Shown here: positions 1-64,000 of the stretch, in pieces
Layout: each line of letters starts with the position of its first letter
Numbering within the stretch: position 1 is the stretch's first letter
Source of the DNA: Brevibacillus laterosporus LMG 15441
GTDB taxonomy: Bacteria; Bacillota; Bacilli; Brevibacillales; Brevibacillaceae
Direction: 5' to 3'
Length of the DNA: 64,000 bases
Assembly: GCF_000219535.2 (NCBI RefSeq)
Contig: NZ_CP007806.1
Location: forward strand, 1,832,501 to 1,896,500
The notes under the pieces: model-generated
The model's database searches: none
What the model was told of the DNA's origin: nothing
Seen by the model: the letters and a program-made list of their open reading frames with translations, nothing else
Position numbers and translations under genes: made by a program

Positions 1-438
1 TTAATTTCTGATCATCTCAATCTGACGTATCGCAATCCGTTAATCGGAGGAAATGATGAGTCTTTAGGCGCTCGCTTCCCTGATATGTCTGAAGCTTATT
101 CCAAACGCTTACGTAAGCTTTCTAAAGAGATTGCAGCTACATTGGGCATCCAATTACAAGAAGGCGTGTATGCAGGGCTATTAGGCCCATCCTATGAAAC
201 TCCTGCTGAGATTCGCATGTTGCGTATTCTGGGCGGAGATGCTGTTGGGATGTCTACAGTACCAGAGGTAATCGTGGCTCGCCATATGAACATAGAGGTA
301 CTCGGTATTTCTTGCATCAGCAATATGGCGGCAGGAATTCTTGATCAACCATTATCCCATGACGAGGTAATGGAGACGACTGAGAAGGTAAAAGCGGAGT
401 TTCTTTCCTTAGTAAAAAGTGTAATTGAAAAGATGTAA
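1..438 (+). CDS. punA: Purine nucleoside phosphorylase, C-terminal part (5' end outside window)
   Basis: Open from the first base to TAA at 436-438, giving 145 residues of a protein usually about 270-275 long, so roughly the first half is missing. It is the trimeric PunA type of purine nucleoside phosphorylase, which splits inosine or guanosine with phosphate into base and ribose-1-phosphate in the cytoplasm. The family signatures [11 protein letters not shown] and [11 protein letters not shown] are visible, followed by the SNMAAG segment. In Bacillus subtilis punA lies just upstream of dacF; here dacF is 14 kb further on, with other genes in between. A strong hairpin terminator follows. Confidence 0.95.
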
Positions 439-490
439 TCTTTCATAATCTGTCGACGAGTGAAACATAAGGAATGCTTTCAAACATTCA

Positions 491-528
491 CAAAAACCCC
501 TTTGGCTTTTCTGCCCAAAGGGGTTTTT
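491..528. terminator. Bidirectional intrinsic terminator between punA and the IclR gene
   Basis: A hairpin with arms AACCCCTTTGG and CCAAAGGGGTT is flanked by A-run and T-run, so it can stop transcription from both converging genes. Confidence 0.9.
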
Positions 529-531
529 ATG

Positions 532-1287
532 CTAGTGGTGATACCCTAAACCAAGTGATAATTGGGAAACGGTTCGTAATACTTTCTGCTGAAAATCATT
601 CATATGAGGAAGCATACGTTCAGATGGACCGATTAGACTGATGGAAGCGATGGCTTGTCCGGTTGCATCAAAAATAGGGGCAGCAATAGCCGTCACACCA
701 ACATTGCGCAGATTGGAGCTAACTTCATAGCCGTTTCTCCTAATCGTTGTCAGACGCTGTTTCATTTCCTCAGTAGAAGTAAGGGATTGAGGTGTGTATG
801 CTTTTAGCCCAGATGCAAGAACTTCATCAATAAAAGTCTCGGATTGATAAGCAAGCAAACACCGAGCACTACTTGTCGCATATAAAGGAAACCGCCGATA
901 GGCATCAACGGTAAAGCGAATAGGATATTCAGAGTCGATTTTGTCCACATAAATAGCATCTTTACCATCCATAATACAAAGACATACCAATTCTTTGGTC
1001 TCGCCTGCCAGTTCTACAAGATGGGGTTTTGTATATTCTACGGTATTGTGATCACGTAATACCTTTGAACCTAATTCAAGTAAGGTATAACCAAGCGCAT
1101 ATTGCTTGGTTTTTTGGTTTTGGCGAATAAAGCCCTCGCTCTCAAGTGTGGTTAGTAATTTATGTGCGGCGCTTTTGGACATCGCCAGTTTTTTACTTAT
1201 TTCTGTTACACCCAATTCTCTAGGAGAATCTAAAAAGAGTTGCATAAGATGACAGCTTTTTTTAACGGAAGATAAGAAGTTGTCCAT
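532..1287 (-). CDS. IclR-family transcriptional regulator
   Basis: 251 residues, the usual IclR length. Residues 1-70 form the winged helix-turn-helix (LGVTEISKKLAMSKSAAHKLL) and the rest matches the IclR ligand-binding domain, including the GVTAIAAPIFD and SISLIGP segments near the C-terminus. IclR proteins are dimeric repressors or activators of adjacent catabolic operons. The gene is divergent from the ABC transporter/M20 operon starting at 1495, which is its likely target; the 207-bp gap would hold the operator. The ligand cannot be read from sequence. Confidence 0.9.
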   Translation of the reverse strand: MDNFLSSVKKSCHLMQLFLDSPRELGVTEISKKLAMSKSAAHKLLTTLESEGFIRQNQKTKQYALGYTLLELGSKVLRDHNTVEYTKPHLVELAGETKELVCLCIMDGKDAIYVDKIDSEYPIRFTVDAYRRFPLYATSSARCLLAYQSETFIDEVLASGLKAYTPQSLTSTEEMKQRLTTIRRNGYEVSSNLRNVGVTAIAAPIFDATGQAIASISLIGPSERMLPHMNDFQQKVLRTVSQLSLGLGYHH

Positions 1288-1401
1288 CCGATTATTCCTT
1301 TCCTATGAAAAGTCATACACGATTGACTGATATTCCAAAAAATAGGGGAAAAGCCCTGATGTAACGGTATTGTATCATGGACACATAATTTTCACAAATA
1401 A

Positions 1402-1430
1402 TTGATTTTTGAAAATATTCATGCTAAAAT
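1402..1430 (+). promoter_or_regulatory. Candidate sigma-A promoter of the ABC transporter operon
   Basis: TTGATT at 1402-1407 and TAAAAT at 1425-1430 are separated by 17 bp and lie about 65 bp before the binding-protein start. The divergent IclR gene suggests control here, though I see no clear operator palindrome. Confidence 0.5.
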
Positions 1431-1494
1431 TCACATATCGTTCCTATATGGATAACAGAGTTCACTATAAAAGAACAATAAAAGAGAGTATGGG

Positions 1495-2592
1495 GTGCTT
1501 ATGATGAAGAAACAAGCGTGGTCAGTTTTATCGGTTATTGCACTTTCGGCAATATTGGTGGCAGGCTGTGGAAGCTCAGCACAACCAGCGGGAAGCAATG
1601 AGGCAAAATCTCAATTCGAAGACAAGCTCGTTATTGCTGGAAATGGCGCTACCGTAGAAAAATTGATGAAAGACGAGATTTTTAAAAAATTTAATGAAAA
1701 ACATCCGAATGTAAAGCTCTCCTATGTATCAGGTGTTTCTACGGAAATTGTAGCCAAGATAAAGGCACAGAAAAACTCTCCACAAATAGACGTAGCCATC
1801 ATAGAGGGCGGTGAGCAAGAAAAAGGCCGTACAGAAGGATTATGGCAACCGATTACAGCAACAGATATCCCCAATGCGGCTAACGTAGCTGATGACTTAA
1901 AAGTGTTAGAAAATTCAGGAGTTACGGTTAATTTCACACCTATGGGCATCTCCTATAATACTGACCTCATTAAGGAAAAGGGGTTACCTGTGCCAGAATC
2001 CTGGAATGATCTAGCTCGTCCTGAAATGAAAGGAAATTTGATTTTAACTGATATTACTAGCAACTTCGGGCGTAGTGCGTTAATCATGCTTGCGTATGCC
2101 AATGGTGGTTCGGAAAAAGAAATGGAGGAGGGCTTCAAAAAGCTAGAGATGATTGCCGGATATATGCCTACATTTGCAAAGTCTGCTGCACAGCTCCAAC
2201 AGAATTTGCAAAGTAAGACCTCTGCCTACACAGCGTGGACAATGGCGCGGAGCATTACACAAAAAAAAGCAGGATTACCACTTGAATTCGTCTTTCCCAA
2301 AGAAGGGGCTAATATAGTACCAAACGTAGCGGTTATGGTTAAAGGGGCAAAGCATCCTGAGGTAGCTAAGGAATTTATGAATTTCTTACTAACAGATGAG
2401 GTGCAGAGCATGTATGCTTCAAAATTATATTACAATCCTGCTACCAAAGTGGACTTGCCGGATGATGTAGCAAAACAGCTTGATTTTGATCGGACCAAAG
2501 TTGTGAACTTTGATTATGCCGTTTTAGGAAGTAAGACGGGAGAGTGGATTAATCATTTCAACAAGGAAATTGCGCCCAAAGTAGGAAAGTAG
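1495..2592 (+). CDS. ABC transporter substrate-binding lipoprotein (PotD/AfuA-like)
   Basis: 365 residues with a lipoprotein signal: basic start, hydrophobic stretch, lipobox LVAGC, so it is anchored outside the membrane by a lipidated Cys. The body resembles family-1 solute-binding proteins of the spermidine/iron type (GISYNTDLIKEKGLPVPESW, then NVAVMVKGAKHPEVAKEFMNF). It is the first gene of a four-gene importer that also includes an ATPase and two permeases. The start may be GTG 1495 (after AAAGAGAG) or ATG 1501. The substrate is not determinable; polyamine, iron or an organic amide/acid are all possible, and the downstream M20 peptidase hints at an acylated amino acid or glutamyl compound. 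Confidence 0.85.
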   Translation: MLMMKKQAWSVLSVIALSAILVAGCGSSAQPAGSNEAKSQFEDKLVIAGNGATVEKLMKDEIFKKFNEKHPNVKLSYVSGVSTEIVAKIKAQKNSPQIDVAIIEGGEQEKGRTEGLWQPITATDIPNAANVADDLKVLENSGVTVNFTPMGISYNTDLIKEKGLPVPESWNDLARPEMKGNLILTDITSNFGRSALIMLAYANGGSEKEMEEGFKKLEMIAGYMPTFAKSAAQLQQNLQSKTSAYTAWTMARSITQKKAGLPLEFVFPKEGANIVPNVAVMVKGAKHPEVAKEFMNFLLTDEVQSMYASKLYYNPATKVDLPDDVAKQLDFDRTKVVNFDYAVLGSKTGEWINHFNKEIAPKVGK

Positions 2593-3711
2593 GTGTCCAT
2601 ATTGACAAGAGTGCCGGATGTAGAGTTGATAAATATTCAGAAAAGGTTCCAAAATCAGATTATTGTTGATGACTTCCAGCTTCAAATTGAGCAAGGCGAG
2701 TTCATTTCCTTGCTAGGTCCTTCTGGTTGTGGCAAAACAACAACGTTAAATATGATTGCCGGTTTTTTAGATCCTGACCAGGGGGATTTGCTCATTAAAG
2801 GCAAGAGGATGAATGGAGTTCCCCCCTATAAGAGAGAATTGGGTATGGTATTTCAAACCTATTCCTTATTCCCGCACATGACGGTAGGGGAGAACATTGG
2901 CTATGGGTTAAAATTACGCAAAATATCTAAAGCGGAACAGAAGGAGCGAATCCAAAAGGTCCTAGAGCTGGTAAAGCTACCACATGTAGCAGATCGATAT
3001 CCCAAGCAGCTTTCAGGCGGACAGCGTCAACGTATTGCCATTGCCAGAGCATTAGTTGTAGAGCCGTCATTGTTACTTCTTGACGAGCCATTAAGCAACC
3101 TAGATGCGAAATTACGTGAAGAATTACGTGATGAGTTGAAACGGCTACATCAGGAAATTGGAGTTACGACCATTTTTGTTACGCATGATCAGGAAGAAGC
3201 TTTATCCCTATCTGATCGAATAGTAGTCATGAATTATGGACGTGTAGAGCAAATCGGTCGACCTCACGAAATTTATCATCATCCAGCAACAGAATTTGTT
3301 CATACGTTTATTGGCAAGTCAAATCGAATACCTGGTCGTATTACCGCTATAAACGGTCAGATCATGACGATTAAAACAGATGGAGATTGGGAGATACAAG
3401 CTGTTGTGACTAACAAAAATCTACAGATAGATCAGCGAGTGATAGCCTATGTCCGTCCAGAGAAAATCAAACTATTTTCGTTACATGATCGATCAAGCGA
3501 TAGATCCTCCATGGATAATAAAGTATACGGACAACTGACGTTTTCCTCATTCCTTGGTGCCTATACGGAATGTAGGGTGCAGATTGGAGGAGCTCAGCTT
3601 GATGTACGCGTACAAGAATCGAGTGTGCTTACAGAAATGAAGCAGGAAGCAACGATCATTTGTCAATGGGAAAAGGAAGATGTTTTTGTAATGGCGGAGA
3701 GGAGGGAGTAA
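2593..3711 (+). CDS. ABC transporter ATP-binding protein, PotA-like
   Basis: 372 residues beginning at a GTG that directly abuts the stop codon of the binding protein. Walker A GPSGCGKTT, signature [15 protein letters not shown] and Walker B LLLLDEPLSNLD are intact, and the C-terminal ~120 residues form the TOBE-type domain of polyamine/iron-class importers. It energises import through the two permeases downstream (3714 and 4553). Confidence 0.92.
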   Translation: MSILTRVPDVELINIQKRFQNQIIVDDFQLQIEQGEFISLLGPSGCGKTTTLNMIAGFLDPDQGDLLIKGKRMNGVPPYKRELGMVFQTYSLFPHMTVGENIGYGLKLRKISKAEQKERIQKVLELVKLPHVADRYPKQLSGGQRQRIAIARALVVEPSLLLLDEPLSNLDAKLREELRDELKRLHQEIGVTTIFVTHDQEEALSLSDRIVVMNYGRVEQIGRPHEIYHHPATEFVHTFIGKSNRIPGRITAINGQIMTIKTDGDWEIQAVVTNKNLQIDQRVIAYVRPEKIKLFSLHDRSSDRSSMDNKVYGQLTFSSFLGAYTECRVQIGGAQLDVRVQESSVLTEMKQEATIICQWEKEDVFVMAERRE

Positions 3712-3713
3712 AG

Positions 3714-4556
3714 ATGTCAAAACGACTCGGCTATCTGTTATTACTTTTACCGGCCATGATTATTTTACTTGGTGTCTTTCTTATCCCTATGCTTTTCATT
3801 CTTCTTTTAAGTTTGGAAGGAGCAGAGGGGCAGTTTAGTTGGTCCAATTATCTCATGTTTTTTCAGGATACCTATTATCTAGAGATACTAGGACGAACAA
3901 TCTCTCTAAGCTTATACACCGTTGCCTGCACATTACTACTAGCCTATCCTGTAGCGATGTTTATGGCCCGTACACAGGGAAAGCTGCGTGGGCTCGTCAC
4001 GATGTTAATTTTGTGTCCACATCTTATAAGTGTTGTGATACGAAATTTCGGCTGGGTAGTCATTTTGGGAGATACAGGCTGGCTGAATACCATGCTACTA
4101 AAAGTAGGGATTATTGAAACGCCACTCCGCTTGTTATACAACGAATTAGGTATTGTTATAGGCTTAACGGATGCGTTTATTGCTTATATGGTATTGGCAA
4201 TTGCGACTAGTCTTTATACCATTGATGCTTCCTTGTATAAAGCGGCTTCTATCTTAGGAGCAACACGCCTTCAATCTTTTTTTCACATAACCTTACCTCT
4301 GAGCATGCCTGGTGTGTTTGCCGGCATTACACTGGTTTTTAGTTTGTCGATGAGTGCCTATGTTACACCAGCCCTAATGGGAGGAACGTCGGTTAAGGTT
4401 ATTCCTGTACTAGCCTTTGAACAAATCATGTCGACCCTTAACTGGCCATTGGGAGCAGCTCTCGCTATCTTATTGCTTTCAAGTACGGTTGTGCTGGTCA
4501 CTTTGTTTAGTCGATTAGTAGAAACAAAACGGTATAAAGAGGTGTTTACATCATGA
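3714..4556 (+). CDS. ABC transporter permease, PotB-like
   Basis: 280 residues with about six hydrophobic segments and the EAA-type loop (YKAASILGATRLQSFFHITLP). The start chosen is ATG 3714, placed after GGAGGGAG at the end of the ATPase gene; a longer in-frame extension overlaps the ATPase and has no ribosome site. It forms one half of the membrane channel. Confidence 0.9.
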   Translation: MSKRLGYLLLLLPAMIILLGVFLIPMLFILLLSLEGAEGQFSWSNYLMFFQDTYYLEILGRTISLSLYTVACTLLLAYPVAMFMARTQGKLRGLVTMLILCPHLISVVIRNFGWVVILGDTGWLNTMLLKVGIIETPLRLLYNELGIVIGLTDAFIAYMVLAIATSLYTIDASLYKAASILGATRLQSFFHITLPLSMPGVFAGITLVFSLSMSAYVTPALMGGTSVKVIPVLAFEQIMSTLNWPLGAALAILLLSSTVVLVTLFSRLVETKRYKEVFTS

Positions 4557-5359
4557 GACAAGGTAAATTTTCTTGGCTAGGTGTTATCACCGTTGCCATT
4601 TTGATTTTTGTAAATGCGCCTTTTTTGATTATTGTTCCAAGCTCATTTACTGCTGCTGGATACCTATCGTTTCCCCCAGAAGGGTTTTCCTTGGATTGGT
4701 ATAAGCAAATCCTTGATCGGCCTGAGTTTATAGAAGCCTTCTGGTTTAGCCTCCAGTTAGCAGCTATCACGGCCATCCTTTCGACCTTGATTGGAACAAT
4801 GGCTGCCATCGCAATCTCTAAGTATCAATTTAAGGGTAAAAATTTTATTAGTGGCTTGCTCTTATCACCTTTAACCGTGCCATCACTGATTATTGGTATC
4901 GCGGCGCTGTTGTTCTTTACCCGTCTTGGGCTTGGGGGAACATTCTTGGGCTTGCTACTAGCACACATATTAATTTCAATTCCTTATGTCGTACGACTTG
5001 TTTTGACGGGGTTAACTACCTTTGATTACACCTTAGAAAAGGCGGCATATATGCTAGGGGCAAGACCGGTACATGTGTTTTGGGATATTACATTACCGAT
5101 GTTGCGTCCAGCGATCTTGTCAGGATTTATTTTTTCGTTCCTGACTTCCTTTGATAATGTGACAGTATCCTTATTCCTCGTTGCTCCAGATACAACAACG
5201 TTACCGCTCGCCATTTTTACCTACATGCAGGAATCACTTGATCCAATGGTGGCTTCTATATCATCGGTTGTTATTCTGATTAGCTTATTTTTTATCTTTT
5301 TATTGGAAAAGGTATATGGTTTAGATCGATTATTTGGACTAAACGCACAACAACATTAA
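4553..5359 (+). CDS. ABC transporter permease, PotC-like
   Basis: 268 residues, overlapping the previous permease by 4 bp (ATGA), which implies translational coupling. It has six hydrophobic segments and the EAA loop (LEKAAYMLGARPVHVFWDITLP). It is the second channel subunit of the importer. Confidence 0.9.
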   Translation: MRQGKFSWLGVITVAILIFVNAPFLIIVPSSFTAAGYLSFPPEGFSLDWYKQILDRPEFIEAFWFSLQLAAITAILSTLIGTMAAIAISKYQFKGKNFISGLLLSPLTVPSLIIGIAALLFFTRLGLGGTFLGLLLAHILISIPYVVRLVLTGLTTFDYTLEKAAYMLGARPVHVFWDITLPMLRPAILSGFIFSFLTSFDNVTVSLFLVAPDTTTLPLAIFTYMQESLDPMVASISSVVILISLFFIFLLEKVYGLDRLFGLNAQQH

Positions 5360-5377
5360 TGGAGATGTCATCTACCT

Positions 5378-6514
5378 ATGGCCCTATATACTTATTTGCA
5401 AGAACAACTGCCTAGCTTTATGCAACACTTAGAAGAGAGTGTCAATATTGATTCTCCTTCTAAACATAAATCACAGAGCGAAAAAATGATTGCTTGGTAT
5501 ATAAAAGTCATGCATAAATTAACGGGCGGAAGGGTTCACCGTTATACGAACCCCACCTATGGCGACCAATTGCGCTGGGAGGTAGGGACAGGAAGGAAAA
5601 GAATCTTATTAGTCGGTCATTATGATACAGTATGGCCACTACAGGAGAGTATAAAGCGACCATTTCGTTGCCAGGATGGAAAGGCATACGGACCCGGAGT
5701 CTATGATATGAAAGCAGGGATTCTTCAAGCTATTTTTGCCATTCAAGCTCTGAGTAGATTTAATCGCCTTCCAAAGGATAAGACGATTGTGCTTCTTCTT
5801 ACAGGAGATGAGGAAATCGGTAGCCCGACTTCTCGATTGATTTTGGAAGAGGAGGCGAAAAAAGCAGAGGTAGCGTTCATATTAGAACCGCCGGTAGCTC
5901 CTCATGGGGCATTAAAGACGTGGCGCAAGGGTAGCTCGCAGTACACGATTCAGGTATCAGGGGTTTCGGCTCATGCTGGAGTTGATCACGATAAAGGAAT
6001 TTCAGCTATTCAAGAAATAACCTATCATATTCAACATTTGCACTCGCTGACCAATTATGCAAATGGAACAACGGTTAATGTGGGGACAATTACAGGCGGG
6101 GTAGGGCGAAATGTAGTAGCCGATTATGCTGAAGCCGAAGTAGATGTGCGAGTGCAATCTCAAGAAGAGGCGGAACGAATTCACCAGCTCATGATGTCTT
6201 TACAGCCAGTTCTTCCTGGAACAAAGCTAGTTGTGAAGGGAGGTATCAATCGTCCGCCGATGGAAAAGACGGAGAAAAGCTATGCACTTTTTGCGTTAGC
6301 GAAGTATATTTGTGAACAGGAGTTCTCCTGCTCCTTAACAGAAGAGGGAACAGGTGGTGTTAGCGATGGTAACTTTGTCGCCGCTTGCGGGGTTCCCACG
6401 TTAGATGGATTAGGGGCAAGTGGCGATTATGCCCATTCCCCACGTGAGTTCATCTGGGTAAAAGATATTCCAAAAAGAACGACACTATTAGCTCGTTTGT
6501 TAGAAGAATGTTAA
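5378..6514 (+). CDS. M20-family metallopeptidase, carboxypeptidase G2-like
   Basis: 378 residues, a full-length M20 zinc peptidase. Metal-ligand motifs are seen in order: GHYDTVWP (His81), GPGVYDMKAG (Asp110), TGDEEIGS (Glu145 general base, Glu146), ILEPP and the late YAHSPREF histidine. The central dimerisation domain begins near KGSSQYTIQVSGVSAHAG. Family members cleave C-terminal glutamate or other amino acids from peptides or acyl-amino acids. It lies 18 bp after the transporter genes and is probably co-transcribed, suggesting that the importer brings in its substrate. No signal peptide, so cytoplasmic. Confidence 0.88.
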   Translation: MALYTYLQEQLPSFMQHLEESVNIDSPSKHKSQSEKMIAWYIKVMHKLTGGRVHRYTNPTYGDQLRWEVGTGRKRILLVGHYDTVWPLQESIKRPFRCQDGKAYGPGVYDMKAGILQAIFAIQALSRFNRLPKDKTIVLLLTGDEEIGSPTSRLILEEEAKKAEVAFILEPPVAPHGALKTWRKGSSQYTIQVSGVSAHAGVDHDKGISAIQEITYHIQHLHSLTNYANGTTVNVGTITGGVGRNVVADYAEAEVDVRVQSQEEAERIHQLMMSLQPVLPGTKLVVKGGINRPPMEKTEKSYALFALAKYICEQEFSCSLTEEGTGGVSDGNFVAACGVPTLDGLGASGDYAHSPREFIWVKDIPKRTTLLARLLEEC

Positions 6515-6912
6515 AAAGGATAGATAAGACTCTCTTGATCCAAACCTAGGCCAGGATTGCTTTTATGGATAAATGGGTGGGGCAGGTTAGAGAGTCTTTC
6601 CTTTACATGTTACGATGCAAGGTCAAAAATGTATGCGTTATGTTACATATGTAAGATAATTCTGTCAGCTGAACATAAAAAAATATAAAATAAATAAATT
6701 ATAATAATGAAAGACAAAGAATGGGATATTTCAAACAAGAGACAAAATGAAAGCGTTATCATCGCTTTATAACCAAGACTATTTTGATTTAAAACGAAAA
6801 GTTTATGAAAATTGACCGGTTAGTTCAGTTTGTAGCATACATTTGTAGGAAATTCATGCTAGTTCTATTCACTTTGTTTATAATATTTTATGTTTGTAGG
6901 GGCTGTAATTCG
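6515..6912. other. Intergenic region with a long-range inverted repeat
   Basis: No gene is seen. A perfect 10-bp inverted repeat, AAGACTCTCT at 6526-6535 and AGAGAGTCTT at 6589-6598, encloses 53 nt just after the M20 stop and ends in a pyrimidine-rich run, so it may be a terminator or a folded 3' UTR. The remainder is AT-rich. Confidence 0.4.
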
Positions 6913-7019
6913 TTGACACCGTAATAAATTCGTAATATTTTTATATGTAACAGACAGTTTGTTTCGTTATTTTGCGAAATTCGTAATGAAATGGAAAAGT
7001 ACGAAAGTGAATTCGTAGA
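6901..7019 (+). promoter_or_regulatory. Promoter with repeated TTCGT motifs upstream of the Lrp gene
   Basis: TTGACA (6913-6918) and TATTTT (6936-6941) are 17 bp apart. Around them the motif AATTCGTAA or its core TTCGT/ACGAA occurs about six times, some as inverted pairs such as TTTCG...CGAAA. This looks like an operator array for autoregulation by the adjacent Lrp-type protein; the protein-site match is inferred. Confidence 0.5.
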
Positions 7020-7064
7020 GTAGATGAGATCAAACAGAAATAAGAGTAAAATGGAGTGGTAAGA

Positions 7065-7544
7065 TTGAGGAAAATCGACCATGTGGATAGGCAAATCTTG
7101 CAGATCCTCCAAGAAGATGGCCGAACTCCTTATACAGAGATTGCTCACCAATTAAAAGTGAGTGAAGGCACGATTCGCTCGAGGATATCTCGTCTATTAC
7201 ATGATGGAGTTTTTCAATTCGTCATTCGCACCGATCCGGAAAAGCTAGGGCTTAATGTGTTGGCGTTTATCGGTCTAACCACGAAATTGGGCAAACAGAA
7301 ACAAGTAGCTGCGGAGTTAACGGAACTACCTCAGGTTACATTTGTAGGGGCTTTTAGTGGTAAGCACGATTTAATCATACAAGCCTGTTTTTACAGTAAT
7401 GACGAGCTGATTATCTTCGTTAATGAGCAACTCTCGCGAATCGATGGCATACTCGCTGCCGATGTCTCTTTGGAGCTAAAGCAGTATAAAGAATCTTTTT
7501 CGTATGTACGTGAAGAGGATATTACGACATCAGAAGGGGGTTAA
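7065..7544 (+). CDS. Lrp/AsnC-family transcriptional regulator
   Basis: About 159 residues: N-terminal helix-turn-helix (DRQILQILQEDGRTPYTEIA) and C-terminal RAM/AsnC ligand domain (VTFVGAFSGKHDLIIQACF). I place the start at TTG 7065, 8 nt after GGAG and at the usual family N-terminus; GTG 7056 in frame is less well placed. Such proteins are amino-acid-responsive octameric regulators. It may regulate itself and the opp operon about 0.5 kb downstream. Confidence 0.85.
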   Translation: MRKIDHVDRQILQILQEDGRTPYTEIAHQLKVSEGTIRSRISRLLHDGVFQFVIRTDPEKLGLNVLAFIGLTTKLGKQKQVAAELTELPQVTFVGAFSGKHDLIIQACFYSNDELIIFVNEQLSRIDGILAADVSLELKQYKESFSYVREEDITTSEGG

Positions 7545-8054
7545 ACAAGCCGGCTTTAGAACCTTATCTCCCGATGCTAGATTTTTCAGAAAAAACATAC
7601 AATGAGAGCATTGTACTATGAATCATGCATCTATCAGGTATAGATAGGGCATGGTTTAGTGAACTATTTGCCCTCTGTTTTGATGTATGACCAACCTTCT
7701 GAATTGCACTGATTAGAAAGACATTATACAGACTCTTGGTTTTTATCTAGAATATTCAGAATGAATAACCTATTTGGTTTACTTTACCTAAGTAGTACAA
7801 TAACGCATAAGATTTAGGGAAAGAAACAATTGGTTCATTTCATGTGAATAGATAACTAAGATTGGATAATAGCTTTCATGCAGACATGGACAGACAGCGT
7901 ATGCTCGAAAACTGTCGAATATTGTAAAATGCTTGCTTGAAAAATGATGATCGCTTGTACAGTAGCACAATCATATATTCACATATGGTCATCTAAGATG
8001 CACCAAGGTGGATTGTGTAGAGATAGTAGAAATCTTTTTAAGGGGGAATGAGGT
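7545..8054. other. Intergenic leader before the opp operon
   Basis: About 510 bp without a convincing gene. It presumably carries the opp promoter and leader, but I could not pick a well-spaced -35/-10 pair. No tRNA-like or T-box-like landmark was recognised. Confidence 0.4.
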
Positions 8055-8987
8055 TTGCTCCGTTACCTTGGTAAACGTATTATTTTTATGTTTGTTTCTT
8101 TGTTTTTAATTGTTACCGCGACTTTTTTCCTGATGCATTCAATTCCGGGTGGACCATTCACCGGTGAACGTAATGTACCACCAGAAATTCAAAAAGCGCT
8201 GGAAGCAAAGTACAATCTGGACTTACCGATTAGTCAGCAGTACCTGTTGTACTTGAAAGGGATTGCTACTTGGGATTTGGGTCCATCCTTTACTGAGAAA
8301 TCATCAACGGTTAATGATATGATCAATCGTGGATTTCCTGTATCAGCACATTTAGGTCTACAGGCTTTATTAGTCGCTATTTTTGGCGGAATTTCCTTGG
8401 GTGTAATTGCAGCTCTCTATCATAATAAATGGCAGGATTATAGTGCCATGCTGATTGCTGTGCTTGGACTTTCGGTACCTAGCTTTATCCTTGCAAGTTT
8501 TTATCAATATTTCTTCTCGATTGAGCTTGGATGGTTCCCGATTGCAAAATGGGAAACTTGGAAGCATACTGTTTTACCAACATTCGCGTTGGCAGCAAGT
8601 CCACTAGCCTTTATCGCGCGTCTGACTCGTTCTAATATGATTGAAATTATGGGACAAGATTATATTAAAACAGCTAAATCTAAAGGATTAAGTACTTTCG
8701 TTATCACAGTAAAACATGCGATCCGAAATGCACTTTTACCTGTTATTACTTACTTAGGACCTTTGTCTGCTAGCATTTTGACTGGGGCTTTCGTAGTTGA
8801 AAGAATTTTTGGTATTCCTGGTCTTGGTAGAGAATTTGTTATATCCATTACGAATCGTGATTATACGGTTATCATGGGTACAACCGTCTTCTATGCGATG
8901 ATACTTGTAGTCATGGTTTTGATTGTGGATATTGCCTATACATTGATTGACCCACGCATTAAGCTTGGCGATGTTGGAAGGGAGTAG
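8055..8987 (+). CDS. oppB: Oligopeptide ABC transporter permease OppB
   Basis: 310 residues starting at TTG 8055 after GGGGGAATGAGG. N-terminal hydrophobic anchor, the PGGPF segment and the EAA loop ([20 protein letters not shown]) closely follow OppB, and the C-terminus [15 protein letters not shown] is typical. It is a membrane channel subunit for peptide uptake. In Bacillus the Opp system also imports Phr-type signalling peptides, relevant to the regulator/peptide pair at 25.1-26.5 kb. Confidence 0.93.
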
Positions 8988-8994
8988 TGACAGA

Positions 8995-9909
8995 ATGCAA
9001 TTAACAGAAAAACACTTTGAGCCTGTCTCTGTAGATGCTAGTCAGGCTGAACAAATTAAGCGTCCAAGTTTATCCTTTTGGCAAGACGCATGGCGTCGTC
9101 TTAAACAAAATAAAGTAGCTATGGTTTCTCTTATCTTTTTGGTAGCCCTAATTGTCTGTGCTATCGCTATGCCAATGATTAGTTCTAATGACTACTTCTC
9201 TACAGATTTAACTGGTAAAAACAAAAAGCCATCCATGGAACACTTTTTTGGAACGGATGATCTAGGACGTGATATGTTCGTTCGTATTTGGTACGGTGCA
9301 CGTATCTCCCTTGAAGTAGGTTTTGCCGCTGCCTTTATTGATTTGATCGTTGGAGTACTTTGGGGTGGTATCGCAGGTTTCTATGGTGGTAAAGTGGACG
9401 AGGTTATGATGCGCATTGCTGATATCCTGTTTGCTATTCCTTATCTATTAGTAGTTATCTTACTTTTGGTTGTTTTAAAGCCTGGTGTTACGACTATTAT
9501 TTTAGCCCTTACCATAACGGGCTGGATCGGGATGGCCAGGATTGTAAGGGGACAGATGCTACAGCTTAAGCAGCAGGAATATGTATTAGCTGCGAAATCG
9601 CTTGGTGCTGATAGCAAACGCATTATCTTTAAGCACTTGATTCCAAATGCTCTGGGTCCGATCATCGTAACGTTGAGTTTGTCGATTCCAAGTGCAATTT
9701 TTGCTGAAGCATTCTTATCCTTCCTTGGTCTAGGGGTTTCTGCACCAGTTGCTTCATGGGGAACCATGGCATCAGAGGGATTACCGGCTATGAAGTATTA
9801 CCCATGGCGTTTAATGTTCCCAGCTATTTTTATCAGTTTAACCATTTTGGCCTTAAACCTGTTGGGTGACGGTATTCGAGATGCAGTAGACCCACGCTTA
9901 CGTAAATAG
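8995..9909 (+). CDS. oppC: Oligopeptide ABC transporter permease OppC
   Basis: 304 residues from ATG 8995; the in-frame region before it overlaps oppB and lacks a ribosome site. Features: FGTDDLGRDMFVRIWYGARIS, the EAA loop (LAAKSLGADSKRIIFKHLIP) and C-terminal DAVDPRLRK, all typical of OppC/DppC. It pairs with OppB. Confidence 0.93.
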   Translation: MQLTEKHFEPVSVDASQAEQIKRPSLSFWQDAWRRLKQNKVAMVSLIFLVALIVCAIAMPMISSNDYFSTDLTGKNKKPSMEHFFGTDDLGRDMFVRIWYGARISLEVGFAAAFIDLIVGVLWGGIAGFYGGKVDEVMMRIADILFAIPYLLVVILLLVVLKPGVTTIILALTITGWIGMARIVRGQMLQLKQQEYVLAAKSLGADSKRIIFKHLIPNALGPIIVTLSLSIPSAIFAEAFLSFLGLGVSAPVASWGTMASEGLPAMKYYPWRLMFPAIFISLTILALNLLGDGIRDAVDPRLRK

Positions 9910-9920
9910 GAGGGATTAGG

Positions 9921-10916
9921 ATGGAACGAATTTTGGAAGTAAAAGATTTGCATGTTTCCTTCCACACCTATGCTGGTGAAGTGAAAGCTGTGCGTGGCGT
10001 AAACTTTCATGTAAATAAAGGGGAAGCAGTAGCAATTGTAGGTGAGTCCGGCTGTGGAAAGTCGGTAACAGCTCAATCTTTGATGAAGCTAATTCCGACG
10101 CCTCCGGGTGAATATAAGCAGGGCCAGATTCTGTTTAATGGTCAGGATATTATTAAAAAGACAAATAAAGAGATGGAATCTATTCGCGGTAAAGAAATCG
10201 GTATGATTTTCCAAGACCCGATGACTTCCCTTAACCCAACCATGACGATCGGTAATCAGATCATGGAGGGCTTAATTAAACATCAAAACATGAGCAAAGC
10301 CGCTGCTAAAGAGCGTGCTATTGAACTATTAAGCATTGTAGGTATTCCACAACCAGATCGTCGTGTGAACCAATACCCGCATGAATTTTCCGGTGGTATG
10401 CGCCAACGCGGCATGATCGCAATCTCTCTTTCATGTTCGCCAAAGCTGTTAATTGCCGACGAGCCAACAACAGCTCTTGATGTAACCATTCAAGCGCAAA
10501 TTCTTGACTTGATGAAAGATTTGCAAAAGAAAATGGGAACTTCTATTATCATGATCACGCATGATTTGGGTGTAGTTGCTGAAATGTGCGATCGTGTAGT
10601 CGTTATGTATGCTGGTAAGGTTATTGAAGAGGGTACGGTAGACGAAGTATTCTACAATCCTCAGCATCCTTATACAAAAGGCTTGCTGCGCTCTGTACCA
10701 CGACTCGATTTAAATCGTGATGAGCCGCTTACTCCAATCTTCGGTACTCCGCCGGATTTGTTAAAACCTCCAGTGGGATGTGGCTTTGCTGCACGCTGTG
10801 AGTGCACAATGAAGGTATGCATGGAATACGATCCAGAATTGACTACAATTAGCGACAGTCAACGCGCCGCCTGCTGGTTACAGCATCCGTTAGCACAAGC
10901 TCGCACAGGTTCGTAA
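9921..10916 (+). CDS. oppD: Oligopeptide ABC transporter ATPase OppD
   Basis: 331 residues with Walker [12 protein letters not shown], signature [12 protein letters not shown], Walker [13 protein letters not shown], and the C-terminal oligopeptide-transporter extension with Cys-rich [15 protein letters not shown], where OppD/DppD proteins carry an iron-sulphur-type cluster. Starts 11 bp after oppC behind GGAGG. Confidence 0.94.
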
Positions 10917-10932
10917 GGGAGGAGGAGCACAG

Positions 10933-11907
10933 ATGTCAAACAAAGCTATGTCAAACGATGATACATTGGTTGAGGTACGCAATTTAAAGAAATACTTTAA
11001 GATCGGTGAAAATACATTAAAGGCAGTCAATGACGTATCCTTTACGATCAAACGCGGTGAAACTCTAGGGATCGTAGGCGAGTCTGGCTGTGGGAAGTCT
11101 ACTGCTGGTCGTACAATGCTTCGCCTATACGATCCAACTGAAGGACAAGTAATTTTTGAGGGTAAAGATTTGGCGAAATTAAGCCCTGCAGAAATGAAAG
11201 CAATGCGTCGTAACATCCAGATGATTTTCCAAGATCCATACGCTTCTCTTAACCCGCGTATGACAGTTGGCGATATTATCGGTGAAGCATTAGATATTCA
11301 TGGTCTGGCTAGTGGTTCAAAACGTAAAGAACGCATCCAAGAATTGTTGTCGTTAGTAAGCTTGAATCCTGAACATATGAACCGTTTTCCACATGAGTTT
11401 TCTGGTGGTCAGCGTCAACGTATTGGGATTGCACGCGCTCTAGCTGTTGAACCGAAATTTATCGTGTGTGACGAACCGATTTCAGCATTGGACGTATCCG
11501 TTCAAGCTCAGGTTGTTAACTTATTGGAGCAGTTGCAAGAAAAAATGGGCTTAACGTATATGTTTATCGCCCATGACTTGTCCATGGTAAAATACATTTC
11601 TGATCGAGTTGGCGTTATGTATTTAGGAAAAATGGTAGAGCTAGCAGATAGTGAAAAGCTGTATGAAAAACCGCTCCATCCGTATACTCAAGCTTTATTA
11701 TCTGCGATTCCGATTCCAGATCCTGAAATCGAGCGTACTCGTGAGCGTATCGTCCTGCAAGGCGATGTACCGAGTCCAATGAATCCACCAAGCGGTTGTC
11801 ATTTCCGTACGCGTTGCCCGAAAGCAATGCCGGAGTGTGCAGCGAAGGAGCCAGCTTGGAAAGAGATTGAATCAGGTCATTTCGTAGCTTGTCACTTGTT
11901 CAACTAA
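10933..11907 (+). CDS. oppF: Oligopeptide ABC transporter ATPase OppF
   Basis: 324 residues; Walker [13 protein letters not shown], signature [15 protein letters not shown], Walker [13 protein letters not shown], and C-terminal [15 protein letters not shown]. It is the last gene of the operon. The operon has no oppA: neither upstream nor downstream is there a peptide-binding lipoprotein, so OppA must be supplied from elsewhere in the genome. Confidence 0.94.
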
Positions 11908-11936
11908 ATTCGTTATTCTCTGCGAAAAATGAGTAT

Positions 11937-11982
11937 AAAAGAAAACGGCGCCTTGCAGTACAGCAGGGCGCCGTTTTCTTTT
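11937..11982 (+). terminator. Strong intrinsic terminator after oppF
   Basis: Arms AAAAGAAAACGGCGCC and GGCGCCGTTTTCTTTT form a 16-bp perfect stem with a 14-nt loop and a T-rich tail. Confidence 0.95.
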
Positions 11983-12170
11983 ATCCGGTAAAGCATGGAT
12001 TTCCATTTATTTCAAAATATCCGAAAATTGCAGACAATCTTATTTTGTAAAATGCTGTGGTAATCATTTGTAAAGTTATTATTTTGTGAAATTTTACAGT
12101 TTTTTAGTAATTAAGTCCCTCTGTTTATCCGATATAGATAATAAGTTTCATGTTTCTTTTATACATATGA

Positions 12171-12198
12171 ATAATTTGTGGTACTATAGGCTCGATAT
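12171..12198 (+). promoter_or_regulatory. Possible sigma-D (motility) promoter of the chemoreceptor gene
   Basis: ATAA at 12171 and GCTCGATAT at 12190-12198 are separated by 15 bp, resembling the TAAA-N15-GCCGATAT consensus of the flagellar sigma factor. It fits a chemotaxis gene but both boxes deviate from consensus. Confidence 0.4.
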
Positions 12199-12235
12199 GT
12201 GCCGGGTCTTTTAACATGTAAGGAGGATGATAATA

Positions 12236-14287
12236 ATGATCAAGGGAGTTAGGGGGTTAAAGGATAACTGGAGGCCCTTTTTAACAAACATAAGAAATGT
12301 AAGACTTCATATGGGGAACTCCATAGCAACTAAAATGATTATCTGGGGAATCATCCTGGTTCTATTGATCTTTGGAACCTTAGAAACGATCGTATTGTCT
12401 TTCTCCAAAAATACGTTAATCAACATTACAACCAAACAATCTAAAATGTTGACAGAGCAATACACAGCCAGTGTTGATGATTGGATAAATTCAATTGGAA
12501 CAAAAGTAAAAAGCTCTGCTTCAAAGAATGTAATGCGTACCAACATTGATACCCTCATAAAAGATGAATTTAAATTGTTGCGACAGAGTTTTCCGGAAAT
12601 TAAAAAGATTCATCTAGTGAATGGAAATACAGGAATCGAAGAGTATTCATTAACTACTATGAATTTTACGAATTTTAATGATAAATTCTTTTTTAAAGAG
12701 GCAGTTTCTAAAAAACAAATGGTTATTTCGGGTGAAGATATTCAGCCTCATGTAGAAAAAAGCTATGGCTACATCGCAACACCAATTGGTCCATCTAATA
12801 GCGATACAAGCCGTATCCTGATCGTTGCCTTTTCTATGCAAAAATTGCTAGACAGCGTAGCAGGGGTTCAGTTCATGGAAAATGGCTATGGCTATGTATT
12901 AAACGAGAATGGTCTGGTCGTGGCTCATAAAAATGAGGAATACACGAACAATTTAGAGGTAGGTAGTAATCCGGCTTATAAAGAATTGATGCAAAAAGTA
13001 GTCGATCGCTCAAGTTCCAATGTTATTTACAATGATAATGGAATCGAATCATTCGCATCCATTGCTCCATTAAAAACGTTGCCATGGAGCTTGGTATTAA
13101 GCACAAGCCTGTCGGAAGTCTACGGAGAAGTTAACAGCATGGGCTGGATTATCTTCTTAGTCAGTATTCCGGTCACTGTGCTAGCAGGTGTAGCTATTTG
13201 GTGGTATGCAAATTCGATGAAAAGGCAATTATTATCTGTAACAACACAAATGCAGCGAGTTGGCAGTGGAGACTTCACGACAAAAATTGAGGTGCGGGGT
13301 AAAGACGAAATTGCTCAAGTCGGACAAGCACTTAACCAGATGGTGGGGGAACTAAAGGATTTAATCACCCGTGTACAAAGTCAAGCAGTTGTCCTAAATG
13401 TGGCATCTGGTGAGTTGCAGAAACATTCTGAAGCAAATACCGTGTCCCTGCATCAGATTTCAGGTACGTTAACTGGGATATCAGAACGCATATCCATGCA
13501 AAATCGAGAGGTGCAGAATACTGTGACTACTGTTTCGGAGATCTCCGAGGGGGTGGAGCAGGTTGCGATATCAGCAGAAGCTACCTCTCATGCTACATCG
13601 AAAACATTAGAACGGGCACAGGTCGGCATGAAGCAGGTTCAAGATGTAGTAGAGGTTGTTCGTGGTGTTACGAAAGAAATCGGACAAAATGCGAATCGGA
13701 TGCATTCGTTACGCCAACGCTCAAATGAAATTGCAGAAATTGTTAAAATGATAACGGGAATCGCATCTCAAACCAATCTGCTTGCTTTAAATGCAGCTAT
13801 AGAAGCAGCACGGGCGGGAGAAGCAGGTAAAGGATTCTCGGTTGTAGCAAGCGAGGTTCGCAAGTTAGCAGAGGAAAGCAGTAGCTTTTCGGAAAAAATT
13901 GCAGCAATCGCGGGATCGATTAACTATGAAGCAAAAGAGATGACGCAAAATATGGATGAGGTAGTAAAACAAGCGGATGCTGGACTTACATCCGTGGAAA
14001 TGGTAGGCCAATCCTTTACCCATATCTTACAGGAGATTCAGGCGGCTGCTGAACAGAGTGAATCCATGACTGCTATTTCAGAAGAGATGGCAGCCGGTAA
14101 TCAAGTTGTTAGTAGCTCCATGCAAAACTTGTCACAAAGGTCTGGGGAGATTGATCAATCACTGATTGAAGCAGTTACTACTATCGAAGGGCAGTTAAAA
14201 GCGATTGCAGAGATAAATAAAAACGTCCAAAGTATGCAAGAATTATCAAATGATCTAGAAGCCCATGTGGCTAAATTCCAAGTATAA
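12236..14287 (+). CDS. Methyl-accepting chemotaxis protein with extracellular dCache-like sensor
   Basis: 683 residues from ATG 12236, 9 nt after AGGAGG (an earlier in-frame ATG directly abuts that site). TM1 is at about 33-53, then a ~250-residue extracellular sensor with dCache-like motifs ([16 protein letters not shown]), TM2 near 302-325, a HAMP domain, and a cytoplasmic signalling coiled coil whose hairpin tip [20 protein letters not shown] lies near residue 515. It would feed CheA/CheW. It is a single-gene unit with its own terminator. Ligand unknown. Confidence 0.93.
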
Positions 14288-14291
14288 GTAC

Positions 14292-14331
14292 AAGCTTGCC
14301 GTTCACCTTAGCAGGGACGGCAAGCTTTTTT
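14292..14331 (+). terminator. Intrinsic terminator after the chemoreceptor gene
   Basis: Stem AAGCTTGCCGT / ACGGCAAGCTT followed by a T-run. Confidence 0.93.
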
Positions 14332-14444
14332 GTCAGTACAGTAAGCAACCTCTCGAATCTCTTTATTTTTTATTTCGATCAAAGTGTGAATATTTTCCTG
14401 AGAAAAGGAGAAGCTAGAAATACGAATGGAGGTACGAGATTGAA

Positions 14445-15614
14445 ATGAAAAGATTACTTCATGTTTTTCTCTGTTTGGTTACTTGCATAACCATGCTTAC
14501 TCCAGGGCTAGCTTCTGCAGAAGAGTCAAAACCTAATATGGCTCCGCATGCAAAATCAGCGATCCTAATGGAGGCAGATTCCGGAACCATTCTGTTTGAA
14601 AAAAATGCGCATGAGAAACTACCGCCTGCAAGTATCACTAAGGTAATGACCTTGTTATTGATTTTTGAGGCGATGGAACGAGGAGAAGTAAAGCTAACCG
14701 ACAAAGTTCGTACCAGCGAACGAGCTGCTTCCATGGGCGGATCTCAGATTTTCTTGCAGCCTGGTGAAGAGATGACAGTGGAGGATATGGTGAAAGGGAT
14801 TGCTATTGCTTCTGGAAATGATGCTGCAGTTGCTATGGCTGAGCATATCGGAGGAACAGAAGAAGCGTTTATCAAGAAGATGAATGAACGAGCTGCCCAA
14901 TTAGGTTTAAAAAATACACACTTTATTAACTGCAACGGATTACCCTCCCCAGATCATTACACAACTGCCTCTGACATTGCAATCATGTCGCGTGAGCTGT
15001 TAAAACATGAAATAATTACTAAATATACCGGCATCTATCAAGATTATCTACGAAAAGACAGTGCCAGCCCATTCTGGTTAGTTAACACGAATCGACTTGT
15101 TCGATTTTATGACGGAGTAGATGGCTTGAAGACGGGTTACACCTCGGAAGCCAAATTTTGTATTACAGCAACAGCAAAACGTAAAAATATGCGCGTAATT
15201 GCTGTTGTATTGGGTGAACCCGATACCAAGGTAAGAAATAAAGAAATTACTGGTATGTTTGATTATGCCTTTAATCATTATCAAGTACATCCCATATATA
15301 AAAAAGGGGATGTTATTCAACAGCTTTCTTTGGATAAGGGAGAAGAAACGAAGGTAAACGTTGTGACCGAACAGCCTGTTAGTCTTCTTTTGAAAAAGGG
15401 AGAAAATCCTAATGCATTTGTAAAAGAGATTACACTTGCTAGTGAGGCAAAAGCTCCGATTAAAAAGTCAAATGTAGTGGGCCATATTTTTATCAAAAAA
15501 AATGGTAAAGAAGTAGCCCGAATTGATTTGTATCCAGAGAAAACCGTTGAACGAGCCAATATGTGGGACATACTCAAAAGAACAACCCAGAAGGTAATGT
15601 TTACCTATCGCTGA
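14445..15614 (+). CDS. dacF: D-alanyl-D-alanine carboxypeptidase DacF (sporulation penicillin-binding protein)
   Basis: 389 residues with signal peptide (about 1-25, ending ASAEE) and the three serine-peptidase motifs of class-C low-molecular-mass PBPs: SITK (SxxK), SGN and KTG (GLKTGYTSEAKFC). It removes the terminal D-Ala from peptidoglycan stem peptides and in Bacillus tunes cross-linking of forespore cortex. It lies directly upstream of the spoIIA operon as in B. subtilis. Start ATG 14445 follows GGAGGT. Confidence 0.94.
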   Translation: MKRLLHVFLCLVTCITMLTPGLASAEESKPNMAPHAKSAILMEADSGTILFEKNAHEKLPPASITKVMTLLLIFEAMERGEVKLTDKVRTSERAASMGGSQIFLQPGEEMTVEDMVKGIAIASGNDAAVAMAEHIGGTEEAFIKKMNERAAQLGLKNTHFINCNGLPSPDHYTTASDIAIMSRELLKHEIITKYTGIYQDYLRKDSASPFWLVNTNRLVRFYDGVDGLKTGYTSEAKFCITATAKRKNMRVIAVVLGEPDTKVRNKEITGMFDYAFNHYQVHPIYKKGDVIQQLSLDKGEETKVNVVTEQPVSLLLKKGENPNAFVKEITLASEAKAPIKKSNVVGHIFIKKNGKEVARIDLYPEKTVERANMWDILKRTTQKVMFTYR

Positions 15615-15627
15615 AATTACGAAAAAT

Positions 15628-15668
15628 GTCGAGAATGTCCACTTTTGTAGAGGCTTCTCGACTTTTTT
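15628..15668 (+). terminator. Intrinsic terminator between dacF and spoIIAA
   Basis: GTCGAGAA and TTCTCGAC are separated by 19 nt and followed by T6. It implies that spoIIAA has its own promoter or is reached by read-through. Confidence 0.7.
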
Positions 15669-15750
15669 GTTCTTTTGTCGGCTGGGAGGATTTGGTTTAT
15701 TGAATAGAGAAAAAGAGAGACATCAACGGGAGAAGGAGTTGTTCCAAGTT

Positions 15751-16101
15751 ATGAGCTTGCACATTGAAATGGAGACCTTACGTGAGGTCCTGTTGGTCCG
15801 CCTGCAAGGGGAGCTGGATCATCACACAGCGGAAACTTTGAGGAACCGTTTAGACACCGCTATCAAGGATGAGCAGATTCGTCATGTGGTCCTCGACTTG
15901 GAGGACTTGACCTTCATGGATAGCTCAGGAATTGGTGTGATTTTAGGGAGATACAAACAAATTACAGCGCGTTCTGGTGAGGTATTTGTCTGTTCCATTA
16001 ATCCAACCATTTATCGCATTTTTGAAATGTCAGGTTTGTTTAAGGTATTAAAGTACAAAGAGCATGTATCAGATGCTTTGGACGTACTGGGGGTGGCATA
16101 A
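15751..16101 (+). CDS. spoIIAA: Anti-sigma F factor antagonist SpoIIAA
   Basis: 116 residues, STAS domain. The phosphorylatable serine lies in [15 protein letters not shown]. Unphosphorylated SpoIIAA binds SpoIIAB and releases sigma F in the forespore. Start ATG 15751 gives the standard length and follows AGAAGGAG; upstream in-frame codons are an unlikely extension. Confidence 0.96.
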
Positions 16102-16103
16102 CG

Positions 16104-16544
16104 ATGAAAAATCACATGCAACTACAATTCTCTGCCCTCAGTCAAAACGAAGCATTTGCTCGCGTTGCAGTGGCATCTTTTATCTCGCAGCTCGATGTCA
16201 CAATGGAAGAATTAGAGGAAATCAAAACTGTCGTATCAGAAGCAGTGACAAATGCGATTATCCATGCCTATGAGGAAAACCCACTTGGAGTGGTTCATAT
16301 TGAAGCTTCTTTAGAGGATGGAGTAGTTGAGCTTGTCATTGAGGATTATGGAAAAGGAATTGTTGATGTGGAAGAGGCGATGCAACCATTGTTTACTTCT
16401 AAGCCAGAGCTGGAACGCTCAGGAATGGGTTTTACGATTATGGAAAATTTCATGGATTCATTAGAAGTTGTTACGGCCATTGATCAGGGTACAAGGATTC
16501 GCTTAGTTAAACGTCTCGCTTATGCAAAAGCTTTACAAAGCTAG
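16104..16544 (+). CDS. spoIIAB: Anti-sigma F factor / serine kinase SpoIIAB
   Basis: 146 residues, GHKL ATPase fold: N-box [13 protein letters not shown]1 box EDYGKGI, G2 box [12 protein letters not shown]. It binds and inhibits sigma F and phosphorylates SpoIIAA. It starts 2 bp after spoIIAA, in the classical spoIIA order. Confidence 0.96.
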
Positions 16545-16554
16545 GGGTAATGCC

Positions 16555-17310
16555 ATGGGAGCCGATATTAAAAACGCTAGTCAGCCGTTTCTTACTAACG
16601 AACAAGTAAAAGAGCTCATTGCTAAAAGCCAAACGGGAGATACGTCTGCACGTGACCAACTGGTAAGTAGTAATATTCGTTTAGTATGGTCTGTTGTCCA
16701 ACGTTTTATGAACCGTGGCTATGAAGCAGATGATTTGTTTCAAATTGGATGTATTGGATTATTAAAGGCAGTCGACAAATTCGATTTAAACTATGATGTC
16801 AAATTCTCAACGTATGCTGTTCCAATGATCATCGGAGAAATTCAACGCTTTCTGCGGGATGATGGTACGGTCAAAGTCAGCCGTTCGTTGAAGGAAACGG
16901 CAAACAAAGTGCGAAGAACGCGGGACGAATTGTATAAGAAATTCGGGCGTTCCCCTACCATCAGCGAAGTTGCAGAGACGTTGGGTCTGTCTAATGAGGA
17001 TGTCGTATTCGCTCAGGAGGCTAGTCGAGCGCCATCATCGATTCATGAAACGGTTTTTGAAAATGATGGTGACCCGATCACCTTGATTGATCAAATAGCC
17101 GATGAAAGCTTAAGCAAATGGTTTGATCAGATTGCCTTACGTGATGCAATAAGTAAATTGACAGAACGGGAACAATTGATCGTTCTTCTTCGTTACTATA
17201 AAGATCAAACTCAATCTGAGGTAGCTGAGAGATTAGGAATCTCACAGGTACAGGTGTCGCGATTGGAAAAGAGGATACTTCAAACGATAAGAGACCAAAT
17301 CGAGCAATAG
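16555..17310 (+). CDS. sigF: RNA polymerase sigma factor SigF (forespore)
   Basis: 251 residues from ATG 16555, 7 nt after AGGGG (a 5'-extended frame overlaps spoIIAB). Region 2 core FSTYAVPMIIGEIQRFLRDD and region 4 helix-turn-helix (QSEVAERLGISQVQVSRLEK) are clear. It directs early forespore transcription and is controlled by the two proteins encoded upstream. Confidence 0.96.
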   Translation: MGADIKNASQPFLTNEQVKELIAKSQTGDTSARDQLVSSNIRLVWSVVQRFMNRGYEADDLFQIGCIGLLKAVDKFDLNYDVKFSTYAVPMIIGEIQRFLRDDGTVKVSRSLKETANKVRRTRDELYKKFGRSPTISEVAETLGLSNEDVVFAQEASRAPSSIHETVFENDGDPITLIDQIADESLSKWFDQIALRDAISKLTEREQLIVLLRYYKDQTQSEVAERLGISQVQVSRLEKRILQTIRDQIEQ

Positions 17311-17334
17311 CTCGAATGGTCTCTTTCTTTTTGC
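17290..17334 (+). terminator. Terminator overlapping the 3' end of sigF
   Basis: A hairpin of nested stems (AGAGACCA/TGGTCTCT and TCGAG/CTCGA) contains the sigF stop codon and is followed by a T-rich tail. It separates the spoIIA operon from spoVA. Confidence 0.85.
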
Positions 17335-17390
17335 AGATACTACATAAAAACACCGCACTGCTTGCATTAGGCAGGAAGGAGGCAGTGAAT

Positions 17391-18005
17391 ATGGAGCAGA
17401 TTTTATTTTTACGCTTACGTAAGCGACTGGTGATAAGACAGAAAGATGTTATTCTGCTCGGTGATATCTGTCAGCTTTATTTAGATGGGGAGCGCGAGGA
17501 GAAATTACGTCGTATTCCGCTCTATCAAGTAAAAAAAGAGGATGGGAATTTGATTATCATCGACATTATGCAGGTAATCCGTAAACTGCGTCAGATGTAT
17601 CCAGAGATCCACCTTAAGGTACAGGGTTCGACTCAAATTATCGTTGAGGTAGAGAATCCCGCCAAACGTGCTAATTTTTTTCTTGTATCATTTGTTTGGC
17701 TTCTTCTGTTTATAGGATCTGGTTTAGCCCTAATGAACTTTCACGCTGATGTCAGCATGTTAGAGGTACAGCGACGTCTATATCAGCTAATCACGGGACA
17801 ATATGAAAAACGTCCTCTACTACTTCAAATCCCTTACTCATTAGGAATCGGTCTTGGGATGGTTTTGTTTTTTAATCATATTTTTCGTAAACGATTCAAC
17901 GAAGAGCCCAGTCCACTTGACGTTGAATTATTTTTATATCAACAGAACCTGGATCAATATTATTTAGAAAATGAGAACGAGGAAAATCAACGAGATAAGA
18001 CATGA
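17391..18005 (+). CDS. spoVAA: Stage V sporulation protein SpoVAA
   Basis: 204 residues from ATG 17391 after AAGGAGG. Soluble N-terminal part of ~105 residues, then two hydrophobic segments (FFLVSFVWLLLFIGSG and a second near 150-170). First gene of the spoVA operon, whose products form the inner-membrane channel moving dipicolinic acid into the forespore and out at germination. In other spore formers this operon is controlled by sigma G; no promoter was identified here. Confidence 0.9.
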   Translation: MEQILFLRLRKRLVIRQKDVILLGDICQLYLDGEREEKLRRIPLYQVKKEDGNLIIIDIMQVIRKLRQMYPEIHLKVQGSTQIIVEVENPAKRANFFLVSFVWLLLFIGSGLALMNFHADVSMLEVQRRLYQLITGQYEKRPLLLQIPYSLGIGLGMVLFFNHIFRKRFNEEPSPLDVELFLYQQNLDQYYLENENEENQRDKT

Positions 18006-18418
18006 TGCTGCTATATTTGTTTGTCATCGTAATGGGACTAGGCTGGGGTCTTGCTGTAGGAAGTGGTCTGGTCGCTTTTTTAAGCGTTCTAGATATCATT
18101 CCACGCCTTACACAGCTCTCTTCTTCTCATTCTTTTACTCGCAGCTATGAATGGGCCATCGTCTTAGGTGCGCTTTGGTTTACATGGTGTGATTACTTGG
18201 CGATTTCAGTGCAGCTCCCAGCGGTGCTAACCGCGGTGGTAGGAAGCTTCGCTGGTATATTCGTAGGTATGCTAGCGGCTGGTCTTACAGAGGTATTAAA
18301 TGTGTTTCCTATTCTAACCAAGCGATTGGGGCTCCATGATTATATGAGAAATTTTTTGATGGCGATGGTGTTAGGGAAGATAGTAGGTTCTTTGCTGCAA
18401 TGGACTTTCTCCTTATAA
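18002..18418 (+). CDS. spoVAB: Stage V sporulation protein SpoVAB
   Basis: 138 residues, about four transmembrane segments, overlapping spoVAA by 4 bp. The sequence (GWGLAVGSGLVAFLSVLDIIP and the late HDYMRNFLMAMVLGK) is typical of SpoVAB, an integral membrane part of the dipicolinate transport complex. Confidence 0.92.
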   Translation: MMLLYLFVIVMGLGWGLAVGSGLVAFLSVLDIIPRLTQLSSSHSFTRSYEWAIVLGALWFTWCDYLAISVQLPAVLTAVVGSFAGIFVGMLAAGLTEVLNVFPILTKRLGLHDYMRNFLMAMVLGKIVGSLLQWTFSL

Positions 18419-18524
18419 AGCCCATGAGAGGCTAGGAAGGAACCAGAAATAAGCCTGGTAAATCGAACCATTCATAGAATAGCACTGACATAGCAAAAAT
18501 AAGCAGGAGGAATTAGACATTACA

Positions 18525-18596
18525 ATGGCACTTCATAATGGAAATAAAGGGGACAAGTTAGATGGCAACAAAGCAAAAACAAAAACAGGGCTTTAA
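18525..18596 (+). CDS. Possible 23-codon leader ORF overlapping the start of spoVAC
   Basis: ATG 18525 lies 14 nt after AGGAGG and the frame runs 23 codons, ending 35 nt inside spoVAC in another frame. It could couple or damp translation of spoVAC, or be chance. Weak call. Confidence 0.25.
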   Translation: MALHNGNKGDKLDGNKAKTKTGL

Positions 18597-19047
18597 ACTA
18601 CAAATGAATAAGCAAGTCTATCAGGAGCAAGCTCAAAAATATGAGCCCAAACGAAATATTTTGCTAAACTGCTTTCGTGCTTTCTGGGTAGGTGGAGCAA
18701 TTTGTTTGCTAGGGCAAATCATTCAGAATCTCTATATCGCTTTCATGCATCTGGACGCAGAAAAGGCTGCCGGACCAACCTCCATTACTCTTATTTTTAT
18801 CTCTGTTTTATTAACTGGATTTGGTATTTATGACAATATCGGTCAATATGCCGGGGCTGGTTCAGCAGTTCCCATTACAGGTTTTGCTAATTCTATGTCA
18901 TCTGCTGCCATTGAACATCGCAGTGAAGGCTATGTGCTTGGTGTAGCTGGCAACATGTTTAAACTGGCAGGTGCTGTTATCGTTTATGGAGTTACAGCAG
19001 CTTTTATTTTTGGAATGCTGCGAGTGATATTAAATATGTTCTACTAA
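18562..19047 (+). CDS. spoVAC: Stage V sporulation protein SpoVAC
   Basis: 161 residues with four hydrophobic segments (FWVGGAICLLGQIIQNLY first). SpoVAC is the mechanosensitive channel-like subunit of the dipicolinate transporter. It shares the GAGSAVPITGFANSM segment with SpoVAEb (20094), reflecting family homology. Start ATG 18562, 9 nt after AAAGGGG. Confidence 0.95.
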   Translation: MATKQKQKQGFKLQMNKQVYQEQAQKYEPKRNILLNCFRAFWVGGAICLLGQIIQNLYIAFMHLDAEKAAGPTSITLIFISVLLTGFGIYDNIGQYAGAGSAVPITGFANSMSSAAIEHRSEGYVLGVAGNMFKLAGAVIVYGVTAAFIFGMLRVILNMFY

Positions 19048-19062
19048 AACGAGGTGAAAACA

Positions 19063-20091
19063 GTGAGTACGGCAACGAAAGGTAAAAATAGAGTTAGTCA
19101 GCAAACGTGGAGATTCAACGAGGATGTTCGGATTCAGGGAAGTGCGGTGGTTGTAGGGCCTAAGGAAGCAGAAGGACCACTAAAAGATTTATTTGATAAA
19201 AGTTATGACGATATGTACGCAGGTCAGGATTCCTGGGAAAAAGCCGAAAAAAAGCTAATGGAGGACGCCATTACTTTTGCAATTAAGAAAGCTAATTTGA
19301 AAAAAAATCAAATCGATCAGATTATCGCAGGTGATCTGCTTAATCAAAATATCACCGTTAGCTTTACGGCTGAAAAAATGCAATTTCCTACACTTGGCAT
19401 GTACGGGGCATGTTCCTCCTCGATGCTGACACTCTCAACCGCTACGGCCCTAGTCAATGCAAGATATTCTAACTATATAGTAGCCGCGTGCAGCAGCCAT
19501 AACGCAACAGCCGAACGGCAATTCCGTTATCCGACTGAATATGGTGGACAAAAGCCTCCTCATTCACAAGTTACAGTTACCGGAGCAGGCGCAGCAGTTG
19601 TAGGGATAGGGGGAAAGGGACCTAGGATCACCTATTCTACAGTCGGCAAAGTAATAGATATGGGAATTACAGACCCTTTTGCAATGGGAGCCGCGATGGC
19701 GCCTGCCGCTGTTTCTACGATCGCCACTCATTTTATTGATACGGGACGTAGCCCATCTGATTATGATCTCATTGTCACAGGAGATTTGGGGAGCGTGGGC
19801 TATGCCATTTGCAAAGATATGCTAGCGAAAGAAGGCTATAACGTTGAAGGTGTGTACAATGACTGCGGCCTTATGATTTATCCACTTGACGAGGAAGTGT
19901 TTGCAGGGGCGAGTGGATGCGCCTCAAGTGCCAGCGTAACCTACAGCTATATTATGAAGCAGCTTCAATCTGGCGAATTGAAAAAGGTGCTTGTGTGCGC
20001 AACCGGTGCATTACTTAGTCCCACCAGTACACAACAGGGAAATTCAATCCCGTGTATCGCTCACGCAGTAGCATTTGAAGGAGGAGAGTAA
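19063..20091 (+). CDS. spoVAD: Stage V sporulation protein SpoVAD (dipicolinate-binding)
   Basis: 342 residues with a thiolase-like (ketoacyl-synthase III-type) fold: YGACSSSMLTLSTATALV around the position of the thiolase cysteine and late VCATGALLSPTSTQQG. SpoVAD binds dipicolinic acid on the inner-membrane surface. I prefer GTG 19063, 6 nt after GAGGTG; GTG 19054 is an alternative three codons upstream. Confidence 0.95.
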   Translation: MSTATKGKNRVSQQTWRFNEDVRIQGSAVVVGPKEAEGPLKDLFDKSYDDMYAGQDSWEKAEKKLMEDAITFAIKKANLKKNQIDQIIAGDLLNQNITVSFTAEKMQFPTLGMYGACSSSMLTLSTATALVNARYSNYIVAACSSHNATAERQFRYPTEYGGQKPPHSQVTVTGAGAAVVGIGGKGPRITYSTVGKVIDMGITDPFAMGAAMAPAAVSTIATHFIDTGRSPSDYDLIVTGDLGSVGYAICKDMLAKEGYNVEGVYNDCGLMIYPLDEEVFAGASGCASSASVTYSYIMKQLQSGELKKVLVCATGALLSPTSTQQGNSIPCIAHAVAFEGGE

Positions 20092-20093
20092 TC

Positions 20094-20444
20094 GTGGAAT
20101 ACCTTATTGCCTTTATCATAGGAGGTATAATCTGTGTGGTTGGGCAGATCATGTTAGATGTAGCTAAAATAACACCTGCCCATGTCATGGTTACATTAGT
20201 AGTCTCAGGTGTGGTGCTTGATTTTATTGGAATCTACGATGGTTTTATTAAATTTGCAGGTGCAGGTGCTACTGTGCCAATTATCAGCTTTGGACATTCA
20301 CTGTACCACGGTGCCTTACAGGAGTTAAATCAAACCGGTGCCATTGGAGTAGCGAGCGGGATGTTTGAGGTACCAGCGGCTGGTATTACTGCGGCCATTG
20401 CTTTTAGTTTTCTTGCTTCTCTGGTGTTCAAACCAAAAGGATAA
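20094..20444 (+). CDS. spoVAEb: Stage V sporulation protein SpoVAEb (SpoVAE)
   Basis: 116 residues, mostly membrane segments, starting at GTG 20094 2 bp after spoVAD. GAGATVPIISFGHSLYHGA is the family motif shared with SpoVAC. A transmembrane component of the dipicolinate channel. Confidence 0.94.
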   Translation: MEYLIAFIIGGIICVVGQIMLDVAKITPAHVMVTLVVSGVVLDFIGIYDGFIKFAGAGATVPIISFGHSLYHGALQELNQTGAIGVASGMFEVPAAGITAAIAFSFLASLVFKPKG

Positions 20445-20470
20445 GAATTTTTGGCGGAGGAGGCGGTTCG

Positions 20471-21052
20471 ATGAATCAGGCTCGACGCCGCGTTATCATC
20501 ATCACAGACGGTGACCACATCGCTCAGAGGGTAATAGAAGAAGTAGCCCGACAAATCGGGGGAAGATGCATTTCATTATCCGCGGGAAATCCAACACTAC
20601 TGTCAGGAGAGCAGATGGTAACCCTTATTAAGCAGACACCTTATGATCCGGTGCTAGTAATGTTTGATGACAATGGGAATTACGGTTTTGGACGTGGAGA
20701 AAGGGCTATTTGTTTTGTGGCGAAGCATCCAGACATTGAAGTGTTAGGGGCAGTAGCAGTTGCCTCCAATACGAAATGGGTAACAGGTACTAAAGTGAAA
20801 TATTCGGTTACGAAACAAGGAATAGTGGTGGAGGATGCTGTCGACAAGGATGGGGTTGTCCATAAGGAACTTCAGCATCGAATTTACGGCGATACAGTTG
20901 ATATTCTAAATGCATGTGATATTACCCACATAATTGGGATTGGCGACATCGGAAAAATGGACGGCAGGGACCACATTAATAAAGGCTGTCCGATTACTAA
21001 AAAAGCAATCGAGTGGATTATGGAAAGGAGTGGATATCGTGTCGGAGGATAA
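20471..21052 (+). CDS. spoVAEa: Stage V sporulation protein SpoVAEa
   Basis: 193 residues, soluble, close to the expected length. Motifs MFDDNGNYGFGRGERAI and IGIGDIGKMDGRDH identify SpoVAEa. It overlaps spoVAF by 14 bp. Its exact role in the spoVA complex is unknown. Confidence 0.93.
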   Translation: MNQARRRVIIITDGDHIAQRVIEEVARQIGGRCISLSAGNPTLLSGEQMVTLIKQTPYDPVLVMFDDNGNYGFGRGERAICFVAKHPDIEVLGAVAVASNTKWVTGTKVKYSVTKQGIVVEDAVDKDGVVHKELQHRIYGDTVDILNACDITHIIGIGDIGKMDGRDHINKGCPITKKAIEWIMERSGYRVGG

Positions 21053-22508
21053 ACAGGACAAGCAGCCTATAGTCTCTAGCCTTGAAGAAAATAGGGCGTT
21101 TCTTGATGACAAGCTAGGGGTAGGCACAACGTTTGATATTGGCGTCCATGATATAAAAGTAGGTCGTACCCGAGTTAGTCTGTATTATATTAATGGCTTT
21201 GCGGATAGCACAATCGTAACGTTAATTTTACAAGACCTCAATAATGTAAAAGAACGGGAAACGAGCGAGGATGGCTGGAAAATATTTTATCAGAAATATG
21301 TCCCTTTCTTTCAAATATCCAAGATAAAAACGTGTAATGAATTCATGGATAAAGTTTTGGTTGGTCAAATCGGGATGCTGATTGATGGTGAGGATACAGC
21401 TCTGATGATCGATGCAAAAATTTATTTGACTCGTACACCAGAGGAACCAGATACTGAACGCGTTGTACGAGGAGCTCATGATGGTTTTACAGAAAGTCTA
21501 GTTTCCAATACCTCGCTTACTCGGCGCCGTATACGTGATGAGCGTTTGCGTTTTGAAATTATGCAGGTCGGGGAACGCTCGAAAACAGATGTTGCGATCG
21601 CTTATCTGGCAGATGTTGCTAATCCGCAGTTAGTGGAAAAATTAAAATCAAAGATTCAGGAGATCCAAATCGATGGAATTCCCATGTCAGAGAAAACCGT
21701 TGAAGAGTTTATTATTGGAAAATCGTTTAATCCATTCCCTATGGTACGTTATACAGAACGTCCGGACGTAGCGGCCATTCATTTGCTTGAGGGACATGTC
21801 CTAATTTATGTAGATACATCACCGAGTGTCATCATCACTCCTGCTACCTACTTTCATCATGTACAGCATGCGGAGGAATACAGGCAAACACCAGTTGTTG
21901 GAGCATATCTACGCTGGGTACGTTTTCTAGGGATTATTGCCTCTTTACTGTTACCGCCCTTATGGCTGCTATTAGTGATGCATACGGAGTATATCCCTCC
22001 TCATCTGGAATTTCTCGGTGTGAAGAATCAAGGTTCTATTCCCATCATGATACAGTTTTTATTAGCTGAGCTTGGACTCGATTTAATGAGGATGGCAGCG
22101 GTCCATACTCCTGCACCGCTTTCTATTGCAATGGGACTGATTGCAGCTATTTTAATTGGGGAGATTGCCATCAAGGTAGGCCTGTTCTCGCCAGAAGTAA
22201 TCTTGTATCTAGCTGTTGCGGCAATTGGAACCTATGCAACTCCAAGCTATGAACTCAGCATGGCCAACCGGCTGGTCCGGTTACTATTACTGGTAACTAC
22301 TGGACTTTTTGGATTGCAAGGCTATATGTTTGGCTGTGCCTTTGTTTTACTTGTCCTTGCGATGACCAGATCGATTGATACCCCTTATTTGTGGCCATTA
22401 ATTCCGTTTAATTATGAGGGATTTAAGGAAATTGTACTACGCAAGGCTGTGCCATATCAGGAGAAACGGCCGAAAATTGTTCGTTCCCAAAATCCAGACA
22501 GACAATAG
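21039..22508 (+). CDS. spoVAF: Stage V sporulation protein SpoVAF (GerA-A-like membrane protein)
   Basis: 489 residues from GTG 21039 behind AAAGGAG; a longer frame overlapping spoVAEa is ignored. Large soluble N-terminal part, then about five hydrophobic segments in the last 200 residues, like germinant-receptor A subunits (VVGAYLRWVRFLGIIASLLLP). It ends the spoVA operon; SpoVAF is an accessory of the germination/dipicolinate-release machinery. Confidence 0.95.
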   Translation: MSEDKQDKQPIVSSLEENRAFLDDKLGVGTTFDIGVHDIKVGRTRVSLYYINGFADSTIVTLILQDLNNVKERETSEDGWKIFYQKYVPFFQISKIKTCNEFMDKVLVGQIGMLIDGEDTALMIDAKIYLTRTPEEPDTERVVRGAHDGFTESLVSNTSLTRRRIRDERLRFEIMQVGERSKTDVAIAYLADVANPQLVEKLKSKIQEIQIDGIPMSEKTVEEFIIGKSFNPFPMVRYTERPDVAAIHLLEGHVLIYVDTSPSVIITPATYFHHVQHAEEYRQTPVVGAYLRWVRFLGIIASLLLPPLWLLLVMHTEYIPPHLEFLGVKNQGSIPIMIQFLLAELGLDLMRMAAVHTPAPLSIAMGLIAAILIGEIAIKVGLFSPEVILYLAVAAIGTYATPSYELSMANRLVRLLLLVTTGLFGLQGYMFGCAFVLLVLAMTRSIDTPYLWPLIPFNYEGFKEIVLRKAVPYQEKRPKIVRSQNPDRQ

Positions 22509-22598
22509 CAAAGTAGACATAGTTATATATCTCTTGGATTTGGTTACTTGCTGTGGTATATTAATGCTTAAAAATTAGATATACGAATAAAACATACA

Positions 22599-22641
22599 AA
22601 GGATATAGCAAGCCACGAGAATGTGGCTTCGCTATATCCTT
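22599..22641 (+). terminator. Hairpin after spoVAF
   Basis: A near-perfect stem, AAGGATATAGC..GCCAC against GTGGC..GCTATATCCTT. The downstream T-run is poor, so termination may be weak or use another mechanism. Confidence 0.6.
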
Positions 22642-22720
22642 CCTAAAAGAGTCAAAATACATGGAAAAGACAGAATAGCTTTATACAATGATAGGGAAAG
22701 TGGATGAGGGGGCAAAGGTT

Positions 22721-24037
22721 ATGTTTTTGCATGGCACAAGTCGCATCAATGAAAAAGGGCATCTTGAAATTGGGGGATGTGATACTACCAAACTAGTAGA
22801 GCAATATCAGACTCCATTGTACGTCTATGATGAAACATTAATTCGGGAAAAGTGCCGTGCTTTTGTAGAGGCCTTTCAGCAAAGCGGGTTTGCCTTCCAA
22901 GTAGCCTATGCCAGTAAAGCTTTTTGTACGATGGCAATGTGCAAGTTGATAGAAGAGGAAGGATTATCTCTGGATGTAGTTTCTGCTGGAGAATTATATA
23001 CGGCATTGGCAGCAGGGTTTCCGGCAGAACGAATTCATTTCCACGGGAATAATAAAACCATGCAGGAATTAATTATGGCTCTAGAAGCCAATATTGGCTG
23101 TTTCGTGGCAGATAATTTTTATGAATTAGAGATGCTGCATGACCTTGCCAAAGAACGTGGATTGACAGCTAATGTGTTGTTGCGTCTTACACCAGGCGTA
23201 GAAGCACACACACATGAATATATATCCACTGGACAGCAGGACTCCAAATTTGGATTTGATATGATAAGCAATCAAGCGATGAAGGCGATTGAAGTAGCGC
23301 AGGAAAGCCAAGCTTTGCATTTACTTGGTATCCATTGTCATATAGGGTCGCAGATTTTTGAAACGGATGGTTTTTTATTAGCTATTCAGCGGCTGACGGA
23401 ATTTTTAGCAGATGTTAGACAGGAGTTAGGCTTTACCTGTCAGGTATTTAATGTCGGAGGCGGTTTTGGTATTCGCTATGTGGAAGGAGATACACCCCTT
23501 GTAGCAAAAGATTATATTGAAGCAATTGCAAATAGCGTTCGTACAGAATTTATCAAGCATAACCTGCCCTTCCCAGAAATTTGGATTGAACCTGGACGAA
23601 GCATTATTGGAGATGCTGGGACAACCTTGTATACCATTGGGGCAACGAAGGAAATTCCTAATGTCCGAAAATATGTTGCAATTGATGGGGGAATGACTGA
23701 TAACCTGCGTCCGGCTTTGTATCAGGCTAAATATGAGGCCTGTGTCGCTAATCGCTTACATGAGCCTGCTACAGAATTGGTTTCGATAGCAGGTAAATGC
23801 TGTGAATCAGGAGATATGCTAATCTGGGACATTTGTCTATCCGCACATCAGCCAGGAGATATTTTAGCAGTTTCTAGTACCGGTGCTTATGGATATGCAA
23901 TGGCAAATAACTATAATCGAATCACCCGCCCTGCTGTTGTATTTGTTAAGGACGGAGAGGCTGAATTGGTGGTCCAGCGTGAATCATTAATGGATCTGAT
24001 TCGAAATGATCGCCTGTATACGAAGGTCTCTCTATAA
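22721..24037 (+). CDS. lysA: Diaminopimelate decarboxylase LysA
   Basis: 438 residues, a PLP-dependent fold-III enzyme that decarboxylates meso-diaminopimelate to L-lysine, the last step of lysine synthesis. The PLP lysine is in VAYASKAFCT; GGGFGIRY and EPGRSIIGDAG are the glycine-rich and C-terminal active-site motifs. Start ATG 22721 after GAGGGGG gives the family N-terminus MFLHGTSR; an earlier ATG (22688) lacks a ribosome site. It lies after spoVAF, as in other spore formers. Confidence 0.96.
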   Translation: MFLHGTSRINEKGHLEIGGCDTTKLVEQYQTPLYVYDETLIREKCRAFVEAFQQSGFAFQVAYASKAFCTMAMCKLIEEEGLSLDVVSAGELYTALAAGFPAERIHFHGNNKTMQELIMALEANIGCFVADNFYELEMLHDLAKERGLTANVLLRLTPGVEAHTHEYISTGQQDSKFGFDMISNQAMKAIEVAQESQALHLLGIHCHIGSQIFETDGFLLAIQRLTEFLADVRQELGFTCQVFNVGGGFGIRYVEGDTPLVAKDYIEAIANSVRTEFIKHNLPFPEIWIEPGRSIIGDAGTTLYTIGATKEIPNVRKYVAIDGGMTDNLRPALYQAKYEACVANRLHEPATELVSIAGKCCESGDMLIWDICLSAHQPGDILAVSSTGAYGYAMANNYNRITRPAVVFVKDGEAELVVQRESLMDLIRNDRLYTKVSL

Positions 24038-24062
24038 AAAGGATGACAAAGTACCTCAAGGA

Positions 24063-24094
24063 AAAGAGATATCAGCTATTGAATCTCTTTTTTT
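24063..24094 (+). terminator. Intrinsic terminator after lysA
   Basis: AAAGAGAT / ATCTCTTT with a 12-nt loop and a T7 tail. Confidence 0.85.
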
Positions 24095-24230
24095 GCTTTG
24101 TACAATGATAACTTGCTATTAGGAATTGAACAAGATAAGATAAAAGGGATAAAGACTGCTACGTTCTTTGAGCGGGTGGCTACTTATTTACCCTCTTGTA
24201 AGGGAATGGAAATATTGGAGGTATATACAT

Positions 24231-24665
24231 ATGAAAAAAGGTCAAATTACCCTAGAAAACGGCAATAAGGTTGTTATTGAATTCTTTGATAAAGAAGCTC
24301 CTGGCACCGTTGCAAACTTTGAAAAGCTAGCAAATGAAGGCTTTTACAATGGCCTAACCTTCCACCGTGTTATCCCAGGATTTGTTGCACAAGGCGGTTG
24401 CCCGCACGGAACAGGAACTGGCGGCCCTGGATACACAATCAAATGTGAAACACAAGGTAACCCACACAAACACGTTCGTGGTGCATTGTCGATGGCACAT
24501 GCAGGTAAAGATACAGGCGGCAGCCAATTCTTTATCGGCTATGATGCATTCCCGCATCTAGACGGCGTTCATACTGTATTCGGGCAAATTATCGAAGGCA
24601 TGGAGCATGTGGACAAAATTCAGCAAGGCAATAAAATGACTGAAGTGAAGGTTTGGGAAGAATAG
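24231..24665 (+). CDS. ppiB: Cyclophilin-type peptidyl-prolyl cis-trans isomerase
   Basis: 144 residues. Motifs [42 protein letters not shown] and [11 protein letters not shown] define a small cytoplasmic cyclophilin that speeds proline isomerisation in folding proteins. Start ATG 24231 follows TTGGAGG. Its last ~248 bp recur, mutated, at 31235-31482, so the gene sits at the left edge of the accessory block. Confidence 0.95.
24401..24647 (+). repeat. Left copy of a ~248-bp direct repeat (3' part of ppiB)
   Basis: This stretch is nearly identical to 31235-31482 in the same orientation, with only a handful of substitutions and two small indels visible on direct comparison. The copy here is intact. 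Confidence 0.9.
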
Positions 24666-24684
24666 TTCCCAGTCAATCATAATG

Positions 24685-24731
24685 AATCCCCTAGTGAAGG
24701 TGTTACCCCTTGCTAGGGGATTTATTTTTTT
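24685..24731 (+). terminator. Intrinsic terminator after ppiB
   Basis: AATCCCCTAG / CTAGGGGATT with an 18-nt loop and a following T-rich run. Confidence 0.9.
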
Positions 24732-25055
24732 ATATGCTTTCTTTCTTTTACAGGTAAACAGTTGAATACGAAATTCATTTCATCTTTTTTAAAAAAAGCC
24801 TATTTATCTGGATTAGTTACAAACTATCGTTCCTCAATCCTTCCCGACATTATATTAAATCCCTATAAAAATGAGATATCAAATAAAAGCTGTCATCTTT
24901 TCTTATTTCAGAAAAAAACTACTTTTTATAAAAAAGTATTATTTAATCTAATAATTTTTATTGTTATTTACATATATATACAATAAAGTTAGAATTAAGT
25001 TAAGATCAATAAAGGAATCCATGTACTTATTTATAAATTATGGAAGGGGATAAAC
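24732..25055. other. AT-rich intergenic region before the XRE-TPR regulator
   Basis: About 320 bp. One short frame (24762-24986) is open but has no ribosome site and repetitive AT-rich codons; I treat it as non-coding. It presumably holds the promoter of the regulator. Confidence 0.5.
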
Positions 25056-26339
25056 ATGAGTGTAAGTCTAACTTTCACAACATTGGGGGAACTGATAAGG
25101 AAGAAAAGAATTGAAATGGGAATTAGCTTATCGGAATTAGGGAGAATGATAGGGATTAGTAAAGGGGTTTTATCAAAGATTGAATCTGGAGATACGAAAC
25201 GTCCAGAGCTTCGGACATTAAAACCGATTGCAGATGCTTTAGAAATTCCTTATGAAGAGATCATTGAGTGCTATGTTGAAATAGAACATCGAATCGAAGT
25301 CTTAAATGATATATTGCAATTGTGTCTTGAAGTCTCAAGTTCTTCTTTGACGACTAAGGTGGCAACGAAATTCCTTGAAAATTCTAAGGAAGAAACATAT
25401 GTATTATTAGAGCAGGTATATAATCTAGCCAATAAAGCCGTAAACAATGAGGTTAGATTGTCGCTGTACAATACAATTATTAAATATGCAAGAGTACACG
25501 GCATTCCCATGTACATAGCCAAACCGTCATTACAAAAATACCTAATCGAAAGACAAGATTTAAAAAAGATGGAGGAGTCATTTAAAATTGGTGAAGAGGT
25601 TGTTCACTATGCAGATTTTTTGACTGAAGAGGAGCGGATCATTTTATATTTTAGAATGGCGCTTCAAGCATATGCTATAAAAAAATACGAAACATGTATT
25701 GAACTATGTCAAGCTGGAATTACTCTTGAAAAAAAGGATACTGAGCTGAAGGCTAGAGCATATTTAGCTATGATTAACTCATATTCTGATTTACATAATT
25801 ATGACTCTGTTGAAGATTTGATTGATATTTTCGAAAATTTTAAACATGAATTTGTTCGAGAATCATCCATGATTACACGAGCTATCACTAAAGCTAAAAA
25901 GAAAGAGTATGAGATAGCGATTCCTATGTTAAAAAAATTTATTGATGAATTAAGTAAGGATAATAAAATACATGTAGTAAATGAACTGCTTGGGATATAT
26001 GTTCATTTTAACATTGTTGAGTCAATACATGAAATAATAAACAGAGAAAGGGAATTACTTCCGGATAATGCATATACACCGTATAAATTAACATCACTTG
26101 CAAGATATTACCGTCAAAAAGCTGCTTTTCAAATAAGCAAAGGACTTCTAGAAGAAGGTATGGATAGCTACATTAACAGCATAACGACATACGGGAAAAT
26201 AAATGATTATAACGAGATAGTAGAATGCTTACAGAAAATTTTCGAATATTTCTCGAAAAATTCAAAGCCAATTGATTTGCACTATGTAAAACAGTTAGAA
26301 GAAGCGTATAATGAAATAAATGGAAAAAAGAGTAAGTGA
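25056..26339 (+). CDS. RRNPP-type quorum-sensing regulator: XRE helix-turn-helix plus TPR repeats
   Basis: 427 residues. Residues ~8-65 are an XRE DNA-binding domain (LGRMIGISKGVLSKIESG); the remainder is helical with TPR-like repeats (RIILYFRMALQAYAIKKYET, TELKARAYLAMINSYSDL). This is the layout of NprR, PlcR and AimR: cytoplasmic regulators that bind a re-imported peptide. The next gene, 13 bp on, encodes a short secreted peptide, the classical arrangement of regulator and cognate signal. Ribosome site GGAAGGGGA. Targets are unknown; the Spo0E-like gene and secreted proteins that follow are candidates. The nearest subfamily cannot be settled from sequence by eye. Confidence 0.85.
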   Translation: MSVSLTFTTLGELIRKKRIEMGISLSELGRMIGISKGVLSKIESGDTKRPELRTLKPIADALEIPYEEIIECYVEIEHRIEVLNDILQLCLEVSSSSLTTKVATKFLENSKEETYVLLEQVYNLANKAVNNEVRLSLYNTIIKYARVHGIPMYIAKPSLQKYLIERQDLKKMEESFKIGEEVVHYADFLTEEERIILYFRMALQAYAIKKYETCIELCQAGITLEKKDTELKARAYLAMINSYSDLHNYDSVEDLIDIFENFKHEFVRESSMITRAITKAKKKEYEIAIPMLKKFIDELSKDNKIHVVNELLGIYVHFNIVESIHEIINRERELLPDNAYTPYKLTSLARYYRQKAAFQISKGLLEEGMDSYINSITTYGKINDYNEIVECLQKIFEYFSKNSKPIDLHYVKQLEEAYNEINGKKSK

Positions 26340-26352
26340 AAGGAGGATTCCA

Positions 26353-26490
26353 ATGAGGAAAAAAATTGTTCTAATGTTATTAACTTTAGGATTAATTACA
26401 AATATGGGTTTTGCCTTGGTTAAAACAGATGAGGCAAATAATCTGAACACTTTCAGTATGCGTGCTAATAATGCTGATCCGGGCTATTGA
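26353..26490 (+). CDS. Quorum-sensing signal peptide precursor (45 aa), probable partner of the RRNPP regulator
   Basis: 45 codons behind AAGGAGGATTCCA. N-terminus MRKKIVLMLLTLGLITNMGF is a secretion signal; the C-terminal tail ends SMRANNADPGY. Phr/PapR/NprX-type precursors have this size and layout, are exported, trimmed to a C-terminal 5-10-mer and re-imported by Opp. The mature signal is thus probably within the last ~7 residues (NNADPGY); the exact cut is inferred. It is followed directly by a terminator, so regulator and peptide form one unit. Confidence 0.8.
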   Translation: MRKKIVLMLLTLGLITNMGFALVKTDEANNLNTFSMRANNADPGY

Positions 26491-26506
26491 TACTTTTGTT
26501 ACTTTC

Positions 26507-26534
26507 GAGCGCTACAAAATAGCGTTCTTTTTTT
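26507..26534 (+). terminator. Intrinsic terminator after the signal-peptide gene
   Basis: GAGCGCTA / TAGCGTTC stem (one G-T pair) and T7 tail. Confidence 0.88.
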
Positions 26535-26675
26535 ATGTTTTTTCATCAATATTTTGTCGTATTTTGTAAAACGTTTCAAGCTAATGGTTTTTAGAGGAAA
26601 AATTAGAACGGGATGGTAAAATGATGCTCAGGAGGAAGAAAGGAGGTGCCATCTTTAGTCTATTTAATGTATCAA

Positions 26676-26722
26676 CTAAAAAGGGCGTTCCCCCTGTCGC
26701 TAAACTTACGGGAACACCCCTT
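26676..26722 (-). terminator. Minus-strand intrinsic terminator
   Basis: AAGGGCGTTCCC and GGGAACACCCCTT pair almost completely; on the minus strand the stem is followed by TTTTT. It could end transcription of the small minus-strand gene at 27054-27218. Confidence 0.6.
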
Positions 26723-26776
26723 CCTTGAGCAACAATAAATGTTACTCAAGTACATTTTACCACTCACTTACAAAAT

Positions 26777-26950
26777 ATGAAAACAGAAAATTCTCAACTA
26801 AAAAATGATTTACAGAAGCTTATAGAACTCCTCCGTAAAGAATTAGAGATGTTGTATTACAAAGAAGGCTCATTTGTACACCCAACCGTACTACAAATGA
26901 GCCAACAACTAGATGAGTACATCGTTATGTTTGAGAAGATTAGACATTAG
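26777..26950 (+). CDS. Spo0E-family aspartyl-phosphate phosphatase
   Basis: 57 residues (MKTENSQLKNDLQ...). It shows the Spo0E-family pattern: LIELLRKELEMLYY helix, acidic-hydrophobic spacer, then the signature SQQLDEYI. These small two-helix proteins dephosphorylate Spo0A-P and delay sporulation. No Shine-Dalgarno sequence is visible before ATG 26777, so expression may be low or the mRNA leaderless. Next to a quorum-sensing pair, it offers a route from peptide signal to sporulation timing; that link is inference. Confidence 0.75.
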   Translation: MKTENSQLKNDLQKLIELLRKELEMLYYKEGSFVHPTVLQMSQQLDEYIVMFEKIRH

Positions 26951-27053
26951 TTGGTCGAATATGAAGAAGCTGTACGGGAAACTTTACAAAGCCCAGTAGG
27001 GGGAATAATTATAAAGCCGTTTTTCAGCTATTCACTAAAGACCTCTAGCTGTA

Positions 27054-27218
27054 TTAATCTGGTCGATTTTCGGATGATGAGGGATAGTTAGATTCATCTA
27101 TTGGATGTTTACTACCATGTTTATCCCTTTTTCTTAAACTGATTGAATCCATCAAAGGAAATAATCCAATACCTACGATAAGTAAAACAATACCAATCCC
27201 AAAGTACAAAAAGTTCAT
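27054..27218 (-). CDS. Small single-span membrane protein (54 aa)
   Basis: ATG at 27218 behind GGGAGGG. Residues 3-25 are a transmembrane helix (NFLYFGIGIVLLIVGIGLF), followed by a basic and then polar tail. No family recognised. The good ribosome site and clean topology support a real gene. Confidence 0.6.
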   Translation of the reverse strand: MNFLYFGIGIVLLIVGIGLFPLMDSISLRKRDKHGSKHPIDESNYPSSSENRPD

Positions 27219-27263
27219 CTTATTCCCTCCCATTTCATATTTGAATATTAAGGAGCTGAAAAA

Positions 27264-27776
27264 ATGAAGCGATTTTTTGCCTTGACTTCCATTTTAGCAT
27301 TGTCCATTATTGGCACAAGTCCTGTATATGCTGATGAAACTTATGTTTCAAAATTAAAACCGGACATTGGAGCCACATACACATATTATCAAGATGTAGA
27401 AGATGGTTCTCCAGATTATTTGAACGGTTATGAAACTTTCTCTTTTAGACATTATGATACCATAAAAAGAATAAGCAAAGATACGATTGAATTCCAAAGA
27501 GCCGATTTTACAAAAGCTAAGGCTTCAGATGATGGTGTCTCTTATGGAATTTATCTGGTTGTTGACAGTGCAGGCGGTGGGGAAAATACCACTACTTATA
27601 ATGATATTTTTTGTGATGGCTTAACTAGTGGAAACAAAAAATTCGATACAGGTGTCAAGCTAAAAACAACCGCAAGAGCGCTTGCGTATACAGAATCAAG
27701 AGTGTTTGCACATGCAAATGGTTGTGGAGCTGGTGACTCATATTTTGTTAGAAATAAATACGTTTATCAGCCTTAA
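27264..27776 (+). CDS. Secreted protein of unknown function (170 aa)
   Basis: Signal peptide MKRFFALTSILALSIIGTSP with cleavage near VYA-DE. The mature ~145 residues are rich in Tyr, Asp and Thr and contain two cysteines (FCDG and NGCGAGDS) that could pair. Ribosome site AAGGAGC. The downstream gene at 27805 is only 28 bp away and also secreted, so they likely form an operon. No family recognised. Confidence 0.7.
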   Translation: MKRFFALTSILALSIIGTSPVYADETYVSKLKPDIGATYTYYQDVEDGSPDYLNGYETFSFRHYDTIKRISKDTIEFQRADFTKAKASDDGVSYGIYLVVDSAGGGENTTTYNDIFCDGLTSGNKKFDTGVKLKTTARALAYTESRVFAHANGCGAGDSYFVRNKYVYQP

Positions 27777-27804
27777 TAAAACATCTAAATAAGGAGAACA
27801 TTCT

Positions 27805-28338
27805 ATGAAAAAACACTTTGCTGGTGCATTATTAACCTTAGCTTTATTGAGTATAGGTTTCTCTGTCTCAGCCAATGTTGAGAACAAACCAGTACAAGGA
27901 TACAAAATAAGAAGTGAAGAACCATCTAAGGTAGTCACATTGCAAACTATTCAAAATGATTTAGGTTTTATTATGCCTAAATATGTACCAGAGAGTCTTA
28001 CCTTGAAATCTGTAGTACAGAATGATCCCCCTAGAGAAATTACAGCTAGTGAATTGCAAAATAGGCTTAAAACATACGATATTTTTTATTCTGGTTCATG
28101 CGAAAAAGGAAAGGTATGTAACTCTCTATATATGATTGTTACAGAAGGAAATATGCATATTGGTGGAGCCGTTAAAGAAACGGAGATTAATGGCTCAAAG
28201 GCTGAAATTCAAGAAAATGAAAACGTCATTAACTTGTCTTGGAAGTATAAAGGTCTAACATACTGGGTACTGGCTAAAAAATCAGAAACATTAACACGTG
28301 AAGAAGTTTTAAAATTCGCTAATTCTATCGTAGAGTAA
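27805..28338 (+). CDS. Secreted protein with DUF4367-like C-terminus
   Basis: 177 residues; signal peptide MKKHFAGALLTLALLSIGFS with cleavage after VSA. The tail (KGLTYWVLAKKSETLTREEVLKFANSI) resembles the DUF4367 domain found in surface and sporulation-related proteins. Two cysteines (GSCEKGKVCNS) lie close together. The assignment is by resemblance only. Confidence 0.6.
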   Translation: MKKHFAGALLTLALLSIGFSVSANVENKPVQGYKIRSEEPSKVVTLQTIQNDLGFIMPKYVPESLTLKSVVQNDPPREITASELQNRLKTYDIFYSGSCEKGKVCNSLYMIVTEGNMHIGGAVKETEINGSKAEIQENENVINLSWKYKGLTYWVLAKKSETLTREEVLKFANSIVE

Positions 28339-28385
28339 AGTCTAAACGTCCGAGTGACATTTGTGCCCCAACACAATTGCAGGAT

Positions 28386-28439
28386 GAAGTAGATCATTGA
28401 GTTGTTTGGCTCAAGAGTGATCTACTTCTTTCTTTTTTT
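28386..28439 (+). terminator. Intrinsic terminator after the secreted-protein pair
   Basis: Nested stems GAAGTAGATCA/TGATCTACTTC and TTGAG/CTCAA followed by a T-rich run. Confidence 0.92.
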
Positions 28440-29066
28440 AATCCTAGCCTACAAAATAAATACATAACCAGCATCTCAATCATATTTTAAATTCCTCACC
28501 GTAATCCTGGCATGTATGTCACTAATCCTACCCTTACTGTAACAGCGGCCGGAATTTTTATATCCTCTAACTTTGTTTTTGGGTGGATTTTCATTCGTTA
28601 GTTCTGAATTACTTATAAGGATTTACAACACTGGAGGTAGTTGTGATCATCTTTTTTGTGGTAGTTCAACCATACTATCAGTTAGCAGAAGAAAGCGGAA
28701 ATTGTCTGATAAAAACAGCTTTTATAATCCATTCTCTAAAAAACATAGAATTGCTTATAGTAGTTTAGGGAATGTCGATCTGCTTACTAGAACAAAAGAA
28801 CTTAGAATGAATGTATATTTTGTTACCGATCATATTGACACCGAATCATTCATTACAAATTGCCAATAGGTATTGTTTTAAAATTATAAATTAGAGGAGC
28901 AACTTTTATTCTTATACTGAAAACTATTTTTCAAAGTAAGCAAAAGAGAATCTAAAAATGAATTCATAAAATGTAAGATTTTGGTGGAAAAAGAAAGGGT
29001 ATTTAAAGACGTGGAACGAAATAACAATAAAAATAGGGTGTTTTGACCAGAGAAAGGGGAAATTTT
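28440..29066. other. Gene-poor region
   Basis: About 620 bp. A 98-codon open frame at 28573-28869 has no ribosome site or recognisable protein features. Nothing else is supported here apart from the ribosome site AAAGGGG of the next gene at its right end. Confidence 0.4.
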
Positions 29067-29585
29067 ATGTTAGAGCTAATACAAGTTGTGACTTATTCCA
29101 ACGATAAAAAGAAAATTCTTGAAAAAGAACCTCTTCCCAAAATAGGTTTTAATAGTGTCATGGAAGTAGCTAAATATCTTTATTTAGAAGAAGAGCTTGA
29201 TTTAAAACATTGCATAGATGAACATCTGGTTTCAGAAGATTGGTTTGAGCATGGCGATGATTTTTTTAATGAAACTGGTTATAAATATACGAAACATTAT
29301 TATTTCATTAACAACTTCCAAGAAATAAAAGATATTAGTTTGAAAACAGCAATGGAAATAGTAGATTCATTATATTTGATAGAAGAACACACACGCAAAA
29401 TAAAAAATGAGGTTTATGACGTTGAAAAGAGATTTGCAGATGATGCGTATTTAGATAATATCAAATATTTAATCGATATTATTAAAATTAAGAAGAATGT
29501 TCTTTTGCGATATGGCTATTCTCAAACGAAAACAGCTGAAATGATGAAGGGTTTATATTATAACACGAATAATTTCGGGAGATAA
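29067..29585 (+). CDS. Hypothetical protein (172 aa)
   Basis: Start ATG 29067 after AAAGGGG. Acidic, soluble, with a long helical second half (LKTAMEIVDSLYLIEEHTRK...). No known family recognised. It precedes the interrupted gene at 29632 by 46 bp and is probably co-transcribed with it. Confidence 0.6.
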   Translation: MLELIQVVTYSNDKKKILEKEPLPKIGFNSVMEVAKYLYLEEELDLKHCIDEHLVSEDWFEHGDDFFNETGYKYTKHYYFINNFQEIKDISLKTAMEIVDSLYLIEEHTRKIKNEVYDVEKRFADDAYLDNIKYLIDIIKIKKNVLLRYGYSQTKTAEMMKGLYYNTNNFGR

Positions 29586-29631
29586 GCAATGACATTGGTA
29601 TTTTAACTATTATGGATTTGGAGGAATAAAT

Positions 29632-31047
29632 ATGGCAAAGAACACTACAAAAGATTTCATAAAGTCTATAGAGCAAAAAGCATTTATTATCCAAGAAGGA
29701 GGGGACGAGTTTAGATTTAGAAATTACATATGAGCAGCAGATATATTTTTTGACAAACATCAAAAGTACACAACAGATAGAGAATTTTTCTTGAAATTCA
29801 TAGCGGACAAAGTGATAAGTCCAAACGAGGATGAAGACATATTTCAAAGATTAAGTTTACTCCAAGATAAAAATTTAATAGAACTAGGGTGTCTGTATGT
29901 TAATGGAAATGCAAAGTTTAAAGGTTATTTTGAAGAAATAAATGATCAAGATGATTTTTTCATACGGTTTAAACTAGCATTGGATAGCTATAAAAAGGTA
30001 GAAAATGATTTACACAATCAAAAGATGGAAAAAATTCTAGGGGTTCAGAGATTGAAAGGGCTGGATACTATTACAAAACTTGCACAGCAAGTATCTAGCC
30101 CCTATTCAAGTATTCGTGATCTAAATGTTGTTTATCCTGAAATGCACCTATTAAAGCATATAAGTCAATATGAAAAGACATTTAATGATTTTTCAAGAGT
30201 AATGTCTCTCGGTAAAAATATTAAGGATACATTATATTATGGGTCATTGGCTACCAAGGCAATGCAAATTCCAAATGTAGAATTGCGAAAATTTCCTGAT
30301 TTTAATAAGGCTTACAATATTACAAGAGTTGCTTTAGAAGCATTTAAGTCAAGTAGTGAGATAAGCAGTGCAACTTCATTAAGATATAATTTTGATATTT
30401 ACAATAGTATAAAAAACAACTTGGATTATCTAGTAGAAAATAGCAGGATAAATAATACTATTTTGGAAACAGCGAGAAAATCTGCTTTTAGTTTATCATC
30501 TTTAGAAACATATGCTCATCATTTTAGATCATATCTAAATTTTGATGATTTTGATGAAGATAGCTTCCCTGAAAAGGAATTAATACATTCAACTTTAGAT
30601 ACTGAATTGGAAGACTCAGGATTCTTTGAGTCTAAATTATCAGCAGAAGAGAAGTTAGAAGCATTAGACCAAAAATTGCAAAGTCCTACTGAAAGACCAG
30701 AATGGGTAAATCAAGTTTTGTTATGGTTTACAATTCATATTGTTAATTATTTAATACTCTTAATAATTAGCAGTTCTATTTCTGGCAGCTTTAGTGCAGC
30801 AGTTCCATCAATAGATTCTGCTATGTTCATTACTTTACTATGGCAAAAGCCTTTTCGATATTCAAAAAAAGACAAGCTCGAAGTAAAGGAAAACCCGTGG
30901 CATCGTTCAAAGACGATTGCTTATCTTGAAAAGGAGCAAGAGGTTGTTTTCATGAGAAAACGAAAAGATTGGTCTTATGTGGAATTTAAATACAAAAACG
31001 AAAGAAAAAGTGGATGGGTTCTATCAAGATACTTGGAAAGAAAATAA
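29632..31047 (+). pseudogene. Large SH3-type protein interrupted by an in-frame TGA
   Basis: ATG 29632 with ribosome site GGAGGAA opens a frame that reads MAKNTTKDFIKSIEQKAFII..., meets TGA at codon 34 (29731-29733), and continues uninterrupted in the same frame to 31047. Without the TGA it would be 471 codons long. After the stop the protein is helical, has one or two hydrophobic segments (LLWFTIHIVNYLILLIISSS) and ends in an SH3-like repeat (KERKSGWVLSRYLERK region). TGA is one base from TGG (Trp). Translation could restart at TTG 29791. Whether it is a true nonsense mutation, readthrough or a sequencing error is open. Confidence 0.7.
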
Positions 31048-31234
31048 CATTTATAATATTTTGATAGGAATTTTATTATGGATATGAGCAAGAGATGATG
31101 GAATATAATTATCCCTGAGTTGAAATAAAAGTCCTCAATTACATCGTAAATTTTATTATTAATAGTATCTTTTACACGTTGATTTAAAAAATCAAAATTT
31201 TGATCGTATAAAATTTATAAGGGCGTATGTATAA

Positions 31235-31482
31235 CCCGCATGGAACAGGAACTGGCGGCCCTGGATACACAATCAAATGTGAACACAAGGTAACCCACAC
31301 AAACACGTTCGTGGTGCATTGTCGATGGCACATGCAGGTAAAGATACAGGCGGCAGCCAATTCTCTTTATCGGCTATGATTCATTCCCGCATCTAGACGG
31401 CGTTCATACTGTATTCGGACAAATTATCGAAGGCATGGAGCATGTGGACAAAATTCAGCAAGGTAATAAAATGACTGAAGTG
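31235..31482 (+). pseudogene. Frameshifted copy of the 3' part of ppiB
   Basis: Near-identical to 24401-24647. One base is lost in GAAACACAAGG (GAACACAAGG here) and two are gained in CAATTCTTTATC (CAATTCTCTTTATC), so the frame is broken; the last codons differ. There is no 5' half and no start. This is a dead duplicate marking the right edge of the 24.7-31.5 kb block. Confidence 0.92.
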
Positions 31483-31553
31483 CAGAATGGAATAGAGTAA
31501 GGCGTTAAGTTCGCTTCATTTGATAAAATGGAGACTGCACAATCTCTTAAAGC

Positions 31554-31595
31554 AAATGGTGCTGTCTTTCCCTTAGTGGAGTAGCACCATTTTTA
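31554..31595 (+). terminator. Intrinsic terminator
   Basis: AAATGGTGCT / AGCACCATTT with a 19-nt loop and a T-run. Confidence 0.88.
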
Positions 31596-31609
31596 TCTAA
31601 ATCAGTTTT

Positions 31610-32040
31610 CCGAAAATGGTGTGGTGACCTAGTAAGTCGGCTGTGAGACTCCTCGTGTCAGTGTTACCGACTGAAAATACCAACAATTTTGTAAGTGTAC
31701 GTTTAAGTTAACAGAGCTTAAGGCGTGCTTTTGCACGAATCAATAAAGTTCCCCACTTACATACGTAAGTCATTGCGTGTTTTTGACTAAATTGCATTGG
31801 TGTGGTGCTCGTCATCAACAGATGGCGAGCAATCGTCCTGCATCATCCTCTAGCCACCAGCAACTGGCTTGTTTTGGTATCATCAACTTAATCAGACCCA
31901 CTGAGTTACTTATTCGTAGTTGTGGCGCCTGCAACGGACGGTGTCAACCGTCTTCGGTACCAACGGAACCGCAGCATAAGGACTCTATAATGATGTTAAA
32001 CTTGAGATTTGTCGTGCGATAATCAAGATAGAAGATACTG
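31610..32040 (+). ncRNA. Unassigned hairpin-rich region, possible structured RNA
   Basis: About 430 bp, higher in G+C than its surroundings, with no credible ORF. Consecutive local stems: AGTCGG..CCGACT, GCGTGC..GCACG, GCTCGTCATC..GATGGCGAGC (10 bp, one G-U), AGCCA..TGGCT, GACGG..CCGTC. Such dense local pairing suggests a folded RNA. Candidates are a leftover omega-RNA-type end of an IS200/IS605 element, a decayed ribozyme or intron end, or a plasmid-type origin; I cannot assign it. It lies between a terminator and a convergent pseudogene. Confidence 0.4.
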
Positions 32041-32088
32041 GTTATTAGCATTTGGAGTGCTACAGTCGTGATACTCTACTTTGCTTTG

Positions 32089-33942
32089 TCATCGGTTTCT
32101 GAACAAATCATAAGCCGGCCAATCTTTGATGCGCCCAATAATCGTCCACACCAGGTTGTCGAGGTCGGTCCGCATTTTTTCCAATTGTGTGTCGTTACGA
32201 GAGTTGACTAACACGGCCCAACAATATCCGTGATGTGTCCGCATAACGATAGAAGTCGAACCTGGTATGTCTCCATCATGAAAATAATTACCTGAAGAAT
32301 CAATGGCCCATCCCTTTGCGTAATTTGAAGGGCTTCCATCTATTCTTGGTGCAGTCGTGGTTGTGTACATTGTCGCTAGGGATCCTCTGTTCAGGATGTC
32401 CGGCTTAGAGGCGAAACGATCGACGCGAACGAGGAAACGAACGAGATCCGTTGCAGACGCAATCCACCCTCCATGTGCGTCCATGCGAGAAACCCGGATC
32501 GTGTAAGGATTCCATCTGCTTTGCGGGTAATATACAACTTCGTTCGGCGATCCGCGAGAGTGTCACCGGCAATATGCATATCCGTAATACCGCAGGGCGC
32601 GAGGACGTGCTGTCGAACATAGTCAGCATAGGACATACCTGAAACGCGTTCAATCACTCGACCGAGCAGCAAGTAACCAAAGTTGAGATAATCGAAAGTC
32701 CGTCCCGGCACATAAGTCAATGGTGCGTTATCGTCATCAAGCATCCATGTGATAAGGCTCGTCTTGATTTAAGTTGAAATGGCTAAACATCGGATCCTGT
32801 TTTTGCGCCCAGCCGCTGGTATGTTCTAGAAGATGTTGTACCGTTATTTGGTGAATATTTTTGCCATATGGCTGTTTTCCGTAAGTGGTACCGAGGATAG
32901 CGTTTGGACCAAACACTCTATCGCCAAGATTTAGCCGTCCAGCTTCGATCAATTTAAACACCGCTACCGAAGTAATCGGTTTCGAGACGCTGGCTATTCT
33001 AAAGAGGTGATTGGTTCTGACTGGTTCATTGGTTGCTTGATTAGCAAGGCCAAATCCTTGAGCGAAGACTAATCGCTCTTGGTAGGTGAGAGCTAGTGAT
33101 ACTCCTGGGATCCTGTGATTGTTCATGAAGGTCGTCACAGTCTGCTGGATGAACGCTAGGTCACTATCGGACAAGTAAGGCTTGTGCCATATTACTGCAT
33201 ATCGCACTTCTCCGCGCAATGGATGTCCATTAACCTGAACTAGACGGAATCCCCTAGACAGCATGGAATTAAACTCAGTTTGGTACTCAGCAGGACTCAG
33301 GCCGTGGCGGGCTGACCATGTGAGATCTGGTCCTTTGATCCAAATCACCGCATAATAGTTTTGGCTGGCAACCTCGTATCCACTTACGCGCCACAGTATA
33401 AATCCTTGGTTGCTCCAGTGGTTGAACTCAGCCTGGTACTGAGCAGAGCTCAGGCCATGGCGAGCGACCCAATTGACGATTGGAGATTTATCCCAAATTG
33501 TTGCGAATCGAGGCTGACCAGCTACGGTATACCCGCACAGGTCTATTAGTCGAAACCCTTGCGAAATAAGGTTGTTAAATTCGGCTTGATATTGAGCTGC
33601 GGTCAAGTCATGGTGAGCGAGCCACTCCGGACCGGCCGTTTTTTCCCAGAGAGATGCGTAGCGATCTCTGCCGGTTACTTCATAACCGCTTACTCGGACT
33701 GGACGGTATCCTTTAGCAGTCATGGTCCTAAATAAGGCTTGATGATCTGCGGAAGATAGTCCGTGCCGAGCCTGCCACTCCGGACCTGGCGACTGTTCCC
33801 AGACAGCAGCATAACGATCGACTCCATCTACTCCGAAACCGCTAATATCGATGAGTCGATATCCTTGGGATACTAGTGAGTTGTATTCAGCTTGAAATTG
33901 GTTGGATGTAAGTCCGTGCCGGGCCTGCCATGCATATGCCAT
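32089..33942 (-). pseudogene. Serine hydrolase (class C beta-lactamase fold) with five N-terminal tandem repeats, broken by two frameshifts
   Basis: Start ATG 33942 after AGGAG. Residues ~1-255 are five ~48-residue repeats of the type WQARHGL(S/T)..Q..F..L...G(Y/F)R....SGY...G..RYA..W, as in bacterial tandem repeat domain 1 of polyglycine-hydrolase-like proteins. Then a beta-lactamase/transpeptidase fold: SVSKP (SxxK serine), LLEHTSG, then YLNFGYLLLG (Tyr motif) in another frame. Breaks lie near 32750 and 32515; they compensate, so the third part (MDAHGGWIASATDLVRFL to the end) returns to the first frame. G+C is clearly higher than in the flanks, suggesting transfer. As is, it stops after about 401 residues. 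Confidence 0.85.
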
Positions 33943-34648
33943 ATAACACACTCCTAATAACATTGTCTGATGGAAATAAAGTATTAAAGTACGTTGATGC
34001 GTGTTTCTGAGTTGGAAACCTTAATTACTTTATTTTCAATAGTTATTATTATGCTTTATTACTCTGAAGTTAGTATAGTTTAATGGATACCTTTTAGTTA
34101 AATCCTTACAATGAAACCAAGAGGAGATGAGTCCAGATGGACATATGCTTTAATAAATCTTCTCGTAATATCCCTTTACTTCAAAGGAGATCCGTAGCTT
34201 TGCCTAGATAAAGGGATGTTACAAGAGTTTGCAAAACGGGAGCTCAATGTGAAATCACTAATAATTCAGCGTATTCTCAATAGCGGTATTGGGGGTAGGT
34301 GTAAGGTGTATCTGACCAAGATCTCTATCCGATATAAACGAGGCTTAAACATTCAATATTGTTAGTATTTGATAACAATAGAAATATCCAAAGAAGAAGA
34401 AGGAGCGATAAATGCTCCTTCTTTTTTATAAATCGGGATCATTTGAATCAAAGAGAGACCTCTCATCCATCCCGGTACTATATCCCAATAGTAGAATGTA
34501 CACGTCTTTACACGTTAAATTGTTTAGTTATTAACTTTTTTTGATAAAAGTTGTATGTGTCTTCGTTTCTAACGGTTACCCTTAGCGGAGTGAAGACTGG
34601 TTATTTTTATGGGACAGAACTCCTTAACGTTGTATATCCGCGTTTAAC

Positions 34649-34705
34649 TTAACTTCAATGTGACAATCACTGTTATTAAATCAATGGTTGTCACATTGAA
34701 ATTAA
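34649..34705. repeat. 18-bp inverted repeat with 21-nt centre
   Basis: TTAACTTCAATGTGACAA at 34649-34666 and its reverse complement with one mismatch at 34688-34705. No T-run follows, so it is more likely a protein-binding site, an origin hairpin or an element end than a terminator. Confidence 0.7.
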
Positions 34706-34867
34706 GATAATCACATATTGCTGGTGGTACCCGTATTGAAAACGGTAAGGAATTATTGAAGTTAACCAGAGGGGAAGTAGCAGATAGCATCAAAATAGGA
34801 TCAAGTTCGATTGTTGAGACCTTTTGCAAACTTGTAAAAAAATAATAGATTTTTTTTAACATATTTA

Positions 34868-34930
34868 GTACTCAAAGGTACGAGAGGTTAATATCTGAAT
34901 CTATTAATTTAAGGTACTCACAAGTACGAG
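34868..34930 (+). repeat. Two 17-bp direct repeats upstream of the Rep-like gene (iteron-like)
   Basis: GTACTCAAAGGTACGAG at 34868 and GTACTCACAAGTACGAG at 34914, spaced 46 bp (about four and a half helical turns), 65 bp before the gene at 34995. Paired repeats just before a replication-initiator-like gene suggest its binding sites. Confidence 0.55.
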
Positions 34931-34994
34931 TTGATGAGCTTTTTAATTACGTGTAAGATTCTTTTAAACTATTTATGCGAGGAGGGAGACAAAA

Positions 34995-36182
34995 ATGAAG
35001 ATAATTGAAAGTTTTATTAATCAAGACATTAATACATTGTCTTCAAAAAAAATTGATCTTTGTCTCTCACTCTTTAAATATATTGATTGGGATTGTCATG
35101 TCCGTTTTTCGACTATTGAACGTTTGGCATCTGAAATTGGGACCACTGTAAAATATGTAAAAGAAATGATGAATGAACTTAAACGGGATGGTGTACTGTC
35201 TTACCACCCTAATAATCCAGATCTAATCCGATTCGAGCTGGCAAGCGATAACCTTGAATGGGAACGCGGGGATCGTTATTGTAAACCGTTTTTCTTTTTC
35301 GATAGACCTGAATTTAAAAGACTAAAAGTTAACGCTAAACGTATCATTTTAAAAGCTGCTCTCCAATTATCTATTCAAAGTTTGTCTCAGAATGCGACTG
35401 TTGTAATGAAAAAAGAAACATTTTTCTCACGTAAACAATACCATTTGCGTAAATTACCTATTGATAATGAACGCTTTTCCTTATCAATTCGTGAGATAAA
35501 CGCTAAGCTATTTGGAATTGTGGATGTACAAATACATAAATCTGTTGAGACAAAAAAAGAATTTTTAGTTTTTAACTTTGTTCCAGAAATCCTTACCCAA
35601 TTTTATACGATCGAACGTGAAAGAAGCCTTCTTAAAGACACTTTTACATGCTACGGTGTAGTAAAAAATCTTTCTCCAGAAACCTACCAAGGAATACTAG
35701 CAACCGCTAAAGGTTTTATTCACAGTTTAGTAAAGGAGTCCGAATTTCTACTGTTAAATAAATATTCTATTCGTGCGACTTCTTACTCGAAAGTAGAAGA
35801 AGAAATACTTAAACAAAAGCGTACTGTTCGTTATCTGGCTCGCTCCATTTATGACGAAGCAGTACGTTATTTGGCGAGCAGTTTAAACTCACTAGAACTA
35901 GAATTAAACACACCTGATGCAATATCAGCCTATTTTCGTGGTATCTTACACAATATTTCCCTTGAAAAAATGACAGAAAACGCCAAGGAAATTGATAGAT
36001 ACCATAGCTTTGCTATGTCTTTTAATTCTCTTCCAGATTTTAAAGAGGGGAAATCAAAATATGAGTATCTAAAAAAGCTTGGCCTTGAAGGATTCACGAT
36101 AATTGACCAAGAAACTATTTTTTATGCTACAAAGAGGTATCAATTCATTTTTGATCTACTTAATGGAGTTTGTCACAAGTGA
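34995..36182 (+). CDS. Winged-helix protein resembling plasmid/ICE replication initiators
   Basis: 395 residues behind GGAGGGAG. The N-terminal ~70 residues read as a winged helix (CHVRFSTIERLASEIGTTVKYVKEMMNELKRDGVLSYH). The rest is helical and basic without recognised motifs. Size, N-terminal DNA-binding domain and upstream direct repeats resemble initiators of low-copy plasmids and integrative elements. No transmembrane segment or enzyme motif. The role is inferred from architecture alone. Confidence 0.5.
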   Translation: MKIIESFINQDINTLSSKKIDLCLSLFKYIDWDCHVRFSTIERLASEIGTTVKYVKEMMNELKRDGVLSYHPNNPDLIRFELASDNLEWERGDRYCKPFFFFDRPEFKRLKVNAKRIILKAALQLSIQSLSQNATVVMKKETFFSRKQYHLRKLPIDNERFSLSIREINAKLFGIVDVQIHKSVETKKEFLVFNFVPEILTQFYTIERERSLLKDTFTCYGVVKNLSPETYQGILATAKGFIHSLVKESEFLLLNKYSIRATSYSKVEEEILKQKRTVRYLARSIYDEAVRYLASSLNSLELELNTPDAISAYFRGILHNISLEKMTENAKEIDRYHSFAMSFNSLPDFKEGKSKYEYLKKLGLEGFTIIDQETIFYATKRYQFIFDLLNGVCHK

Positions 36183-36450
36183 TTTGAGTCCAAAAATTCC
36201 CAAAACCTTAGTCAACTTCTCAGGATACGATATGTTTGATTTGTCAGGTCAAAGAAAAGCTAGCATTTCAAAAGAAGATACTAGAAAAAAGCTTACAGAT
36301 TTGAGAAATAAGGAGATCAACAAATTAGAAGAGATAGAAAAAGAAGTGAAAGAAGAAAAACATCCTTATCAATTTCATGAAGTTACTCTAAATTTGCTCG
36401 AGGCTGCAATAGAGTCTAGTTATGCTCATATTTATAAAAAAGTAAGCTAA
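36163..36450 (+). CDS. Small coiled-coil protein overlapping the Rep-like gene
   Basis: 95 residues from ATG 36163, overlapping the previous gene by 20 bp. Residues ~40-75 are a charged coiled coil (RKKLTDLRNKEINKLEEIEK). No family recognised. The ribosome site is weak, so expression would depend on coupling to 34995. Confidence 0.5.
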   Translation: MEFVTSDLSPKIPKTLVNFSGYDMFDLSGQRKASISKEDTRKKLTDLRNKEINKLEEIEKEVKEEKHPYQFHEVTLNLLEAAIESSYAHIYKKVS

Positions 36451-36887
36451 CTATACTACTACAGCATTGGTCGAAAAGACGAGTGCTTGTTAGGGTTCCC
36501 TTCTTTTATTCCTACCTCATTTTCTTAATCCGGAAAGTATCTTTACCTTCAAATCTCACATATTCATTGACCAGAAATCCTTATTTTATAGATATGGATT
36601 TTTTTATTTCAGATTTTTGTGCAGATCAAACTGTGAATATGTCAAAAGTCATGTTAGTATGTCATTTATAACCGTGGATTGTTAAGTTATCCTGTGAATC
36701 TATTATTTTTTCTGTTTATGCGCAAAAGAATCCCGATAAACCGTTTCACAGCTATCATTGTTTTCTCACTTTATCCTATTGTATTAATTCATTATTTATA
36801 TTTATTGTTATAATGAATAGCGATAATATATTATGTTTAGAACTACATAAAAATATTCTTACTTATGAACGATGAAAACACCACGTA
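36451..36887. other. AT-rich gene-poor stretch
   Basis: Nothing supported. A 62-codon frame at 36483 lacks a ribosome site. Confidence 0.4.
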
Positions 36888-36919
36888 ACACATAAGATCT
36901 TTTTATTATGTGTTTTTTT
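36888..36919 (+). terminator. Intrinsic terminator just before the broken membrane-anchored gene
   Basis: ACACATAA / TTATGTGT with T7 tail. It lies only a few bases before the AGGAGG site of the next gene, so it could also act as an attenuator of that gene. Confidence 0.7.
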
Positions 36920-36936
36920 AATGTAGGAGGTACTAT

Positions 36937-37705
36937 ATGAAAAAATTTCTTTTATTATTTTTGCTTGTAGGGACAATAGGGGTATATACGCTTTATATAG
37001 ATTATTTTTCAATGGAGTAATATTTCTGACTTTATAAGACATAATCCTGGAGTTCGCTTTACTCATCTGGGTTTGTAGCTGTCTCGATAGAATTTCTTTC
37101 GGTTTATCCGATCCTATAAAGGAGGCTGCTTCATTGTATCTTTCTGCAATAAGAGAATCATAGTAACTCTTCATTATTTCCTCTACCTCATTCTTTATTG
37201 AAGAATTTTTTACCTCTTTAGTATTTAATAAATGATAAGTATTATTTCGATTTGCACTTTCTTTCGTGTATAGAAACATTGGGTAATAAAAGAAGATAAT
37301 ATTTTAGAAATTACAAAGCTTGATTACAAAATTACAACGGATGATAGCTCAATTCATATAGGAGCTATTAAAAAACAAGAAGATACGACTGGCCAATATT
37401 TAGCTATTTCGCTAGTGAACAAGAGCAATAAACAATATATTAAGGTAGGGGATAAAGAAGTTCCATATGCGATCATTAGGAGCAAACATATACCAGTTCA
37501 AAGATTAATGATTCCTCCTAATCAAAGTGCTCAAATATTAATACCGTTTAATGAGAAAGTTACTCCAGATCATCTAGAACTAATGGAATTCTATAGAAGT
37601 AAGGCTGAAGGGGTACCGATAAATAAAATAAGCATCTACATATCGTTAGTAGAAGATGATATTAACTTTAATACAAACCAGCTCTCCTATATGGAAGGAT
37701 TTTGA
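36937..37705 (+). pseudogene. Membrane-anchored protein broken by an internal 262-bp inversion
   Basis: Three pieces fit one protein. Piece 1 (36937-37014, after AGGAGG) encodes the anchor MKKFLLLFLLVGTIGVYTLY. Piece 2 reads on the minus strand from 37276 down to 37015 (NEVEEIMKSYYDSLIAERYN, NTF2-like in style). Piece 3 reads on the plus strand from 37277 (EDNILEITKLDYKITTDDSS ... to 37705) but has no start codon. Joining at the flanking CAATG/CATTG keeps the frame at the first junction and needs a one-base change in an A-run at the second. The current DNA encodes only a 27-aa peptide from the start. Confidence 0.65.
37015..37276 (-). repeat. Inverted segment flanked by CAATG / CATTG
   Basis: The coding-like frame switches to the minus strand exactly across this interval. 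The flanking 5-bp sequences are CAATG (37010-37014) and CATTG (37277-37281), an inverted repeat suitable for a small inversion. Confidence 0.6.
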
Positions 37706-37743
37706 ATTATCTTATCGGAAGGTGTAGCAAGGAGGTGAATTGG

Positions 37744-37854
37744 ATGAAGGCACATAACGGATCAGGTTGGAGTTATGAAAGTTTTCAAGAGTGGAAACTT
37801 TGTATAGAACCTGAATGGAGTTATTGGGTGGCTACTACTAAATATCTAAATTAG
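37744..37854 (+). CDS. 36-aa Trp-rich peptide with an EPEW motif
   Basis: ATG 37744 after AAGGAGGTGAATTGG, a near-perfect ribosome site. Sequence begins MKAHNGSGWSYESFQEWKL and continues CIEPEWSYWVATTKYLN. No secretion signal. It shares EPEW with the next ORF. Unknown function; with its strong ribosome site it is likely translated. Possible signalling or modified-peptide precursor. Confidence 0.6.
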   Translation: MKAHNGSGWSYESFQEWKLCIEPEWSYWVATTKYLN

Positions 37855-37871
37855 TCAAGGAGAGGGTACTT

Positions 37872-38024
37872 ATGACAGAACCTGAATGGGTTTTTGATTC
37901 AAGTTGGCGTGATGATCCTAGATACCATCTAAGTGAGGACGTACTTATGGCAGAGCCTGATTGGTCGATTCAATACACATGCATTACAAGTGACCCCAGT
38001 TGGTCCGATGAACCTGGTTATTAA
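37872..38024 (+). CDS. 50-aa peptide made of two tandem M-x-EP[E/D]W units
   Basis: ATG 37872 after AAGGAGAGGGTACTT, 17 bp after the previous peptide. The protein has two copies: MTEPEWVFDSSWRDDPRY, then MAEPDWSIQYTCITSDPSWS and a final DEPGY. The DNA before the internal Met (GTGAGGACGTACTTATGGC) also resembles the leader of the first (GGAGAGGGTACTTATGAC), so ribosome site and peptide were duplicated together and an ancestral stop was lost. The second unit could be translated by itself from ATG 37947. No homologue recognised. Confidence 0.6.
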   Translation: MTEPEWVFDSSWRDDPRYHLSEDVLMAEPDWSIQYTCITSDPSWSDEPGY

Positions 38025-38028
38025 TCCT

Positions 38029-38305
38029 TTCAAGGCCAACAGCTTGTATAACTCTATTTCTGCCTCAAGGCGCTGTATTTTTTCCGCCTGGGGAAGAGAT
38101 TTTTCAGAGTCTTCTCTGTTTTTCTTGTTTTCCCCCTACGATCCTCTAAGCCTCTCAATCCATCATCTCTGTATCTTCTAACCCACCTGCGGAACATTCT
38201 TAAATCAAGACCGTATGTTTCTCTAATCTCCCTATAAGTAGTCCCTTGCTCAAAACATTCCACTACATGATGTTTGAATTCAAGAGAATACGTCTTTTTA
38301 GTGCC
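38029..38305 (-). pseudogene. IS3-family (IS150-like) transposase OrfA remnant
   Basis: Reading leftwards from 38305: GTKKTYSLEFKHHVVECFEQ, then a helix-turn-helix (YREIRETYGLDLRMFRRWVR), typical of IS3-family orfA. Two defects: the ATG near 38310 is out of frame by one base, and the G-run near 38148 shifts the frame, after which the true frame continues ENKKNREDSEKSLPQAEKIQ and the leucine-zipper part to about 38029, where it ends. No orfB remains. It is a truncated dead copy next to the small peptide ORFs. Confidence 0.8.
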
Positions 38306-38316
38306 TCATAAAAATT

Positions 38317-38368
38317 CCCCTCCAAGTAAACAGTAAAGGGCTTTCTTCTTACTGTCTACCTAAAGGGG
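38317..38368 (-). promoter_or_regulatory. Leader hairpin of the IS remnant that buries its ribosome site
   Basis: On the minus strand, CCCCTTTAGGTAGACAGTAA and TTACTGTTTACTTGGAGGGG pair over 20 bp, every mismatch being G-U. The 3' arm contains GGAGGGG, the ribosome site of the transposase. Such hairpins limit transposase translation from read-through transcripts. Confidence 0.6.
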
Positions 38369-38420
38369 ATAATACCAAATAAGATATGGGGGCAATTTAA
38401 ATCAGGTATACCGTTACATG

Positions 38421-38936
38421 TTACAATGTGTAATCAATTGAAGAACTCAATTGAAGAACTTCCTCTTCAGAAAGATTTCCGAGTTCAAAAGCTATCATAA
38501 TCTGATTGGAATCAAAATAAAACGTAAAATGTTCCGAGGATAATGTAGAAGCTACTGCATTTGTATCATCTAAAACTATGGTTAACTTTCCATTAAAAAA
38601 GAATGATTGGAAATCAATTGGATCATGAATATATTTGATATTTTTCCAGGCAGAGATATCAAAGACTGGGATGCCAGATTGATCAATATCTTTCTGACTA
38701 TCTAAGAAAGTGGGACACTCGTAAGATACAGAAGGTAGTAATATTGATGTAATGGAGAGTAATTCACCTGATTCTGAATTAATCCCAATCTCTATAAAAG
38801 ATTCTTCTGAATCCCCAGTTCTCCAGTATTGAGTAGGAAATACAAATGGAGTTTTCCAGTAAACATTGAACGGTATATAATCATCTAGTACTAGTGTCTC
38901 ATGTATTATTTCTTGGATTCCTATTTTTGGTAACAT
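38421..38936 (-). CDS. Hypothetical protein, possible second immunity-type gene (171 aa)
   Basis: ATG at 38936 follows AAAGAGGATAT on the minus strand. Acidic, soluble, single-domain protein (FIEIGINSESGELLSITSIL, FSYECPTF-like middle). Position downstream of a polymorphic toxin and its immunity gene, and an acidic composition, are typical of orphan immunity proteins, but no Imm family was recognised. Confidence 0.5.
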   Translation of the reverse strand: MLPKIGIQEIIHETLVLDDYIPFNVYWKTPFVFPTQYWRTGDSEESFIEIGINSESGELLSITSILLPSVSYECPTFLDSQKDIDQSGIPVFDISAWKNIKYIHDPIDFQSFFFNGKLTIVLDDTNAVASTLSSEHFTFYFDSNQIMIAFELGNLSEEEVLQLSSSIDYTL

Positions 38937-39097
38937 ATATATCCTCTTTATCTATATTGCAGTTTTATCAGTGATAGCAGTTACATCTGTAAATTCAGGT
39001 GACTAGTATCTTTTGAAAGTTAATTCGTTTATCATACATCTCTGAAGTGACTTCTAACCCCAAAATAACATACTTGAATTTAACATATAGTAATATA

Positions 39098-39137
39098 AAA
39101 AAGGACAAAAAGATAGTTAATTCTTTTTGTCCTTTTT
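39098..39137. terminator. Bidirectional terminator after the immunity gene
   Basis: Perfect 15-bp arms AAAAAGGACAAAAAG / CTTTTTGTCCTTTTT with a 10-nt loop; the minus-strand U-run directly follows the gene at 39147. Confidence 0.92.
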
Positions 39138-39146
39138 AGTTACTTT

Positions 39147-39494
39147 CTATAATTGGTATGTCTGTCTATTATAGACAATGATTTGCGATTCAAAATCAAT
39201 CGTTACTGTTTTATTCACTACTTTATCCAGATGCCACCACCATTCCTCAATTGACTCAGAGGAGTTTTCGAAATGATAAATGGCTTTCATATGATTATAA
39301 ATCTCAGATGAGCGGAAAAATAATAGCTTATCATACTTCAATAAAATTCTTTTTTGCTCTTCTGATAATAAGTCTTTTTTTTGATAAAGATTGCTTCTTA
39401 CATGAAACCCGTGGAGAAACTCAAAAGCACTTATTAAAACGCTATCGGTAACTGTATCTATATAGGTTTCAATATATTTCTCTAATTGTTTCAT
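39147..39494 (-). CDS. Putative immunity protein for the polymorphic toxin
   Basis: 115 residues, acidic and helical, with Trp-rich SIEEWWWHLDKV. Its ATG overlaps the toxin stop codon (TAATG), and the ribosome site AAGGAG lies within the toxin's last codons, so both are made together. Immediate coupling to a toxin C-terminus is the hallmark of an immunity gene. No named family recognised. Confidence 0.7.
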   Translation of the reverse strand: MKQLEKYIETYIDTVTDSVLISAFEFLHGFHVRSNLYQKKDLLSEEQKRILLKYDKLLFFRSSEIYNHMKAIYHFENSSESIEEWWWHLDKVVNKTVTIDFESQIIVYNRQTYQL

Positions 39495-42400
39495 TATTTA
39501 ATCAACTCCTTGATTTTTCCTAGTTTTTTATAACCCTTATCTGGTATTAAATATTTTTTTGTACCGTCGTCTGGTGGAAAAGTTGTTTCCATCATTCCAT
39601 TTTCACCAATAATTACTATCCATTCCTTATCAGAAAATACATAGTATTTTTGCTCAAAATGTTCAAGGAAATATTCGTAAACTTCATTTTCTGGATTACT
39701 CATAATTTCCTTAATCTTATTATTTAAATCTTTTGCTGTTGTTCCTTTAGGCAGATGTCCTTTTTTAATACGTTTGACAACATGTTTTTCAAGTAAATCA
39801 ATAGATTTCCATACAGGATCTTTAAGCCTGATTTTTTCAACTAGGTTTTTTACAATTTTTTTTGTAAGGGCATCAATTGGATCATTAACCTTATTAAAAG
39901 TCTTTATAACTTTTTTTAACAACTTACTTCCCTTGGATAAAATAACAATAGCTTCGGTAGCAACTCCAGAAGTTGCTTCTGTTAAAATAAGGGTGTCACC
40001 CATATACAAAATATCATAAATACTGCCGTATTTATCACGGCCTAAACCAGCATCTATTTTTGCATAGTTGAGGATTCTGTTATCTATTTGTCCAACTTCA
40101 GAAAAATAACCTGTCCCTTTTGTATATACTTCTACAGCTAATTGACGACTCCATTTATTTAGAACATTTTCATATGCGATTACTGCCATCAATGTTTCAG
40201 TATCATATTTCCCAGTAATTTCGCCTTCATAAAAGCTCATTTTCTCCAAGAGCATCTGCATTTCTGAAATTTTAGCCTGTGGAATCGTACTGTTATATTT
40301 AGATATCAATAAATCTGCATTAATCTCAGCAGCGGCAATAGAATTATTTACAATAACATCGGCTTCATATTTAAATTGAGGAGCATCCTCAGCAAAAATA
40401 GATACCGTGTATCGCCCATTACCTGCATAAGCCCCGAAACCTTCTTGATTTACATTTATAAACCCATCCCAAAGGAAACTGTAGTTTTTATTTGCTTCAA
40501 ATAACTCATTTTTTTCGTTACGATAAACTAAATATTTCTTTTTCCCATCAACTTTTAAATAAACTTCAAAAATAGTTTTGTTATGTGGACTTAAATATTT
40601 CCATTTAAAAGAGACAGGTTGTTTAGAACCAGGCACCGAAACGATAGGAGTAAAGATCGGGGTAGGAGTTAAATCTTTAACAGCAAATTTTCCTTTACTA
40701 CTTCCAATGCTTCGTTTCGTTCGATACTGAGGTTCTTCAGGATTTAATTGTTGCTTTACAAAATAAACGCCGGGATTTTCGGGTATGAATACAGTATCAT
40801 CACTGCCAGCTACTATTATTTTTAAAATATCCCCGTTTCCATTTTCAATAGTGGCTATTCCTTTTGGAAGAATAATGTTCAGTTGAGATGATTCAGGTAA
40901 AATATATCGATAATAATCAATGTCAAATACTGAACTGAGATCAAAGTCATAAATAGCATTGAGAGTACCCAGTGTTGCATCTTGAGGCGTTGAATCAAAA
41001 TCCTCTTCAAGAGTAATGCTTCTGCCGGAGTTAGCACCTGTTAGTTGAACATAATAGGTTTGGTTTCCTCTCAAAAGAGCTTCCGCTCTTTTATAATGAG
41101 AGGATCCAAGCGTAATGTTTTCGGAACTCTCCGTAATTAATGTAGTTAGCTGAGGATCTTCGTATATTTTGATATCAGTGCTATTAACGTCAATAGAGTC
41201 AGTAAACAGGCGATGTAATCCTGATTTGTTTGTTGTAAATTTGTAATAAAGAGTATCGCTATTTTCTTGGTCTAATGTTTGAGATGAATGAAGCTCAAGC
41301 GTATTGTATGTTGGGAGCATACTGGCTGCTTCAGTAATAAGTTCAGTCGGTCCATAGAATGTAATTGGTTCCTCGCTTAAAAGGGTGATCGTTACACGAC
41401 TATGGGCTGGTAACGCTGTATTGTTAATATAGCCTTCATATTCTTGCGTTCTGCCATCCTTTAAATAACGTTTGTAGTTGTATTTTGATTTTTCGCGTAT
41501 CCCAAATGATTTAAGTAACGTATCATGATCAGTGTTATTATAGAGAGTTATGCTTTCACCTTGATGTAAAAGTTTATAGGTGAGAGCTTCCTTCTTAGAA
41601 TAACGCATGGAAAAGTTATCTTTATTGTAAATGAATGTAGCTGGGTTTTTAGAAATACTAGTAAATACGATTTTTTCGTTTCGTAATACCGTTTTTTCTT
41701 TTGAATTTGTTCCAACAACCGAACCCCAAAGATACGAAAATGCATCACTTCTAATCGAACCATCAGACTTGTACTTAGCCATATGAACTAGGTTGTCATC
41801 CTTTTTAGAAGTATCTGTCCGGATTTTTTCTGCTTTATCAGAGATATTAACAAATTCAATTGTTTCTCCTTCATGCAACGCAACACGTTCAAGAGCTGGT
41901 TCAGCGCTATCTGTAGAAGATAAATATCTATAATGGCTGTAAATGGTAATTGGGTTATCTGATACATTACTAATTAAAGCTCTACCATTAGGTGATAATT
42001 TTGGAGGGATTGATGTATTCACAAACTCTCTGACAAAATTACCTTCGTCATCATAAATTTTATAATCAAATTTATCAGAGGAAGAAACTCGGATTTCTTT
42101 CAGACTTAATGGAAAGTCACTCAAATTATCAAAATAATAACTGTCACCCTTTTGCAATACTTGCTCATAAAAAGGAGGATCAGATTCATCCTCATTGCGG
42201 AACTGAAGGGGATGGTAGATGAATGTTACAGGCTCACTTGTTGACGGTGATACTACAATTGTTTCACCAGGACTTATTGAAGTGTTTGTTGTATGTTTTA
42301 GATTAAGAAGACCGGGTTCTCCATTACTTTTGTATTTTACATACTTAAAAGGTTTTTTAGATGAAGCATTCGTTTGCAAATGAATTAACTTATTACTTAT

Positions 42401-43426
42401 ATTGGTAAGAGTCAACGATTCATCCAAAGCTAACTCTGTTCTGTTCAATGCCGGGGTATCACTATGTCCACCTGTTGTTAAATCAAATGGGGCTAAAAAT
42501 CTAATAGAATCACCCGAAATTGTGGTTACAACAGCTTTTTCACCCGGTTTTAAAAGAACCCCACCTGCCTGAGATCCAGACCCCTGAGCTACTAAAGCTT
42601 TGATTAAATTATCATCAGAGTCATAAAGAGAAAAATCATATTTAGGAGAGGGACTTTTCGTTTCTCCTCTAGCTTTCACATAAAATTTGAAATCTGAAGT
42701 ATTTGTAAATGTATAGCTTTCGTTTCCTTCTAATTCAACAGTCCTCAAGGCAGGGGTGTTAGGAAATGAGACTTTTACCTCTGTAGGGTATGTAAAGGTT
42801 ACCGGCTCATCAGTAATAACTGTAGCGATCATTTTACCTTTTATAGATTTTCCACCTTGAGCATTTTCAAAAAACTCAACAGGTGCACCCTTAGTGTCAT
42901 ACTTTATATAGTGATAAAGATTATTTTTAGAGCTTTTTGCATTACTTGATATTGATATAGCTGTATCACTTTCAAATACAATTGTTTCTCCTTTATGTAC
43001 AGTTACTTCCTCTTTTACTGCTGCGATTGCACGTTTGTTACGCTTCTTAAAATCATCAACATTAGCTTCTGTTTCTTCTAGTTCTTCTATTTTTTCTACT
43101 TCTTCTAAAACAGTACTATCTTTATTTGTATCACTTATATTGTTTTCCGGTTCCTTTTCAATAGAATCAGTTATATTTCTGGAGACTTGCTCCTTTAATT
43201 CTATATCCTCGCTACTTTCAGATGATTCAGTGGGGAAAACAATAGGTGTGTCATCAGGGGAATTATCTTCTTCAGAACCCTGATGTAAGTCCGTAGACTC
43301 TTTTTGTGCTTCAGATTTGCTGATGGTTGAAAGTTCATCTGAAGCAGCAAATGCTTGAAACGGTGTTAAAATGGTTTGACTAACTAAGCTGAGTAAAATT
43401 ACAAATGTAACTAGTCTAAAATTCAC
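39494..43426 (-). CDS. Secreted polymorphic toxin with ~6 tandem beta-type repeats, a peptidoglycan-binding domain and a C-terminal RNase-like tip
   Basis: 1310 residues from GTG 43426 (weak ribosome site). Signal peptide 1-28 (LTPFQAFA-A). Residues ~30-125 are acidic Ser/Glu-rich linker. From ~135 to ~715 about six repeats of ~110 residues recur, each with a P(A/T)L..(V/T)EL..(G/D)E(S/T) core. ~715-790 resembles a PPC-type beta domain; ~1050-1095 fits a PG_binding_1 repeat (MSFYEGEITGKYDTETLMAV). A hydrophobic pre-toxin segment follows (VATEAIVILSKGSKLLKKVI). The last ~95 residues begin HVVKRIKKGHLP and include KEWIVIIGENGMMETTF, resembling BECR-fold RNase toxins (DUF4258/colicin E5-like); that fold is inferred. 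Immunity gene overlaps the stop. Confidence 0.75.
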   Translation of the reverse strand: MNFRLVTFVILLSLVSQTILTPFQAFAASDELSTISKSEAQKESTDLHQGSEEDNSPDDTPIVFPTESSESSEDIELKEQVSRNITDSIEKEPENNISDTNKDSTVLEEVEKIEELEETEANVDDFKKRNKRAIAAVKEEVTVHKGETIVFESDTAISISSNAKSSKNNLYHYIKYDTKGAPVEFFENAQGGKSIKGKMIATVITDEPVTFTYPTEVKVSFPNTPALRTVELEGNESYTFTNTSDFKFYVKARGETKSPSPKYDFSLYDSDDNLIKALVAQGSGSQAGGVLLKPGEKAVVTTISGDSIRFLAPFDLTTGGHSDTPALNRTELALDESLTLTNISNKLIHLQTNASSKKPFKYVKYKSNGEPGLLNLKHTTNTSISPGETIVVSPSTSEPVTFIYHPLQFRNEDESDPPFYEQVLQKGDSYYFDNLSDFPLSLKEIRVSSSDKFDYKIYDDEGNFVREFVNTSIPPKLSPNGRALISNVSDNPITIYSHYRYLSSTDSAEPALERVALHEGETIEFVNISDKAEKIRTDTSKKDDNLVHMAKYKSDGSIRSDAFSYLWGSVVGTNSKEKTVLRNEKIVFTSISKNPATFIYNKDNFSMRYSKKEALTYKLLHQGESITLYNNTDHDTLLKSFGIREKSKYNYKRYLKDGRTQEYEGYINNTALPAHSRVTITLLSEEPITFYGPTELITEAASMLPTYNTLELHSSQTLDQENSDTLYYKFTTNKSGLHRLFTDSIDVNSTDIKIYEDPQLTTLITESSENITLGSSHYKRAEALLRGNQTYYVQLTGANSGRSITLEEDFDSTPQDATLGTLNAIYDFDLSSVFDIDYYRYILPESSQLNIILPKGIATIENGNGDILKIIVAGSDDTVFIPENPGVYFVKQQLNPEEPQYRTKRSIGSSKGKFAVKDLTPTPIFTPIVSVPGSKQPVSFKWKYLSPHNKTIFEVYLKVDGKKKYLVYRNEKNELFEANKNYSFLWDGFINVNQEGFGAYAGNGRYTVSIFAEDAPQFKYEADVIVNNSIAAAEINADLLISKYNSTIPQAKISEMQMLLEKMSFYEGEITGKYDTETLMAVIAYENVLNKWSRQLAVEVYTKGTGYFSEVGQIDNRILNYAKIDAGLGRDKYGSIYDILYMGDTLILTEATSGVATEAIVILSKGSKLLKKVIKTFNKVNDPIDALTKKIVKNLVEKIRLKDPVWKSIDLLEKHVVKRIKKGHLPKGTTAKDLNNKIKEIMSNPENEVYEYFLEHFEQKYYVFSDKEWIVIIGENGMMETTFPPDDGTKKYLIPDKGYKKLGKIKELIK

Positions 43427-43835
43427 TTTCCAAGTTATATAATCACGAATTTTATAATCAATAATATCCAGTAGTTTTTAATCGATATAAAAATTCTTTG
43501 CTAAAACTACCACCCATTTACAGGGGATTTTTAATTTAGGGTATATTGTTGATATTGGAGGATAGAAGAAAACCGTTATTCGTTTGAAAATGTAGTGATC
43601 CTTCAATGGCCGTCCTTTACAATGTTGTATAAATTGCCAAAAAGCCCCTTTCTATAAGAGAGAGGCTGGTAACAACTCTTAAAAAATACTAATTGTTAGA
43701 CTATAACAAAGCATGTTCTACCATTACTTTTGAGGTAAGTAGATGATACTTACCTACTGCCCCCTGTAGGTACCTAAATAATACAATCACCTGGGAGGAG
43801 AGTATCTTTCGAGATTTAAGAGCATATTAAACCTC
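43427..43835. other. Intergenic region with a small palindrome
   Basis: About 400 bp upstream of the toxin. AGGTAAGT (43733-43740) and ACTTACCT (43748-43755) form an 8-bp inverted repeat with a 7-nt centre, a possible operator. No gene supported. Confidence 0.4.
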
Positions 43836-44024
43836 TTATTTATTCCGTTCTATTAAGTCATTATAACTATCTTGTAGCTCTTGTAATTGTTTAGATAGTT
43901 TTTCATTAAATTTTTCCTGTTTTTTCTGAAATATTAGAGTTTTGATTACAAAAACTATTATAAAACCATAAAAAATTATAAGAATTAACAGGTCCAAGTA
44001 TGAATTGCCATAAAAATTTAACAA
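43836..44024 (-). CDS. Small membrane protein with C-terminal coiled coil (BhlA/UviB-like topology)
   Basis: 62 residues from TTG 44024, 7 nt after GGAGGGAG. One transmembrane helix (DLLILIIFYGFIIVFVIKTL) and a charged coiled tail (KQEKFNEKLSKQLQELQDSY). This topology is shared by the holin-like BhlA/UviB family, but sequence identity is not evident. It lies about 400 bp before the toxin gene on the same strand; a release role is a guess. Confidence 0.5.
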   Translation of the reverse strand: MLNFYGNSYLDLLILIIFYGFIIVFVIKTLIFQKKQEKFNEKLSKQLQELQDSYNDLIERNK

Positions 44025-44331
44025 TGATTTCTCCCTCCAAATTTGAGTATTAAAGTGAACCAATTTCATAATTGGCTTGGTAGTTTAATAAACCAGCGAA
44101 TATTAAAATCAAAAATGAAAAGTCCCAGCAGAAAAAATGTTAGTGCTGCTTTGATTTATAATACAATTAAAAGTATAAATTACTGGAAAAGTCAATTCAA
44201 GGAATAAATAAAAATTATTCAATTAAAATATGGTGAATTTTCAATATATTCATAAATAAGTTTACATATGCTTCACACTTCGTTATACTACAGGTGCAAC
44301 AAAACAAATTTGGAAAGGATTGGTTCAATTT

Positions 44332-45021
44332 ATGAAAAGAAATAGCCTACTTTGTTTAGCAACAGGATTATTCTTAGCATCTATTATCACACCTGTATAT
44401 GCAGAGGACACAAATGAGCCAGTTATAAAACAAAGAAACGAAAGCGGTTATACAATTACCTCTGCAGGGGGTAACGGAGATAAGAGTCTTGATCCAGAAT
44501 ATTCCCAAAATACTAGAAAGAAAAGATCTTTACAAAGCTATACAATGAAAAGAGGTCAGTATAGAGACTTTAATGATGAGACTCTAAAAAGGTATGGAAA
44601 TGCAGAATTAAAAACTGAATCCGGTATTGATCTTGATTATACTGATACTAGTGCAAGCGTAGATTATTTAGTTCTAAATGGTTATACAAAAGCATTCTGG
44701 TATGGAGACAAGCCACAATCCAATGCAGATAGAATCACTGTATTACCTAGTCAATCTATTACAGCCTCTGGTACTGTATTTGGCGTAAGTATTCCACCAT
44801 CAGTAAGTTGGAACGCTGGCAAAGAATCAGGTACATTTACATGGCCATCTGAATACGACACAGATGCTTATAGATTAACTTATAACTGGGATAAGATAAC
44901 GTGTAAAGCAGTAGGAACAGCTAGATTTACTGGAGTAACCGTTAACGATATTTCAAATTTCAAATTTGGCAGTACGATTACTAGCGTTACAAATACAATT
45001 GATGTAACAATTAATAAATAA
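44332..45021 (+). CDS. Secreted protein of unknown function (229 aa)
   Basis: Start ATG 44332 after GGAAAGGAT. Signal peptide MKRNSLLCLATGLFLASII with cleavage after VYA. A short basic RKKRS site near residue 65 may be a processing point. The mature part is Thr/Ser/Tyr-rich, beta-like, with a Trp-rich middle. No family recognised. Ends in a terminator. Confidence 0.7.
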   Translation: MKRNSLLCLATGLFLASIITPVYAEDTNEPVIKQRNESGYTITSAGGNGDKSLDPEYSQNTRKKRSLQSYTMKRGQYRDFNDETLKRYGNAELKTESGIDLDYTDTSASVDYLVLNGYTKAFWYGDKPQSNADRITVLPSQSITASGTVFGVSIPPSVSWNAGKESGTFTWPSEYDTDAYRLTYNWDKITCKAVGTARFTGVTVNDISNFKFGSTITSVTNTIDVTINK

Positions 45022-45027
45022 TATGAA

Positions 45028-45058
45028 AATAGGCGAGAGTTTGTTCTCGCTTATTTTT
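45028..45058 (+). terminator. Intrinsic terminator
   Basis: AATAGGCGAGA / TCTCGCTTATT and T5 tail. Confidence 0.88.
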
Positions 45059-45085
45059 CATTAAAAAGATCAAGGAGTGAACTAT

Positions 45086-46714
45086 TTGAAAAGATTAGTA
45101 AGTTTATTACTCAGTATATTTTTTTGTTTAATATTTTCTGCTTGTTCTAATGAAGAGAAAGTTTCCGGTTTAATCTGGAAAGAGAATTCCGTACAAAAAT
45201 TATTAGACTCAAAAAATTTAGATGGTGGATTTACCTATTTCAAAACCGAAAGACCAATCTCAATTTACGAAACCCGGTATGCGATTGAACTTTTTAAAGA
45301 AGCTAATCAAAAATTACCGAGGGAAAAAGAGTTAAAGAGTTATATGAGAGGATTGCAGTTGGAAAATATCAAGATTTTAAGTGAAAATGATTTACTAAAT
45401 CTTAAATACATAATTGATATTTCGGATATGCTGCAACTAGATTTTGACCAAAAGTTTAAGGAAAGCGTCATAGAAAATTTGTTAACTCTCAAAATTGGAA
45501 ATGGTATGTATGCTTTTTCGCCTAACGATAGTTTGTTGGATATAATATCAACAACTGAATTAGTTGTTGAATGTTTAAATAAAATTCAATATTCATTCGA
45601 TACTGTTCCACTTTCAAAAAGTATAATAGATATCTTAGAAAAAGAGAAGATAGAAAAAATTAACACCAAATTCAAACCGACTTTATACAATAGTGCTTTA
45701 AATATACTTCATAATATTAATTACAAAGATATCGAAGAATTACATTCGATAAAAAAAATAAAAAACACTCTAACATCTCAGAAAATGATTGTACCTATTT
45801 CTAGAGTAGAATTATATAATGTCATCGCAATATCGAAAATGAACAATTTATTAAAAATAGAAAATCATATCCAACCAGAATTTAAACAATATCTAGAAAG
45901 TATTCGACTTAAAGATGGAGGTTTCAATTTTCTTACGGATGATTTGTCTGATTTACAAGCAACTCTTGAGATTAATAGAATCTACAAAGATGTAAAATTT
46001 TTAGAGGAAATTTTACAATACACAAAAAAATTTCAAAAAGATTCAGGAGGCTTTTCAGTACGTAGTATCGTAAAAAATTCTAATACACTACCTACAATTT
46101 TGGGATATAAAATACTAAATAATTTAGGTTACGATGACTTAGAGAGTTTTAAAAAATATTTAAACGATCATAAAAAGGATTTAAATTGGAAGAATGTTTA
46201 CCAAATTGTAGATATCAGCAAGGAAATGAATTATAAGCCAATTATTCCTGAGTATAACGAATGGAATATTGATTTACTTTATAAACTAGTTCTTACAGAG
46301 GCAACAGAAAGTGAGAAAGAGTTAATAAACAAAGAACTGAAAGAAAGTTCTAAAGAATTTTGGACTAAAAAAGATGTTGAAGAGACGTTTTTAATTACAA
46401 AAGCGAAAAATAATTCCTTATTAAACATTGAATATAAAGTAGAAGATATTAAGTACTGGGCTTTATCATCACAAAACAATGATGGTGGATTTTCTACAAA
46501 AGGTAATGATTCAGACCTTATAGAAACATATTTCTACTTGCAAATTCTTAAGGAATTAGATATTGAACCTAACAACAAAGAATCTATTGCTAAATATATA
46601 TTTAGTCTTCGAGTACCTAGTGGGGGATACACTTTTCAAAAAGGGGGAAATGCTTCTTTACAAGCAACTTATTATTCAATAGAGAGTTTGAAACTTCTCA
46701 ATATAACAGAGTAA
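45086..46714 (+). CDS. Lipoprotein with alpha/alpha-toroid (prenyltransferase/terpene-cyclase-like) repeats
   Basis: 542 residues from TTG 45086, 8 nt after AAGGAG (an upstream GTG overlaps that site). Signal with lipobox IFSAC, so a lipid-anchored surface protein. Repeats carry the DGGF pattern of squalene-cyclase-like toroids: LDGGFTYF, KDGGFNFL, DSGGFSV, NDGGFST, SGGYTF. Known secreted relatives of this fold include complement-like and peptide-binding domains. No catalytic DxDD or prenyltransferase zinc site is obvious, so a binding role is more likely. AT-rich codon use like its neighbours. Confidence 0.7.
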   Translation: MKRLVSLLLSIFFCLIFSACSNEEKVSGLIWKENSVQKLLDSKNLDGGFTYFKTERPISIYETRYAIELFKEANQKLPREKELKSYMRGLQLENIKILSENDLLNLKYIIDISDMLQLDFDQKFKESVIENLLTLKIGNGMYAFSPNDSLLDIISTTELVVECLNKIQYSFDTVPLSKSIIDILEKEKIEKINTKFKPTLYNSALNILHNINYKDIEELHSIKKIKNTLTSQKMIVPISRVELYNVIAISKMNNLLKIENHIQPEFKQYLESIRLKDGGFNFLTDDLSDLQATLEINRIYKDVKFLEEILQYTKKFQKDSGGFSVRSIVKNSNTLPTILGYKILNNLGYDDLESFKKYLNDHKKDLNWKNVYQIVDISKEMNYKPIIPEYNEWNIDLLYKLVLTEATESEKELINKELKESSKEFWTKKDVEETFLITKAKNNSLLNIEYKVEDIKYWALSSQNNDGGFSTKGNDSDLIETYFYLQILKELDIEPNNKESIAKYIFSLRVPSGGYTFQKGGNASLQATYYSIESLKLLNITE

Positions 46715-46941
46715 AAATGTTAATTAACGATTTCTTCAATGTAGACCATTTACTAGATTATTCTCATTTATATTTCTCTAGATTAATGGAAAATCAAAGC
46801 AGCATAAAGAAGATTTCTTTCTATGTATAAAAGGAATTTCAGTCTAGAAATTTCATAGAACTTATTGTCTTTGTTGTTTTAATAACTTATACTATTTACA
46901 AACATATAATTACCAACAGTAATGCTCAATTGGAAAAACCA

Positions 46942-46977
46942 AGAGCACACAAGATTATTCTTGTGTGCTCTTTTTTG
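46942..46977. terminator. Strong intrinsic terminator
   Basis: Perfect 12-bp stem AGAGCACACAAG / CTTGTGTGCTCT followed by T6. The rest of the 315-bp gap shows nothing supported. Confidence 0.93.
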
Positions 46978-47029
46978 TTTTTCAAGATGTAAGGTCATAA
47001 AACTATAAATGTTGAGGTGGATATTTTTT

Positions 47030-47917
47030 ATGAGTGAGCAAAATATTTTTTGGACGAATGATCCGTTAGAATTTGTAAAACAAGCAAAAAAGAGCAAAGA
47101 GGTATTACAAGCTGTCGTTTGGAAAATTGAAACAAAAGATATCCCATTAAGACAAGAAGGAGAAACGAAAATTGAACGAAGAGAAATTGTTCACTTAGAC
47201 CTTGGCGGTGTTAAGGCGACTTGCTCAGATGAAGAGTTTTCTGAACATGATTTTATTTCATTGAAGGGATTCGTTGGGCATACCGTTAACGTTATTGTTT
47301 TAGATGTAATTCAAGGTGATTCTCCAGATGAATTTATTGTAATTGTTTCTCGTAAAAAAGCAGAAACCATTCTAGCTGAAGAAATAAAAGAAAAGTTACA
47401 AGAAGGCGCGGTATTAAAAGGTACCATGAGCGGGTACAACGTAAACAATAATACGTTATTTATTAATATAGGAGGTATCGACGCTTTTTGTTATTTGGAG
47501 GATTGGGACTACGTTCGAATTCCTGATATTAGAGATGCAGGTACCATTGGAGAACCTGTAACAGTTATGGTAAAAAAGGTTCTTCAGGATCCATTCATTA
47601 TCCGTGTATCTAGGAAAGATGCCATGAAAGATCCTTGGGAGAACGCATCCGTAGATTATAAAGAGGGTACATCAGTTTTAGGCGTCATTTCAAATGTAGA
47701 TGCTAAATATGGTATCTTTGTAAAACTTAAAAGAGGGGTTATTATTCTAGCTACCATTCCTAATAAATCGGGGTTACCAAAACCTTTGCCTGGTCAAACC
47801 GTAAGTGGGGTAATAAAAACGATTAATGAGCAAGAGAGAAGAGGAAAAATGATCATAACAGGGTATCCACATGGGGTAGTAAAAAGAGCAAACCCTGGCT
47901 CCTACTTATATGAATAA
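47030..47917 (+). CDS. S1-domain-like (OB-fold) protein, mobile-element type
   Basis: 295 residues from ATG 47030 after GAGGTGG. Three OB/S1-like repeats are visible, each with a V.G.V..V....FI.. pattern: HLDLGGVKATCSDEEF, LFINIGGIDAFCYLEDWDY and SVLGVISNVDAKYGIFVKLK. Similar S1-like genes occur in integrative and plasmid elements, probably binding RNA or single-stranded DNA. It overlaps the next gene by 8 bp. Confidence 0.7.
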   Translation: MSEQNIFWTNDPLEFVKQAKKSKEVLQAVVWKIETKDIPLRQEGETKIERREIVHLDLGGVKATCSDEEFSEHDFISLKGFVGHTVNVIVLDVIQGDSPDEFIVIVSRKKAETILAEEIKEKLQEGAVLKGTMSGYNVNNNTLFINIGGIDAFCYLEDWDYVRIPDIRDAGTIGEPVTVMVKKVLQDPFIIRVSRKDAMKDPWENASVDYKEGTSVLGVISNVDAKYGIFVKLKRGVIILATIPNKSGLPKPLPGQTVSGVIKTINEQERRGKMIITGYPHGVVKRANPGSYLYE

Positions 47918-48863
47918 TATGGTTCACTCTCTCCCACAGATAAAGACATTCAGGGATACTAGTGGAAAGATCCCGTTTTGGGATGATCCTAGTGTTACGG
48001 GCGGTATTGATCGACCGGCAAATTATCAACCTAGAACCGATATGATGGCGATTGTATCAGACTTTTATCACGGGCGTTTTTTGGAAGAGGACGAATTAAT
48101 TCTTACCCTCATTCGGGATTCTGTTGTGATAAATGAGAATCAGCTCAGGCGACTTTTGAAGGGGAAGCTTACTTCATCTCGAATCTCCACCAGGATTCGG
48201 TATATGTCTGTTTTCGGTGTAACAGATCAATGGAAATTACGCAGCAGACAAGAAGATGCCTCCTTACCACCGGCCCCATGGAGTGTCGGAATAGCTGGAT
48301 TCCTTTATCTTAAACATAGGTATCCCGACTTTGTGTTCCATCCAGCTCGTTTACTTGAATTAGGAACAAAAGCACTTCAACGATACATAGCATTAAACGA
48401 GTTACGTACACAAATGTACGAATATCAGGTGCTTAGGGGATGGAAGTGGCATGGTGTGATTGATAGTAACCCCAAATTAGGAAAACCTCTTGCGATTGGT
48501 GAAATCAAAGGCCCCAAAGGTAATATTTTACTTGTTACGGAACGACTACAACAAAGTCAAAATTATATGGAGCATATATCGTCTAGGCTTAGGAATTGGA
48601 ATACTGTTTTTGTTGAAAATAACAATGCGTTACCTATTATGGATTTTGATAGGCTGCCAGCAGTTGTTCTCCTGTCTGTTTCAACCATTTCTTTTGCACA
48701 AGAGGTTGCTAGTAGACTTCATATAGATGGGTTAAAGTTACCTGTTTGGTTCATTATTGATGAATTACTATTTACGAAAGAGCTACCTCAAGCAATCTTA
48801 GGGTTAAAGGAAGAGACATTACATCCGATTGGTCTAAATTGGCTAGTAAAACGCGAGACATAG
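47910..48863 (+). CDS. Replication-relaxation family protein
   Basis: 317 residues. The pattern of an N-terminal winged helix (DELILTLIRDSVVINENQLR...ISTRIRYMSVFGVTDQWKLR) followed by a restriction-endonuclease-like second half matches the replication-relaxation family of Gram-positive plasmids and ICEs. No ribosome site at ATG 47910 or ATG 47919, so it relies on coupling to the S1-like gene. A terminator follows. Confidence 0.65.
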   Translation: MNNMVHSLPQIKTFRDTSGKIPFWDDPSVTGGIDRPANYQPRTDMMAIVSDFYHGRFLEEDELILTLIRDSVVINENQLRRLLKGKLTSSRISTRIRYMSVFGVTDQWKLRSRQEDASLPPAPWSVGIAGFLYLKHRYPDFVFHPARLLELGTKALQRYIALNELRTQMYEYQVLRGWKWHGVIDSNPKLGKPLAIGEIKGPKGNILLVTERLQQSQNYMEHISSRLRNWNTVFVENNNALPIMDFDRLPAVVLLSVSTISFAQEVASRLHIDGLKLPVWFIIDELLFTKELPQAILGLKEETLHPIGLNWLVKRET

Positions 48864-48877
48864 ACCTTTCCTTTATT

Positions 48878-48919
48878 ACCTCATTCCAAACTATGAAGAA
48901 GGGAGGAATGAGGTTTTTT
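48878..48919 (+). terminator. Intrinsic terminator
   Basis: ACCTCATTCC / GGAATGAGGT with 17-nt loop and T6 tail. Confidence 0.88.
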
Positions 48920-48947
48920 ACTATAATAAACAACTGGAGGATTTACT

Positions 48948-49166
48948 TTGGAATCATTGACTTGGTTGGATCAATTGGAACCCTCGAACGAGGCAGAATG
49001 GTTAGTGCTAGCCAGAAAGAAATTAGGTTTAACACAAGGTGAGTTATCGATTAAAACAAAATATAGTGCCATCACTATTTCTAAAATTGAGAATGGAAAA
49101 TCAAGTATGACTCCTTATTTTAAGCAGCAAATGTCAGTTCTATTAAAAGAAAAAGAAGTAATATAG
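48948..49166 (+). CDS. Small XRE-family regulator
   Basis: 72 residues from TTG 48948, 7 nt after TGGAGG. The body is one helix-turn-helix (LGLTQGELSIKTKYSAITISKIENG). It lies 5 bp before the ParA-like gene and probably regulates it. Confidence 0.8.
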   Translation: MESLTWLDQLEPSNEAEWLVLARKKLGLTQGELSIKTKYSAITISKIENGKSSMTPYFKQQMSVLLKEKEVI

Positions 49167-49171
49167 CGAAA

Positions 49172-50776
49172 ATGAAGAGAAAGTTACCATTAAAAGCTGT
49201 AATTGGAGTCAAATTAGAAAGTCATAGGACAAAATTTGTTGAAATGTATGGAAGATTTAGTGAAATAGTAATAGAAGAAGCATCCTATGAAGGTTTTATA
49301 GAGGCTTTTCGTAACTCTGATAAAGACATTGATCTATTTTATGTAGCAGAGGATATTTTTTACCCTTTTTTTGAAGGCAAGAAAGAAGAAGTTAGAGATT
49401 ACTTTCGAAAAACAATAATAGAAATCAATAAGAAATTCCCACATTCGCTTATCCATATACATATACACAACGATAGTATAGGATCATATCCAGAATTGTT
49501 CGAGCTGGGGACTGTATTTGAAAGCCATTTTAGAAATAAAAGCACTCTTCATGATCAGCAAATCATAGATCGACTGCAGCGCGTATTTCATATACCACTG
49601 GAAGAATTTCAGAAGAAAAAATCTAAAAAGGAAATATACAATAAAAATATCGATTTTTTTCAACAAACCAATACTGGTCATTATGATAAAATGCCTAATG
49701 AGCAAATTGAGTTACTATCCTGTGCTGATGAACGGGTAAGAACAGAAAATGAACAAACGTTCATTCCTGTACAAGTTGATGAGAAACAACAGCCTAAAGA
49801 AAATAATCATGAAAATGATGAGCGGCCTATCAAAAAAGTAAATGTCTATGATGATCTGGAGCAGGAAAAAAAGGAGAGTATTAAGCAACTGATTCAATAT
49901 GCTGTTGCAGCACAAGAAAGCCATGTTCGAAGGAAACAGTCATTGATAAGTACGATCCATCATAAAACCATAGCAGTCGTGAGCCTTTATAATCGGGCAG
50001 GGTCCTCATTTGTGGTTAACAACTTAGCTATTGCATTGGGACAATTTGATCTACCCGTGGGTGTGTTAGAAGGAATTCAACCAATGCCTAAACTCTATAC
50101 TTTTCTTGGTGGTAAGGAAAAAGAACCACCTTTCTGGAAGTGTTGGTATCATGAAGTTAAAAGTACGAGAAAAGTATGTAAGTATTTGGACCGAGAGTAT
50201 ATCCTTCCTCTTATCCACAAAGATATAAATTGGTTTTTTGAGAATGTAAATTGGATTCCATTCATTCCTCTATCCGATAATAAAGAGTATGCTCTTGGTG
50301 TTGCCGAATCTTTAACTCTATACTATACGGCTGATGAGTTGCCCTTGTTATTCGTTGACCTCTCTCATGACTTAGATTCTGGGTTTTCTAAACTTGTTCT
50401 AGAGGAAGCTGACGAGGTATGGATTGTGCTCGAACCAGACTTAATTCAGTTAGGATTTATGGGTGAAAGACTGAAGCAGATTTCTAAATTAGCCAAGACA
50501 AATAACCTATTTACGAATATCAATAAAAGTCATCCTTACATAGAACTAAAGAATTTAAAACATCAATTACAAAAGTTTGAGCAATACCTTGATCCAGAAC
50601 CACTTTCTATCATCCCGTTTTCAGTGGAGTTTTTAAAAGGCGGTAATCCTTTTTCATATCTAGATAAAACTACAAAAGAAATTCTAATTAAATCGTTACT
50701 TCCTTTAATTAAAAGGATGGGAAAAGAACAGGATGGAGATAAATATGAGGGAAAAAGAAAAGAAAACTCTTTTTAA
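49172..50776 (+). CDS. ParA/MinD-like ATPase family protein with degenerate P-loop
   Basis: 534 residues. N-terminal ~120 residues have a receiver-like alternation; a charged linker follows; residues ~265-510 follow the ParA/MinD fold: IAVVSLYNRAGSSFVVNNLAIALG at the Walker A position, LPLLFVDLSHDLDSGF at Walker A'/B, and DEVWIVLEPDLIQLGF. The Walker A reads NRAGSSF instead of KGGVGKT, so the signature lysines and the GK are absent and ATP hydrolysis is doubtful. Such proteins appear in conjugative elements next to type IV secretion or partition genes. Confidence 0.65.
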   Translation: MKRKLPLKAVIGVKLESHRTKFVEMYGRFSEIVIEEASYEGFIEAFRNSDKDIDLFYVAEDIFYPFFEGKKEEVRDYFRKTIIEINKKFPHSLIHIHIHNDSIGSYPELFELGTVFESHFRNKSTLHDQQIIDRLQRVFHIPLEEFQKKKSKKEIYNKNIDFFQQTNTGHYDKMPNEQIELLSCADERVRTENEQTFIPVQVDEKQQPKENNHENDERPIKKVNVYDDLEQEKKESIKQLIQYAVAAQESHVRRKQSLISTIHHKTIAVVSLYNRAGSSFVVNNLAIALGQFDLPVGVLEGIQPMPKLYTFLGGKEKEPPFWKCWYHEVKSTRKVCKYLDREYILPLIHKDINWFFENVNWIPFIPLSDNKEYALGVAESLTLYYTADELPLLFVDLSHDLDSGFSKLVLEEADEVWIVLEPDLIQLGFMGERLKQISKLAKTNNLFTNINKSHPYIELKNLKHQLQKFEQYLDPEPLSIIPFSVEFLKGGNPFSYLDKTTKEILIKSLLPLIKRMGKEQDGDKYEGKRKENSF

Positions 50777-51083
50777 TAGGTTTAGAAGCCGACTATAATA
50801 GGGCCTCTGGGGAGTATTAGGTGTCAACTTCGTGCTAATCGAAACACTCCGATGGCAGGCTTTACATCCCATAGTGCGACCAGTTAATAAGGTGTATGTA
50901 GAGTTTGAAAGTTATTGGTTGTTGATTATACATCATTATTTTTTACTTGAAGTAGGAAGGCAGAAAGTAAAAGGAGGTTAAGAAATAATATAGTCAAATG
51001 AATAACTTTACTCATTTTTAGACTATCTTATTTCGCAAATAGCGAAGTGTGTATTTACAAGCTTAGACTTATATAGTATTCTA
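50777..51083 (+). ncRNA. Structured non-coding region with a nested hairpin at 50803-50860
   Basis: Directly after the ParA-like gene. Three nested stems share one axis: GCCT/AGGC, GGAGT/ACTCC and ATTAG/CTAAT around a 14-nt loop. No T-run follows. It may be a structured 3' UTR, a single-strand origin or an oriT-type site of the mobile element. The rest to 51083 has no supported gene. Confidence 0.4.
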
Positions 51084-51255
51084 TAAATGCAGCAAAGCGT
51101 TGATAGATTGATAATCTCAACGGGTCATCATCCCACCAACTGGAGTGTACATTACACTCGAGGAATACGATAATGGTATTCTACGTTTTAAGGGCCGCAT
51201 GTAGTTCGACCACCAACATGTAGCGCCGCAACGTGTGCCGGGAGAGGCACACGTT
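51084..51255 (+). ncRNA. Chain of hairpins upstream of the retron
   Basis: Five stems in series: GTTGA/TCAAC, GAGTGTA/TACACTC, GAATAC/GTATTC, CATGT/ACATG and the perfect 10-bp AACGTGTGCC/GGCACACGTT (51230-51255). The last stem ends 7 nt before the long inverted repeat at 51263. This may be the 5' part of the retron RNA or a separate regulatory RNA. Confidence 0.5.
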
Positions 51256-51262
51256 CAAAAAT

Positions 51263-51568
51263 AAATTAGGTAGGTGCCCAGCATGCACCATCTTCTTCTC
51301 GGGAGGGGACTAAGCAAAAAAAACCTCTTAGTTCCAGAAGGAGACTATTTATGAAGAAAAAATTGCTGACCTTGCTGGGCATTCCTACAGTATCCAGAAA
51401 TGCTAAAAAAACTCGGAAAAAAAGCCGTATGCAATGGAGACGAAAAATCTTTCGTTTATCGTTTAAAAGTCTAGAGGTTCTATCCCTCATACTAAGAATT
51501 GCACACATTATTTTTGAGTTTCTAAAGAAGTAAATAGGATGCTGTGACATGGGAAACCTACCTAATTT
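51263..51568 (+). ncRNA. Candidate retron msr-msd RNA bounded by an a1/a2-like inverted repeat
   Basis: AAATTAGGTAGGT (51263-51275) and ACCTACCTAATTT (51556-51568) are perfect complements, extended inwards by CCC/GGG. Directly after the 5' arm comes CAGC, matching the AGC that carries the branching guanosine in known retrons. A further stem, GGGACTAAG/CTTAGTTCC (51306-51333), fits an msr hairpin. The interval ends 40 nt before the XRE gene and 335 nt before the RT. The would-be msd (about 51340-51550) coincides with an ORF. Boundaries are inferred. Confidence 0.6.
51351..51533 (+). CDS. 60-aa strongly basic peptide encoded inside the retron RNA interval
   Basis: ATG 51351 lies 7 nt after AGAAGGAG. 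The protein starts MKKKLLTLLGIPTVSRNAKK, is packed with Lys/Arg up to about residue 40 (KTRKKSRMQWRRKIFRL), then ends in a hydrophobic helix (SLILRIAHIIFEFLKK). Such basic-plus-hydrophobic small proteins are often membrane-active toxins, but the frame could also be a by-product of msd sequence. It is enclosed by the 13-bp inverted repeat. Confidence 0.5.
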   Translation: MKKKLLTLLGIPTVSRNAKKTRKKSRMQWRRKIFRLSFKSLEVLSLILRIAHIIFEFLKK

Positions 51569-51608
51569 TAATTTTCCCTCTTTTTAATAGTTTGAAAGGA
51601 TGATTGTA

Positions 51609-51917
51609 ATGATAGGTGATGTGTTAAAAAAAACTCGAGCAATCTATGGATACAAAGCAACTGAGATGAGTTCTATGCTTGGAATTTCCAATAGTTACCT
51701 GTCAGAGATAGAAAATAACAAAAAGCAGCCGTCATTAGAACTACTTCAAAGATACTCGGAAATTTTAGGTGTTAGACTGTCGTCATTAATATTGCTTTCT
51801 GAAAATTTAGAAGATGCGACCAAGCGAAATAAGAGTCAGGAATTTATAAAAAAAATGATGCTTGGGTTAATTAATTCAATGTCAAAAGATAAGGGTGCTT
51901 TTGATGAGTCTGAATAA
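51609..51917 (+). CDS. XRE-family helix-turn-helix protein of the retron
   Basis: 102 residues from ATG 51609, 8 nt after AAAGGA. The N-terminal 60 residues are an XRE domain (EMSSMLGISNSYLSEIENNK); the tail is helical. Retrons with a small helix-turn-helix partner form a described class (type VI in the accessory-based scheme, from memory). The stop overlaps the RT gene by 14 bp, so both are co-translated. It may repress the unit or act with the RT and its DNA. Confidence 0.8.
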   Translation: MIGDVLKKTRAIYGYKATEMSSMLGISNSYLSEIENNKKQPSLELLQRYSEILGVRLSSLILLSENLEDATKRNKSQEFIKKMMLGLINSMSKDKGAFDESE

Positions 51918-52869
51918 AAAAAGATATGATATTAATCAATGCGCTTTATATAAATGTAAAGGCAAAAACCGTTTAGCATATCTTCTTCACATGAAAAAAG
52001 AAGAATTTGATAAACTTGAAAAATTGATAGAGTATTACTCATTTACTACAGATAAAAATGATGGAGATAAAAGACTTATAACCGCTCCTAAAAATAACTT
52101 AAAACGGATTCAAAAACGAATATTAAAATTAATTACATTTGTCAAGAGACCCGCCTGGCTTATTTCAGGTGAACGGGGAAAAAGTTATATTGACAATGGG
52201 AAATTTCATCAGCAATCACACTATCTTTTAACAATGGATATTAAGAAATTCTACGAAAATTGTAAGAGAGAACTTGTGTACAGATTCTTTAGATATACAT
52301 TGTGTATGTCTGGTGATATTGCTCATATTCTAACTAATATAGTTACACTTGAGCAAAAAATACCGACAGGATGTCCAACTAGTCAATTAATAGCGTATTA
52401 CGCATATCAAGAAATGTTTGAGAATATAAATGAAATTGCTAATAAATATAATTGCTTTTTTACATTGTACGTCGATGATATGACTTTTTCTAGTAAAGAG
52501 CCATTTAATCCTAACAAACTTAAAAATGAAATTGATATTGAACTGAGAAAATATGGTCATAAGCCGAAATATAGTAAAGTCCAATATTATTCAAGAAAAA
52601 GCAATAAGCTGGTTACTGGCGTTGTTATTTCAAAAGACCATAAGCTTTTGGTAGCTAACAAATTACAGAAGAAGATATATGATAATGCCATGCAATTGAA
52701 GAAAGTAAATGGTAATAATAAAGATGCTAAGATAGCGTATCAATTAGAAAGGGATCTTCGTTCATTAAAAGGACAATTACAGGCTGCAAAGAATGTTAAT
52801 ACAAGAATATTCCCAGAAATAAACCGCTTGGTAGAAAATACTATAGTTGATTTGTCGAAATCCAAATAG
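51904..52869 (+). CDS. Retron-type reverse transcriptase
   Basis: 321 residues from ATG 51904 after AAGGG, the normal size for a retron RT without extra domains. Catalytic motif LYVDDMTFSS (YVDD), motif 3-type TMDIKKFYENC with the first catalytic aspartate, IPTGCPTSQ of motif 4, and the retron-specific VTG (KLVTGVVIS) that recognises the msr. No maturase or endonuclease domain, so not a group II intron protein. It would make a branched RNA-DNA from the upstream RNA; many retrons are anti-phage systems. Confidence 0.9.
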   Translation: MSLNKKRYDINQCALYKCKGKNRLAYLLHMKKEEFDKLEKLIEYYSFTTDKNDGDKRLITAPKNNLKRIQKRILKLITFVKRPAWLISGERGKSYIDNGKFHQQSHYLLTMDIKKFYENCKRELVYRFFRYTLCMSGDIAHILTNIVTLEQKIPTGCPTSQLIAYYAYQEMFENINEIANKYNCFFTLYVDDMTFSSKEPFNPNKLKNEIDIELRKYGHKPKYSKVQYYSRKSNKLVTGVVISKDHKLLVANKLQKKIYDNAMQLKKVNGNNKDAKIAYQLERDLRSLKGQLQAAKNVNTRIFPEINRLVENTIVDLSKSK

Positions 52870-53050
52870 TATACATATTATCCTACAAAAAGGTTGAGGC
52901 AAAGTGGAATAATGGGACTTAACTTTTCAAAGTGAGTTTCATTATAATTTAGACATAGAGTATTAATGAAAATTTACCAATCCGTGAATAAAAGGTAGGG
53001 TGTAAAAATTAATGATTTTTATTATACACATATTGGAAAAAGGAAAGTTG

Positions 53051-53080
53051 GAGGAGGAAAGTATCGAACCTCCTCTTTTT
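53051..53080 (+). terminator. Intrinsic terminator after the retron RT
   Basis: GAGGAGG / CCTCCTC stem and T5. It marks the end of the retron unit. Confidence 0.8.
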
Positions 53081-53125
53081 AGCATTTTTAGTGTAAATGG
53101 TTATACTTAAAGGGTATTTATTATT

Positions 53126-53305
53126 GTGAAGCCAATTTTAATATCTTTTGAATCTCTAGCAGTAGAGGAAAAGAATTTATTGTCACCAGTTGATAAAGAA
53201 GTCATGTTGCAAGAATTGGCTACTCAACTAAACAACTTTATACGATTTATAGACCACAGAAATCATAGGATTTCTTGGATTTTATTGGCAAATGATGAAC
53301 CTTAG
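53126..53305 (+). CDS. Small acidic protein (59 aa)
   Basis: GTG 53126, 11 nt after AAAGGG, runs 59 codons (MKPILISFESLAVEEKNLLS...). Soluble and protein-like in composition but of unknown family. Just before the gene at 53352. Moderate support because of the GTG start and spacing. Confidence 0.4.
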   Translation: MKPILISFESLAVEEKNLLSPVDKEVMLQELATQLNNFIRFIDHRNHRISWILLANDEP

Positions 53306-53351
53306 AGTAAACTCACATCTTTAGTATGAAATGTCAAAGGTGGTGGCTATC

Positions 53352-54179
53352 ATGCTTACAATAGAAGAATATATTGCCCGGAGAAAAAGGGAAGACCATT
53401 TAAATGAATTCAGTATAGATGATCGAGCAGTAAATATGAAAAAGTGTGTCGATTACATATTTGAGTATTTTAATCAATACTTAGATATTACAAAAATCAG
53501 TCACCAGACTGTTCTAAACAATGAGAGACTTGGGAAATACCAGAAATCATTATCTCAATATGAACCAGAAATCCAAGAATGGTTAATCGGTATCTATGAT
53601 CAATACGAAAAAAAACTTAATCGTTCAATCATAAACATTCTTAAAAAGGATGAACTTTTCTATCTATACAATTCTGAGATTGAATTTAGAAGCTTATCTT
53701 ATCAATGCTATGCTCAACTTATAAAGAAGAACCCTTTTTTGCAGGAACAGATCGAACAGTTGTTTATGTTTATAAAAGATCATCATCAAATCAACAGTAA
53801 GTTAACTAATTATATCAGTAACATTTTCATTTCAGATGAAATAAATGAATGGATAGAAAAAACATGGATCAAGTATGGAGTGAATATAATGTTGTTTGCT
53901 TCAAATTGGGTTGATCGTTTTTTCAACAATGAAGATCAATGGCCAGCTAAACACAGAATCAAAAGTAACAATACCTGGCTTAGATATGACTACGACCATA
54001 AGCAGAAAAACAACCTATTTAACATAAATTCACTATACAATAGGATATCTGGGAAACCATTCATTAAGGGAAAAAAGCAATATCTTGAAGTCTTAATGAT
54101 GTATTTCTGGCTACACGAAATAGTGGGAGATGAGGAAAATTACTGGCAAGAGTATATGGACAAATGTTTTAACAACTAG
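53352..54179 (+). CDS. Hypothetical protein (275 aa) downstream of the retron
   Basis: Start ATG 53352 after AAAGGTGGTGG. Acidic-aromatic helical protein (EPEIQEWLIGIYDQYEKKL, WVDRFFNNEDQWPAKHRIKS, MMYFWLHEIVGDEENYW). No known domain recognised. The terminator after the RT separates it from the retron, so it is a neighbour rather than a proven effector. Confidence 0.6.
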   Translation: MLTIEEYIARRKREDHLNEFSIDDRAVNMKKCVDYIFEYFNQYLDITKISHQTVLNNERLGKYQKSLSQYEPEIQEWLIGIYDQYEKKLNRSIINILKKDELFYLYNSEIEFRSLSYQCYAQLIKKNPFLQEQIEQLFMFIKDHHQINSKLTNYISNIFISDEINEWIEKTWIKYGVNIMLFASNWVDRFFNNEDQWPAKHRIKSNNTWLRYDYDHKQKNNLFNINSLYNRISGKPFIKGKKQYLEVLMMYFWLHEIVGDEENYWQEYMDKCFNN

Positions 54180-54444
54180 ATTTCTTAATAAATCCCTACT
54201 ACTTGTCTAAATAAGGTTTATACTTTTGTTTCACCTCACTACTTATTTTCATTTCAAATATAAATTTGGATATTCTCAAATAGGTTAATTAGCTGACCAT
54301 CTCTTATTTTTTGCAAAATCTTTCTTCAGAAGGTTCGAACAGATTAAGAATAAATAATAGGTAAGTTCCTATACAAAAACTACAGTTGGATCAAAGTATA
54401 TTATATTATTCAATTGTAACTTTAAATTTAGAGGAGCAGTGATG

Positions 54445-55230
54445 ATGTGGGAGGAAATTTTCACCTTAGTTAAAGAGAATCCGGCATGGTCTTTATTATT
54501 TACTTTTTTAGGCTCGTTTACAGTATGGCTTTACAAAGAGTTTAATGTAATGATTACAGCAGATGACAAGAACAAGCTATCTCTCATACAAAAGAAAATG
54601 GATCTATATGGGAAGTTGGAAGCTGTGACTGCGAATGTAATCAACCAAAAAGATGACATTAAAGCTTTACAAAATCTGTATAACAAATTAGGAGAATCTA
54701 GTTCATATTTTACGGAAGATATCCGAAAAATTATAAGGGATTTTTATAAAAGAGGAGATACTTCATTACTTCCAACACTGATGGCTTATTTTGAAATGGA
54801 AATAACAAAACTAGCTAAAAACAAATCCATTCTAGAAAGTTTGGATATACCTACCAATACTATTGAATACATTCTCCGGTTATTCAGACCATTAAAACCA
54901 ATCATAGTGATTTTCTTAATATTACTTGCGATTGCATTATATATTTTACTGGTACTGCAACACAACAATGTATGGAGTAAAACTTTCTTAACAGTCATTT
55001 TTATCTCGTCTGTTTTTAGTATAATGGTTCTCTCTGCTATATTATCTTTGTGGTTAGACAAAAAATTACCCAGACAAGGAAAATACAACTCGCTGTTGAA
55101 TGCTTGTATGATATTTTCTCCCATCCTATCATTTTGGGATGTAAGACTTTCTATTATAGTTCTTATCGTTCAAATTGTTTCATTAATTATGTATGGACAA
55201 AATAAGAATTCTAATAAACTAATTATATAA
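54445..55230 (+). CDS. Membrane protein with ~4 transmembrane segments and cytoplasmic coiled part
   Basis: 261 residues from ATG 54445, 8 nt after GAGGAG (ATG 54442 and GTG 54439 are in-frame alternatives). First helix SLLFTFLGSFTVWLYKEF, then a ~120-residue soluble helical stretch, then three hydrophobic segments (KPIIVIFLILLAIALYILL, FLTVIFISSVFSIMVLSAIL, LSIIVLIVQIVSLIMY). No family recognised. Membrane proteins near retrons and toxins are often effectors, but nothing here proves it. Confidence 0.6.
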   Translation: MWEEIFTLVKENPAWSLLFTFLGSFTVWLYKEFNVMITADDKNKLSLIQKKMDLYGKLEAVTANVINQKDDIKALQNLYNKLGESSSYFTEDIRKIIRDFYKRGDTSLLPTLMAYFEMEITKLAKNKSILESLDIPTNTIEYILRLFRPLKPIIVIFLILLAIALYILLVLQHNNVWSKTFLTVIFISSVFSIMVLSAILSLWLDKKLPRQGKYNSLLNACMIFSPILSFWDVRLSIIVLIVQIVSLIMYGQNKNSNKLII

Positions 55231-55369
55231 AAACCTATCTTAGAAATATAATCGAAATAGCGGATTATAGTTGAAGTCGTTACCCATGTGCTTTTTATAA
55301 CACTGATAAAACTTCCTTGACAAAATGTATCTGAACAAAACAAGGAGTATATCACGGAGGTATAACCCT

Positions 55370-55942
55370 TTGAAGTTAACTGGCATGAAAGAACTATATG
55401 CTGATATGAAAACTAAATATATTAAAAGATATAAGTTTGCTTTTGTTTATAAAAATGTTATTTTTGATGTGTTCTTTTTTATCGATGAAGTACCTTTTAA
55501 GTTAATTTTTGGGGTAAAAACTCATAACTTTTACTTTGAGATGGATGTTAATAATGGATTTATCATAAATACAAACATTGGAAGTAAGTACATACGATTA
55601 TGCAATATACTGGGTTTAAAATATGATCCTAAAAACCCATTCAAAACCTTCTATTTATTCACAGAATTCAATAAAAAAATCCCTAAGCAGGCCGATATAA
55701 AAAATACTCCTATCCCATCAGATATTGCATATTATCGAAGAGACGTAGAAGAATCCGAGAAAATCTACTTTATGGGCTGGAAAGACAATGAAAAGCGTAA
55801 GGAGAAAGTCAGTCCCGAAAATCTTAATAAAACAAGACTAATTTTGGGATATGACGCATATCAAATTTGTAAAAAGAAAAATACTAGTAGTCGATGGACA
55901 CATGATAAGGATTTGGCTCAAAACTTTCAGTTACCTGATTAA
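55370..55942 (+). CDS. DUF6037-like protein
   Basis: 190 residues from TTG 55370, 9 nt after GGAGG. The pattern FAFVYKNVIFDVFFFIDEVP...LIFGVKTHNFYFEM and LCNILGLKYDPKNPFKTF resembles the DUF6037 family, often found in phage and defence neighbourhoods; this assignment is from memory. Cytoplasmic. Function unknown. Confidence 0.6.
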   Translation: MKLTGMKELYADMKTKYIKRYKFAFVYKNVIFDVFFFIDEVPFKLIFGVKTHNFYFEMDVNNGFIINTNIGSKYIRLCNILGLKYDPKNPFKTFYLFTEFNKKIPKQADIKNTPIPSDIAYYRRDVEESEKIYFMGWKDNEKRKEKVSPENLNKTRLILGYDAYQICKKKNTSSRWTHDKDLAQNFQLPD

Positions 55943-56467
55943 GTAGTTTATAAACTAACTTAAAAAGGGAATTTGATGTCTAAAAAATAGACTTGGTGTA
56001 ATACAGAAAAGAAGTTATAATAACAGAATAAATATTTGAGTGCTTAGTTTCGTTCCTATTGGAATGAGTTATAAAGGACAGAAAAAATCCATTTTTGGAT
56101 AACGGTTAAGTTTGGCCGTTTTTCTAAAAATGGATTTTTTTCTATCCTTTTTTCATTTTTGAAGGGACTGATAAAAATGAAAAAAGAGTTATAGGGGGAG
56201 CAGCGTTTATCTTTTGGACACTATTGGATTTGTGTGAGAAGTATGTAAACTGGGTATCTTCACCCATAAAGATCTCTTCATTAGTACGAAATGTAAATCA
56301 TCATCTTTTTAAGTTTTTATATGTTATTTTCTTGCGATCCATTCACATGGGCAAACCGTAATGTAACTGAATCAAAATACTAGTCTGAATTTGTTACTAC
56401 TTTTTATCACAAGAACAATTTCTGGACTCTATTGCAACATAAAAAGCTGATATATAGGGAGAGAATT
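55943..56467. other. Intergenic region with a terminator
   Basis: About 525 bp. AAAAAATCCATTTTT (56082-56096) and AAAAATGGATTTTTT (56126-56140) form a long terminator with an inner ACGG/CCGT stem. Beyond it no gene is supported; the ribosome site GGGAGAG precedes 56468. Confidence 0.6.
56082..56140. terminator. Long bidirectional terminator
   Basis: 15-bp perfect outer stem plus inner ACGG/CCGT stem, T-run on both strands. Confidence 0.88.
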
Positions 56468-57155
56468 ATGAGAGAACGATTGTCAGTAGAGGATGTTAAA
56501 TTGAATGTGGATATTTTAGATGTCATTCAAGAGTATGTAATTTTACGAAAAAGTGGGCGGAATTATGTAGGTTTATGTCCATTTCATTCAGAGAAAACAG
56601 GTTCATTCAATGTTAATCAACAGGAACAATTTTTTAAATGTTTTGGTTGTGGGGCAGGTGGCGATGTTTTTACGTTCCTGATGAAAATAACATCAGAGCC
56701 ATTTGCAGTAGTTTTAAAGATGTTACATGAGCGCCAAGAGAATCAAAAGAGTGGAATTCAAAGAGTAAGAGAAGGGTCAATTAAAAAGGATACAAAAAAA
56801 TTACCTGACAAAGAGCTTCATCAGATATCAACTTCCTTGGCTCAAACCCTAGTAGTATTAGATAAACACAAAACTCATTTAATGTCCCCGAGCAGAGGTT
56901 TGTCTGAAAAAGAAATTGAAATTCGTGGCTATCGATCGTTTCCTGATAAACCATGGCAGCCTTTTTCTAAAATGAAGAATAGGAACTATGAAGGGTTTCC
57001 AAGTGCTTAACTAGTTACAGTAGACAGGGGGAAACTACATGAATATTGGAGTTTAACTAAATTCCAGGAGGAGGTATCCTCATCCCATTTTACAATGAAT
57101 ATGGATATATTGTTGTTGGCTACAGCATTGTAAAATATGGATCTAAAGGGAGATA
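56468..57155 (+). pseudogene. CHC2 zinc-finger primase of a mobile element, decayed
   Basis: Start ATG 56468. Residues ~12-95 are a DnaG-type CHC2 zinc-binding domain (GLCPFHSEKTGSF and FFKCFGCGAGGDVFTFL; ligands Cys, His, Cys, Cys). After a linker comes GLSEKEIEIRGYRSFPDKPW, typical of mobile-element primases with a DUF3854-like/TOPRIM part, but the frame stops at 57010. The lost continuation is visible in other frames: VDRGKLHEYWSLTK around 57020-57065, then GILIPFYNEYGYIVVGYSIV at about 57070-57130. So at least two frameshifts and a large deletion destroyed the catalytic part. Confidence 0.8.
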
Positions 57156-57283
57156 GAAAAGGAATTTTATTACCTTGTTCATACTGGAATAAATTAACTA
57201 CAAGAATACCCTTGTAAGTATTTAGCTTTCATTATAAGATAGCTATGTTTTGCCAATTTGGAAATGGGGGGTAACTATCTCGT

Positions 57284-59353
57284 ATGTACAACACGATTAG
57301 AAAGTGGACAGCAATGATATGGATTATCACGCTGTGTATCAGTATCTTGCCAGGAGGTGAAGTCATTGCTTTAGAGCAAACAGATCAAGCAATACCGTCA
57401 GAGCCAACGACAAGCCAGACGTTGGAACAGAGGGAAACAGAGGGGATTTTACAAACTTCGAAGGAAAAGACGCCCAGCTCTGATTCTTCCTCTCTAGCTA
57501 CGCCAGAAACGCCAGCGCCCTCAGAAAACACGGATTTAACCGTTGAACAAAAATCTGAGAAAGAATCTGGGGTAGAACCAGATCAAGAAAAACAATCAAA
57601 CCAGGAAAACCAGGAAAAACAACAGACCCAAGAGCCTCAAACAAACTCCGAACTCATTTCTATACCGGGAGATGAATCTTCCGTTTCCTCTCAGCTTACT
57701 CAAGAAAATGAGGTAACGCTTGAAAAAGAGACCGTGGAAAAAATTCTGCAAGAACAAGAGACAAAACAAGCCGTTACCATTTCTCTTACGTCTGAACGAA
57801 CATTACCACAAGAAGAGCTTGATCCAAGTAAACTTATCGAAATAGAGAAATCGATGTATGAAGCTGCTGCGCCAGAGATTACTTATAACGACAACCAATA
57901 TAGGGGTCAGCTGGTTAAAGGAAAATACTTCGCTACTATACTAGATAAAGCAGAGCAAAAAGATCAAAAAACAGTGATTCTCAGCATTGAATACAGTGGG
58001 AACATTGAGCGTTCCCCGCTTACCCTTGAGCATTTTGAACTAGGAGACGAGCAGCCTACAAATCAACCTAAGGTCTCGCTTCGCAAGAAAAGATCGATTT
58101 TAGAAGAGGAAGAGCCGCCAACAAGACCCGGTCTTTTGAAAGCATTTGAAACGGATGATCAAAAAATGGTCATCAACTGGACTGGTTCGAAAAGCAATGT
58201 TGCTTTAGCAGGCTATGAAATCTATCGAAATGGAAAGCGTATTGCTATGACAAAAACGACTACGTTTACGGATAGTGATCAAGACCCCTTGGTTTACAGC
58301 TATGTGGTTCGAGCGATCGATATAGCAGGTAGACGTTCCGAGCCAAGTAATGTCGCGGTTCCCATTCCCTATAAAAAATCGGTCCAAATCTATAAGAAAG
58401 AACGGTTTTATGATGATACATCCTGTGCAATTAGAGAGGAATCTGCTTTCAGAGAGGCACCTAGCCGAATTACCTATCAGGATAAAGATAACTACAGTGG
58501 ATATGTAAAGAAGGATAGTTATATTCTCATCGGTTGTGGCGGAAAAAATGAGGATAAGTATGCTGATATCGATGTGATTTACAAGGGTGAGGTTTATCGA
58601 AGCTTACATGAACTTTCCACGAAGCCGGTTAATCTCGTAGCATCATCTGTTAGCGAAAACGAAGTTACGTTAACATGGGACCCTGTCGTAAAACCAAACG
58701 ATCCGATTCTATCGTATACCGTGATCCGAAATGGGGAGAATCCCAAAAATGTAAGCCAGAATAAGTATATTGATAAGAATGTACAGCCTGGCATGCAATA
58801 TCATTATCAGGTTGTTGTCATTTTTGAATCCTTAACCGTCTCGCTACTCAGCGATGAGTTAAAAGTCCAGATACCTGGTACCGTTACGAATCCGCAACTA
58901 ATCCTATCTACGAATGTACTTCAGGAGTCAAGTCAAAACGATGGCAGCATAGCTATGCCTTTAAGCGTTTATCTCAAGCAGGGAGTTTTTGCAAAAGATC
59001 TCTCGAGCGGAATCACGATTGAAAATTTGCCAGAAGGTTTAATCGTATCGACAAAGCGTGATTCAGACAATCAGATAACCATTCAATTGAATGGCAAAGC
59101 CAAGATCCATGATAAGCCAGTGGACAACCTGATGGTGAAAATAGAGAAGAATTGTATTGTTGGTGCAACTGCTGAAGTAAAAAGCGATGCCTTCTCGATT
59201 GCTTTTCGTGAGAACAATATCGCAGCCTTGTATGAGTACGAATACAATGAACAGAATCAATTAATCGCTATTAAAAAAGACGGAACAGTTATCCTTCGTT
59301 ATTTATACGATGAAAATGGAAATCTACTTACGAAAAAAACCGTACAGGAGTAA
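57284..59353 (+). CDS. Secreted FnIII protein with C-terminal YD repeat
   Basis: 689 residues; ATG 57284 after AATGGGGGG. Signal peptide ~1-30 (MIWIITLCISILPGGEV), a long Gln/Glu/Ser/Thr/Pro linker to ~160, two fibronectin type III domains (~276-362, with INWTGSKSNVALAGYEIYRN; ~446-530, with LTWDPVVKPNDPILSYTVIR), and a final RHS-type unit (YEYNEQNQLIAIKKDGTVIL, LRYLYDENGNLL). It precedes the giant RHS gene by 23 bp, likely in one operon and acting with it at the cell surface. Confidence 0.8.
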   Translation: MYNTIRKWTAMIWIITLCISILPGGEVIALEQTDQAIPSEPTTSQTLEQRETEGILQTSKEKTPSSDSSSLATPETPAPSENTDLTVEQKSEKESGVEPDQEKQSNQENQEKQQTQEPQTNSELISIPGDESSVSSQLTQENEVTLEKETVEKILQEQETKQAVTISLTSERTLPQEELDPSKLIEIEKSMYEAAAPEITYNDNQYRGQLVKGKYFATILDKAEQKDQKTVILSIEYSGNIERSPLTLEHFELGDEQPTNQPKVSLRKKRSILEEEEPPTRPGLLKAFETDDQKMVINWTGSKSNVALAGYEIYRNGKRIAMTKTTTFTDSDQDPLVYSYVVRAIDIAGRRSEPSNVAVPIPYKKSVQIYKKERFYDDTSCAIREESAFREAPSRITYQDKDNYSGYVKKDSYILIGCGGKNEDKYADIDVIYKGEVYRSLHELSTKPVNLVASSVSENEVTLTWDPVVKPNDPILSYTVIRNGENPKNVSQNKYIDKNVQPGMQYHYQVVVIFESLTVSLLSDELKVQIPGTVTNPQLILSTNVLQESSQNDGSIAMPLSVYLKQGVFAKDLSSGITIENLPEGLIVSTKRDSDNQITIQLNGKAKIHDKPVDNLMVKIEKNCIVGATAEVKSDAFSIAFRENNIAALYEYEYNEQNQLIAIKKDGTVILRYLYDENGNLLTKKTVQE

Positions 59354-59376
59354 AGGAAAAGGTTTGGGAGGAATTT

Positions 59377-62300
59377 ATGTATAGAAAATGGGTTTCCTCT
59401 TTCTTATGTGTAGCCATTCTTTGGACAGGGTTGTTTACAAACGTAAATGTTGTGGGAGCAACGGAGGCGCCAGAGAGAAACGAGGAAATAAGAAAGACAA
59501 ATGAAAAGGATACGAAAGATTGGATCATAGAGGAACAGGAAAAAGTAGAACAGCAGGAAAAAGAACCAACATCTACGAAAGGGGACGTAACTAAAGAACA
59601 AATAGCCCAAATGAAGTGGGAACAGCTTCCGCTTGCGTCTGTTCAACAGCTTTTTGATCAGGGGGATCGCACACTTTTACAAATCGTTGCCTATTATTAT
59701 ACCGATGTGCATCAGCTTTTGACAGAAGAAGAGATCAATCAGTTGTACACGTGGAATGACGAACAGGTCATGGGCCAGCTTGCCAACTTATCAGCTGAAA
59801 AAGTGAAGCTGTTAGAGCAATACGCCCCTAGTGTCATTCAGGCTTTACAGGATTGGAGAGACAAGGACAAACCAAAAGCAAGAGTAAAGCGCATGGCATC
59901 GGCTCTTGCGCCAAGTCCAAGCATGCACTTTACAGAAAAGGAACAGTCTATTCGTCATTTTACCAATCATGTGGAAAATCCCGTAGATGATATCTATCTA
60001 ACCTCGAACATGCTGGAAACAGATTTGACCCTTGAAGGAAAGCATGGAATGGATTTGGTTATCCAGCGCCGATATAACTCGCTATCTAGTAAAATTACGG
60101 CCCCTGGTTTCGAGTATAGTGAAACGGCGAAAGAGAATAGAACCTCGATCGTAAGAGAAGAATCCGGTACCTTGCCCCATACGGTAGGAACAGGCTGGAG
60201 CTTTAATCTTCCAACCTTTGATGAGATAACAAAGGAATTAGGGATTAACGTGCATGATTATAGTAATCAGCAATTTTATGAGGCAAAAAATACAAAACAC
60301 CCTGTTTCTCAGTTTATCATGTCCGGTGATGACTGGAGTACGATTGATAGTAGTAAAAAGCTTCCCTACCAGAATATTAAATTGCCTTCTCTTATGACGA
60401 ACAGAGAGTTAGGTTTTGCAAAAGATGGTTATTCCTATTCCATTGAATATAGGGAAAAAGGTAGTACGTATATTGTTGAAAAGCAAAATATCTATGGAGA
60501 TAAAATTACGTACAAGATTCCCGATTATAAAAGTACGATCGAAATTATTGATACCGTTGGAAGAAGAGTGGAGATTGGGTATGGGAAGGAAGGGATGATC
60601 GATTCCCTTAAGGTGTATAACCAAAAAAATAACCTGATCAAAGAGCTTAGATACCATTATGGAGATCCGAACAATACACAGCGGCTGGAGAGTGTAGAAG
60701 AAGTAAAGGATGGAAAATCTACTACAATTGCTAGATACAGCTATAAAACAGCAACTGCGGAATATAACTACATCAAGTCATACGAATTACCAAAAGAAAA
60801 TAACGAGGCTGTGAAGCCAGATCAGCTTGAATCGGAAGCCTATCTAGCAAAAGACAAACAAAAACGGCAGTTTATTGAATACTTACTACTACAAAAGGTA
60901 GAGTATCCTACACAGGGATTAACAGTAGATTATACCTACAGCACCTATAATCCTGAGCCTACCAATCCGTTTGAACGCGGAGTCATTAGGCTTTATCAGG
61001 ATAACCAAGCGATATCCTACTATACGTATCATCCGGTCACCTCGGTTCGATTTAGCTATGATCAAACCTCATCCTTGTTCGGAAATACCGAACGAAAAAG
61101 CTTTATCTATTACTACAAATTCACCAACCAAGGAAAGCCTACAAAAGAGATTTGGAAGACACCTAAGTCTGGCATTACGCGTTTGAGTAACCATCCGCTT
61201 CGTCAGGGAGACATTGTGACCATTGAAGAAACTAATAGTTTTTCCTCGCAATCGACGGAAAGAACCTATCGGGTTAATGAAAACGAACATTTTAATCTGA
61301 TTCTTGAGAAGCAGATAAGTCCTAAAGAGCAATCCGAGCAAATAGCAGCGGAAGGGAAAAACTATCGATATAATCCGGTGAGTTATACAAGCTATGCCTA
61401 TGAAGGGATTAAAACAAAGCCAGCGTATGTCTATCATTTTGTAGATAACCTGCCAGAGGGAGAGGCTAAGCAGTATTTATTGGCACCTCAGATCGATAAG
61501 CGTGATAAGATAGAAAACCTCTCCTCCTTAGCAAATGAGGCGATCTATAAGTATGACCAAAATGGAGATGTCACAGAGCAAAAGGACCCGAATGGTTTAA
61601 CAACCCATTACAGCTACATAGAAGTAGGGACATTGGGACTGCCTGTTCTCGTGGAACAAGTTGCTGGAGATGGACATGCCAAGAAGCAAGAGTATGTTTA
61701 CAATCGGGACAATCTACTGGAAACAGAGACCATTACAGCCAAATATCCAGGGCAGGAATATGAGGATAAGCTGCTTCGTACGTACAAGTATGGGGACAAA
61801 AAGCTACCTATTTCCTTAACAGAGGTTCAATTTGGGGCAAGTGATGAATTCTCGCATTTCTCGAAGTCCTTTACCTATGACCAGAATGATCTGCATGTCT
61901 CTACGGAACAAATTACGGCCTATAACGGAGAAAACTCCCTAGAAACGTATGCATTTACCTATAGGTATGACGATTTAGATTTCTTAGTAACTAAACAATT
62001 TCCTGATGAGAGCATAGTAGGGTATTTCTACGATGAGCTTGGCAGGATTCAAAAGGAAATGTTTATTTCCACAGATGGTGATAATCGGGAGACAAAATAT
62101 TCGTATACAAACAGGGATCGTACAGTGATGAAATCGTTGCCTAACAAAACAGGTCTGATTACTTCATATACACCTGCTGGGGAAGTCGTGTTCTCCGTAG
62201 AGGTAGATAGTCAGGGTAATCGACGTACTCTCGTAGAAAATAGCTATGCAGAGGATGGAAAACGATTAGTAGCAACATATCCGTATGGGAAAAAGGAAAA

Positions 62301-64000
62301 AGGAACCACATACAGCTATCACAGTGATGGAACCCTAAAGACTGTCACAGACGCGCTGAAACGCACGACCACCATGCAATACGCTAATCAGGTCGAGGAT
62401 AGCAGTTTGATAATTCCGGTAGAAAAAACGATTGCTCCCAATGGATTAGAAACCACACAGCTTTATGATCGCTATGGACAAATGATTACCAGTATGGTTC
62501 AAACGGCAGACGGTACGTTATCAACGGAAACTCAAATGCAGTATGACCGCTTTGGCAATCCAACGCATAAGCAGATCACAAACGAACAGGGAGAAAAACG
62601 CAGCTGGGACTACAAATATGATCTGCGAGGAGAACCCATCTATGTAAAAGACCCGGAAAAGAACGTATATAAATTCCAATACAATGCAAATGGGAACCTG
62701 ATGAGTACCTTTGAGAATGACAAGGAGACGGCCCGTTACGTATTCAATGGTCTCTCATGGAAGCTTCGAGAGATTGACCCAGCAACAGAAAAGATCAAAG
62801 AGAATTACGAATATGATCAGAGTGGAAATCTAACCAGCTTTACGGATCAGAAGGGAAATATTCGTAAATATACCTATACACCATTCTATGAGCTGGATAC
62901 GATGCAGGTGTTGTCGGGTAAAAAAGTAGTAGAGACGGAGAAGAATACCTACGATCCAACGACACGCCAGCTAGTCACCCAGCAAAACAATGATACAAAG
63001 GTTTCCTATACGTATGACAGCTTTTTACGCCCGACTTCCATGACTACATTTGGACGTACGTACGAACAAAGATACGAGGATGAAGATGATATCCCTGATT
63101 CGATTGTGTATCCAGATGGAACTATCACAGCTTACAACTATGACGAGCTAGGACGCATCTTATCCGTCAAACATCCAGGAATGGATAAAATCACCTATGA
63201 GTACGATACATCTACGACAGGGGATACCGTACATGTCCAGTATCCAAACGGCACCAAAGTCGAGAAAGGCTTCGACTCATTTGGCCAGACAACAGATGTG
63301 CAGCATTTCCAAGCCAACAACAAAGCATGGACAGAGCAAAACCAATACAATGGTTTTGGAAATCTAGTGGAAACAACGGTAAACCAATCCGCTTCCACGT
63401 TCGGCTACGATAAACTGGATCGGATTCGTAAGGAAACAACACCGACAAGAAAACAAACGTATACGTACGACGAACGGGGCAATCGCCAAAGTATTTTGAC
63501 GGCAAAATCTCCAACGATTGCAGACAGCTCGTACACCTACGATGCCCTCAATCGTCTCAAAACCTATGCAAAAAATGGAAAAGAAAGCACCTACACATAC
63601 TATCCGGGTGAGCTTAGAGCAAGTAAAAAAATAAACGGAAAAACAACTCACTATGTCTATCTAAACGGCAACGTGATTGAGGAGTTAGATGAAAAGAACA
63701 ACCTCCAAGCCCGTAACATCTGGGGAAATGAACTACTTTACCACGATGATGTAAAAGGTGACAAACAAGGCTATTACTATACAAATGCCCACGGTGACAT
63801 TGTAGAAATAAAGGATAAAGACGGGCAAACCCTGAATAAGTATGAGTACGACCTATGGGGAAATGTGGAAAGCAAGCAGGAAACGATGTCCAATCCGTTC
63901 TTGTATGCGGGAGAGCTATATGATGAAGAATCTGGCTTGATTTATTTGCGCGCCAGGTATTATGATCCAAATGATGGAAGATTTATAACAGAGGATACGT
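59377..64000 (+). CDS. Giant secreted RHS/YD-repeat protein (WapA-like toxin), cut by window end
   Basis: ATG 59377 after GGGAGG, open for 1541 codons to the edge. Signal peptide ~1-30 (KWVSSFLCVAILWTGLF). A typical entry motif for RHS shells lies near residue 225 (GMDLVIQRRYNS). Dozens of YD repeats follow (e.g. YEYDQSGNLTSFTDQKGN, YDERGNRQSI). The last visible residues are the RHS-core signature LIYLRARYYDPNDGRFITED, after which members switch to a variable toxin domain. Hence the shell is complete here and the toxin tip and immunity gene lie right outside. Confidence 0.9.
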   Translation, partial: MYRKWVSSFLCVAILWTGLFTNVNVVGATEAPERNEEIRKTNEKDTKDWIIEEQEKVEQQEKEPTSTKGDVTKEQIAQMKWEQLPLASVQQLFDQGDRTLLQIVAYYYTDVHQLLTEEEINQLYTWNDEQVMGQLANLSAEKVKLLEQYAPSVIQALQDWRDKDKPKARVKRMASALAPSPSMHFTEKEQSIRHFTNHVENPVDDIYLTSNMLETDLTLEGKHGMDLVIQRRYNSLSSKITAPGFEYSETAKENRTSIVREESGTLPHTVGTGWSFNLPTFDEITKELGINVHDYSNQQFYEAKNTKHPVSQFIMSGDDWSTIDSSKKLPYQNIKLPSLMTNRELGFAKDGYSYSIEYREKGSTYIVEKQNIYGDKITYKIPDYKSTIEIIDTVGRRVEIGYGKEGMIDSLKVYNQKNNLIKELRYHYGDPNNTQRLESVEEVKDGKSTTIARYSYKTATAEYNYIKSYELPKENNEAVKPDQLESEAYLAKDKQKRQFIEYLLLQKVEYPTQGLTVDYTYSTYNPEPTNPFERGVIRLYQDNQAISYYTYHPVTSVRFSYDQTSSLFGNTERKSFIYYYKFTNQGKPTKEIWKTPKSGITRLSNHPLRQGDIVTIEETNSFSSQSTERTYRVNENEHFNLILEKQISPKEQSEQIAAEGKNYRYNPVSYTSYAYEGIKTKPAYVYHFVDNLPEGEAKQYLLAPQIDKRDKIENLSSLANEAIYKYDQNGDVTEQKDPNGLTTHYSYIEVGTLGLPVLVEQVAGDGHAKKQEYVYNRDNLLETETITAKYPGQEYEDKLLRTYKYGDKKLPISLTEVQFGASDEFSHFSKSFTYDQNDLHVSTEQITAYNGENSLETYAFTYRYDDLDFLVTKQFPDESIVGYFYDELGRIQKEMFISTDGDNRETKYSYTNRDRTVMKSLPNKTGLITSYTPAGEVVFSVEVDSQGNRRTLVENSYAEDGKRLVATYPYGKKEKGTTYSYHSDGTLKTVTDALKRTTTMQYANQVEDSSLIIPVEKTIAPNGLETTQLYDRYGQMITSMVQTADGTLSTETQMQYDRFGNPTHKQITNEQGEKRSWDYKYDLRGEPIYVKDPEKNVYKFQYNANGNLMSTFENDKETARYVFNGLSWKLREIDPATEKIKENYEYDQSGNLTSFTDQKGNIRKYTYTPFYELDTMQVLSGKKVVETEKNTYDPTTRQLVTQQNNDTKVSYTYDSFLRPTSMTTFGRTYEQRYEDEDDIPDSIVYPDGTITAYNYDELGRILSVKHPGMDKITYEYDTSTTGDTVHVQYPNGTKVEKGFDSFGQTTDVQHFQANNKAWTEQNQYNGFGNLVETTVNQSASTFGYDKLDRIRKETTPTRKQTYTYDERGNRQSILTAKSPTIADSSYTYDALNRLKTYAKNGKESTYTYYPGELRASKKINGKTTHYVYLNGNVIEELDEKNNLQARNIWGNELLYHDDVKGDKQGYYYTNAHGDIVEIKDKDGQTLNKYEYDLWGNVESKQETMSNPFLYAGELYDEESGLIYLRARYYDPNDGRFITEDT

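Follow-up and report, generated by a model that had tools for sequence, protein, structure and literature searches.

Within a 64,000-nt stretch of the Brevibacillus laterosporus LMG 15441 genome (contig NZ_CP007806.1, positions 1,832,501 to 1,896,500), here referred to as the window, we recognized two small open reading frames (mini-ORFs) that, judged by comparison with related sequences, are the worn remains of a phage cassette. Intact cassettes in Brevibacillus phages consist of consecutive mini-ORFs whose peptides are built largely from units resembling the tails of secreted prepeptides that fit the Alo quorum-sensing family. We consider it moderately probable that this leaderless and receptor-less cassette supplies mimics of Alo pheromones inside the infected cell.

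The window mini-ORFs and their copies

The preliminary description of the locus had reported two ORFs, preceded by excellent ribosome sites, that together encode three EP[ED]W motifs. Both ORFs were found where it had placed them, behind good ribosome sites (Table 1), and all three motifs, IEPEW, TEPEW, and AEPDW, are present, with M-x preceding two of the three. It had further proposed that a ribosome site and peptide were duplicated in the second ORF and then fused. In form this stands, as the internal ATG at position 37947 is preceded by its own ribosome site GTGAGG (positions 37933 to 37938); as for origin, the relatives point instead to two adjacent array members that ran together. The second ORF can be parsed as MTEPEW/VFDSSW/RDDPRY followed by HLSEDVL and then MAEPDW/SIQYTCI/TSDPSW/SDEPGY (divisions are ours), and the embedded ORF MAEPDWSIQYTCITSDPSWSDEPGY aligns without gaps to a 25-amino-acid array member, MTESDWAVQRNCNTGDPGWNADPGH, with 48% identity. 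On these alignments, mini-ORF 2 is two former array members read as one.

Table 1. Positions of the mini-ORFs, the Alo-type locus, and associated features in the window
Feature	Position	Strand	Description
Mini-ORF 1	37744..37854	+	36 aa from ATG at 37744; MKAHNGSGWSYESFQEWKLCIEPEWSYWVATTKYLN
Ribosome site of mini-ORF 1	37730..37738	+	AGGAGGTG, read from the sequence
Mini-ORF 2	37872..38024	+	50 aa
Ribosome site of mini-ORF 2	37857..37865	+	AAGGAGAGG, read from the sequence
Putative former mini-ORF embedded in mini-ORF 2	37947..38024	+	MAEPDWSIQYTCITSDPSWSDEPGY
Repeated stretch	37442..37603	+	Repeated with 94% DNA identity upstream of the second copy of the 50-aa ORF in this genome
HTH-TPR receptor, Alo type	25056..26339	+	HTH_3, 3.3e-13; predicted-structure matches
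Secreted prepeptide of the window receptor	26354..26490	+	45 aa, hydrophobic leader, ends NADPGY
Spo0E-like gene behind receptor and prepeptide	26777..26950	+	PF09388, E value of 1.3e-12

Mini-ORF 1 was found by a profile of the first array member (A1) at an E value of 6.5e-5. The first member in viral contig L023 (MKAHNGSGWTFESFPEWK...) and in phage Emery (MNAHNGSGWTFESFPEWK...) begins with M[KN]AHNGSGWTFESFPEWK, and because mini-ORF 1 (MKAHNGSGWSYESFQEWK) shares this start, we regard it as the counterpart of the first member of the arrays. Its C-terminal part has lost the match to the first member of intact arrays, and the window copy contains no exact prepeptide hexamer. The pN/pS ratios of the 50-aa ORF ranged from 0.08 to 0.36 in three pairs, the changes being too few to show continued use. 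Collectively, the window copy is best described, from its sequence, as a fused and decayed remnant of the phage cassette, and it may be dead. The Rfam search of the window returned nothing at the gathering threshold.

The 50-aa ORF occurs a second time in the same genome (G000:C1:2447652, 92% identity), once in a further Brevibacillus genome (G029, 94% identity), and in truncated form in a third one (G030, 94% identity over residues 15 to 50). The stretch repeated upstream of the second copy overlaps a 96-aa ORF with no function assigned. Outside the genus, the search of 39 family genomes gave only matches at E values of 0.08 to 0.10, and no match was obtained in the plasmid and phage collections. 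Weaker matches of the 50-aa ORF in G029 and G030 (41 to 44% identity) turned out to be tandem arrays. Since the 50-aa ORF recurs in relatives and the motif occurs in eight distinct arrays, the observation made in the window is more than chance. The motif, the starts, and the ribosome sites all recur in relatives; a lack of such conservation of motif or start codon would have refuted the preliminary description.

The first-member profile, which finds only arrays that have a first member, matched 3 of 398 genomes of the class, all of this genus; among the genomes searched, the arrays are thus restricted to one genus by sequence match. Array DNA used as the query retrieved one phage record, Emery, and no plasmid, while the first member used as a protein query retrieved Emery and one other match that we judged to be chance. 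A contig scan with the single stretch [VT]FESFPEW yielded seven stretches and one relative. A looser ribosome-site pattern brought up, in addition to known arrays, five viral contigs (L024 to L028) that look unrelated to the arrays; L024 contains, at positions 1305 to 2230, a tandem series of genes about 75 aa long that all begin with MTEPDW behind a strong ribosome site and seemingly represent a different tandem family. A stop-to-start pattern gave, besides known arrays, one locus (L103) that proved to be a chance match on inspection.

Worn copies of the cassette were found in the window and at L003, L005/L016, L006, L109, and L133. A degenerate receptor pseudogene lies within a few hundred bases behind decayed arrays in L003 (positions 7629 to 8340) and L016 (13866 to 14966), hinting that some elements once carried both an array and a receptor. 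Elsewhere in the window, an HTH gene and a reverse transcriptase (positions 51600 to 52869) match models of retron type VI (HTH_VI, 1.3e-31; RT_VI, 2.7e-92), and a hydrolase-like gene with repeated W-ARHGL segments is split over several frames on the negative strand (32089 to 33963).

Mini-ORF arrays in Brevibacillus phages

Eight distinct arrays were found in Brevibacillus prophages and viral contigs, including the GenBank phage Emery. Each comprises three to seven consecutive mini-ORFs of 11 to 48 aa with their own ribosome sites and no signal sequence, and together they hold 41 members, 38 of them distinct. The ribosome-site rule of our script selected 39 of the 41, and two, both in L022, were added by eye; we dropped a fifth L023 member that is truncated where the stretch ends, did not count the array of L020, which equals that of L010, and kept the decayed arrays (window, L003, L005, L006, L109, and L133) out of the statistics. 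The G029 array (L010) has five members, MKVTFESFPEWKHSVDPDWDAGPRWKTAPEWTGDGGH, MTDPEWCDDPGH, MMYDKNWHDDPNGIVIWIDDPGY, MTESDWAVQRNCNTGDPGWNADPGH, and MTAPDWTKQRFNDGGIGW, each with its own ribosome site, the G030 array (L011) has six, and six viral contigs bear the same kind of array. The seven members of the Emery array are unannotated in GenBank; two hypothetical genes, gp37 and gp38, are annotated antisense over part of it (L029, 8075 to 8544) and are probably wrong gene calls.

The genes around L010 encode a phage DNA polymerase, ribonucleotide reductase, terminase large subunit, and major head protein, which places the arrays in phages. In one prophage the array lies between the replication genes and the terminase. 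The Emery array follows an annotated amidase at a distance of about 2.4 kb and precedes an XRE regulator and a recombinase. We searched the seven viral records that contain an array, a number of them perhaps fragmentary, for receptors of the window type. Five gave no match at an E value of 0.001; of the other two, one has a 26%-identical relative that lies, in the linear record, about 55 kb away from the array, and the other matches over a short length in the HTH region. Neither this search nor reading of the flanks by eye revealed a cognate receptor adjoining the intact arrays. Likewise, no modification or export gene was recognized by eye in the flanks of L012/L013, L018, L019, L021, and L022. 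The promoter scan of L010 found no positive-strand site between position 775 and the array start, and in Emery sites were no more frequent than expected by chance.

The Rfam search of nine loci found nothing at the arrays; the matches elsewhere were a BsrG-like RNA and parts of group II introns. The BsrG-like RNA, whose namesake is part of a type I toxin-antitoxin pair, lies in Emery (L029, 13289 to 13552; RF01412, 121 bits), as does a gene annotated as accessory gene regulator B (15404 to 15922), a second quorum-sensing type. Directly behind several arrays we observed a conserved stretch (L029, 8600 to 8745; L018, about 2310 to 2455, negative strand; L022, about 670 to 800, negative strand; L109, 1950 to 2080) that is strongly folded in Emery (z score of −3.3), has no Rfam match, and is possibly an undescribed phage RNA. 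Upstream of several arrays, two very small hydrophobic peptides, MVEVVLLVTALVNLATAVVNYRNG... and VETITLVIAVIALVISITALVQAVKKRN, are encoded, as recognized by eye (L021, about 7388 to 7068, negative strand; L023, 486 to 812).

That the peptides lack a hydrophobic leader, as had been noted for the two window ORFs, was evident by eye for these two and was measured for the 38 distinct array mini-ORFs. Their most hydrophobic 12-residue windows reached 1.0 or less, compared with 2.1 or more for the prepeptides, showing that the mini-ORFs, as predicted from their sequences, carry no secretion leader. Comparison of 36 of the 41 members, grouped into six homologous classes with one member per array and class, yielded a pooled pS of 0.458 and pN of 0.151 (ratio of 0.33; 28 array pairs, which are not independent), and this coding pattern shows purifying selection on the array peptides.

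The peptides consist largely of six-residue units of the form xx[DEN]Px[WHYFG], most plainly in members such as MTDPEW/CDDPGH, MAEPDW/HDDPGY/VDDPGH, and MTDPNW/DSGPKW/CDDPGH, which are serial hexapeptides. Successive P.[WHYFG] motifs were spaced by six residues in 30 of 46 cases, by eight in 7, by ten in 8, and by twenty-five in 1, while shuffling with the tail held fixed gave a spacing of six in 4.5 cases on average and 13 at most in 2,000 rounds. The first members of seven of the eight arrays measure 25, 31, 31, 31, 37, 37, and 43 residues when an extra initial Met is excluded, lengths that rise in steps of six; that of the eighth, from L022 (18 aa), does not fit this series.

Alo-type receptors and the tails of their prepeptides

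The resemblance noted earlier between the last residues of mini-ORF 2 and a quorum-sensing prepeptide at 26.4 kb proved real, as this prepeptide ends with NADPGY and is encoded behind an HTH-TPR receptor gene (Table 1). The receptor belongs to the family that we propose as the target of the mini-ORFs. Counting fragments, it has 16 matches in this genome and 22 in G029, and 28 of the 39 family genomes contain it at an E value of 1e-8. A single-sequence scan of the viral contigs for the receptor found nothing; a scan with an alignment (A3) found 21 receptor loci, of which the best 8 were used and 13, matching over only about 50 to 75 residues at the HTH end, were set aside. The phages Sundance and SecTim467 carry receptor/prepeptide pairs, their tails being TDNPGY and TDDPGY.

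We inspected the downstream DNA of the 72 distinct near-full-length receptors (at least 350 aligned residues) whose loci were retrieved; they come from host genomes, phages, and viral contigs. The prepeptides ended with [DN]PG[HYFW] in 46 cases (one of them DLGH), with [DN]PxG in 9, and with x[DE]W in 7, so that these three types account for 62 of the 72; four had another tail, two of which (L089 and L090) are DDPRG tails missed by the rule, and for six no prepeptide was found. A motif scan detected a Spo0E-like gene behind 15 of 68 receptor loci, for which varying lengths of DNA were available. By analogy, the Spo0E-like gene of the window is the probable output of the window receptor.

The structural model of the window receptor, built together with eight viral relatives, reached a pLDDT of 91, compared with 49.5 for the receptor alone. 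It matched PlcR, AimR, and RapF among many unrelated TPR proteins, and the NprR-NprX complex with a Z score of 19.0 (rmsd of 8.1 over 288 residues); the top match was a plant protein (Z score of 20.1). As many other TPR proteins match and a plant protein comes first, the predicted fold agrees with the RRNPP family without singling it out. By their HTH-TPR fold and the leader-bearing prepeptide downstream, the receptors and prepeptides appear to fit the Alo quorum-sensing family.

The mini-ORF units were compared with the tails of 34 prepeptides from this genus and two phages, to which five viral ones were added for the hexamer, tetramer, and hydropathy comparisons. Thirteen of the 83 units reproduce exactly the six C-terminal residues of a prepeptide, whereas column-shuffled units gave a mean of 0.6 and a maximum of 4 in 5,000 rounds; the arrays are related to each other, and the counts are thus not independent. 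The exact matches represent eight distinct tails, HDDPGH, TDDPGY, TDNPGH, TDNPGY, TDNPQG, TGDPGH, VDNPQG, and VVDPGY. At their ends, 29 of the 38 mini-ORFs have the tail tetramer of a prepeptide and 7 of the 38 an exact hexamer, and all three prepeptide tail types occur within the mini-ORFs. The remaining 70 units are not identical to any tail in the set; no exact hexamer occurs in the L010 array, and neither the GGIGW member nor the QR[NY]CNT segment matched a prepeptide tail. The match is specific to the arrays: in 187,657 bp from loci that contain or adjoin them, 40 of 366 ORFs of 8 to 60 aa preceded by a ribosome site end with [DN]PG[HYFW] (nested starts and the duplicate array counted), and all 40 are array members, nested starts, or remnants. 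It should be noted that units of the PEW/PDW and PQG types lie inside the mini-ORF peptides but at the C terminus of the prepeptides and would therefore need an enzyme to cut on their C side.

A proposed quorum-override cassette

Cytoplasmic regulators, RiPP-like cores, and leaderless signals had all been put forward for the window peptides. Because the tails agree with those of many secreted pheromone precursors, a whole family and not a single one, the first and the last of these options gain support, while the RiPP core has found none, as no modification gene was recognized in the flanks read by eye. We infer that the cassette acts by mimicry. The translation product of each mini-gene would be a leaderless peptide, made up for the most part of six-residue units resembling the active C-terminal ends of pheromones, the types copied being DPG[HYFW], DNPQG/DDPRG, and PEW/PDW. 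On the normal route, the pheromone leaves the cell as a prepeptide, is cut down to its last residues, and after re-import is bound by a cytoplasmic HTH-TPR receptor. The cassette would skip both export and import, as its peptides would arise directly in the cytoplasm and act there either whole or as hexapeptides cut by host peptidases. Several host receptors could be occupied at once, and the infected or lysogenic cell would then behave as at high density, whatever its neighbors do, presumably to the benefit of the phage. Agonism seems likelier than antagonism, since the sequence of some units is exactly that of a pheromone tail. Should the receptors behave like AloR13, the ligand would shut off spo0E-like genes and sporulation would be favored.

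The same sequence evidence would also suit peptides that are made in the cytoplasm, freed by phage lysis, and taken up by bystanders through oligopeptide import, where they would announce the phage or force a quorum response in neighbors. Leaderless ligands of the RRNPP family can act between cells, according to PMC10518010, and the array positions, between replication genes and terminase in a prophage and near the amidase in Emery, are compatible with expression before lysis. The data do not separate such release from action inside the producing cell, and the position in Emery does not decide; we regard this explanation, the main rival, as unlikely, if still deserving of some weight. The main targets might instead be the Alo systems of rival phages, such as those of Sundance and SecTim467, and not the host chromosome. 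Phage-borne receptor/prepeptide pairs do exist, and the tails of these two phages are among the exact matches; however, the other six exact tails come from prepeptides encoded in bacterial genomes, possibly within prophages, and we consider jamming between phages quite improbable as the main function.

Two further explanations dispense with pheromone mimicry altogether. The repeated GGAGG motifs and the strongly folding conserved stretch behind some arrays would suit an RNA device in which repeated ribosome sites serve as a sponge or leader independently of any peptide, but the pN/pS ratio of 0.33, the six-residue periodicity, and the tail match would not be expected of it, which makes it very unlikely. 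We give hardly any credence to RiPP or bacteriocin precursors: short, repeated peptides rich in Trp and Pro might recall them, but there is no leader/core layout, the flanks read by eye contained no recognizable modification or export gene, and the identity with pheromone tails would be left unexplained.

Intracellular mimicry, the reading we prefer, would set the cassette beside two known kinds of phage control. Arbitrium employs a phage-used hexapeptide and a TPR receptor, with one secreted peptide serving its own receptor, and the target of paratox is a quorum-sensing regulator. The arrays would resemble arbitrium in the use of hexapeptides and TPR receptors by a phage, and they differ in having many unsecreted peptides and no receptor of their own. 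With paratox they would share interference with a quorum-sensing regulator; paratox is, however, a protein, while the agents proposed here are signal mimics. Arbitrium (AimR-AimP) is a system of Bacillus phages (PMC6458997), and paratox is a phage protein that disturbs host quorum sensing (PMC8383118).

A further close parallel is AloR-AloP. The mature Alo13 pheromone consists of the last six residues of its precursor, the length of the mini-ORF units, and the Alo13 receptor switches on a downstream spo0E-like gene that the pheromone switches off (Voichek et al. 2020, PMC7425212). Alo systems are those of Paenibacillus polymyxa and have been reported also in Brevibacillus and on a B. laterosporus plasmid; the receptor, prepeptide, and Spo0E-like gene of the window follow the Alo13 layout, and the tail motifs of the mini-ORFs are those of the AloP-like prepeptides of this genus. 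Unlike AloP, the mini-ORFs have neither an export leader nor an adjacent intact receptor, and they string together several different units in phage-borne arrays of three to seven. Tiny leaderless ORFs have likewise been proposed or shown to encode RRNPP-family ligands in the LCP (SIP/RopB) class; LCPs are, however, single and lie beside their own receptor, and for phages and prophages PMC10518010 describes no pair of receptor and LCP, whereas the arrays consist of phage-borne concatemers that have no receptor beside them. The tandem Phr propeptides Phr3T and Phr105 also contain several pheromone repeats per peptide, and some are phage-borne, but they are cut by extracellular proteases and paired with the Rap receptor of their own system (PMC11343458), while the mini-ORFs have no leader and no receptor beside them. 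Receptor-less arrays of leaderless concatemers were not found in the literature searched, which left most subscription papers and preprints outside and included the available text of PMC10075063, PMC7425212, PMC9765709, PMC10518010, PMC11343458, and PMC4909266.

In its broadest form, a proposal to which we attach an even chance, the arrays would be a multiplex quorum-override cassette of phages of the B. laterosporus group, in which leaderless mini-genes encode concatenated copies of many different pheromone hexapeptides. These would simultaneously load the cytoplasmic receptors that belong to the host or to rival phages, and six-residue modules would be swapped as the host repertoire changes. 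Phage genes this short (12 to 25 codons) are easily overlooked, as illustrated by the unannotated Emery array with antisense ORFs called over part of it. If true, the proposal would describe a new viral takeover of bacterial communication, by an intracellular cocktail of signal look-alikes and not by a receptor-blocking protein, in which one cassette is set against an expanded receptor family. Many orphan receptors would also gain ligands that are short and genetically encoded, and there would be a handle on the role of large Alo repertoires, as the phage would already have picked the peptides that matter.
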